Notes under the pieces: generated by a model | The model's database searches: none | What the model was told of the DNA's origin: nothing | The model's input: the letters and a program-made list of their open reading frames with translations, nothing else | From: a virus | Length of the DNA stretch: 30,948 nt | Reading direction: 5' to 3' (one strand) | IMG/VR virus record: IMGVR_UViG_3300044457_000006 | Span: 1 to 30,948 of that record | In this document: positions 1-30,948 of the stretch, piece by piece | Layout: every line of letters begins with the position of its first letter | How positions within the stretch are numbered: the stretch's first letter is position 1 | Program-made: the position numbers and the translations under genes

Positions 1-1871
1 TCAGTCTGCTCCGCGCTTGGATTGAACCCCGGCAAAGTGAAATTCGCGCGAATCTTTGTTTTCTGGCCCTCGGTATCATTCAGCGCATCCGGCAATATCT
101 GCAAGCTGATCGGGATCACATCGGGTGGACGACCTTGAGCATCCGTTGCGTCTCCAATTCGCAGCAGATCAACTCCGAGCGCGATACTATCATCATTATA
201 TATAGCCTGTTTATAGACCTGACATTGAAAGTGAATCAGGTAATCACCTTCAGTCTCGATTGTTTGTTTTAATAACCGAAATGTTTGATTGCTTGCATTG
301 TTGAAAATGTCAGGAGATTTAACCGTGATCACATCCCCGATTGCTATTCCTATTCCATCCCAAAACGGCACCGCAAACTTTATAACCAGATTGGCATTCT
401 GTTCTTCTCTGACTGCGATGGCGGCCAGTATCTGAGCTTGCGCATCATCGTACACTCCACCGTCTTCCCAGAGGTCTATCTTGTCCTCTACAACCTTCTT
501 TTGTGTGCCTCCTGCCCTCGCCTGCGCAACAGGATCATAGAGGGTCACAATTCGCCGCTGCCTCTTTTTGCGGCGATATTGAATTGTGACCTGATTGATT
601 AGCTCGCTCGAATCTTTAACTGTTACGTCTACAAAATCGTTGTGAATCTTGCGCCCGATCACGCCGCTGTCACAGGTGGCGAATGTCGCCACGCTCGTCT
701 CATCGTTACGCTTGCATTTGATCTGGATGAGACCATTTTCAAAGGTTATGAACCCATGAAAATTCCCCAGCATATACTGCGTGACATCAGTGGCTGGTTT
801 CTGCTTGTGAAACTCATAGCGCATCTGGTATCGAGTCGCTGCATAGTTAGAAGAGCTTGTGACAGAATCAAAAGCCGTTGCTGGCTGCCCCAGCGAAAAG
901 TTAGAGTCGCGCAGGTAGTCCTTCAGAATAAGAACAGGGTTTTCAGAAGGAAGCGTTGTATCCTGTAGAGGTCGCCCGTTCGCGAGAATGAGCTTGATAT
1001 TGTTGCTCTTAATGTCGCGATCTTTAGTCCCATCCGTTATCGGGAAAGTGGCAAACCCGTAAGCTACATTAGGATGCGCGCCTCCGTCTGGGAAGCGACT
1101 CAGGTTCGCAGGAGCTGTCTGCCCAGATGAGCCGGGAATGAACTCTATAGAAGTGGCATCGGTGACATTGAACAGTTTCGCGCCCGTCACGGCATTTGCC
1201 GCGAACGGTTGGCCGTTGCACCCGGAGACGATGAAATTGACATCGAGATAGGAACCATTTGCCTGATGACGATAAATCAGCCCGGAAACCTTCATTTCAC
1301 CCGCGCCATAGATAACAGGAACAACTAACTCTTGCTCATCATCTTCGTTGGTCTGCCCGCTGGCCTCTGTCGGATTGAAGCCATACTGCTGGATTTTTTT
1401 TGCAGGTAACTTAGCGTCGAGGGAATCCCAAAAGAAGCTGACCGTGATCGTCACCGTTTTCTCTTCGCCATTATAGTCACGCGCGCCGGTGAAGCCCCAG
1501 AACACCTTCGGTATAGCATCGCCAGCATCAGGCGAATAGACATGAACGAAGACCTTCGCGTCTTCGAGGTTCTGAGAAGCTTCAAGCGATGTAAAAGGAA
1601 AGCTGGAAGAGCCATTGTCAGCAAGATTATCGATCTTGATTTGTAGCTTGGAGAAATCCGCGCGCTTGCGATCTATCAACCCCGCTTCTAAGGAAGGTAT
1701 TGACATCGCGCGATTCGGTTCCCAGTCGTGCCCGTTCCAATTTACAAACTCGCCAGAGGAATAGTATTTCGTGCCAGCAGGCGCAGGCCACTGAATCTCG
1801 ACAAGAAACAGCGGCGCGCGAGTGCTTGCTGCGCCGATGAGTGCCGAAATGCCTACTGGAAGAGTTCGCAT
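1..1871 (-). CDS. Large tail-tip / hub-like protein, C-terminus cut off
   Basis: My reading of the minus strand is open from an ATG at 1871 to the window edge, giving at least 623 codons. It starts MRTLPVGISALIGAAST and continues with beta-rich sequence (VEIQWPAPAGTKYYSSGEFV, then repeated short Trp/Tyr strands). The start lies 15 bases after the TAA of the preceding gene in the same frame, with GGAG just upstream. Position after the tape measure and a short distal tail protein is where siphoviruses encode the tail-tip hub, and the N-terminal 150 residues recall small tail proteins that form the distal hub. The rest has no motif I can name. Being immediately downstream of tape measure and distal tail genes, it probably joins tube end to fibre and contacts the host surface. 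Hub function is inferred from position and fold-like composition; the reading frame is certain. Confidence 0.75.
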   Translation of the reverse strand, partial: MRTLPVGISALIGAASTRAPLFLVEIQWPAPAGTKYYSSGEFVNWNGHDWEPNRAMSIPSLEAGLIDRKRADFSKLQIKIDNLADNGSSSFPFTSLEASQNLEDAKVFVHVYSPDAGDAIPKVFWGFTGARDYNGEEKTVTITVSFFWDSLDAKLPAKKIQQYGFNPTEASGQTNEDDEQELVVPVIYGAGEMKVSGLIYRHQANGSYLDVNFIVSGCNGQPFAANAVTGAKLFNVTDATSIEFIPGSSGQTAPANLSRFPDGGAHPNVAYGFATFPITDGTKDRDIKSNNIKLILANGRPLQDTTLPSENPVLILKDYLRDSNFSLGQPATAFDSVTSSSNYAATRYQMRYEFHKQKPATDVTQYMLGNFHGFITFENGLIQIKCKRNDETSVATFATCDSGVIGRKIHNDFVDVTVKDSSELINQVTIQYRRKKRQRRIVTLYDPVAQARAGGTQKKVVEDKIDLWEDGGVYDDAQAQILAAIAVREEQNANLVIKFAVPFWDGIGIAIGDVITVKSPDIFNNASNQTFRLLKQTIETEGDYLIHFQCQVYKQAIYNDDSIALGVDLLRIGDATDAQGRPPDVIPISLQILPDALNDTEGQKTKIRANFTLPGFNPSAEQT

Positions 1872-1886
1872 ATCTCCGATCCCGCA

Positions 1887-2273
1887 TTAATCTAAAAACA
1901 AAACATTCAGAGTTCCCGAATAGCTGCATTGGTCTTCGCGCGTGAAGTTAATTCCGCTATCCAGAAAGATTGCAGTGTGCCTACCTGTAGAGCTGCCTCC
2001 GGTTGGATCAACCGAGTTCACAACATTCGGATCGTAAACGAAGAATTGATCGCCGGGTGAAGTTGCTTGTTTGCGTGCGATAAAGAAGGCTTCGATTGAG
2101 TCATACTCAGTTTGAGTCAACTCATCGAAGTTTAGTGATCGCGTCTTGTGAACGGCTGAACTTTTCAAATATCGGCGATAGCTCAAGTCTGGGTAGATAC
2201 GTTGAACCTCATCAAATGACACACCAATGCCATATCCCAAAGACGGTTGAATTGGCAGCACAGAAGTAGGCAT
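1887..2273 (-). CDS. Distal/minor tail protein
   Basis: A 128-residue protein encoded directly after the tape measure: its ATG is adjacent to the tape-measure TAA. The core pattern, an Arg-Ser-Leu-Asn-Phe strand followed by LTQTEYDSIEAFFIARK and then FFVYDP, resembles the small minor tail proteins of the lambda gpM / DUF2460 type, which cap the tape measure or tail tube end. It has no signal peptide or membrane segment. Its neighbours (tape measure upstream, large tail-tip protein downstream) support a role at the distal end of the tail. The family assignment is by pattern only. Confidence 0.65.
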   Translation of the reverse strand: MPTSVLPIQPSLGYGIGVSFDEVQRIYPDLSYRRYLKSSAVHKTRSLNFDELTQTEYDSIEAFFIARKQATSPGDQFFVYDPNVVNSVDPTGGSSTGRHTAIFLDSGINFTREDQCSYSGTLNVLFLD

Positions 2274-5200
2274 TTAGAAGTTCGCTACCTTTCTGATAAC
2301 GTCCTTGTGTGTCTTTTGAACATTGGTTCGAGTCAGCACCTGCTTGCCCTCAATCAAGTCGTTAGAAAGGTTCCGATCAAGTTGAATAATCAGTGGCTGG
2401 CTGTTTCTTGAACCAGAGGTCGGGAATGGGATCACATTTGTGGGAGGCCCACTTCTTCCTGTTGCGGTCGCAGCACTGCCGCCGCTCGCTGCACTACCGC
2501 TCCCAGCAGACGCAGAGGAATTATGCTGGCTGAACTTAGATGCAAGACCAGTCATCACTGCACCGAATGCCAACATTGCTATACCGGCTGCGGCCAGTGC
2601 TCCAGCGCTCCAATTCAGCCCAGGAATGAAAGCAAAGCCAGCAGCAGCAAGCACGAACAATGTGCCAAGCTGAATTGCAATTTCGCCTATTATGCGGAAG
2701 AAGCTAACTAACAACGCATGACCTAAACTGTCAGTTCCAGCAACAGCCCCTGCAATCGCATCCGTGAATGCGTGAATCCCGGCAGTAAGCACGCCTTCCC
2801 AATCAACCATCTGCCTGAGCACATCTATAGCGGAAACATTTGTAGCCGTAAGCAGCCTTACTCGCTCTTCAAATTGATCAACTGAGCGGCTGGCTGAACC
2901 GAAATATTTGTCTACATCACTGGCAGCAATGCCAACGTCTTTCAATTTATCGAGCGAACCTTCGATCCTGAGATTAATTGCGAAGCTTTGCTCATCTGAC
3001 AAAGCGCCTGGACGTATTCTCGAAAGCAGTTGATTGCGTACCCGCTCAACCTCCTTCATCTGCTCAATCTGAAGTCTGTTTTGCTGCCTCCACCACAACA
3101 CATTGCTTTTATGCACATCATCAAGTAATTTGACCCTGATCTTATAAATATCTCCTGCGAGATTTCTTTCGGCCTCCAGAGCCTTTACGTTGAACTTATC
3201 GGTCTCATCCGACAACCATCTTAGATAATCGCCTTCGAGCGCTCGCTTATAATCATCCAATGCTATAAATATGAAAATGTCATCATCTGACATCTTGCGA
3301 AGCCTTCGCTCTTCTTGTGCGAACTCTGCTACAATCGTTGCTTGCCTTCTGTCAGTTTCCTCCTTGATTCCGCGTATCTGAATTTGGCGAATCCTGTCAT
3401 AAACGTCCTGCTCTGCATTGAGCCGCGCTTGCTCAATGCCAGCAATCTGCGCCCGCTCCATCCGATCAATAGCAGCAAGCGCAGCAGCCCTATCCCGGTT
3501 GTTTACTTGCAGGTGAGCGCGAAGAGCCTGCGCCTCGATATGGAACTTGGCTTCCTGCGCTCCAGGTGTAGAACCGCGCAAAGCTATCTCTGCTTCATCG
3601 GCCCGTTTGGCCAGGTCTATGAGGGCATTTGAATAAGAACGTGCGGCAGCAGCACCACCCTTATGATGTTCAGCACCTCTTTGAACTGAACTCGCAACCT
3701 TTTCGTGAATAGCAAAGAAAGTGGCCGCTGTATCCGCAGTCTGTTGTAATGCGCGCGCCGCTTCGAGTTCGGTTTGCTTCTTCTTATTTACGCCATCCGT
3801 GAGCGCGTGGGTTACGGTCAGTTCTTTTTGTTTGGCTCTGACCTGATCTTCGATAGCCGCTTGGTTAGCCAGATAAACATCTCTTTGACTCTTTCCGGCA
3901 GCCAGGTCACGATTGATCTGATCATTTAACTGCTCGCGCGTCTTCGCTTGCCCTTCACTGGTAGCTGAAAGATTACGTTGGGCAATTCTTACCGTATCCA
4001 GCGCCGCTGCCCACTCAAGTTCAGCACGCGCAGTTCCGTAAAGCACACCTATCATTTGTTCAAGCGCAGAACTGTTGATACCAAGCTGGCTTGCCTGATC
4101 TCTAAGCTTCTGCTCAGAAATATTCAATGTATCAACCAATCTGATAAGTGATTTTGAATGCTCTCTAAGCGTACCTTCAGCCTTGCTGCGTTCGTTTTCT
4201 TCGGTTTGCATCGCCAGTTTTGCAGCATCAATAGCCTCAACCTGTTGTTGCATTGCGTAATTTAAAGCTTCCTCAGTTCTGCTAAAACTCGTAGCTACTT
4301 TTGCCGCCTCTTCTTGTGAAACTGCCACTTCGCCGGTCAACACCTTCATCTTATATTGTGAAAAAGCTAATTCGTTTTGTTGATCGGCCAACCCTTCATT
4401 CGCGGCTCTCAAAATGTTTTGCGCTCTTATAGCCTCATTGGTTTTGTCATTTGCCTGATCGCTCGCTTTAGCAAAGTTCAACATTGTAGCTGCCAGGTCT
4501 ACGCCGAGAATTTGCTTCAGACTATCGTTTTGCTGATTAAGGCTACCTTTGAATATATCGCTCGCATTTGTGAGTTGGCCGAAGACTCTGGCTAAATCGA
4601 TGTCGCGCTGGATAAGCTCTTCGGTAACTCTTAAAGAATCCTCACTGACTTCTTTCTGCTTGTCCTGAGCTTCCCCAAGCTCAAGGAAGTGCCCAATCAG
4701 AGTGCCGCCCACGGTCAAAAGCAAAGACATCCCCACACTCATTCCACCGAGCGACCTGATCACTGCACTGACCGGCGCATCATATCCGGCCCAAGCGGTT
4801 CCCTGGCTTGAAATCTGAGTCGTCGTCGTATTCATAAGGGTAGAGAGAATACCCATAGCCCCGCTCGTTTTACCGAGGCTCTCATTCGATTTATCCTGTG
4901 CTGCGATTGTGGCGCTTGTGGCCTGGCGAATTCTTTCAAGCTCTGCGGCGGACTCTTGCCTTGCGGCAGCTACCCTTTGCATTGATGCAGCCGCACGGGC
5001 GGAAGCTGCGGTTTCATCACTCCATGCGGCTGCAAGTTTTCTTACTTCTGTTCCGGCTTGTGCCGCGCCAGCAGTGAAGCGCCTTGTTGCTTCTATGTTA
5101 GTGTTCACAGTAGCAGTAGCACTTTGCGCAGCCCTTTCATATCCAGACATCGCCGTCGCGGCGACAGCAGTTCCCGATTGCGCAGCAGCCCCTATGCCTT

Positions 5201-5285
5201 TGACATCACCACTTAATGCCTTCACGGTAGCGGCGGCTTGCGTCGCATCAGCAAGGATTACTACTGATACTTTCCTGTCACCCAT
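2274..5285 (-). CDS. Tape measure protein
   Basis: A very long helical protein of about 1003 residues, rich in Ala, Gln and Glu with long coiled-coil stretches, and a hydrophobic segment pair near the C-terminus (about residues 880-950 of this start, GEIAIQLGTLFVLAAAGFAF and a second Ala/Gly-rich helix). This is the typical build of a phage tape measure, which sets tail length and enters the cell envelope during DNA injection. I chose the ATG at 5285 because it overlaps the stop of the chaperone gene (ATGGGTGA) and has GAGAA upstream; an in-frame ATG at 5324 would add 13 residues inside the chaperone gene. By the usual rule of about 0.15 nm per residue the tail would be near 150 nm, an inference. 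It follows the frameshifted chaperone pair, as in lambda G-GT-H. Confidence 0.93.
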   Translation of the reverse strand: MGDRKVSVVILADATQAAATVKALSGDVKGIGAAAQSGTAVAATAMSGYERAAQSATATVNTNIEATRRFTAGAAQAGTEVRKLAAAWSDETAASARAAASMQRVAAARQESAAELERIRQATSATIAAQDKSNESLGKTSGAMGILSTLMNTTTTQISSQGTAWAGYDAPVSAVIRSLGGMSVGMSLLLTVGGTLIGHFLELGEAQDKQKEVSEDSLRVTEELIQRDIDLARVFGQLTNASDIFKGSLNQQNDSLKQILGVDLAATMLNFAKASDQANDKTNEAIRAQNILRAANEGLADQQNELAFSQYKMKVLTGEVAVSQEEAAKVATSFSRTEEALNYAMQQQVEAIDAAKLAMQTEENERSKAEGTLREHSKSLIRLVDTLNISEQKLRDQASQLGINSSALEQMIGVLYGTARAELEWAAALDTVRIAQRNLSATSEGQAKTREQLNDQINRDLAAGKSQRDVYLANQAAIEDQVRAKQKELTVTHALTDGVNKKKQTELEAARALQQTADTAATFFAIHEKVASSVQRGAEHHKGGAAAARSYSNALIDLAKRADEAEIALRGSTPGAQEAKFHIEAQALRAHLQVNNRDRAAALAAIDRMERAQIAGIEQARLNAEQDVYDRIRQIQIRGIKEETDRRQATIVAEFAQEERRLRKMSDDDIFIFIALDDYKRALEGDYLRWLSDETDKFNVKALEAERNLAGDIYKIRVKLLDDVHKSNVLWWRQQNRLQIEQMKEVERVRNQLLSRIRPGALSDEQSFAINLRIEGSLDKLKDVGIAASDVDKYFGSASRSVDQFEERVRLLTATNVSAIDVLRQMVDWEGVLTAGIHAFTDAIAGAVAGTDSLGHALLVSFFRIIGEIAIQLGTLFVLAAAGFAFIPGLNWSAGALAAAGIAMLAFGAVMTGLASKFSQHNSSASAGSGSAASGGSAATATGRSGPPTNVIPFPTSGSRNSQPLIIQLDRNLSNDLIEGKQVLTRTNVQKTHKDVIRKVANF

Positions 5286-6041
5286 CGTTTTTCTCGTTTG
5301 CTTTGAAAGCGTGATAGGCTTCACGCTCTCTCATTTTAGCTCTGGCAACACGGGCATATTCCCAAGTGAACATATCTATTTCCGCAAGGGGCGGTTTGCC
5401 AGTCTCGATATAATCAAGGGCGTCGAACGCTTCCAGAGCTGCGTCGTAGTAAAAAACATCACCGCATTTTTTAATGATGGCTTCGACTACACTTCGCTCG
5501 AATGAGCAAGCCGAACAACCTCCAGACTGATCGCGCAACGCCTTTTGAGTAAGCAGTGATCCATATTCATCCCAAATCCATTCGGAGCATCCGTCTTTGT
5601 GATAATCAATTTCATACGGGTTCTGCTTCTCTCGGCGCTTGATTATTATCCCGACCGCCCGTTTCAGTTTCCCAATTCTTCGGCTTCAGGAAGGGCTATG
5701 CGGAGATAGCGCCCAAGCACCATGTCTATGAGCAGTCCATATTGACCAGTGTCAGACAACATCACTTGTTTGGCGGTAGTATTATTATCAACCAACAACT
5801 TCTCTTCTGCTTCGGTAAGCCCTTCGATTGCTATGCACTTCTTTTCAAAGAGAAAGTACACTGCGGCTTCAGGATTACCCCTTTTTCTGCCACCGCGCCC
5901 GTATGTAATATCGTTGTAAGTTTTATGAGAAACCTTATCCAGCTTCTCAAACACAAAAATCCGATCCTGGCCCTCCGATGTGCGTGAGGGGACTTTCACC
6001 CGAATGTCATCATCAACGATTACGTCCTCAAAAAGCTTCAT
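5278..6041 (-). CDS. Tail assembly chaperone fusion (GT-like) made by -1 frameshift
   Basis: The frame downstream of the 125-residue chaperone is open from inside the end of that gene to the TGA at 5278, without a good start of its own: the only nearby start is a TTG at 5538, and about 43 in-frame codons precede it. The two frames overlap at the heptamer GGGAAAC (5667-5673), read as GGA AAC then TGA in the zero frame and as GGG AAA in the -1 frame. This is a textbook X XXY YYZ slippery site in exactly the lambda G/GT position. Slippage gives a protein of 254 residues whose extension starts LKRAVGIIIKRREKQNPYEI and contains several Cys. It would act with the shorter form to assemble the tail tube around the tape measure. 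I could not evaluate a stimulatory RNA fold. Confidence 0.8.
5664..6041 (-). CDS. Tail assembly chaperone (G-like)
   Basis: A soluble, charged 125-residue protein encoded between tail tube and tape measure, the standard place for the lambda G-type chaperone. The ATG at 6041 has a strong Shine-Dalgarno (AGGAGGGAATT). It ends four bases after the slippery GGGAAAC, so most ribosomes should stop here and a minority continue in the -1 frame. The role, by family knowledge, is to keep the tape measure soluble and recruit tube subunits; it is not expected in the finished virion. Sequence similarity alone would not identify it; position and the frameshift do. Confidence 0.8.
   Translation of the reverse strand: MKLFEDVIVDDDIRVKVPSRTSEGQDRIFVFEKLDKVSHKTYNDITYGRGGRKRGNPEAAVYFLFEKKCIAIEGLTEAEEKLLVDNNTTAKQVMLSDTGQYGLLIDMVLGRYLRIALPEAEELGN
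5667..5673 (-). promoter_or_regulatory. Slippery heptamer GGGAAAC for -1 ribosomal frameshifting
   Basis: Read on the minus strand, G GGA AAC sits in the zero frame immediately before the TGA of the short chaperone. Both P- and A-site tRNAs can re-pair at GGG AAA, giving the extended product. The site is of the class used by lambda (GGGAAAG). Confidence 0.82.
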
Positions 6042-6079
6042 AATTCCCTCCTGAGATTATCAATCTTCGCTGGTGCTTC

Positions 6080-7096
6080 TTACGGCGACGCAACGAGGTA
6101 GAGAGCCGAGCCGGTCTTGCAAGTCCACACATCCGGGCCGCTGTCAGCTATGATGTCCAGCGGGTCAACCTTGCAACTCAGCGTCGTCTCAAGGTCATCC
6201 GCATCCTCGTCTGCCGTGATGTAGATGCTATCCATCAACACCGATACTGATCGCGATGCGGATACGGTGAGAGACAACTGCAAAGTCAGTAGCGTCTCAG
6301 CGTCGGCGTACCCGTAGATCGCATCGCTCTTGTCGCCTGTCACGACAAATTCAACCGCAATGTTTGGATTACCTTTGCCGTACTTATAGCGCGGCACATA
6401 GATTCCGGCGTTAGCCGTTTTCGTCGGCACAACTCCATAGTTCTTTGTGATCTTCCACGAAAGAACTCTGTCCGTTATGTCAGTAACACCGCCTCCGTTT
6501 GGATAGAGTTTGAAAGCAAGGTGACTGTTGAGCAGTCCAGTAAGAGCAGTCAGCGATGACGGAAAACTGAACGATGATTTTGTCGTCTCTGATCCGTCGT
6601 GCTTCAGGTTATAGGTGAGCTTGACTTCATCACGCCCACTCCCTTCGAGCGTGAACTGATCAACGCAGACACCTTTATAAAGTTTATAGCCGCTGGTTAA
6701 GCCTGCGCAGACGATACCCTCCACGAGGCTTGTGCTATATGGATAGTTCGTGCAATTTGTCGGGTCTTTACCAGTATGTGTCCAGGGATCAGCCGAGCCG
6801 CTAGAAGCAAAGTTGCCGCCGCTGCCTAAAGCCAGCAACGATGTCACCATCTCAACTGTGGCATCCATCTTGCGGCTGATCATTCCGGCGCGCGATTTCA
6901 CCTGCCGCAACGTTTTGCCCCGCGCACCGTTGATCCTGCCCGCATTCGTGCGGAATTCCTTCTCGATCTTCGCAGGCGCGAATTCATCCATTTCGACCCA
7001 GGTCGTCAAATCCGCGTCTGCGACTTGCGTTCCGAAAACCGCCTCTCTCTTTGTCAGTGATAAAGCTTGACGAAAGGCATTTATATTACCGCCCAT
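6080..7096 (-). CDS. Major tail tube protein
   Basis: A 338-residue protein rich in Ser, Thr, Gly and Lys with alternating beta-strand composition and no signal peptide. It has a good Shine-Dalgarno (GAGGTGA) before the ATG. It lies between the tail terminator/completion genes and the tail chaperones, the conserved location for the tube subunit. N-terminal text such as QVADADLTTWVEMDEFAP and the C-terminal strands fit tube proteins of siphoviruses, which stack as hexameric rings around the tape measure. No sheath gene is next to it, which argues for a non-contractile tail. The assignment rests on length, composition and synteny. Confidence 0.75.
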   Translation of the reverse strand: MGGNINAFRQALSLTKREAVFGTQVADADLTTWVEMDEFAPAKIEKEFRTNAGRINGARGKTLRQVKSRAGMISRKMDATVEMVTSLLALGSGGNFASSGSADPWTHTGKDPTNCTNYPYSTSLVEGIVCAGLTSGYKLYKGVCVDQFTLEGSGRDEVKLTYNLKHDGSETTKSSFSFPSSLTALTGLLNSHLAFKLYPNGGGVTDITDRVLSWKITKNYGVVPTKTANAGIYVPRYKYGKGNPNIAVEFVVTGDKSDAIYGYADAETLLTLQLSLTVSASRSVSVLMDSIYITADEDADDLETTLSCKVDPLDIIADSGPDVWTCKTGSALYLVASP

Positions 7097-7135
7097 ATTT
7101 TCACCTCACGGGTTTAGTCAGTAGCCTTTAGCGGA

Positions 7136-7387
7136 CTATGACTTTTTGGTTTTTGTCTTTGAATCGGGCGCTTCAATAAAGAAGCCTGAAGCGATTGCCG
7201 CGACCGCAATAATCGCCTTTACCTCGAATTCAGCTTTGCCCGCCTCTGGATACCAGAGTTGCATTTGACCGCTGCCGTCTTCATAAGGAATGCAGGTCGC
7301 CGGTTCACTCCCTTCGCGTTGAATCTTCACGCGACGGCTGTCTGGTTTATCATCCGCCGCAGGTTGAGTTGCGTTGTCTTCTGCCAT
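7136..7387 (-). CDS. Small tail-region protein of unknown function
   Basis: An 83-residue acidic-then-basic protein (Lys-rich C-terminus KTKTKKS) encoded between the tail terminator and tube genes with seven bases from the former. A central strand-like stretch (MQLWYPEAGKAEFEVKAIIA) is followed by a short hydrophobic run that is too brief and too alanine-rich to call a membrane segment. I do not recognise a family. Its place within the head-tail block suggests a minor structural or assembly role. Confidence 0.6.
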   Translation of the reverse strand: MAEDNATQPAADDKPDSRRVKIQREGSEPATCIPYEDGSGQMQLWYPEAGKAEFEVKAIIAVAAIASGFFIEAPDSKTKTKKS

Positions 7388-7393
7388 AAGTCC

Positions 7394-7888
7394 TCACTCA
7401 CAGTTTGAATTTTTGACCGTTATAGTGATCCGTAGGTTAGGTCGATGAAATGCCCAATCGCCAATGATCTTGTCTTCAAAATCGGTAGGCAATTCAAGCC
7501 CATCGTGAGATACGGTTGCGCCAAGTCCCAGCGGCCCTTGCTCGGTCTCGGTTTCTATAAGCGCAGCAAGAGCTTCAAGTTTTGCTGTCACTATTTCTTC
7601 AGTGGCAACCGAGTCATCATCATCGTCCTTCAATCCAAAGTAGCAGCGAATTTCATATTGATGTTCAACCTGTACAAGTCGCTGGGGGATACCTCTCAAA
7701 GTCGGCGTGCGCCGAACTCTGCGAATCATATAAGCATTAAATAAGTTGTCTTCATCACGCAGCAGATTCAGATACTCTGCGATGCGATTGGCTTTCGGAT
7801 AACGAATCCGGCGATGCACACGCGCTTTCGGATCATTTTCTTTGATCTTAACAACCAGAGCCGAGCGCAATGTTGGTTCGCTGATCAT
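7394..7888 (-). CDS. Putative tail terminator protein
   Basis: About 164 residues from the ATG at 7888, which follows the TGA of the upstream gene by one base and has AGGTGG/GAG upstream; an ATG at 7927 would overlap the upstream gene and looks spurious. The protein is compact and mixed alpha/beta, with an acidic run DDDDD near the middle and a strand-rich C-terminus (NLRITITVKNS). Size and position, after the gp10-like completion protein and before the tube, match the minor tail/terminator protein that caps the tail tube and joins it to the head. This is inference from order. Confidence 0.55.
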   Translation of the reverse strand: MISEPTLRSALVVKIKENDPKARVHRRIRYPKANRIAEYLNLLRDEDNLFNAYMIRRVRRTPTLRGIPQRLVQVEHQYEIRCYFGLKDDDDDSVATEEIVTAKLEALAALIETETEQGPLGLGATVSHDGLELPTDFEDKIIGDWAFHRPNLRITITVKNSNCE

Positions 7889-7889
7889 C

Positions 7890-8471
7890 TCAATCCACCT
7901 GAAAAATTTCGTCAATCGCGCTATCAATCTCTCGATTGATGAGCTGGGTATTTTGTCTGAAGGCTTCGCCTATCGGGCGCTTGGGCCGAATACCGTCATG
8001 CACGATTTTGCGCCCTACTGATAAAGTAGCTTGGCGAAGTAGTTCATCATTACTGAGACTTGTCTCCTTGATGTCGTGCTCTTCCAAATAGCGAGCGTGG
8101 ATAGCCTCAATCCCAATAGTTCTCTCAACCCACTGTTCTAACTCCCCGATGTTAGGAAACGCCGTATTTGGTCTACGTCCGAATTCAACTTCTTCGCCAT
8201 CTTCATTAACCCCCTCGATAATCGCAGCATAGGGTGAAGTTGAAACGACAAGCCCTTGAACTTTCATTGGCGCAAGCTTTTCAGGGATTGGTTGAATGCT
8301 GCTACGAAAGAGTCCGTTATAAGAAGGTGCTTTGGCTTGAGCCTCACCAGTCACCTTTTCAGTCATCGCAATCATCACGGGCAGCATCACTTCATCGAAA
8401 GCGAGTTCCAGACCATCGAAGAACGTGCTGGCCTCATCAATGATTTTGATTTCCAGTACACGGTCGCTCAT
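7890..8471 (-). CDS. Tail completion protein, HK97 gp10-like
   Basis: A 193-residue protein with features of the HK97-gp10 family: an N-terminal helix, an early segment TGEAQAKAPSYNGLFRSSI (alkaline-type 'AP..tG.LR.SI' pattern), then SPYAAIIEGVNEDGEEVEFG and a PF/PN-type loop (RRPNTAFPNIGELEQWVER). These proteins finish the tail or head-tail joint. Its ATG overlaps the upstream stop by four bases (ATGA, 8468-8471), so translation is probably coupled. The C-terminal FRQNTQLINREIDSAI helix is also usual for the family. Confidence 0.75.
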   Translation of the reverse strand: MSDRVLEIKIIDEASTFFDGLELAFDEVMLPVMIAMTEKVTGEAQAKAPSYNGLFRSSIQPIPEKLAPMKVQGLVVSTSPYAAIIEGVNEDGEEVEFGRRPNTAFPNIGELEQWVERTIGIEAIHARYLEEHDIKETSLSNDELLRQATLSVGRKIVHDGIRPKRPIGEAFRQNTQLINREIDSAIDEIFQVD

Positions 8472-9172
8472 CTAAGCCGCCTCCTGTGCGTCAAGCGATC
8501 CCCACCCTGGCTACTTTTTGTATCCCAATTCTTTGTGACTGAAGCGGCTCCAACACTTGAATCGCCTTTGATACCGAAATGTTCGTTCGCCTGCTTGCGC
8601 AGTTCCTTGGCTCGCAGGGCATACTTATCAGTCTTCGGGCCGAACTGCGCAAAGCTCACGTTGTCAGCAGCCTGGCCATCTGAGGTTTGTGTGTAGTAGT
8701 TCGACATATCATCGAAGCCTTCAGCCGCAGCCAGCTTACAGAAGGCATGAAAGTCAGAAGCTGGTATTGTCGAACCTGTAGCGGTGATCGAATGATCGCC
8801 TTTGAAATGGAAGCGAACTTTCTCTCCGTTGCCTATTCCCGCGAAGACTTGAATGACTAAACCATCAGGTGTGCGACGGAACTGCCAATCGCGGCGATCC
8901 AGATACTCAGGCTCACCATCTTCAATGACCGGGAATTCAATCTGAGGATCGCCGCTGATCTCTTCGTCGTAGCCGGTCAAATCAGCTACATTGAATTTGC
9001 CGTTTCCGTCGCTCGTGAGTTCGACAACAATGTTGCCCGGCTTCTTCTTTTTGAAGACTTCGAGCGCGCGATCTATGAGCGAATCCACATTAGGCGGCGC
9101 GAGCACCTCTGCGCCGTCTTGCAGGTGCTCTTTGATCTGCTTTGTGAAGTCTGCTCTGCTCTTTGTTGCCAT
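8468..9172 (-). CDS. Putative head-tail connector / head completion protein
   Basis: A 234-residue protein encoded between the capsid block and the gp10-like gene, where phages carry neck or connector proteins. N-terminal residues (TKQIKEHLQDGAEVLAPPNV then LIDRALEVFKKKKP) are helical; the middle is beta-rich (EPEYLDRRDWQFRRTPDGL, IQVFAGIGNGEKVRFHFKG). An N-terminal helical start plus a later sheet is seen in several gp6/gp36-type adaptors, but I find no diagnostic motif. The C-terminus is Ser/Gly/Arg-rich and probably disordered. Function is inferred from position only. Confidence 0.55.
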   Translation of the reverse strand: MATKSRADFTKQIKEHLQDGAEVLAPPNVDSLIDRALEVFKKKKPGNIVVELTSDGNGKFNVADLTGYDEEISGDPQIEFPVIEDGEPEYLDRRDWQFRRTPDGLVIQVFAGIGNGEKVRFHFKGDHSITATGSTIPASDFHAFCKLAAAEGFDDMSNYYTQTSDGQAADNVSFAQFGPKTDKYALRAKELRKQANEHFGIKGDSSVGAASVTKNWDTKSSQGGDRLTHRRRLR

Positions 9173-9187
9173 TGGTGGAGTAACCTT

Positions 9188-9658
9188 TCAGTAGGTCATT
9201 ATCGTGACGCTGAAAGTGAAGCTCGGCGTCGTGCCGCCTATCGTTGCAACACACCGAATCTTCCTGGCGAATTTCCTTGACGCGCTCACAACCTGTGTAG
9301 TTGCCGCTGTCGCCTGCGTGAAGCTCGCGCCTGCGATGTCGAACCAGGTTGTTCCACCATCAGGGCTATCCTGGAATTTGACATCCAAAGTCGGCGAAGA
9401 GCCGCTGGCCGCTGTCACGCTCAGATAACAGACAAGCGTTTCAGCCCCGTATATCTCGAATGTAGAGCTTGTGGCCGTAGCCGTGCGCGCGGCGCTGGAG
9501 AAGGGTTGCTGAAAATTCTTGTCAACCGTGGCGAACACGGGCACTGACAACGGCCCTTCGACCTTGCGCGTTGCCGCTTGGATCGGCACCTGCGCCAGCA
9601 TCAAAACGGTCAACAGTGTGATTACCAATTTCTGTCTGTATTCTCTCATCAATTTCAT
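9188..9658 (-). CDS. Signal-peptide protein in the capsid block
   Basis: A 156-residue protein with a clear Sec-type signal peptide: basic MREYRQK, a hydrophobic core ITLLTVLMLAQV, and an Ala-X-Ala-like cleavage region near residue 28-30. The mature part is Ser/Thr/Ala-rich beta sandwich-like (VKFQDSPDGGTTWFDIAGAS), resembling small phage decoration or Ig/BACON-like discoidin-type beta domains. The Shine-Dalgarno is AGGGAG. Directly downstream of the capsid gene one expects a decoration or head protein, yet an export signal is unexpected for a virion protein assembled in the cytoplasm. It may be a moron acting in the envelope, or the signal may be unused. Separated from the capsid gene by a strong hairpin. 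Confidence 0.7.
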   Translation of the reverse strand: MKLMREYRQKLVITLLTVLMLAQVPIQAATRKVEGPLSVPVFATVDKNFQQPFSSAARTATATSSTFEIYGAETLVCYLSVTAASGSSPTLDVKFQDSPDGGTTWFDIAGASFTQATAATTQVVSASRKFARKIRCVATIGGTTPSFTFSVTIMTY

Positions 9659-9689
9659 AATTGTTTCTCCCTGTTTTAAGTCTTTATTG

Positions 9690-9716
9690 AGCAGGCCGCT
9701 TTGAATGCGGCCTGCT
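9690..9716 (-). terminator. Strong 10-bp hairpin after the capsid gene
   Basis: AGCAGGCCGC and GCGGCCTGCT are perfect inverted repeats separated by seven bases, 24 bases downstream of the capsid stop. No U-tract follows on the minus strand (CAATAAAGACTT), so it may be an RNA-stability or processing element or a partial terminator that sets the capsid-to-downstream ratio. Confidence 0.4.
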
Positions 9717-9740
9717 GCGCTCCGCTTTAGCCCGATTCGG

Positions 9741-12239
9741 CTATGAGCCGATTGGCTGTGATTTCACAACAGGCTCCCACATACACGGCCCACCGCCGAA
9801 TATGAACCTGCACTTGTGGCGAGTAATCACATCGTTGTTGAACGCCTTTTCGTGCGTCTCGCCCATCATGTCGTAGAACTCAGGCTCTTCGTTGCCCATC
9901 CAGTAGCCGATCTCCACGATGTCTGCTTCCTTGTTGGAAGCCGTCACCATCCAGTCGTTTGAGTCGGGTAGAAAAGGCAGACCAACGGGGTTGATCTTCA
10001 CGCGGCCACCTGCGCTCCGCAGAAGGCGATCTAACGCGCTCGTATTACCGCCTGGTTCCTGATTGAAGTCAGTCAAAGTCTGAGCTTTCAAGATGCTATC
10101 TGAGCGCACTGCAAGCGTCAGATCGGTCAGATCAAATCCGAACTTCTCATTCGAGCCACGCTCGGTTTGCATCAACAGCTTGCCTAATGCGTTCTCCAGG
10201 CCGGTATTACCGAGAGCGTCCGTTATAAGGTTGTTGTGACTCGCGTGGAATAGCGCAAGACTGTCGCTTGCCATAGTAGGATTGCTGAAAAGGCAGTCCA
10301 ACCATACGAACTTTGCGAGTGTGCGCCGCGCGGCGCGTCCCATCTTGTCGGGAACCTGCCTTAGCGTCTTCGTCTCGTCGTTCGCTATCGTTTCAATTGT
10401 CAAATCGACGGTCTTACCGTGTTTTAGTGGCGAGTACGTCTCCTTGTCATCGGTCAGCGCCGCATAGGTTGTATACTCCCCGTTCTCTGCAACTACCGGC
10501 AGATCTCCATAGAAGCCGAGCACAATGATGATTTGGGGTTTGAAATCATCTAATGCCCGTTTGGTCACGACGCGAGGCAGGCCATAGTCATTCTCCCTAA
10601 ACGATGCGACCACGCGCTTATGCATCAGGTTCGACATCAGATCAGGGAAGTCTGACGTTTGATACGGCGTTTGCGACTGCCGGGCGAAGCGGCGGCCTTG
10701 TCGGTATGCGCGGCTGTTTATGCCTTGGAGGTTGTGATCGCCGGTCATATCGAAATACAGCCGCTTGACGCTGAAGATTTCCGGTGTGTCATTCCACTCC
10801 GACTCTGTTGGCCGGTATGGCGTATGCCCAGACTGCCTGACTTCCTGTTCGATGTAGCTTGATGTGCCCTCGAATTGTTGCCGGGTGAGTCCCATCATCT
10901 TCGCCGCGCCGAGTGTGATCTTGTCCAGCGAGTTCGCGCCGACAATCACAGTTCGACCATTATCAACCTGCCCTGATTGAGATAACACAGCCAAGGCTTC
11001 GCGCGTATCTTCGATCCGCGTGTTGATCTGATTTAAGGTGGTGTCTTTGGTTACTTTCTTACGCAGGCTTTGACGGACGGCTTCCTCCAGCCCTGAATCA
11101 TCAATGGCCTGATAGACCAGAGCTTGACGCACAACCAGCGGCAGCCGCTCGAACGGGATTTCATCATTATTAGCATTATTCTCCGTTCTCGCCTGTCTTG
11201 CAGTCTGCGTAGGTTCCTTTGTTGCTTCTTCAACGAAGCCGAGAGCCTGTTCGACAATGGCTTCGTCGGTGTGAATCGCTTCAACGATTTGTTCTGCTGT
11301 TGATTGACTGGTCACGCCCTGAGCGCCCCCGTTGACGAGCGATTGGCGCACGCTTTCAAATTGATCCGTGTTGAGGAAGTTGAATATGCTCAACAACGCT
11401 TTCTTATTCATCTCGTGTTCTCCTTGTTGCTGCTCGCGGTTGGACGCGAGGGCGTATTTCATGCGGCCCTTGGCTGCCGCTGTGGTTACAATGTCAATCG
11501 AGATCGGCTTGACCCTTTCGACATCAGTTGCTGGTTTTTGGTCAGTCCAGGTTACTTGCTTCGCCTGGATACCAACGAGAATTGAGGCTCCATAAAAATC
11601 GAGGTTCCCTGCTTTATAAGCAGCGTGCAAATCCTGGCGCAGCCAATCAGCGGAGGGTTTGATATGTAGTGTCATATCCATTCCCTGAGCCGTGATCTCC
11701 TTATCAGTCCACCATCCAACCTTGTTCTGTATTGAGCGTTCTGGAAGCTCGCGCATCTCTGTTTCAGTCGGATGATCCGCAAAGGCTCCGAGGTTCTCCC
11801 ACTCATAATCAGCAAAGGATTGTCTGAAGACTTCCGGTCGCCAGATGTGGCGCGTATCACTCAAGCCCCAGGCTACAACCTGAAATCGCCAAGCCCAACC
11901 TTCTTTGTCGAGGCTCTGCTTTATCGTCAGTTTATATGACTGCCTGACTTGAGTTTCAGCCTCTTGCTTATCAGGGTTGCCCACCTCAACATAAGACTCA
12001 GTGACTTCAACCGGCTCGCCAAACTTCACTTCTTCGCCTTCGATTGACCAGGCAATCCTGTAGGTCTTTCCGTCAATCTCGCTACAGGCGATTACTGAAT
12101 CATCAAAGACTTCTTTTGGGTAATAGAAGATCGGCTCATCACGCATCGGCTGGCGAAACGTCTTTCTGAGCGAGGCGTTTATTTTGTCAATCAGGTCGGT
12201 CAGGCTTGTACCCGACTGCTTGGTTATGTGAATTTTCAT
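9741..12239 (-). CDS. Prohead protease - scaffold - major capsid fusion protein
   Basis: One 832-residue open frame holds three roles that Mu separates into I, Z and T. Residues about 100-265 look like an HK97/Mu-type prohead serine protease: FADHP with candidate catalytic His156, FYGASI with candidate Ser219, and the IVTTAAAKG segment typical of the family C-terminus. Residues 277-430 are charged and helical, like a scaffold. Residues about 480-832 resemble Mu gpT-type major head protein (TLAKFVWLDCLFSN, FHASHNNLITDALGNTGLEN). A strong ribosome binding site precedes Met277, so a separate 556-residue scaffold-capsid could be made. The protease would cleave scaffold from capsid during prohead maturation. 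Fused protease-capsid proteins are known in some phages. Stop is TAG. Confidence 0.88.
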   Translation of the reverse strand: MKIHITKQSGTSLTDLIDKINASLRKTFRQPMRDEPIFYYPKEVFDDSVIACSEIDGKTYRIAWSIEGEEVKFGEPVEVTESYVEVGNPDKQEAETQVRQSYKLTIKQSLDKEGWAWRFQVVAWGLSDTRHIWRPEVFRQSFADYEWENLGAFADHPTETEMRELPERSIQNKVGWWTDKEITAQGMDMTLHIKPSADWLRQDLHAAYKAGNLDFYGASILVGIQAKQVTWTDQKPATDVERVKPISIDIVTTAAAKGRMKYALASNREQQQGEHEMNKKALLSIFNFLNTDQFESVRQSLVNGGAQGVTSQSTAEQIVEAIHTDEAIVEQALGFVEEATKEPTQTARQARTENNANNDEIPFERLPLVVRQALVYQAIDDSGLEEAVRQSLRKKVTKDTTLNQINTRIEDTREALAVLSQSGQVDNGRTVIVGANSLDKITLGAAKMMGLTRQQFEGTSSYIEQEVRQSGHTPYRPTESEWNDTPEIFSVKRLYFDMTGDHNLQGINSRAYRQGRRFARQSQTPYQTSDFPDLMSNLMHKRVVASFRENDYGLPRVVTKRALDDFKPQIIIVLGFYGDLPVVAENGEYTTYAALTDDKETYSPLKHGKTVDLTIETIANDETKTLRQVPDKMGRAARRTLAKFVWLDCLFSNPTMASDSLALFHASHNNLITDALGNTGLENALGKLLMQTERGSNEKFGFDLTDLTLAVRSDSILKAQTLTDFNQEPGGNTSALDRLLRSAGGRVKINPVGLPFLPDSNDWMVTASNKEADIVEIGYWMGNEEPEFYDMMGETHEKAFNNDVITRHKCRFIFGGGPCMWEPVVKSQPIGS
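11409..11425 (-). promoter_or_regulatory. Internal ribosome binding site and start within the protease-capsid gene
   Basis: AAGGAG (11420-11425) lies eight bases before an in-frame ATG (11409-11411) that begins MNKKALLSIFNFLNTDQ, residue 277 of the fusion. Spacing and sequence are ideal. It would yield a 556-residue scaffold-capsid product (9741-11411), analogous to nested Mu I/Z. Confidence 0.65.
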
Positions 12240-12365
12240 CCTACTGCCTCAAAATTGAATCGAGAGTGCCATTTAATTGTGCTCAAATGGCCTCAAAACA
12301 GCTTTTCCCGCCCTGCAACGCGCCGCAGAACCCCCAACGCGCCACAGGCCAAACAAACGCGATTT

Positions 12366-12707
12366 TTAGGCTTTCGGCAGGTTGGCTGCGAGAGCCTGAC
12401 TTACCGCTTCATCTATCATCGCCTTAACTTCATCCTTGCTGACAGCATCGGCAGGCACGCCAGCCACCGCGCGAGCCGCTGCTTTGCGAGCAGCCTCTTC
12501 ACGCATAGCCTCTTCAACCAAAGCATCAGTAACCTTCGTGCCTTGGATAGTGATGACGGTCTCACCATCTGCTGATCTTGTGGCTATCTGAGAATCAGGA
12601 ATGTCATTCAGGCCGTTAAAGGTGTGACCAATGAACAGCAGCCGTTCTCTGTCATTGTTTCCTTGAATCTCTTCAGTCCTATCTGCTCTTGCAGGTTTCT
12701 TTGGCAT
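12366..12707 (-). CDS. Small head-region protein of unknown function
   Basis: A 113-residue protein with basic N-terminus, a short beta stretch (SADGETVITIQGTKVTD) and an Ala/Glu-rich helical C-terminal half. It lies between the gp7/F-like gene and the protease-capsid fusion. Helical, charged proteins there often serve as extra scaffold, head-fibre or capsid accessory factors, but I see no family motif. AGGTGAG precedes the ATG. After it, 126 bases lacking any gene lead to the capsid fusion. Confidence 0.6.
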   Translation of the reverse strand: MPKKPARADRTEEIQGNNDRERLLFIGHTFNGLNDIPDSQIATRSADGETVITIQGTKVTDALVEEAMREEAARKAAARAVAGVPADAVSKDEVKAMIDEAVSQALAANLPKA

Positions 12708-12710
12708 AAC

Positions 12711-13574
12711 TCACCTCTCAAATTTTTTAGTCCTATCAAGTGTGTAAATGCGCTTCAAAAGAGAAGGCGATGAAACACATCTACAGTTAATCGTGTTTGC
12801 CGCTGTCCCTACAGGATCACGCGGGTACATCAACGCTTCGCCTCCGACATCAAATGGCTCGTCAACTGCTCGCTCTTGCCCCATTGCGGCGATGTGTGAA
12901 ATCCGTGCCCGTTTATCAATCGTTGAAAGCCAGCGTTTTCCTAGCACCCAGCCCGCGCGGCGGATCGCCGCCTCATTCGATTTCATCCTTGCCTGCGCAG
13001 CAATGGATTGAACCCTCATTACTTCAGTTCTGAAGATTCGCTCTGCTCTCGCCGCAATTGGCCCAAACTTTGATTTATCGAGCGAAGAGCCGATTTGCGC
13101 GATTGCATCCTGCACCTTCAAACCACCGATAGCCGCGCGCTGGATGATTCCATCAATCGAAGCCTGAGCAGTTGTCGTCAGGTCTTTGATCATTGTCGCG
13201 CTGAATGAAGCCGCTACCTGTGCGACTTCCCGCGAAACGCCGAGCACCGGATTGACGCCCAACACAACTCTCACAGGCTCATCAATCAACTGCGTGCCGA
13301 AATCAAACGCTTTATTGATGTCCTGACTCAGCCGAGTCGCTAAATCCTGGTTGAGCCGCTCGATTCGACTTTCGATTGATGCGCGCACGCTACGAAGCCA
13401 GAACGAATCCCATTCCGTGCGCCCATCTTCAGCGAGCTTTGCAATCACATCGCTGCGTGTTTGCTCAAGCAGATCGCGCGCTGCCTGGATTGACTCACTC
13501 TCAAGGCGAAGTATGTTTTCAATGATCTGCTTGACCTTTCGGTCAAATTCTTTCTGTACATCGTCGTCGGCCAT
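12711..13574 (-). CDS. Minor head protein, SPP1 gp7 / Mu F-like
   Basis: A 287-residue protein with a long helical N-terminus (about 1-130) and the hallmark C-terminal module of the phage head morphogenesis family: RTEV at 182-185, KRWLSTIDKRARISH (Trp215, Asp220, His227), a DEPFDVGGEALMYPRDP segment and NCRC at 263-266. Proteins of this family bind the portal and the capsid interior and are often injected or needed for infectivity. It follows the portal gene by one base (TAA ATG), consistent with coupled translation. Confidence 0.88.
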   Translation of the reverse strand: MADDDVQKEFDRKVKQIIENILRLESESIQAARDLLEQTRSDVIAKLAEDGRTEWDSFWLRSVRASIESRIERLNQDLATRLSQDINKAFDFGTQLIDEPVRVVLGVNPVLGVSREVAQVAASFSATMIKDLTTTAQASIDGIIQRAAIGGLKVQDAIAQIGSSLDKSKFGPIAARAERIFRTEVMRVQSIAAQARMKSNEAAIRRAGWVLGKRWLSTIDKRARISHIAAMGQERAVDEPFDVGGEALMYPRDPVGTAANTINCRCVSSPSLLKRIYTLDRTKKFER

Positions 13575-15041
13575 TTATCGGTTGCTCGCTGCTGCCAACT
13601 CACGCTTGAAAGCCGCAACCTTGCCAGGCTTATAATCCGGCTCAGCCTCGTCGCTTTCTTTCTCGGCCAACTCCATTTCCTTCTGAGCGTCATACTCGAT
13701 ACCGAACTGAGACATAAATGAGCCGAAGATTTTTGCCCCCGTAGTTTTTGTGATCAAGCGTCGTTCAATTGCTAAGTCAATCGCACTCGTTACTTGCGCG
13801 AGTATGCTGCCTACCCGCGACAGGTCTTTAGTCGAAAGCTCTGGCATAATGACATCGAAGCTTCGATCAAGACTTCGGTTCTCGATTGCTCGCTTGATTA
13901 CGGGTCTTCTGATAGCCGCTTGATCAATGACGTTATCGCCCATCTCTCTGAAGACGGCTTTGACCTTGCGCTGCCGAGATTCCAAGCCTCTCAAAATCGG
14001 TAAATCGAGATGCTCGGCAGAAGCCCTATTTGAATCTGCCGTATCGCCAAAAAAGGTATTACTCAGCCCAGCAGACCCCAAGACATCTTTTCTTGTTCCG
14101 TCCGTGACTACTCGCGAATCTTGATTGTTTAGATCAGGAGTGAGGACTTTCCATTCGGCTTCTTCGTTATGCGCTCTAATCGAGCCTGGTGCTGGCTCAG
14201 TTTGATCGCGCAACCATTCGTCAATCTGAGGTCCGGTCTTCCCCTTCAGCAGCACGTCATAAACGAAGCGCTTGGCTAAATCGTTGCGCTCGATGTCACC
14301 CCATAGGCTCTGATCCCAGGCGTCAAGGTAATCTGCGATTGCTTCAAGCTCGCTACGTCCGCGCGTAGCATCTGCGGCACAGTTCCTTTTGAAAAAGAAG
14401 ATATTTCCTGTCCGGTAGTTATAAAAAGCACTCCTTTGTTCAGTATCAACGTTGATGATCTGAAACGTCTTGTGGACAGATAAATCATAAAATGTTGAAG
14501 TGCCAGCACCAGCACCGGGCTTCATTTGAACCTCGCGCATCAGGCGACGATTCTGTCTGTCTGCTATCACCTGAGCTACTTCTATCGGATCAATCCAGCC
14601 CAACCGAACCGCGCCAGATACATCATTAGTAAAAGTCGGTAAGAACAATTCGCCAGTGATAAGAAATCCATCAACGATGTCGAATTGAAATTCGTCCAGG
14701 TTGTTCACAGGGTCATTCCAGAACTGATCCAATAACGGTTGAATGACTTTCTTGTCTTTGGCCTCGTAGCGGATTCCATCACCTATAATGAAGTCGCGCT
14801 TGATATTGATGATGTGCGCACCAAGCGCATTCTGCCGCGCCAGATAGTTCGCCATCTCAATCATCCTGTCTTGCTCAACAGGATTCAGATCGCGACGGCT
14901 GCGCGTAATACGTCGCCACTGACCTTGGCCTTCATCTGGATCAACCCCACGAGAAGCCGCAGCCTGCTTTACAAGCCGCTGCGCCTCACTGCGGATCACA
15001 TCACCGAATGCCCAATTGATTAATGTTTGTTTGATGCTCAT
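13575..15041 (-). CDS. Phage portal protein
   Basis: A 488-residue protein in the position between terminase and minor head protein. It has a mixed N-terminal alpha/beta domain (QNALGAHIINIKRDFIIGDG; QFWNDPVNNLDEFQFDIVDG), a wing-like middle (RLGWIDPIEVAQVIADR; FFFKRNCAADATRGRSELEA) and a helical clip/crown-like C-terminus with Lys/Glu-rich tail. The RG(R)SELEAI phrase is seen in many portals. Portals form the dodecameric gate for DNA packaging and tail attachment. The ATG lacks a nearby Shine-Dalgarno; instead a 9-bp hairpin (15052-15083) ends ten bases upstream, so initiation may depend on RNA structure or on an unusual signal. Confidence 0.87.
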   Translation of the reverse strand: MSIKQTLINWAFGDVIRSEAQRLVKQAAASRGVDPDEGQGQWRRITRSRRDLNPVEQDRMIEMANYLARQNALGAHIINIKRDFIIGDGIRYEAKDKKVIQPLLDQFWNDPVNNLDEFQFDIVDGFLITGELFLPTFTNDVSGAVRLGWIDPIEVAQVIADRQNRRLMREVQMKPGAGAGTSTFYDLSVHKTFQIINVDTEQRSAFYNYRTGNIFFFKRNCAADATRGRSELEAIADYLDAWDQSLWGDIERNDLAKRFVYDVLLKGKTGPQIDEWLRDQTEPAPGSIRAHNEEAEWKVLTPDLNNQDSRVVTDGTRKDVLGSAGLSNTFFGDTADSNRASAEHLDLPILRGLESRQRKVKAVFREMGDNVIDQAAIRRPVIKRAIENRSLDRSFDVIMPELSTKDLSRVGSILAQVTSAIDLAIERRLITKTTGAKIFGSFMSQFGIEYDAQKEMELAEKESDEAEPDYKPGKVAAFKRELAAASNR

Positions 15042-15238
15042 TTTTTCGCTTGGGAGAGAGTGTTGAGGCTAACCCTCTCTCCCTATCACTACGACCCCTA
15101 CTTCACGGGGTAGGCTGTCTTGAAGCGCTCTCTCACGCCGTTTTGCATTGCGGGCAATTTGGTCTTATAACTGCTCCCTCTTGTCTCTGCCGAAACAGAC
15201 GAGGAAGAAGCAGACGCCTGCCCTATTAATATCGAAAG
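15042..15238. other. Structured intergenic region with two inverted repeats
   Basis: Between the 137-residue secreted gene and the portal gene there is no convincing gene. A perfect repeat GGGAGAGAG/CTCTCTCCC spans 15052-15083 (14-base loop), and an imperfect, longer repeat spans about 15172-15215 (CTGCTCCCTCTTGTCT against AGACGAGGAAGAAGCAG). Minus-strand RNA could form both. The frame after the TAG at 15239 stays open for 45 codons to a second TAG, but with no start codon near its beginning, so I do not call a gene. Confidence 0.55.
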
Positions 15239-15652
15239 CTATTGCCCACTAGTCCTGAAATTGCGTGGGTCAGGAGGCCAGTGCCACGTATTGAAATCCC
15301 CGCAGCAGTCATACCTGGCTTGCTTCAAATCAAGCGTAGTCGGCTCGCCAGGCTCAACGTCTTCTGGCGATAGCGAAACTTTCAAATCAGCGGCCTTGTG
15401 GTCGTAGCCTGCGCGTGTAACGAGAGCGGCACGCGGGTGGCCACCGTTCTTGAAACCTGCGGGCAGTACATAATGGACAGTGACACCGAGGTAAGGCGCG
15501 CCGTCATGCTCTTCAGTCCAGGTGTTCGGACTTCGTTGCTTCTGCGCGGCTACACTCTCTGGGTGCAAGCCAGTCATTGAAGCGGCAAAGCCAATTAGCA
15601 TTCCAGCTATGAGAAGTAATATCGGTGCCGGTATTTTGATTCCCCTCTTCAT
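15239..15652 (-). CDS. Secreted or membrane-anchored small protein
   Basis: A 137-residue protein with an N-terminal hydrophobic segment after KRGIKIP (APILLLIAGMLIGFAASM), which acts as a signal peptide or a membrane anchor. The mature part is polar with a tail containing ARYDCCGDFNTWHWPPDP, rich in Cys/Trp/His and possibly disulphide-bonded or metal binding. It lies with a second signal-peptide gene between large terminase and portal, where phages seldom place exported proteins. I do not recognise the family. Lysis accessory (spanin-like), superinfection exclusion or envelope moron are all possible; none is shown by the sequence. Confidence 0.65.
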   Translation of the reverse strand: MKRGIKIPAPILLLIAGMLIGFAASMTGLHPESVAAQKQRSPNTWTEEHDGAPYLGVTVHYVLPAGFKNGGHPRAALVTRAGYDHKAADLKVSLSPEDVEPGEPTTLDLKQARYDCCGDFNTWHWPPDPRNFRTSGQ

Positions 15653-15668
15653 GTCAATTCTCCTTCAA

Positions 15669-15890
15669 TTAATCGTTTGCGTGTAACACGAGCCATAAGG
15701 CCGCGCCCAATGGATATTTCCAAGTGGCGTTTCCGACCTTCTTCAACACTCTCACAAAGCCTGATTGTTTCTTCTTGACCACAACCTGCGCCTTTTGCGT
15801 TTGCGAGCTTGGGATGGAATCCTGTGCGTGGATACGCGCCGCAGGAATAAACAACAACCAGAGTGTTAGAATAATCACCGCTCTTTTCAT
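15669..15890 (-). CDS. Short secreted cationic protein
   Basis: A 73-residue protein beginning MKRAVIILTLWLLFIPAARI with a cleavage-like HAQ-D site near residue 23-24. I chose the ATG at 15890 since AGAGGAACG precedes it and it starts a classical signal peptide; the longer frame to 15956 runs inside terminase. The mature peptide, about 50 residues, has a basic amphipathic stretch (QVVVKKKQSGFVRVLKKVG) then a short hydrophobic end (YPLGAALWLVL). This build could interact with membranes, so a role in lysis or exclusion is imaginable, but there is no family evidence. It is 16 bases upstream of the next secreted gene, probably co-transcribed. Confidence 0.65.
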   Translation of the reverse strand: MKRAVIILTLWLLFIPAARIHAQDSIPSSQTQKAQVVVKKKQSGFVRVLKKVGNATWKYPLGAALWLVLHAND

Positions 15891-15907
15891 CGTTCCTCTT
15901 TCCTTGC

Positions 15908-17704
15908 TCAAGCAGCTTTCCTCCCAAATCTTCCTAGCCGCAGCTTGGCCAACCACCGGGTCTCCTGATCACGCTTCATCCTGTCGCGTGATGTGTTCCC
16001 CTCTGGGTCTTTGCCTGATGAAGCCGCCTCTACTGAGCGACTGCCTATCGAATCCAGCGACTCGATTCCGTCAATCGTGTCGTCATAAGGCGCAGGATCA
16101 TCTACGTATTCAGAAAACCACTCCGGCCTACGATCTTCCGATTGCCACTTCGCCGGGTAGCGCACGCCACCGTTTTCATTTCGCACCGACAGCCGGTCAA
16201 GCCGTGCCTGCTTTTCTTCCGTATGCAGCAGCGTTTTCACCACCACATCTACGCCTTCCTTACGTAGCCGCTCTTGAAACCTCTCTCCAAGCAAATCCCC
16301 GAACGAGTTCTCTTCGATCCATAATTCTGCGCTTCGGTCTGCAAGCCAGATCGGTTTGAAGTACTCTACGATTTTGTCTTCTGCGGCTTTCGGCCTGAGC
16401 CGTTCACGAAAAGCATTGAGCAGATAGGTAATTCGATCAGTGCTGTTTATCTTCCCGTCTGAGAAACTTGAGAAGTCGCTCTTCTTGCGCCCTTTACCCT
16501 TCTTGCCTTTGCTGGGATCAATATAGACCACGCGACGAAGCTGCTGATTCTCAAGCTCACTCGGTTGATAAAAATGAAAGCGATCTATCACGAAGCGAGC
16601 CGTACTTGGGTCGCGAGGATCGTTCATATACTCCGCGCCAAATTTCGTCGGCCCTAGCAAGCTGCGAATCTTCAGAAGCTTCTTTATCGAGAATCTGGCA
16701 GGCCAGTTCGATACCCATTCCCCATTCGTATCACGACGCATTGCAGCAAACTTGATCGAGGTGAAGAGATAGTTGTTATCTTCATCTTTCTTTCTCGTTG
16801 CCCGTGCAATCGTGCAATCGAAGTGGATCGTTGTGCCTATGATCTGCACTTGGCCGCGCTTCGGATCCATAGCAGGAATGACTGCCGACATCAGCCAGTT
16901 CCAGGCTTTATCGCGCTGCTCTTTCGTGACAACATTCTCATCGTTGTCGAGGTCATCGCCTTTGAAACAAGTAGGTCGTTGCGCTCCGTGCCTGCGACCG
17001 CGCATCTTGCCGCCACGTCCGAGCGCATCAACGCGCACATTGTTTGTGGTGATGATCTGGCCCTCTCTCCAAACTACTCGCCCGTCAGGGCGCTGGATCA
17101 ACTCAACCTCTCGCCACAATCCACGGTCCGGCTTCAGGTTGCCGAAATCAGCCTTGATCTTATCGTTGCTGGCCAGCTCGTCTTTGATGTCTTCAAGCTG
17201 TGCGCCAGCCTGCGCGAAAGTATCGCCGCCGAGTATCAGATAAGGGTCAAGCCCGTGGCAGATTCGGCGAAGTGAATCACAGAGGTTTGCGATAACTGAT
17301 TTGCCGTGGCCGCGCGCTATCTCTATCGCAGTGAGATTTAGTTCCGGGTCGCCGCGATGGACTTCTATGCCGTACTCTTCTCGCCATCGCTCAATGTCTT
17401 TATCCGTATAGCGACCTGATAAAACGGTGTCTAAAGCTTCATGAAATGGAGCGCCTTCGGTTTCAAAATAATGAGGCAGATAAGTGCGACCATATTCGAG
17501 TGCGGAAAACCGTGTGCGTTCCAGCCGCGCTTCGCGCGTACCATCTTCTTCAGTGAAAGCCGCGCGGCCAGCAGACAATGACTCGGCAGCGACCTGCGCC
17601 GCCGCTCGTTGTTGCTGCACTGCTTCAGCCGCAGCGTGCGCCGCCGCGCGAAACTCAGTGCGCGTCAATTTCCGCTTCGGTACTTTGAAACCTTTTTTAG
17701 GCAT
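15908..17704 (-). CDS. terL: Terminase large subunit (Mu gp28-like)
   Basis: A 598-residue packaging motor. The ATPase domain has a P-loop variant ARGHGKS (130-136, as LTAIEIARGHGKSVIANL) and a Walker-B-like CFKGDD (D250/D251), followed by an IIGTTIHFD coupling segment (288-296). The RNase H-fold nuclease domain starts RRVVYIDPSKG with candidate Asp396, then LWIEENSFGD (Glu464/465) and PYDDTIDGIES (Asp541-545). The N-terminal 60 residues are Ala/Gln-rich helical, likely to contact the small subunit. The ATG overlaps the upstream stop by eight bases. By analogy with Mu it would pack by headful from integrated copies, cutting into flanking host DNA. Confidence 0.93.
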   Translation of the reverse strand: MPKKGFKVPKRKLTRTEFRAAAHAAAEAVQQQRAAAQVAAESLSAGRAAFTEEDGTREARLERTRFSALEYGRTYLPHYFETEGAPFHEALDTVLSGRYTDKDIERWREEYGIEVHRGDPELNLTAIEIARGHGKSVIANLCDSLRRICHGLDPYLILGGDTFAQAGAQLEDIKDELASNDKIKADFGNLKPDRGLWREVELIQRPDGRVVWREGQIITTNNVRVDALGRGGKMRGRRHGAQRPTCFKGDDLDNDENVVTKEQRDKAWNWLMSAVIPAMDPKRGQVQIIGTTIHFDCTIARATRKKDEDNNYLFTSIKFAAMRRDTNGEWVSNWPARFSIKKLLKIRSLLGPTKFGAEYMNDPRDPSTARFVIDRFHFYQPSELENQQLRRVVYIDPSKGKKGKGRKKSDFSSFSDGKINSTDRITYLLNAFRERLRPKAAEDKIVEYFKPIWLADRSAELWIEENSFGDLLGERFQERLRKEGVDVVVKTLLHTEEKQARLDRLSVRNENGGVRYPAKWQSEDRRPEWFSEYVDDPAPYDDTIDGIESLDSIGSRSVEAASSGKDPEGNTSRDRMKRDQETRWLAKLRLGRFGRKAA

Positions 17705-18356
17705 TCGCGGCTATATGCTCCTCAAGATGCACAAGCAACTCATCGCTCTTGCGTGTGAGCGCTTCAGCCAGTTCCGGCTCTTCATCAACGAGCCACCTTA
17801 GAACGAACATCCACGTATCCGATGCGATGGTGAACCTGTCGTTCTGTAATTCAAGCTGCCGCTCTTGTAACGCGATTCGTTTAGCTTCCAACCCCAACTT
17901 CTGCTCATCAAGATCAAGCTTGCGATCACGCTGCTCTACAAGCGCGTGTCGCGCTACCTCGCGCGATACAGCAATCACTTCCATCTCTGCCAACTCTGAA
18001 TCGAATCGAGTTGCTATGTGCTCTGTCAGTTGCCTTCTAACGAATTGAGCTAACATTCCAGTCGGATTCCTAGCTGCACCTTCAAGAATCGCGTTGGCAT
18101 CGCTTTCCATCAGCGCAGCAAGCCTATCGCGTTGCTCTACACGCGCTCGTCGCTGGCGATAGCGCGTCAGGTCTTGAGGCGTTATGTCCTTTACATCTTC
18201 AAACAGCCCTGACGATTTGCACGCCAGGCAAATCTCTTCATAAATGAACGCAGGGTCATCAAGCCTGCTTTCGAGGAACTCACGCGCTTTGGCGAACTCC
18301 TCTTTTTGAAGCTTGTCGTACAGGCCACGCTCTGAGCCGCGATGCTCTACTATCAC
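17697..18356 (-). CDS. Terminase small subunit-like (Mu gp27, DUF3486 type)
   Basis: A 219-residue, highly helical protein directly before large terminase. The gene order gp25-gp26-gp27-TerL matches Mu-like phages, in which this slot codes the DNA-recognition subunit. The start is GTG in a GTGA overlap with the upstream gene. N-terminal text (GSERGLYDKLQKEEFAKARE, a small helical DNA-binding-like unit) and the long C-terminal coiled coil (LVEQRDRKLDLDEQKLGLEA; ALQERQLELQNDRF) fit a multimeric small terminase. The N-terminal MIVEHRGSERGLYD resembles the 'dRrgrG.id.LP' opening of the family only loosely. Confidence 0.7.
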   Translation of the reverse strand: MIVEHRGSERGLYDKLQKEEFAKAREFLESRLDDPAFIYEEICLACKSSGLFEDVKDITPQDLTRYRQRRARVEQRDRLAALMESDANAILEGAARNPTGMLAQFVRRQLTEHIATRFDSELAEMEVIAVSREVARHALVEQRDRKLDLDEQKLGLEAKRIALQERQLELQNDRFTIASDTWMFVLRWLVDEEPELAEALTRKSDELLVHLEEHIAANA

Positions 18357-18721
18357 GGTTTTGCGACCCCTTTTACTCCGTCTTCATTGCCTTCGATATA
18401 GTGGCGACCCTTCGAACGAATCTTGAGCAATATTCTTCCCGCGTCTTTTGAATCGAAGCCCATCTGCAAACACGAGCTGACATACCTGCGCGATTCCACC
18501 TCATTACGCTGTTCAGCCAGATCATCGGGGAAGCAATGAATCAACTGTTCCGAGACGAGCCAACTGACCTGCCGCATGAAATCTTCCCAAGTCAGTGGGA
18601 GGTTGAAGTCATTCAGTAGCGACCGCACAGTCTTTGCCCGAAGTGGCCGCTCAGATTCATAGAGGCACTGAATCATTTTCAGCCTCACCTCTTCGCGATA
18701 TAATTGTTCACTTGTTTTCAT
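18353..18721 (-). CDS. Winged-helix protein, Mu gp26-like
   Basis: About 122 residues from the ATG at 18721 (GGAAGTGGGA upstream). It has an N-terminal winged-helix look: VRLKMIQCLYESERPLRAKT, then LLNDFNLPLTWEDFMRQVSW and a wing-like LVSEQLIHCF, ending in a C-terminal GRILLKIRSKGRHYIEG, which resembles the 'lT.kG.d...G' ending of the VpaChn25_0724/gp26 family in Mu-like phages. Function in those phages is unknown. It overlaps the 3' end of the gp25-like gene and, by GTGA, the start of the small terminase gene. Confidence 0.7.
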   Translation of the reverse strand: MKTSEQLYREEVRLKMIQCLYESERPLRAKTVRSLLNDFNLPLTWEDFMRQVSWLVSEQLIHCFPDDLAEQRNEVESRRYVSSCLQMGFDSKDAGRILLKIRSKGRHYIEGNEDGVKGVAKP

Positions 18722-19055
18722 TCCCACTTCCGCCCTTTTTTAAGGCTTCTTCGACAACCCCTAATCGCTTACTGAATCCCTCGTGCTCTCGCATCGCCGC
18801 CCGAATGAAGATGCGTAGCTCCTCATTGGTTTCTGTTACCTTGCTTTGCGCGTCGGCTACTCTTTCGATCACCGCCGCAAGCCCAACCAGCGAGTCAGCC
18901 TGTTTCGACTTCGAGAGAGCTTCTTTCTCCGCTACATCCAGTTCGCGCATCCGCACCCTCTCCCAACGAGGGGAGAAGCGAAGGGCAAACAGTAAAAGTA
19001 GAAAGATGATGATTACTGTTTGCCCAAAACTGACGAGTTGGCCGACTTCAGGCAT
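18708..19055 (-). CDS. Membrane-anchored coiled-coil protein, Mu gp25-like (DUF2730 type)
   Basis: A 115-residue protein with one N-terminal membrane helix (TVIIIFLLLLFALRF, about 13-28) and a long charged coiled coil (VIERVADAQSKVTETNEELR). In Mu-like phages the gene two places upstream of the small terminase is a DUF2730 protein of just this build, so synteny and architecture agree. Its role is unknown; because it is anchored it may act in lysis or at the membrane during assembly. The stop overlaps the start of the next gene. Confidence 0.7.
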   Translation of the reverse strand: MPEVGQLVSFGQTVIIIFLLLLFALRFSPRWERVRMRELDVAEKEALSKSKQADSLVGLAAVIERVADAQSKVTETNEELRIFIRAAMREHEGFSKRLGVVEEALKKGGSGNENK

Positions 19056-19060
19056 CGTAA

Positions 19061-19276
19061 TTAACCAGCGCCAGCAGTCTTGCCGAGCAACGCTGCTGGC
19101 GGGAGCGGAATGTCTTGCCCTTTGCTCACCCGCTCGATGATGGTCGCCGCGTAGTCAATTGCGGCAGCGGCCTTATCGTCTGCGCCGGTATCGTTCTCAT
19201 CCATATCTGCAATTTCTTCCGCAGCAAGATGCAGAAACGGGCTTGCCATCTTGAGATACTTCAAAGCCTTCTTCAT
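19061..19276 (-). CDS. Small hypothetical protein
   Basis: A 71-residue protein beginning MKKALKYLKMASPFLHLAAE, with an amphipathic N-terminal helix, an acidic middle (DMDENDTGADDK) and an Ala/Pro/Gly-rich end. The Shine-Dalgarno AAAGGAGATAGTT is strong, which makes the gene credible, and its region just before the membrane protein gene is where Mu phages carry lysis and accessory genes. No family is recognised. It may be a holin-like accessory, but there is no true membrane helix. Confidence 0.6.
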   Translation of the reverse strand: MKKALKYLKMASPFLHLAAEEIADMDENDTGADDKAAAAIDYAATIIERVSKGQDIPLPPAALLGKTAGAG

Positions 19277-19278
19277 AA

Positions 19279-19609
19279 CTATCTCCTTTTAGGAATCGTG
19301 TAGTTGTGACCAGCCACACCGATATGCACCCAACCGTGGATGCGCCTTTCATAAGCCGTGGGTACTTGTTTTGCAGCGCGACCGTTAACGCATATATCCC
19401 TCCGTTGATCGCAAAGACTTTCGCGCCACTGACTTGGTCCTGTTGGTTTTGAAATAGAGGATTCAATTCGCGTTTGTTCCGGCTTGAGTGATAGTCGAGC
19501 GCAACGCCGGTCCAATGTCGAAAGTCTTTGAACCGTTCGACTGCGCCGACGCATTGCCGTATAAGCACAGAAGCATCAACAGAGCTGCGAATATCGTTCT
19601 CTTCATCAT
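19279..19609 (-). pseudogene. Frame-disrupted small secreted protein gene
   Basis: Three frames together spell one plausible protein. Frame A, from ATG 19609 or 19606, gives a signal peptide (MMKRTIFAALLMLLCLYGNA then SAQ). Frame B continues with FKDFRHWTGVALDYHSSRNK and KVFAINGGIYALTVALQNKY; frame C ends GWVHIGVAGHNYTIPKRR with TAG at 19279, whose position fits the strong Shine-Dalgarno of the next gene. Each change is -1 in reading direction. The first lies near 19535-19550, the second near 19330-19345. No classical slippery heptamer is visible at either. The 'HSSRxKxELNPLF' type is familiar to me from small secreted proteins of soil bacteria. It is either decayed or affected by sequencing errors. 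Confidence 0.55.
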
Positions 19610-19654
19610 TGTTCTTCGAGGACACCTGAGAGTCACAATTCTTAACTTCAGTGA

Positions 19655-19667
19655 TGTGTTTAACACA
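19655..19667. promoter_or_regulatory. 13-bp palindrome upstream of the late block
   Basis: TGTGTT-T-AACACA is a perfect inverted repeat with a one-base centre. It lies between candidate promoter elements at 19670-19731 and the first late gene, so it could bind a regulator. Confidence 0.35.
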
Positions 19668-19669
19668 GA

Positions 19670-19731
19670 TTTATAGAGCGTAGGCGGGAATAGTGAAGGC
19701 TCAATAAAGATTGGCTGTCAATTCATGTCAA
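19670..19731 (-). promoter_or_regulatory. Candidate late promoter region
   Basis: Reading on the minus strand, two TTGACA boxes (19726-19731 and 19716-19721) are ten bases apart. The first is followed after 17 bases by TTTATT (19703-19708), a four-of-six -10. Downstream there is also TATAAA (19670-19675) without a -35, the kind of arrangement seen in activator-dependent Mu promoters. It separates the regulator genes from the structural block. Confidence 0.4.
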
Positions 19732-20024
19732 TTACTATCAGCTTCTATCAGAGCAAGAAGAGGAAACTTATTTTTACTGTCCAATGATCGAGAAGAGTTG
19801 TTGCGGAGGATTGATTCTATGCGTTCAGATTCATTCAATGGGTCGAAGCCGAGAAACTCAACTAGCTGAGTATGCCTGATCTTCCTGGAGCCTTTTAGTT
19901 TGATGCTGCCAAGCTTCTTTGAAGATAAGAGACGCCAAACAGTGCTCTCAGATAAACCGGTATACTCAACGATTTCCTTCACCGTCCAGAACGAAGCTTG
20001 TGTTTTGTTGCTCAAGTCTATCAT
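19728..20024 (-). CDS. Excisionase/MerR-like helix-turn-helix protein
   Basis: A 98-residue DNA-binding protein with a classic MerR/Xis-type winged helix at about 12-55: FWTVKEIVEYTGLSESTVWR, then LLSSKKLGSIKLKGSRKIRH, with the 'a...tgls.stvwrl...g.l...k.g..rri' pattern. A Leu-rich helical tail follows. Start overlaps the stop of the zinc-ribbon regulator (ATGA, 20021-20024), so the two are translationally coupled and likely work together. Position just before the late genes suggests a transcriptional regulator of late expression rather than an excisionase, since transposable phages need none. Confidence 0.75.
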   Translation of the reverse strand: MIDLSNKTQASFWTVKEIVEYTGLSESTVWRLLSSKKLGSIKLKGSRKIRHTQLVEFLGFDPLNESERIESILRNNSSRSLDSKNKFPLLALIEADSN

Positions 20025-21040
20025 TCACCACCAAACTCGTTACGTTCCATTTCAGTAATTGAAAGAGGCTTGCTATCTTTGCTCTCTTGTAATTTCACAC
20101 CAACATTCCCACTCGTAAGTAAATCAATAAACCAGAGCTGGTCTACCTTCTTTATGTCGAACGCCAGCGGGTGCTTTACTACAAAGTCATATACCCATTG
20201 CTGTTTTATCCAATGACAGGTATCATTCCGCTCCACGTCCTTTCGCTCAAGCGTGCGAAGCCAGCCTTTTGCCATCCAGCGTTTCACAGTGTCAGGCGAT
20301 ACCCTGAAGCAGTGTTTCGCGAGATCATATGGCGACATATAGTCGTGGCTCTTGAACAGATTCAACCTATTACGCTTATTCTCAATCGCATGGAGTGAAC
20401 GATAATAACCTTGCTCTTTCAACCGCTTCCGAATCGTTGTAGGAGTCCAATGAGCATTGCGCTCAAGTATGGTCAACTCTTGATTTGACCAGTTTGATTC
20501 TTTGATCCTTGTCACTCCGAGCCGCCGAGCTTCGGCTTGCACTGCCCAGTAAGGCCAACCTATCGTTTCTGCTAAGCAGGTCAGATATGACTTCTTTTCA
20601 CCTGATTTCCTTGCCGCTTCACCTTGCGCGTAGGCTCCTTTAATGAGTTCAGCAATTCGAGCATCAGCCTTGTATTTGCGCTTGCCCGCTCCCGGAGCAG
20701 GCCGATGTTTGTCACACCATCTTGCTTTCTTGCGATTGGTAGACTCGCCGCATACTTCACAAAGCGTGTACGGTGTGGCAGCAGCGCGACCGTGTGCTTG
20801 TCGCAGGCAATCTTCGCAATGGCGCAGATCATCTTTCACAGGATTGATCCGACAGCCCTGGCACATCCCACCGAAGAAAGCCTGCTCGCGAACAGCAACC
20901 TTTTGAGCATTGCGTTTCAGCAAACAATCACGACCAGCTTTATGGTCTTTTAGCGGAGGCTCTTTACCACATAGATGGCAAAGCCCTTGCTCCGCGAATC
21001 TCTGTCTGCGCCTCTGGATTTGTTCAACTGTTGAAGCCAT
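20021..21040 (-). CDS. Zinc-ribbon, helix-turn-helix protein; candidate late activator
   Basis: A 339-residue, apparently DNA-binding protein. The N-terminal third holds three Cys clusters: C21/C24 with C39, C60/C63 with C75/C78, and C94/C97 with C109/H112. Around 180-228 is a SANT/Myb-like segment (NWSNQELTILERNAHW ... TTIRKRLKEQG ... HAIENKRNRL). Around 236-290 is a MerR-like unit (SPYDLAKHCFRVSPDTVKRW). It sits exactly where Mu has mor/C, downstream of gemA and upstream of late genes, but has no resemblance to the Mor/C fold. I infer a late-gene activator or a co-factor, together with the coupled HTH protein. Confidence 0.7.
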   Translation of the reverse strand: MASTVEQIQRRRQRFAEQGLCHLCGKEPPLKDHKAGRDCLLKRNAQKVAVREQAFFGGMCQGCRINPVKDDLRHCEDCLRQAHGRAAATPYTLCEVCGESTNRKKARWCDKHRPAPGAGKRKYKADARIAELIKGAYAQGEAARKSGEKKSYLTCLAETIGWPYWAVQAEARRLGVTRIKESNWSNQELTILERNAHWTPTTIRKRLKEQGYYRSLHAIENKRNRLNLFKSHDYMSPYDLAKHCFRVSPDTVKRWMAKGWLRTLERKDVERNDTCHWIKQQWVYDFVVKHPLAFDIKKVDQLWFIDLLTSGNVGVKLQESKDSKPLSITEMERNEFGGE

Positions 21041-21072
21041 CGTTATTGAGTATCTTTCATTGCGCGAGATTC

Positions 21073-21426
21073 TTATAACTGCTCTTTAATTTGCTTCAAG
21101 AGGTTGTCGTAAGTGCGCGTAGCAGCCACACTCAAGCAACCAACCGCAGTGCCGCTCGACTCTTCAGGTAAACCTTCCTCTAATTTGCGAAGAGCTTCAT
21201 AAAGCAATGTCTTCAGCAACTCTTGCCGACGATTCAACACGCCCTCATAGGTATCAATTAACTCGCGTGTCTCTTTGTTCAATCGCCTAGACTCGCTTTC
21301 CTTACGTAACCAAGAATCGCAGAGCCGCAGGATCACAACCTCAAGCTCTACCTTGCTTCTAACATCTCCGTTGAAGGCTTGCCGTCGCAGTTCATTGACT
21401 TTCTTTCGATTTAATCGGTTAGACAA
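21073..21426 (-). CDS. Hypothetical helical protein
   Basis: A 117-residue, mainly helical and basic protein (NRLNRKKVNELRRQ; ELVV-type helices; LLKTLLYEALRKLEEGLPEE). Spacing is tight: the ATG follows the TAA of the preceding gene directly. No motif or family recognised. It lies in the middle-gene cluster between GemA-like and the candidate activator, a location of small regulatory genes in Mu relatives. Confidence 0.6.
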   Translation of the reverse strand: MSNRLNRKKVNELRRQAFNGDVRSKVELEVVILRLCDSWLRKESESRRLNKETRELIDTYEGVLNRRQELLKTLLYEALRKLEEGLPEESSGTAVGCLSVAATRTYDNLLKQIKEQL

Positions 21427-21801
21427 TTAAGCACCTCCCGCAGCATCAGGGTCGGTTAAAGTGATTACCATTCCGTCATAGCCAATAAGGTCTACTTGCT
21501 CGCACACGGCTGCCCAGCCTGTGATAGCGAGTATGCGATTGACTTGATTGTCTTGCTTGTGGTCAGGTGAAATTAGCGTTGGTGGCGCAAGGTAATATAA
21601 GCCTTTGGCGACTTGCAAAAGTAACCCGATTTCATGAGTGATCTTATGCCGGAAGAGGAAATCAAAAGGCGCATCTTTACTACGCAAGGTGGCTAAATAC
21701 GAGGGACGCGAGTCGAGGGTGATCGCGATGAACTCGCCGCGCGAGACTGCTCTTTCCACCCCTCCAAACATCGGATCAAAACTGAGTTGTCGAAGCATCA
21801 T
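21427..21801 (-). CDS. Hypothetical protein
   Basis: A 124-residue mixed alpha/beta protein (SRGEFIAITLDSRPSYLATL; HKITHEIGLLLQVAKGLYYL; GYDGMVITLTDPDAAGG). No recognised family or membrane segment. It shares the operon with the downstream helical protein, whose ATG directly follows this stop. Upstream lies the amber-interrupted small ORF. Confidence 0.6.
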   Translation of the reverse strand: MMLRQLSFDPMFGGVERAVSRGEFIAITLDSRPSYLATLRSKDAPFDFLFRHKITHEIGLLLQVAKGLYYLAPPTLISPDHKQDNQVNRILAITGWAAVCEQVDLIGYDGMVITLTDPDAAGGA

Positions 21802-21816
21802 AAAACCTCAGCAAAG

Positions 21817-22050
21817 TTAAAAGTACAGTCTCACGCATTCATCAACTACGTCATATTCGACACGCCTCACGTTCTCGTAAGGCAATCTTGCTCGATCATC
21901 AAGCGACTGTGGCAGATCAATGAAGCGAGCATATTCTCGGTGGCTGCCCTATAGCTTAGGCAACGGCGGTAAGTTCTGAACGAGGTTTTCAAGCTCCCCC
22001 AATTCGTCAGATGTAAATAGATCAATTGCTGAAACTACAATTGTGTTCAT
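21817..22050 (-). pseudogene. Small ORF interrupted by an in-frame TAG
   Basis: An ATG at 22050 overlaps the GemA-like stop by four bases (ATGA) and opens a frame of 33 codons beginning MNTIVVSAIDLFTSDELGEL and ending in TAG (21949-21951). The same frame then stays open for another 42 codons with protein-like text (SHREYARFIDLPQSLDDRAR; PYENVRRVEYDVVDECV) and stops at TAA (21817-21819). There is no suitable start after the TAG. The simplest reading is one 76-77 residue gene broken by a nonsense mutation, or one with amber readthrough; a functional 33-residue product is the third possibility. UAG is a normal stop elsewhere here (capsid, 225-residue protein). Confidence 0.5.
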
Positions 22051-22676
22051 TTCGCATCTATCCCAATCCGGTACTTCAAAGCCGGAAGCTCTGCCCGCTT
22101 CATCTCTTCGCTCACTTTGATCGCTATGCCTTTGGCTGCATAACGCGCTTTGATGTCACGCGCTGCTGCGATGCCTAGCAGGATGCGTATAGCTGATCCC
22201 GCTTGCTTCGGAGTAAGCATCCGTTGATTGTTGCGTCGGAAGTTGCGTTGGAAAAACCCCTCGCGGCCTTTCTCACCCCATCTGAGATAGCTGAGAATTT
22301 TGCCAATTGCCCAAGTTTGCTCATTGCTCGCCAAGTGATCAACAACGGCAGCACCTTTGGGTGAAGACGTGCTGGCCTGTGATGTCGGTTGAATCCTTTG
22401 CACGTTACAACCAGCCAATCGAGGCTGAGTCTTCTCGCGCTGCATCGCTTCGAGTACCTTGCCAAGCTGATAACTCGTCAGTTCACTGAACGAGCCAATA
22501 GGTGGAATCCTCAACTCAGCAGACGCAAAATCGAGCCGTGCTTCACGAAGCTCTTTTGGTGAGTTATGTAGGTCGTTCCGCAGTTCTTTCCAGGTTATAT
22601 TGATTGACGCAAGCAATTTGCGCCGCTGCTCTTTGCGTTGCTGCGCTTGCGATGTCTGTGCATAGGCTCTGCTCAT
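22047..22676 (-). CDS. GemA/Mu gp16-like regulatory protein
   Basis: A 209-residue protein matching the layout of the Mu GemA (DUF1018) family. The N-terminus has 'RRKLLASINITWKEL'-type text (RRxLLAKIHIAKKQL in family), the centre a short 'selTsyQLGKVLEAMQREK' helix equivalent to the family's 'ls..el..vl..lk', and the C-terminus AIGKILSYLRWGEKG followed by LTPKQAGSAIRILLGI (the family's 'L....a..lIe.Lk'). In Mu GemA affects host gene expression and DNA supercoiling. It lies in the expected semi-essential region before the middle regulator. Confidence 0.7.
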   Translation of the reverse strand: MSRAYAQTSQAQQRKEQRRKLLASINITWKELRNDLHNSPKELREARLDFASAELRIPPIGSFSELTSYQLGKVLEAMQREKTQPRLAGCNVQRIQPTSQASTSSPKGAAVVDHLASNEQTWAIGKILSYLRWGEKGREGFFQRNFRRNNQRMLTPKQAGSAIRILLGIAAARDIKARYAAKGIAIKVSEEMKRAELPALKYRIGIDAK

Positions 22677-22692
22677 AACAATCTCTCTTTCT

Positions 22693-23097
22693 TTACTTGA
22701 ACCAAGGCAGTGGGTAGCCGATGAATTCGCTTAGTTTCATCAATGCTGCGCCTCCACAAAAAGATGCCAGGGATTTACTAGTGCGAACCAACAAACACGT
22801 CTGACAAAACGACATACTAAAATGCTCAACCCAAATATGACGGCTACTCTCTCGCCTTGATTCGATTCGAGATATTTCTGTGAGAAGTGGCTTTGGCTCG
22901 CGCAGCCTGTTTGACTTGGCGTTACGGGCAACTATACGGCTGACGGCTTGAAGATATTCCCTGTAAGATGCTGGACCATGCCCATTGCCGAGATGCGCGC
23001 GCCAGAACTCTCCGACGAGTTGCCTTGCCGCATTCTCATCAGCCACATTGCGTTCAAGCTTTACACCGCAGCGACAGAACTTTCTGATCGAGATCAT
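22693..23097 (-). CDS. Small Cys-containing hypothetical protein
   Basis: A 134-residue protein starting with CRCGVKLE and ending with a FCQTCLLVR pair, so a zinc site is possible. A central part (ENAARQLVGEFWRAHLGNGH then GPASYREYLQAVSR) is helical. The ATG overlaps the upstream stop by four bases (ATGA, 23094-23097), supporting translation. No family assignment. The last 40 residues look less protein-like, so a C-terminal frame error is conceivable, but I see no clear alternative. Confidence 0.55.
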   Translation of the reverse strand: MISIRKFCRCGVKLERNVADENAARQLVGEFWRAHLGNGHGPASYREYLQAVSRIVARNAKSNRLREPKPLLTEISRIESRRESSRHIWVEHFSMSFCQTCLLVRTSKSLASFCGGAALMKLSEFIGYPLPWFK

Positions 23098-23531
23098 AAT
23101 GCTTGCAGTGCCTCGTGATATCGCGCCTTAGCCTGGTCATAAGCCAGATTAGGTAGCTCGTTCAGTAATTGCTGAAAGAGCGCCGCTCGACGCTCATTCG
23201 ATTCGCCCTCGATGATGATAGGCAGGTCTTCGAGCCATCGCGTTTTCCAGTCCGGCACTTTGGTGTGCCCTCCTACCTGCATACGCCCCTGATCTCTTTG
23301 CAACTTCACCAAATCAGCACGGATAACACCGAGCGAGTAGACCGTAGTCTCTCGCCCGGCAACTTGGCGAATAGCTCTCACGACAAGGGCTGCCTCTACG
23401 CCTTCAGCAAACCACTCGGCAGTCAGATCGTATTCGTACGAAGTCAACCGATCACGGCCAACCAAAGGCAACCACACATCGCTTATAGCCTTGCGATATT
23501 GTTTGAGAGCTTGTTTGCTAGAGTTCGGCAT
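23094..23531 (-). CDS. Hypothetical helical protein of the replication-region cluster
   Basis: A 145-residue protein with several helices and a segment TTVYSLGVIRADLVKLQRDQ resembling the small 'SLGYF...I..L' closing motif of winged-helix replication/primosome proteins. The start overlaps the upstream gene by 14 bases. Location after MuB suggests an early, replication-linked or host-takeover role; this is inference. No catalytic motif is seen. Confidence 0.55.
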   Translation of the reverse strand: MPNSSKQALKQYRKAISDVWLPLVGRDRLTSYEYDLTAEWFAEGVEAALVVRAIRQVAGRETTVYSLGVIRADLVKLQRDQGRMQVGGHTKVPDWKTRWLEDLPIIIEGESNERRAALFQQLLNELPNLAYDQAKARYHEALQAL

Positions 23532-24195
23532 ACTCGCGCTCCATCTGAGTTAGAGCGGCGATTACTGATGCGCGCTCGGATTCGTTCATTCCGGCTGTGC
23601 TCTCTACACCATAATTTTCCATCAAGAAAGTTTTGTACCTAGACCTATCTCTCTTTACCCCAGCACGGCCTGGCAAAATCAAGCCTAGCTTTTCAGCCAA
23701 GCCGTGAATCTGACGTTGTTGGCTGAATTGCCCATTCGGGTCATCTGCATAACCGATGACTGCTGTACCTGTGGGAGTTGGCTTTATGCCTCCTTCAACC
23801 TTACTGAGACGAAGAGGATTAAATCCTGCTGTATTCAGGGCTGCGACAACAGCGCGCGAGCCTGCAAGCTGATGCTCGTCTGCGTTCACGCCTCGCAGCT
23901 TTTCTCCCAGCGTTGCTATGCCGACGCGCTCATAACTGCGCCCTTCTCTGTCAATCACTCGTGCCTTGTGCACGATTTGATTCAACCCGACGATGAAGGT
24001 GTCGAAGGTTGTAGCGATCTCTTGAAATCGCTCACTCTGCCGGGCGATATGTGTCAACTCATCTGCGCCGAGCCAAGGCTTGGTCGGATCAGTAGGGTCT
24101 GGAAAGAACACTCTTTCCGCCTCAATGCCGTAACGACTCGATAGCCGTAAAGCTATTGCCTGCTGATCAGGCGTTCTTGTCACTGGTGTACTCAT
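23518..24195 (-). CDS. Hypothetical early protein
   Basis: A 225-residue protein with a strong Shine-Dalgarno (AAGGAGATTAGC). It has an N-terminal region rich in charged helices (AIALRLSSRYGIEAERVFFP), a central strand-helix core (RSYERVGIATLGEKLRGV; AGSRAVVAALNTAGFNPLRL), and a helical C-terminus ending in MNESERASVIAALTQMEREY. I recognise no motif and no family; the composition is of a soluble cytoplasmic protein. The early operon downstream of MuB usually holds accessory factors for transposition, DNA protection or host modification (Gam, Kil, Arm class in Mu); this one does not look like Gam. Confidence 0.6.
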   Translation of the reverse strand: MSTPVTRTPDQQAIALRLSSRYGIEAERVFFPDPTDPTKPWLGADELTHIARQSERFQEIATTFDTFIVGLNQIVHKARVIDREGRSYERVGIATLGEKLRGVNADEHQLAGSRAVVAALNTAGFNPLRLSKVEGGIKPTPTGTAVIGYADDPNGQFSQQRQIHGLAEKLGLILPGRAGVKRDRSRYKTFLMENYGVESTAGMNESERASVIAALTQMEREYAEL

Positions 24196-24454
24196 TGCTA
24201 ATCTCCTTTTTCCTTAAAATGACCGATGCCAAGACGTAAGAATTGCCGCCGCAACATGAGCAACGGCCTTCCTTCGTCAACAAAGTTTTCCGTGGATTGA
24301 TGGAATCGCCCGCGCAATCGCCGCAGACGATCATCGTTCGTGTGATCTCGCGCGCGGCAACAATCGGGCGATCAATGAAAACAGTTGGTGAGTCGGCAAG
24401 CGGCTTTGTGCGCCGCCCGGTTAATACAAGTGCGTCCGTGAACATCACTCCCAT
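24167..24454 (-). CDS. Small zinc-ribbon protein
   Basis: A 95-residue protein whose centre forms a zinc ribbon: CGDC at 44-47 and CSCC at 65-68 about 18 residues later, in the pattern CxxC-x17-CxCC. Ribbons of this size bind nucleic acid or act as protein adaptors. It starts six bases after the MuB stop and overlaps the start of the next gene by 29 bases. Function unknown. Confidence 0.65.
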   Translation of the reverse strand: MGVMFTDALVLTGRRTKPLADSPTVFIDRPIVAAREITRTMIVCGDCAGDSINPRKTLLTKEGRCSCCGGNSYVLASVILRKKEISNEYTSDKNA

Positions 24455-24459
24455 AATGG

Positions 24460-25476
24460 CTACCGTTTCTTTTTACTCTCCTGGCGAGATGAGAATCGCT
24501 CAAAGAGCTTTTCAAGCGGCACATTTGCATTCTGCTCGCGCCTGTTGCTGATCGTGTCAATCAGAGTATCCAGATCGCGATAGCGACCGAAGCTGCCGAC
24601 GCGCGCAAGCTGTACAACACGCTCGGTTATCTCTTTCCCGTCAAAGCTCTCTTCGAGCCTTGCTCGTATTTCGTCTTCTCCGAGCGTGCCGAGACTGATT
24701 GACAGCTTGAGCCTGGAATGTACTCGTTGCAGCTTCGAGGAACGAATTGTTTGAGCGAGTTCTTCAGTGCCTATCAACACCACGCCGTTTTTCGCATGGT
24801 TCCAGATATGAACGAGCTGATTGATTGATTCGATCTTTAAGAAGTTAGCCTCGTCAACAGCTAAGAGGCGCGGCTGCTCGGCTAGTAAGCCCCTCACGCG
24901 TTGGATGAGCAAGTCTTTCGAGCCGGTATCAATATCACCTAACGCCCTGCAAATCGCGGCAAGAAAAGCACGAGGGGTGATCCCATCATAGGATTCGACA
25001 ATGACCATACCGCTTCGCGCGTTGTGGTTTGCAAAGTGTCGTGTGATTAAAGTCTTGCCCATGCCAGAAGGGCCAACAATGTCAACAAACATCCTGCTGT
25101 CGTGCGCTTCTGCCAGGCCGTGCTGGACCAGTTTCGCAGCCGTCACAGTTTCGTCAATCGTGTCGGCTTTCCCGCCCTGCTCTCTGTGATCCAACCAGCC
25201 GCGCATACGATTCTCGAAGCGCTCAAGCATCTCCTGAGAGCTTGCCCATTTGCAGGTCAGGTAGTTATAAACCGTGCTTTCACCCATCCCAACATTTTGA
25301 GCACGACCGCTCTCACCTTTACGCCGTCCATAAAACAGTTGCATTGCGCGACTGATCTGAGCGTTTGACCACTGGTACTTTTCTTTGAAAGCGAGTAACC
25401 GCTGGCGCAGTTTTTCATCCCACTTTACTGAGCCTCGATTGATGTCGGTTACGAATGCTGTATTGGGTTGAGTCAT
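24460..25476 (-). CDS. MuB-like transposition target-selection ATPase (AAA+)
   Basis: A 338-residue ATPase with an N-terminal DNA-binding region (about 20-95, SNAQISRAMQLFYGRRKGES then GESTVYNYL, a helix-turn-helix as in MuB) and an AAA+ domain: Walker A GPSGMGKT at 135-142, Walker B LLAVDEAN at 204-211, VVLIGTEEL (about 232-240) as sensor 1, and Arg candidates near 251-255. In Mu, B binds target DNA as ATP filaments, delivers it to the transpososome and gives target immunity. Good AGGAG Shine-Dalgarno. It is separated from the transposase by three small genes, unlike the direct A-B order in Mu. Confidence 0.92.
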   Translation of the reverse strand: MTQPNTAFVTDINRGSVKWDEKLRQRLLAFKEKYQWSNAQISRAMQLFYGRRKGESGRAQNVGMGESTVYNYLTCKWASSQEMLERFENRMRGWLDHREQGGKADTIDETVTAAKLVQHGLAEAHDSRMFVDIVGPSGMGKTLITRHFANHNARSGMVIVESYDGITPRAFLAAICRALGDIDTGSKDLLIQRVRGLLAEQPRLLAVDEANFLKIESINQLVHIWNHAKNGVVLIGTEELAQTIRSSKLQRVHSRLKLSISLGTLGEDEIRARLEESFDGKEITERVVQLARVGSFGRYRDLDTLIDTISNRREQNANVPLEKLFERFSSRQESKKKR

Positions 25477-25541
25477 TCATTCTCCTGTTGATTTGGCCGA
25501 ACCCTTCAGCTAGGATTCGGGAACATTCGTGAGTTCGGTTT

Positions 25542-25562
25542 GGCGCTGTTGGTAGCAGCGCC
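25542..25562. other. 7-bp hairpin between small gene and MuB-like gene
   Basis: GGCGCTG and CAGCGCC flank a seven-base loop, directly after the stop of the 140-residue gene. The minus-strand downstream lacks a U-tract (AAACCGAAC), although the plus strand has TTTCTTATTTC. A further repeat, CCGAAC (25497-25502) with GTTCGG (25533-25538), lies in the same gap. It may modulate MuB expression. Confidence 0.4.
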
Positions 25563-25566
25563 TTTC

Positions 25567-25989
25567 TTATTTCGGCAATCTGCGTCTTAGATTTCGGTCG
25601 AGAATTGTTGGATCGTATTCCTTCAATATCTTGTTGATCAGTCGCAGAGCGTCTTCGCTGCCTAGCTTCTCTCTATCGCCAAGGTTCGCGTAGGTTTTCG
25701 CTGCAACTCCTGCCAGTTGCTCAATCACAACCTGCGCTCCTATTGTTGCTGGGTCTGGTTGGTTTATCCCCTTGCCTGTCATTTCTCCCTCCCGTTTTTT
25801 GAGAATTTCCTGCCTGAATTTCAGAACTGTTTCGTGAGATAAATTCGGATTAAATAAGGTGATGAGTTGACGCCCGCTAAGTATCCTGAGCAATTCGATT
25901 GGAAGCTGCTTCAGATTCAAGATCAAACGTGCTGTTTCAGCTTCGATCTCTGATCGGGTTCTAGTAGGGATGTATGCTTCTCTGCCCAT
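25567..25989 (-). CDS. Hypothetical early protein between transposase and MuB
   Basis: A 140-residue, helical, charged protein (SEIEAETARLILNLKQLPIE; LFNPNLSHETVLKFRQEILK; LGSEDALRLINKILKEYDPT) with no signal peptide or Cys motifs. Start is three bases after the previous stop, with no strong Shine-Dalgarno, so translation is probably coupled. No family recognised. Being in the A-B interval it may assist transposition, but that is only location-based. Confidence 0.6.
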   Translation of the reverse strand: MGREAYIPTRTRSEIEAETARLILNLKQLPIELLRILSGRQLITLFNPNLSHETVLKFRQEILKKREGEMTGKGINQPDPATIGAQVVIEQLAGVAAKTYANLGDREKLGSEDALRLINKILKEYDPTILDRNLRRRLPK

Positions 25990-25991
25990 CT

Positions 25992-26252
25992 TTACAGTTC
26001 GCCTTCTTGGTATTCGATTTCAGGGACTTCAATATGCTGGCAAATGACAAGCGCGGCCTTTACCTGCTGCCCTTTTACCATCTCTCCAGCGACAGCAACG
26101 TCCTTTAATACAATGCGCGCGCGGCTTATGAATTCTTCAACAGCCACGTATGGAGAGAACCGCAACCGAGTCGCGGCCTGTTGCATCTCCAATCCAAGCC
26201 TTTCGAGAATGCCCGATAATTCAGCTTCCACTTCCATCTCGTCATCTGTCAT
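25992..26252 (-). CDS. Small acidic helical early protein
   Basis: About 86 residues from the ATG at 26252, chosen over an upstream GTG (26261) since GAGGTGA then sits at normal Shine-Dalgarno distance. N-terminal DDEMEVEAELSGILERLGLE is strongly acidic and helical; the remainder is helix (EEFISRARIVLKDVAVAGEM) and a strand (KAALVICQHIEV). No recognised family. Confidence 0.6.
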   Translation of the reverse strand: MTDDEMEVEAELSGILERLGLEMQQAATRLRFSPYVAVEEFISRARIVLKDVAVAGEMVKGQQVKAALVICQHIEVPEIEYQEGEL

Positions 26253-26262
26253 TTCGATCACC

Positions 26263-26481
26263 TCAGTTCAACCTTGCATTTCGCTTGACACGCTCGCGTA
26301 GAGCCTCGTCAACGCCAACTTCCCTGATGCGCGCAAGTGTTGTTGCGCCTGGTTGCACTTGGTTGCGCTTCTCGGCTTCTGCTTCGAATTGTGCTTTTAG
26401 ATATAAGCCAACCAAGTACATCGAGATGCCACCTGCAAGCATCCCCAAGAAAAAGACAATCGTTAATAATGTGGTTAGCAT
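26263..26481 (-). CDS. Small single-pass membrane protein
   Basis: 72 residues from the ATG at 26481, which overlaps the transposase stop (TAATG) and has GGAGG upstream. An N-terminal membrane helix (LTTLLTIVFFLGMLAGGISM and onward, about 1-30) precedes a basic/charged cytoplasmic-type tail (EAEAEKRNQVQPGATTLARI and ERVKRNARLN). Membrane proteins made early, coupled to transposase, sometimes act in superinfection exclusion or control; there is no evidence for either here. Confidence 0.6.
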   Translation of the reverse strand: MLTTLLTIVFFLGMLAGGISMYLVGLYLKAQFEAEAEKRNQVQPGATTLARIREVGVDEALRERVKRNARLN

Positions 26482-28913
26482 TAGTCCTCCCACCCTGCTT
26501 TGATCTCATCAGAGCTACCGTCTGACTCAAAGGTCTTCAAAGAATTGAATTCGTCTTCATCCTGTCGCGTATTCACAACGCGTAGATGTGATACTGCGGA
26601 GGTGGGCGCGTTCAGCAGCGCATCTGACGACTTGCGATCAAACCGAGTTAAGACTGTTACTGATGCGCCTCTATCTGCTGAATCAGGAAGCTCAATCGGC
26701 GTGATGTCATCGGCTCCAACTGCCAATGGTAATGCTTCCGGCAACCGTTCAGCCGCATAATCTCGCCAGTCCGAAGGCTGTTGTGTTTTGAAGAACTCTT
26801 GCGCAGTCTGCTTGGCTTTTTTCTTGTCAGCGTTCGCGCGCTGGAAGTCATCCCGCGAAGCATTCCAGCCCATCAGTTGTGGACTCTCTACCCAGCAAAG
26901 CGTTACGCCCTGGGCCAATACTAATGCGCGACCAACGTTCGCAGGGTTATATCTCACTTCGACTTTCATTCGTTCAGGCAGGCGCATTAAGGCTGTACCA
27001 TCACTCAGGTCAGAAGAGACTTCGTTGTAGACAAATTTCTCTCCGAACCAGCGCATAGTGATCTTGTCGGCGTCAACCATCTCAACCCGTGCCAACATAG
27101 CCAACGCTGTGAGCGTAGTTTCTCGCATCGCGTGCGGCTCACCACCGAAGAGATTGATGTACTCTACTGGCGACATCTCGCCGCGCTCATTTGCAAGCGA
27201 GCCGTGCGGCTTCTGGTTGTAGGCAATCATCTGTGATTTGAAAGCCAAGCGCAGGTCGGCTTCGCTTAGAAAGGGCGTGCCGAAGCCATATCGGTCTCGG
27301 TAAACTTCATACGTGTCGCGCCAGAGCGGAGGGAGTTGGCTTAGATCTTCAGCCTTCGGTGCGTGCCCGTTTGCAAATGTCTTATGAACTGCCAATGCAG
27401 CTTTGTAGAAGTGTGGCTTTGCGGTCGTCTTATTGCCACAGAAGCCCGGCAATCCTTCTTCCCACAATCCAATACCATAACGATGAAACGGCTCAACTGT
27501 CTTTGATTTCGCGTTATATGGCTTTGCGTGACGAACTTTAAATTGAGCATCTACAGCCAAGCCGATTTTTAAGCTTTCAAGAATGCTGACTAACCCATTT
27601 TCAAGCTCAATTTTTCCGACCTTGATTTCCTTGCCCTCTACAATGTGTGCAGTGAACTCGCGCCCGTTGTCCCAAAGAGCAAATGGCTCGATACCGTTTG
27701 CACCACGTTGCTGTCCATACAATTTCTCAAAGCCTGCCTCCTGCTTCCATTGTGAGAAGCTAAGAGCATCAACGTAGGCGAGCGTGACACCCTTCGCCGA
27801 AGGCTTTTCATCTATGTGCCAGCCGAATACAGCGCGAGCCTTCAGGTCAAACACCGTGCAGAGCGTGAGCCGCACAAGAGCAGGCTTTTTGCTCTTGTCT
27901 TTTTTAAAAGGGAGCCAGCAAGCAAGATCGAAGGTGCGATAATCCATCGTCCATCCGACGCGCGGTTCCAAATCCTCATAATTGCGAGTGATGATGGCAA
28001 AGCGATTTTCGACGCCTCGCATACCCTCACGCGCAAGAACCATCGAGACGGCAGGCACGCTCTTTTTCCAGCGGGATAGGAAGTAATAGCAGGTATTCGG
28101 AACACCCGGCCTTGACTCCGTGAAAGGCAGCTTCACATCATTACGTCTTGCCCATTCAAGCCAACGCTCACCGTATAACGTCACCGAAGATTTGACGTAA
28201 GACTTCAAATTCACGCGCAACCAATCAATTGCTTCAAGAGGCATATCTACAAAGCGTTTGTCTTTCGCCGGTGAGAGCGTTTGCGTTTGTCGGATGAACG
28301 CGACCAGACCTTTCTTTTGATATTTGTCGAGCAAACGCAGGAAGGTTGAAGTCGAGAGAGGCTTCGAGGCTGAAGGGTACATTTCAAGGTAGACAGGATC
28401 GGTAGAAGCGGTGCGCGCGGCCAGCTCAGCGAGCGAAGGGTGATAGGCTCGACCAGGACCGGCTTCATTCGCGCCTGACGATGCTACTGAGATACCTGTC
28501 GTTTGCTTCAGTTTGCCGATCAGCCTAATTGCGCTGTCGCACAGTTGAGCGAGTTCAAGACAGCGGCTCTCGACGGCTTGGCGCTGATCGAGCGTGTACT
28601 GAGGCGGCGAGAAGCGAGCGAGCGCGACTTGCAGTGCTTGGAGACGACTGTCTGGAGAAGGTGTTAGATCAGCCCGTCCCTCTATGCTGCAATCCCCTGC
28701 CGCGCTCGCTCCCCTCTCGGCGTCGAGCCTTGCCCATTTCAGTTGCAGGTCTGACGGTAAGCTGCTCAGTAGGATTAGATTGCGTGGTCTGCCAACCTGC
28801 CCTTGTCCGCTTTCCTGTATGGCAATCCACAGACCACCGTTAACACGCCTTTTTATCGTGCGTTCGCTTACTCCTAAAAGCAACAGATCTTTCGTCGAAA
28901 TGTAAACTGACAT
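26481..28913 (-). CDS. MuA-like DDE transposase
   Basis: An 810-residue transposase from the ATG at 28913; a TTG at 28940 would add nine residues. Domain order follows MuA: an N-terminal winged helix (STKDLLLLGVSERTIKRRV), helical DNA-binding regions to about 300, then the RNase H-fold core with WTMDYRTFDL (candidate Asp324), FALWDNGREF (Asp415) and AKSKTVEPFHR (Glu474), spaced 91 and 59 residues, comparable to MuA. A beta-barrel-like domain follows (about 600-690, KVEVRYNPANVGRALVLAQG) and a C-terminal region with charged residues, as needed for MuB contact. It cuts phage ends and joins them to target DNA for integration and replicative transposition. Confidence 0.95.
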   Translation of the reverse strand: MSVYISTKDLLLLGVSERTIKRRVNGGLWIAIQESGQGQVGRPRNLILLSSLPSDLQLKWARLDAERGASAAGDCSIEGRADLTPSPDSRLQALQVALARFSPPQYTLDQRQAVESRCLELAQLCDSAIRLIGKLKQTTGISVASSGANEAGPGRAYHPSLAELAARTASTDPVYLEMYPSASKPLSTSTFLRLLDKYQKKGLVAFIRQTQTLSPAKDKRFVDMPLEAIDWLRVNLKSYVKSSVTLYGERWLEWARRNDVKLPFTESRPGVPNTCYYFLSRWKKSVPAVSMVLAREGMRGVENRFAIITRNYEDLEPRVGWTMDYRTFDLACWLPFKKDKSKKPALVRLTLCTVFDLKARAVFGWHIDEKPSAKGVTLAYVDALSFSQWKQEAGFEKLYGQQRGANGIEPFALWDNGREFTAHIVEGKEIKVGKIELENGLVSILESLKIGLAVDAQFKVRHAKPYNAKSKTVEPFHRYGIGLWEEGLPGFCGNKTTAKPHFYKAALAVHKTFANGHAPKAEDLSQLPPLWRDTYEVYRDRYGFGTPFLSEADLRLAFKSQMIAYNQKPHGSLANERGEMSPVEYINLFGGEPHAMRETTLTALAMLARVEMVDADKITMRWFGEKFVYNEVSSDLSDGTALMRLPERMKVEVRYNPANVGRALVLAQGVTLCWVESPQLMGWNASRDDFQRANADKKKAKQTAQEFFKTQQPSDWRDYAAERLPEALPLAVGADDITPIELPDSADRGASVTVLTRFDRKSSDALLNAPTSAVSHLRVVNTRQDEDEFNSLKTFESDGSSDEIKAGWED

Positions 28914-28967
28914 ACAGGTCAACCGCTGAGAGCCATTCAAGATCGTTCAATTTGAGGAATCAGGTAT

Positions 28968-29210
28968 CTACTGGGCGCGGTCGCGCTTCGCTTGTTCAGC
29001 CGATTCCTCAAATTTCTTATCGAACAGGTGTTGCGCAAAGACTTCGCAGACGTAGCCATTGATCTTTTTGCGAAGCACCGGAAGTTCTTTCCGTCCTGTC
29101 AGCACAGCAGATACATTTCCCTTGTCGCTACCTACCGCTTCTGCGATCCGACTGGTACTGAGCAAATCAGGAAGAACACGCTGAATAAGATTGAATTCTG
29201 TAATTGTCAT
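28968..29210 (-). CDS. Ner-like small DNA-binding protein
   Basis: An 80-residue protein in the position of Mu ner, immediately before the transposase. A helix-turn-helix is visible at about 15-45 (LLSTSRIAEAVGSDKGNVSAVLTG with RKELP), in the lambda-Cro/Ner style, followed by a basic C-terminus. In Mu, Ner represses early and repressor promoters after the lytic decision. The gene would be transcribed from the TTGACA promoter at 29249-29277 and its 5' leader contains an 18-bp palindrome, so it is likely self- or cross-regulated. Confidence 0.7.
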   Translation of the reverse strand: MTITEFNLIQRVLPDLLSTSRIAEAVGSDKGNVSAVLTGRKELPVLRKKINGYVCEVFAQHLFDKKFEESAEQAKRDRAQ

Positions 29211-29224
29211 GGTATTCTATGCGC

Positions 29225-29242
29225 CGTACAACTAGTTGTACG
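29225..29242. promoter_or_regulatory. Perfect 18-bp palindromic operator
   Basis: CGTACAACTAGTTGTACG is a perfect palindrome at the start point expected for the minus-strand early promoter (-10 at 29249-29254). A dimeric repressor bound here would block early transcription. Confidence 0.7.
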
Positions 29243-29248
29243 TGAGGG

Positions 29249-29277
29249 AGGGTATCTAAAACTGATAATATTGTCAA
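29249..29277 (-). promoter_or_regulatory. Early promoter for the ner-transposase operon
   Basis: TTGACA (29272-29277) is followed by a 17-base spacer and TACCCT (29249-29254). The -35 is perfect, the -10 weak, so it may need activation or be easily repressed. Its -35 and spacer overlap the larger inverted repeat at 29260-29291. Confidence 0.6.
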
Positions 29278-29291
29278 GAATATTATCAGTT
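29260..29291. promoter_or_regulatory. Perfect 13-bp inverted repeat in the lysogeny switch
   Basis: AACTGATAATATT and AATATTATCAGTT are perfect inverted copies around a six-base spacer. They cover the -35 of the early promoter and lie just upstream of the divergent regulator's ATG (29300), which has no clear Shine-Dalgarno. GATAAT (29264-29269) is a good -10 for the plus strand. It can serve as operator, or form an RNA hairpin in the regulator leader. Confidence 0.65.
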
Positions 29292-29299
29292 ATTCGACT

Positions 29300-29677
29300 A
29301 TGAAAACTCCAGATTATAAAATTGATATTAGGTGGGTAACCGACTTTAGAGATCGGGTTTTAAGCGCGGCAGGCGTGAGTGACGTAAAAGAACTGCACAC
29401 GAATATGCTGAAGAATGTTGTAGGTTATGACCTTAAATACCAAACCATCAACCGAATTCTAACTGGGAAGCGAGAATTCCCTATTCAGTTACTCTTGCAG
29501 ATACAGTCGCTGACGAAAAAGTCTTTTGCCTTCCTACTGACAGGTAAAACAGAAGCTGGACTGGACGAGGAAGGAATCATGCGTCGTGGGGTTCAGGAAT
29601 TTCTAGCTATTAGTGTCGCTCGCTATGCGAGGAAGCTTGAGACACCTAAAATCCGTAAACCTAGGAAGCGCGCATGA
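29300..29677 (+). CDS. Divergent regulator, probable lysogeny repressor
   Basis: A 125-residue basic protein, the only sizeable plus-strand gene in the phage core. It faces away from the ner-transposase operon, as Mu c does. A helix-turn-helix-like segment (VKELHTNMLKNVVGYDLKYQ then TINRILTGKREFP, about 28-65) is followed by a helix, and the C-terminus is rich in Lys/Arg (RKLETPKIRKPRKRA), useful for DNA binding. Notably 'LTGKREFP' echoes 'LTGRKELP' of the Ner-like protein, so both may share ancestry and bind related operators. It lacks the length of Mu c (about 200 residues). Repressor function is inferred from orientation and HTH. Confidence 0.6.
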   Translation: MKTPDYKIDIRWVTDFRDRVLSAAGVSDVKELHTNMLKNVVGYDLKYQTINRILTGKREFPIQLLLQIQSLTKKSFAFLLTGKTEAGLDEEGIMRRGVQEFLAISVARYARKLETPKIRKPRKRA

Positions 29678-30676
29678 TCACTGCTCGCGCGCACCTTCTG
29701 TATCCTGTCTTGTAAGAGTTTCAAGCACTTCCCGTAATTTTCCATCTGGGGCGTTGTAGATTCGCCGAACAATTTCTGCAACATGATTGGCACGTTCTTC
29801 TTCGGTTAGCGAATCGGTTATCGGCTTTTTAGTTGCTTGGTCGTTCGTCATCTTCCAACCTAACAGTTTTCCAGCAGGGCTCTCGCTCAGAGAATTATCA
29901 GAGACTTGTGGTTTCGCAGAAAAATCATGGCTAATTACATTGCCTGAGTCCGCCGAGGCAGCTATAACTGTTTCTATTTCCACCGGCCTACCAATAAAGA
30001 TCACAGAATTCGAAGCACTTTGTCCCCTCTTAGCGTCTAGCTCTGTGCCCGTTTCGTACCATTCAGGATAATATGGCGCATAAGGCGATGCAAGTACGAG
30101 ACGGGACATTTGCATTGCCTCTCGTAGTCTTCCGACTTCGCCTAGTTCGACAGCAAGTCCGTTTAGACAGTCGAAATAATGTGCGGGCCTTTTAGGATAA
30201 TTAGCTTGGGCGAAGCGAAGCGCGTATCCAAAGGATTTAAGTGCCCCTAAGTGATCGCCATCAAGTGAGCGAATAATGGCGATTTCTTTGAGAGTTTGGT
30301 ATTCTGTCACGCTGTCTTGCCATAGGCGAGATAGCTTCGAGCCTTCTAACAGGTAATCCCATGCGGCATGAAGGTCCCCTCTAACTCGATAAGACTGAGC
30401 GACGCATAAATCCATTCTGCTTTTATATCTGTCTGGTATTTTTTCATGGGCGAAAACGTGAGGCTGATTATAATCGCCTGCTGCAATCGCTTCGTAAAGG
30501 CGACCTACAGGGTCGTCAATCAGATCGGACAGTTTTTTAACTGCCTGAAAATCTTTAACGGACGCAAACTGACTACACCATTCAACGAGGGTATCTGTTA
30601 GTTGAAGTCTTGATTGAATGATGAGGGGAACAGAGATGAAAGCTTTTACATTGATTCTTGCCTGCCTACTTCTCAT
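29678..30676 (-). CDS. TPR-repeat protein next to the lysogeny switch
   Basis: A 332-residue protein built of TPR-like helical hairpins (for example CVAQSYRVRGDLHAAWDYLL; TLKEIAIIRSLDGDHLGALK; NGLAVELGEVGRLREAMQMS, about residues 85-195), then a linker rich in Ser/Asp, and a C-terminal helical end (RANHVAEIVRRIYNAPDG). The ATG at 30676 has AGGAG eight bases upstream, yet its first 41 bases overlap the opposing secreted-protein gene, and residues 10-20 mirror that gene. The stop touches that of the divergent regulator (TGATCA), so it is part of the same region. TPR proteins bind peptides or proteins; adjacent to the repressor, a signalling or regulatory role is possible but not shown. It could alternatively be a cargo gene. 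Confidence 0.7.
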   Translation of the reverse strand: MRSRQARINVKAFISVPLIIQSRLQLTDTLVEWCSQFASVKDFQAVKKLSDLIDDPVGRLYEAIAAGDYNQPHVFAHEKIPDRYKSRMDLCVAQSYRVRGDLHAAWDYLLEGSKLSRLWQDSVTEYQTLKEIAIIRSLDGDHLGALKSFGYALRFAQANYPKRPAHYFDCLNGLAVELGEVGRLREAMQMSRLVLASPYAPYYPEWYETGTELDAKRGQSASNSVIFIGRPVEIETVIAASADSGNVISHDFSAKPQVSDNSLSESPAGKLLGWKMTNDQATKKPITDSLTEEERANHVAEIVRRIYNAPDGKLREVLETLTRQDTEGAREQ

Positions 30677-30914
30677 GTGTGTCGCTCCTATAGCAAGCTC
30701 TAAATATTCGAGTTTTGCCGGGCATACTATTTCTTCTGGCGCTTGGTGTCAGTGTGGGTGCACTGGTTGTATTTGTGATCCGGGAGAGACGCCCGGCGCT
30801 TGCACCAACAGCATGGCTCCGAAGCCTGATACAAAAGCGAAGAATGAGAGCTTGAATATTGAGGGCATAGCGATTCTCCTAGTTATATTCCTGCTCGGCT
30901 ATCGGATGAGGTAG
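30636..30914 (+). CDS. Small secreted Cys-rich protein with C-terminal hydrophobic helix
   Basis: 92 residues from ATG 30636 (AGGGGAACAGAG upstream), beginning MKAFTLILACLLLMCVAPIA with a signal peptide ending near ASS, then a Cys-rich loop (WCQCGCTGCICDPGE followed by GACTN, six Cys) and a C-terminal hydrophobic helix (IEGIAILLVIFLLGYRMR). The layout suggests export, disulphides or metal binding, and a membrane-anchored end. Its 5' end overlaps the TPR gene by 41 bases on the opposite strand. No recognised family; similar small proteins may exist in the host lineage, which I cannot check. Confidence 0.6.
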   Translation: MKAFTLILACLLLMCVAPIASSKYSSFAGHTISSGAWCQCGCTGCICDPGETPGACTNSMAPKPDTKAKNESLNIEGIAILLVIFLLGYRMR

Positions 30915-30948
30915 GTAGCCGAATCTACTTTTCTTATTTTCAGCTTAG
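30915..30948. other. Window end
   Basis: After the secreted-protein stop (TAG at 30912-30914) only 34 bases remain, ending in TTTTCTTATTTTCAGC. No phage end, gene or terminator can be judged. Confidence 0.3.

Follow-up and report, generated by a model that had tools for sequence, protein, structure and literature searches.

The window analysed here comprises 30,948 bases of viral sequence and contains what is very probably a phage-lambda-type G/G-T locus with a -1 programmed frameshift at the heptamer GGGAAAC, joining two overlapping frames as a preliminary description of this DNA had proposed. Such a frameshift, predicted to yield a short protein (G) and a longer fusion (G-T), is by far the best supported reading of the locus, because the heptamer sits in the exact register, the -1 codons upstream of the first possible start (a TTG) are coding-like, the local order is tube-G-T-tape measure, and the same architecture is found in half of the capsid-related viruses tested (25 of 50 loci).

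Frame layout and the slippery heptamer

The features of the locus and of the genes flanking it are the following:

6080..7096, minus strand: tail tube protein, 338 aa, upstream of G (PHROG 290, E=4.2e-5; Pfam Phage_tube_2, E=2.8e-4, below the Pfam cut-off)
5664..6041, minus strand: G frame, 125 aa, with AGGAGG upstream of ATG 6041; predicted tail assembly chaperone, short form
5667..5673, minus strand: slippery heptamer G GGA AAC, in register and abutting the G stop codon
5278..5667, minus strand: T frame (-1), 129 codons plus stop; predicted to be read only after the frameshift, giving a G-T fusion of 254 aa
5602..5662, minus strand: possible pseudoknot, ACGGG/CCCGU plus AUAAUCAA/UUGAUUAU, equalled in 4.2% of shuffles
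2274..5285, minus strand: tail tape measure protein (PHROG 167, tail length tape measure protein, E=1.2e-6)

The G frame has a strong ribosome-binding site (AGGAGG before the ATG) and a coding log-odds of 0.169 per codon, similar to that of the other genes in the window, and its 3' end reads TTG GGA AAC TGA, with the stop at 5666-5664 (minus strand). The preliminary description had placed GGGAAAC directly before this stop, and both position and register are borne out: at 5673-5667 (minus strand) the heptamer has the register that tandem -1 slippage requires. The -1 frame is indeed open throughout, from 5685 to the TGA at 5280-5278, and it is closed upstream by a stop at 5688-5686, which confines the slip to the 22-nt overlap. 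A -1 slip at GGGAAAC gives a product of exactly 254 residues, the length given earlier, with the predicted junction ...EELGN-LKRAVG.... The -1 frame was also said to have no good start codon of its own, and past the heptamer its first ATG, GTG or TTG is TTG 5538, with AAGG only 2 nt away; a start-codon search would, as that description warned, return 86 residues from this TTG and lose 43 codons.

As a bare string GGGAAAC is unremarkable, because 3.1 copies are expected in the window by chance (there is one); its place and register are the notable part. Under a simple Markov model, the 22-nt overlap would hold an X XXY YYZ heptamer with Y=A/T in register with a probability of ~0.012, or ~0.018 if any in-register X XXY YYZ is allowed, while a run of 131 stop-free codons has P ~0.0007 (~0.07%; first-order Markov model). 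Elsewhere in the genes of the window, in-register heptamers have at most 32 open -1 codons after them. Codons 1-43 of T, which precede the TTG, score 0.072, compared with 0.122±0.074 for in-frame and -0.140±0.096 for off-frame codons, and 0.97% of off-frame windows score as high; this coding-type usage argues that the T region upstream of TTG 5538 is translated.

Nested folding downstream of the heptamer was not significant, and the crossing pairing listed above is not claimed as a pseudoknot, both because shuffled sequences equal it at the rate given and because it was spotted before testing; nested folding and the comparison of crossing pairing with shuffles thus gave no significant candidate for a stimulatory RNA structure downstream of GGGAAAC. 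A search of Rfam returned a single sub-threshold match, located inside G, which we take as chance.

Gene neighbourhood, related viruses and known systems

The two overlapping frames lie between the tube and tape measure genes in the order tube-G-T-tape measure, and the tape measure gene, with its ATG at 5285, shares 8 nt with the end of T, its stop included. Going downstream from the large terminase subunit, the genes are those for the portal, a Mu F-like head morphogenesis protein and a protease-capsid fusion; then come small head/tail genes, the tail tube gene, G, T, the tape measure gene and one for a lambda-J-like fibre protein. Upstream of the structural genes are a Mu-type transposase (PHROG 310, E=2e-44) and a TniB/AAA ATPase, which place transposition genes (24460-28940, minus strand) on the same record as siphophage structural genes; the transposase has no tblastn match among 50,697 phage records. 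From this combination of transposition and structural genes the virus looks like a transposable siphophage, and the window is a virus contig, not a demonstrated prophage. A separate observation concerns the 832-aa protease-capsid fusion (9741-12239, minus strand), in which a [V/A/F]RQ[S/A] motif recurs at residues 99, 139, 298, 348, 371, 389, 468 and 520. Its copies use differing codons, are mostly kept in the related contig L002 and fall nearly all before the capsid domain (517-818), and the motif may indicate where the head maturation protease cleaves itself.

A capsid-domain profile recovered 80 viral contigs, among which 50 loci (three from isolated phages) extend as far as a long ORF resembling a tape measure gene. 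An arrangement was counted as matching when a canonical in-register heptamer lay no more than 25 codons from the stop of G, the -1 frame ran for 50-200 codons and a tape measure gene started near its end. It was found at 25 of the 50 loci, which are partly non-independent (L022/L030/L031, L079-L081 and L083/L084 look alike) and among which some matches, e.g. L005, L018 and L065, may be chance, as compared with 0-2 of 50 when the heptamers were permuted; stricter limits gave 18 of 50 and 0, respectively. Register-shifted heptamers gave 4/50 and 3/50, matches tentatively attributed to long A runs, and the permuted heptamers are the cleaner control. The heptamers of the relatives are AAAAAAC, GGGAAAC, AAAAAAG, GGGAAAG and a few weaker ones. 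The preliminary description had proposed to ask whether GGGAAAC and the -1 frame are conserved in relatives: the arrangement recurs and GGGAAAC itself varies, so that across these viruses it is apparently the mechanism that is conserved and not the letters of the heptamer. Recognised chaperones also occur among the relatives: at the same position, the G of L079 matches Phage_TAC_2 (lambda gpG; E=5e-35) and that of L013 matches Phage_TAC_4, and L073 has a PHROG chaperone match.

The nearest contigs by capsid segment, L002 (84%), L009 (77%) and L010 (59%), all end within or before the tube gene and thus before G-T. L002 (1-2586) has an 805-aa ORF in place of the window's portal region, with a short tape-measure-like match overlapping the ORF start, and may be a rearranged or chimeric contig. 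Two separate ORFs, of ~250-300 and 122-126 codons and without a matching heptamer, occupy the place of G-T in L040 and L045 (the two relatives with a tube homologue) and in L014 and L015, and at L012 two ORFs at this position overlap by 4 bases. The ORFs of L040, L045, L014 and L015 have no detectable homology to the window's G or T, and these loci therefore neither refute nor support the site in the window. The pair itself (L040 14452-15614, L045 14821-15958, L014 14787-15923, L015 15026-16296) is conserved between tube and tape measure as a protein of 252-297 aa and one of 122-126 aa that has a zinc-like CxxC...CxxC motif at its end, and is a possible frameshift-free alternative to G-T.

Phage lambda reportedly produces its tail chaperones G and G-T through a frameshift of this kind (Levin 1993; Xu, Hendrix and Duda 2004; reviewed in PMC5009743). 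The window shares with lambda the tube-G-T-tape measure order, a -1 slip close to where G ends, a T that is read through the shift and the adjoining of T and the tape measure gene, and differs in having GGGAAAC where the lambda slippery site is GGGAAAG, in a heptamer that abuts the stop and in the lack of detectable sequence similarity. A review that covers the lambda system describes low-level G-T frameshifting as widely conserved among long-tailed phages even though their sequences are little alike, and it assigns G_GGA_AAC to the g-t frameshift of the haloarchaeal virus HCTV-1 (PMC5009743). The published site of HCTV-1 is thus the same heptamer as in the window, but its host is archaeal.

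Among the capsid-related viruses, Microcystis phage Mae-JY22 (PP438414, L003) has the same local gene order, homologous capsid, head-morphogenesis (F-like) and g234 genes, an AAAAAAC in matching register, a -1 frame of 112 codons and a tape measure gene overlapping T, but the heptamer is a different one, located nine codons before the stop, and its G and T are without detectable homology to those of the window. The deposited annotation of this phage has two separate hypothetical proteins and lacks the first part of T; at L003 11556-11900, where they are listed, an AAAAAAC -1 frameshift fusion is likely. In the IMG/VR contigs L027 and L029, GGGAAAC abuts the G stop, T has 145 and 128 codons, respectively, and the tape measure gene comes next; unlike the window's T, that of L029 matches DUF1799, and the window's T does not match a profile of the T proteins of these two contigs.

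Identity of G and T and competing explanations

Neither G nor T has a significant family match in Pfam, PHROGs or NCBIfam, and neither matches a profile of the known TAC families (Pfam Phage_TAC_*, PHROG chaperone families). No significant homologues of either were found in phages, viral contigs or genome contigs, direct searches for relatives by tube, portal and tape measure found none, and comparison with profiles of the relatives' G and T proteins gave no similarity; single-sequence AlphaFold models have a mean pLDDT of 41 (G) and 54 (T). Because neither half matches a family, the 'tail chaperone' label of the preliminary description rests on position and architecture, both of which speak for it. 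It is conceivable, though in our view rather improbable, that G and T are a chaperone pair unrelated in sequence to others, possibly a new family or fold with an independently acquired frameshift arrangement. The missing family match would also suit a frameshifted pair with a role other than tail-assembly chaperoning, which we consider the least probable of all the alternatives, given that tail chaperone pairs are defined by their place between tube and tape measure, and that recognised chaperones occupy this place in relatives.

Two further explanations dispense with programmed frameshifting and are, to a similar degree, very unlikely. T might be an independently initiated small protein, perhaps coupled to G termination, starting at TTG 5538 (86 aa) or at a non-standard ATT 5676 or CTG 5667. 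The TTG is present with AAGG upstream, and adjacent or 4-nt-overlapping ORFs stand at the G-T position in L012, L014, L015, L040 and L045, but the AAGG is too close to the TTG for a normal ribosome-binding site, and a start there would leave the coding-like codon usage upstream unexplained, which argues that T codons 1-43 are translated. In addition, the in-register heptamer would have to be a coincidence (P ~1%), and the G/G-T architecture recurs at 25 of the 50 related loci. Alternatively, a single 254-codon gene could have been broken in the GGG/AAA run by a sequencing or assembly indel or by a natural frameshift mutation: the contig belongs to a collection of viruses drawn mostly from metagenomes, homopolymers are error-prone and no close relative spans the GGGAAAC site. 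Such a break would, however, have had to fall exactly on a canonical in-register heptamer abutting the stop, and in the very gene in which a frameshift is expected, as in the relatives.

Predicted decoding and significance

From the layout we infer slippage at GGGAAAC, presumably at a low efficiency, and from position and architecture a tail chaperone function for its products. In the lambda model, most ribosomes produce G and a few per cent produce G-T, with G binding the tape measure protein and T recruiting tube subunits (PMC5009743). At the window locus, ribosomes would start at ATG 6041 and most would stop at 5666-5664, giving the 125-aa G. In a small fraction, the tRNAs on GGA and AAC would slip back by one base onto GGG and AAA, and these ribosomes would bypass the G stop and continue in the -1 frame as far as 5278, giving the 254-aa G-T. 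By analogy with lambda, G would serve as a coat for the tape measure protein, and tail-tube subunits would be recruited through the T domain of G-T; the ratio of G to G-T, which the slippery site sets, would therefore matter for tail assembly.

The immediate consequence is a corrected annotation, with a 254-aa G-T and a 125-aa G in place of the frame that a gene finder relying on start codons would truncate to 86 aa or drop. Frameshifting of this sort is ordinary for tailed phages, although the G and T sequences here have no match in the databases covered. A well-studied group of programmed frameshifts thereby gains an orphan example, in a virus that also carries Mu-type transposition genes. 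The locus also suggests that position together with an in-register heptamer can point to tail chaperones once sequence similarity has vanished.

Follow-up and report, generated by a model that had tools for sequence, protein, structure and literature searches.

In bacteriophage Mu, gene I contains an internal Shine-Dalgarno (SD) sequence and start codon, in frame and after the protease (AGGAG-9-ATG); the Mu record describes gene Z as having a 'start site internal to gene I', the internal product is the scaffold only, and the capsid gene T is separate. An earlier sequence-only reading of the locus described here had taken I, Z and T of Mu to be coded separately, which is correct for T and wrong for I and Z, as the Mu record places the start of Z inside I. 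Lambda C/Nu3 is likewise a nested protease-scaffold pair with an internal start; the lambda protease is an S49 family peptidase and the capsid gene E is separate. In herpesviruses the UL26/UL26.5 system has a nested scaffold product, made from a separate transcript, and the capsid protein is separate.

The fusion of protease, scaffold and capsid in one gene is as such already known. Gifsy-2 reportedly has a 'tripartite capsid gene' consisting of ClpP protease, scaffold and capsid. For Pseudomonas phage MD8 a single gene has been suggested to encode protease, scaffold and major capsid protein (MCP), and the available sections of that account do not describe an internal start (PMC8508860). One-gene fusions have also been published for Arthrobacter phages of the AM, AU and AN clusters (PMC5513430) and for Paracoccus prophages (PMC6536676), and NCBIfam curates two prohead protease/MCP fusion families, NF045541 and NF045540. 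No report of an internal start in fused genes was found in the open-access PMC literature. In the survey below such a start is apparently general in fused protease-scaffold-capsid genes.

The fused gene and its domains

The window, i.e. the whole stretch of DNA analysed, comprises 30,948 nucleotides of a viral genome (IMG/VR record IMGVR_UViG_3300044457_000006). A reading frame on its minus strand runs from 12239 to 9741 (9741..12239, 832 codons plus stop) and codes for 832 residues, in the order N-terminal domain, protease domain, helical scaffold region and HK97-fold capsid domain. The frame, the domain matches and the predicted fold thus bear out the initial proposal that protease, scaffold and capsid are contained in a single 832-residue gene. 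The neighbouring genes include Mu F-like, portal-like, terminase large subunit, and TnpA- and TnpB-like ones, and on these grounds the reading of the virus as a Mu-like phage holds. Homologues of a transposase (phrog_310) and a DNA transposition protein (phrog_296) at 24460-28940 on the minus strand mark the phage as transposable, and in having TnpA and TnpB homologues it resembles Mu. A 113-residue protein encoded at 12366-12707 on the minus strand, with the F-like gene on one side and the fusion gene on the other, had no significant family match.

The capsid domain (residues 527-832; 9744..10661, minus strand) was identified both by sequence and by the predicted model. Pfam PF25209 (Phage_capsid_4) matches residues 517-818 with E 2e-32 and 113.8 bits, above the curated cut-off of 27, and in Foldseek searches against the PDB encapsulins and HK97-fold phage capsids were the top matches (best E 3e-8; identities taken from the best 50 of 310 matches at E ≤0.001). 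The whole protein gives a full-length match to phrog_29592, a family without stated function (residues 11-817 against profile positions 83-878 of 893, E 2.9e-56). The architecture is the same as in NF045541 and NF045540 and the capsid part matches both (E 2e-39 and 4e-33, respectively), although the gene scores well below the curated cut-offs of the two families (136 against 525 bits and 115 against 475 bits). With Gifsy-2 and MD8 gp5 it shares three functions per gene and a homologous capsid domain, but their proteases are of ClpP type, whereas that of the window gene is gp21/assemblin-like. Among the isolated relatives built in this way are Pseudomonas phage MD8 and Microcystis phage Mae-JY22.

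The protease domain (residues 113-265; 11445..11903, minus strand) is weakly recognisable by sequence. It matches phrog_15531, 'head maturation protease', with E 3e-8 over residues 106-332, whereas Pfam gave no match to the domain in the window gene and nothing beyond single chance-like matches in the protease domains of 61 relatives, and a PDB profile search gave three matches, all weak and unrelated. When the domain was modelled alone (mean pLDDT 90), the top structural match was T4 gp21 (Z 11.0, rmsd 2.6, 126 aligned of 165 residues). Herpesvirus proteases ranked next (Z 9.0 and below), so that the predicted fold is also like that of UL26, and head maturation proteases in a viral structure library were matched as well. 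Foldseek against the PDB was weaker, and T4 gp21 was again the best match (E 1.5e-3). The predicted fold is thus clearly of the T4 gp21/assemblin type, and a protease fold is present where it had been expected, within residues 100-265.

Among 61 aligned relatives Ser219 (11583..11585) and Asp249 (11493..11495) are invariant (both 61/61). Ser219, which the sequence-only reading had named as a candidate together with His156, is the candidate nucleophile, and Asp249 is, from the alignment, likely to be the third catalytic residue. The candidate catalytic histidine, His156 (11772..11774), is less uniform in position: all 61 relatives have a histidine between G149 and G175, aligned at 156 in 5 and at 162 in 55, and the split could be because of an indel.

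The full-length AlphaFold2 model, made from 61 sequences, had a mean pLDDT of 80, with a confident protease domain (113-265) and helices to about residue 511. On the basis of position and helicity, residues 277-511 (10707..11411, minus strand) probably form a delta-like scaffold region. The low-confidence residues 512-525, just before the capsid domain, are a candidate maturation cleavage zone. An extra small domain is predicted ahead of the protease (residues 13-90; 11970..12203, minus strand), and it is partly common to some relatives.

The predicted internal start in the window gene and its relatives

The sequence AAGGAG (11420..11425, minus strand) lies 8 nt upstream of an in-frame ATG at codon 277 (11409..11411), exactly as the earlier reading had it. 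The predicted product of this start is a 556-residue scaffold-capsid protein. The duplex of the internal SD with the anti-SD sequence was calculated at -8.5 kcal/mol, compared to -5.6 kcal/mol for the GAGG element (12247..12250, minus strand) of the primary start (ATG 12239-12237). Around the internal site the mRNA energy was predicted to be -1.8 kcal/mol; the mean for the gene was -6.5 (standard deviation 2.9). In the model the site falls in a disordered linker (residues 266-277) after the protease. An 80 % identical gene (L001) has the same SD-8-ATG even though its linker residues have diverged (QQGEHE vs IPEGAKT), and it is found in a 70 % identical gene (L215) as well. Loss of the site in close relatives, which had been named as a possible refutation, was thus not seen, and the site is also kept in distant relatives.

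The arrangement resembles Mu I/Z in that an in-frame SD-ATG follows the protease, and it differs from both Mu and lambda in that the capsid is encoded in the same frame, so that the predicted internal product is a scaffold-capsid protein and not a scaffold only. An internal SD-ATG was also found after the ClpP domain in Gifsy-2 and MD8. P2 gene O showed no strong internal site right after the protease. As controls for the scoring, the annotated Z start was ranked first of 16 in-frame ATG/GTG codons in Mu gene I, and the RefSeq-annotated nu3 start (5132) was ranked fifth of 17 in lambda gene C. In the lambda gene (L294; NC_001416, 4400-7400) the strongest SD-ATG in frame within the gene is at 5342 (locus position 943), with -10.8 compared to -2.7 kcal/mol at 5132. 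The RefSeq-annotated nu3 start may be wrong; N-terminal data are said to favour a shorter Nu3.

Fused genes of three families were surveyed. The pool related to the window gene contained at least 131 loci including the window itself, of which 102 contained the anchor motif and were 540 residues or longer, giving 64 representatives of less than 70 % identity. Fusions with an HK97-type protease (MinM1-related) were at least 81 loci and gave 28 representatives, placed by an alignment anchor, and fusions with a ClpP-type protease (MD8-related) were at least 81 loci by best query, of which 79 had at least 560 residues and 13 were representatives of less than 90 % identity. One of the six retrieval patterns for the HK97-type pool overlaps the internal site in the query, and none do so for the other two pools. 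Duplicate contigs were noted (L214 = L001, L258 = L087, L268 = L089). A site was counted when an in-frame ATG was present whose SD pairs with the anti-SD sequence at -5 kcal/mol or lower, in the family of the window gene at codons +6 to +30 past the protease-end motif; the survey windows were chosen after the sites had been seen. The controls were windows of equal length from other parts of these genes, other in-frame ATGs and 200 synonymous-codon shuffles.

The sequence-only reading had proposed asking how many Mu-like phages share the fusion and the internal site. A junction SD-ATG was present in 98 of the 105 non-redundant fused genes of the three families together, namely in 60 of 64 genes of the window family, 25 of 28 HK97-type and 13 of 13 ClpP-type fusions. 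The corresponding values for equal windows elsewhere were 8.1 % (n = 6721), 7.8 % and 8.2 %, and those for other in-frame ATGs 18.4 % (n = 826), 16.1 % and 11.0 %. Chance occurrence of the junction site is ruled out by these in-gene controls (about 8 % in equal windows). The synonymous shuffles had means of 56, 66 and 55 % and maxima, out of 200, of 67, 86 and 85 % in the same order of families. Shuffling that preserves the protein is a severe test, since the residues upstream of the start are themselves shaped to encode the SD. With the cut-off at -7 kcal/mol the window family was still above all shuffles (53 % compared to a maximum of 47 %), while the HK97-type (54 % against a shuffle mean of 47 %) and ClpP-type fusions (15 % against a mean of 20 %) were not, and in these two groups the excess was gone at both -7 and -8. 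Selection at the codon level is therefore well shown for the window family only.

The seven genes below the threshold differ among themselves. L092 has no junction site, L281 and L211 have an SD of -10.3 kcal/mol placed before TTG and GTG, respectively, L025 has AAAGGA before GTG, and in L289, L013 and L051 the duplexes are weak (-4.0, -4.3 and -0.9 kcal/mol). In the window family 29 loci had been left out because the anchor motif was missing or the sequence was too short. Among 18 of these that were inspected, 9 gave a G-x-S anchor and the other 9 no anchor. Six of the 9 anchored loci have an ATG with an SD of -6.0 kcal/mol or below (L239, L191, L177, L247, L186 and L091) and three are without such a site (L223, L210 and L193).

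The SD core in the window family occurs in two codon phases, as a Glu-type xxG-GAG in 40 and a Gly-type GGA-G in 20 of the 64 genes, with no 4-base core in the remaining 4. The start codon, which is ATG in 62 genes, TTG in one and GTG in one, lies 5-12 nt downstream of the SD, within the usual range of spacing. When the internal SD was compared with the best candidate SD upstream in 61 genes, it was the stronger of the two in 42, and the two were equal in one. The mRNA around the internal start is predicted to be unusually weakly structured, as is typical of starts: the mean local energy was -5.8 kcal/mol at the sites, compared to -10.1 for the genes (n = 64) and -10.0 for 823 other in-frame ATGs. 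The GC content at the sites was 52.5 %, against 60.4 %, and after subtraction of composition-matched shuffles a difference was still seen (+0.55 at the sites, -0.57 at other ATGs, p = 0.001).

Proposed use of the internal start and other explanations

We consider it highly probable that an internal start of the Mu I/Z type was kept after fusion to the capsid, and that it yields a majority of scaffold-capsid protein besides a minority of protease-scaffold-capsid protein. In the mechanism that we infer, which includes the use of the site, the direction and size of the product ratio, co-assembly and self-cleavage, ribosomes beginning at codon 1 would make the full-length protein, while independent initiation at codon 277 via the strong SD in the linker would yield a scaffold-capsid protein, and most capsomers would consist of this short form. 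The long form would co-assemble as a minority through its own capsid domain, bringing the protease into the procapsid, and once inside the protease would cut away the scaffold and itself. Without a second start each capsomer would take a protease part of about 265 residues into the procapsid, and this the second start would avoid.

The same protease-free capsid protein could in principle arise from a full-length protein only, through self-cleavage in the linker, leaving the internal SD functionless. For T4 and HK97 it is established that maturation proteases with this fold cut in scaffold linkers, and the model here has a disordered linker. Such cleavage explains neither why 98 of 105 genes have an SD with a start codon nor the use of two SD codon phases and of GTG or TTG in place of ATG, and we regard it as unlikely. 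The position of the site at a modelled domain boundary would also suit an SD that slows ribosomes for folding and starts nothing, since SD-like pausing has been proposed in bacteria. Pausing, however, requires neither a start codon 5-12 nt downstream nor unfolded mRNA, both of which are conserved, and this explanation appears very improbable. An equally slight chance is given to the site being the relic start of a formerly separate downstream gene, no longer under selection. Mu I/Z displays the ancestral kind of internal start, and the match to phrog_15531, a shorter protease family, spans the junction; a relic would nevertheless hardly be kept between lineages of less than 70 % identity, exceed the synonymous shuffles in the window family, or persist in L001 despite its diverged linker residues.

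Retention of the internal start after fusion to the capsid, with dual initiation, may apply more widely. It is rather likely, though less so than for the window gene itself, that a general rule holds in tailed phages, by which a maturation protease of any fold fused to the capsid is accompanied by a retained internal start, and protease-bearing capsomers are a minority. If true, such a rule would parallel retroviral Gag/Gag-Pol at the level of translation and would explain how a protease can be fused to every copy of the capsid gene without being present on every capsomer. It would also mean that current annotations of such fused genes lack a second protein, which is predicted to occur in phages and prophages numbering in the hundreds.

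Ten short frames were examined for a natural split at the junction, and most of these were contig ends. In two loci (L178 and L240) capsid frames of 463 residues that have the same start region are apparently not fused to a protease. The frames upstream of them look unrelated and by inspection not protease-like, and both capsid frames have a strong SD-ATG at codon 23.
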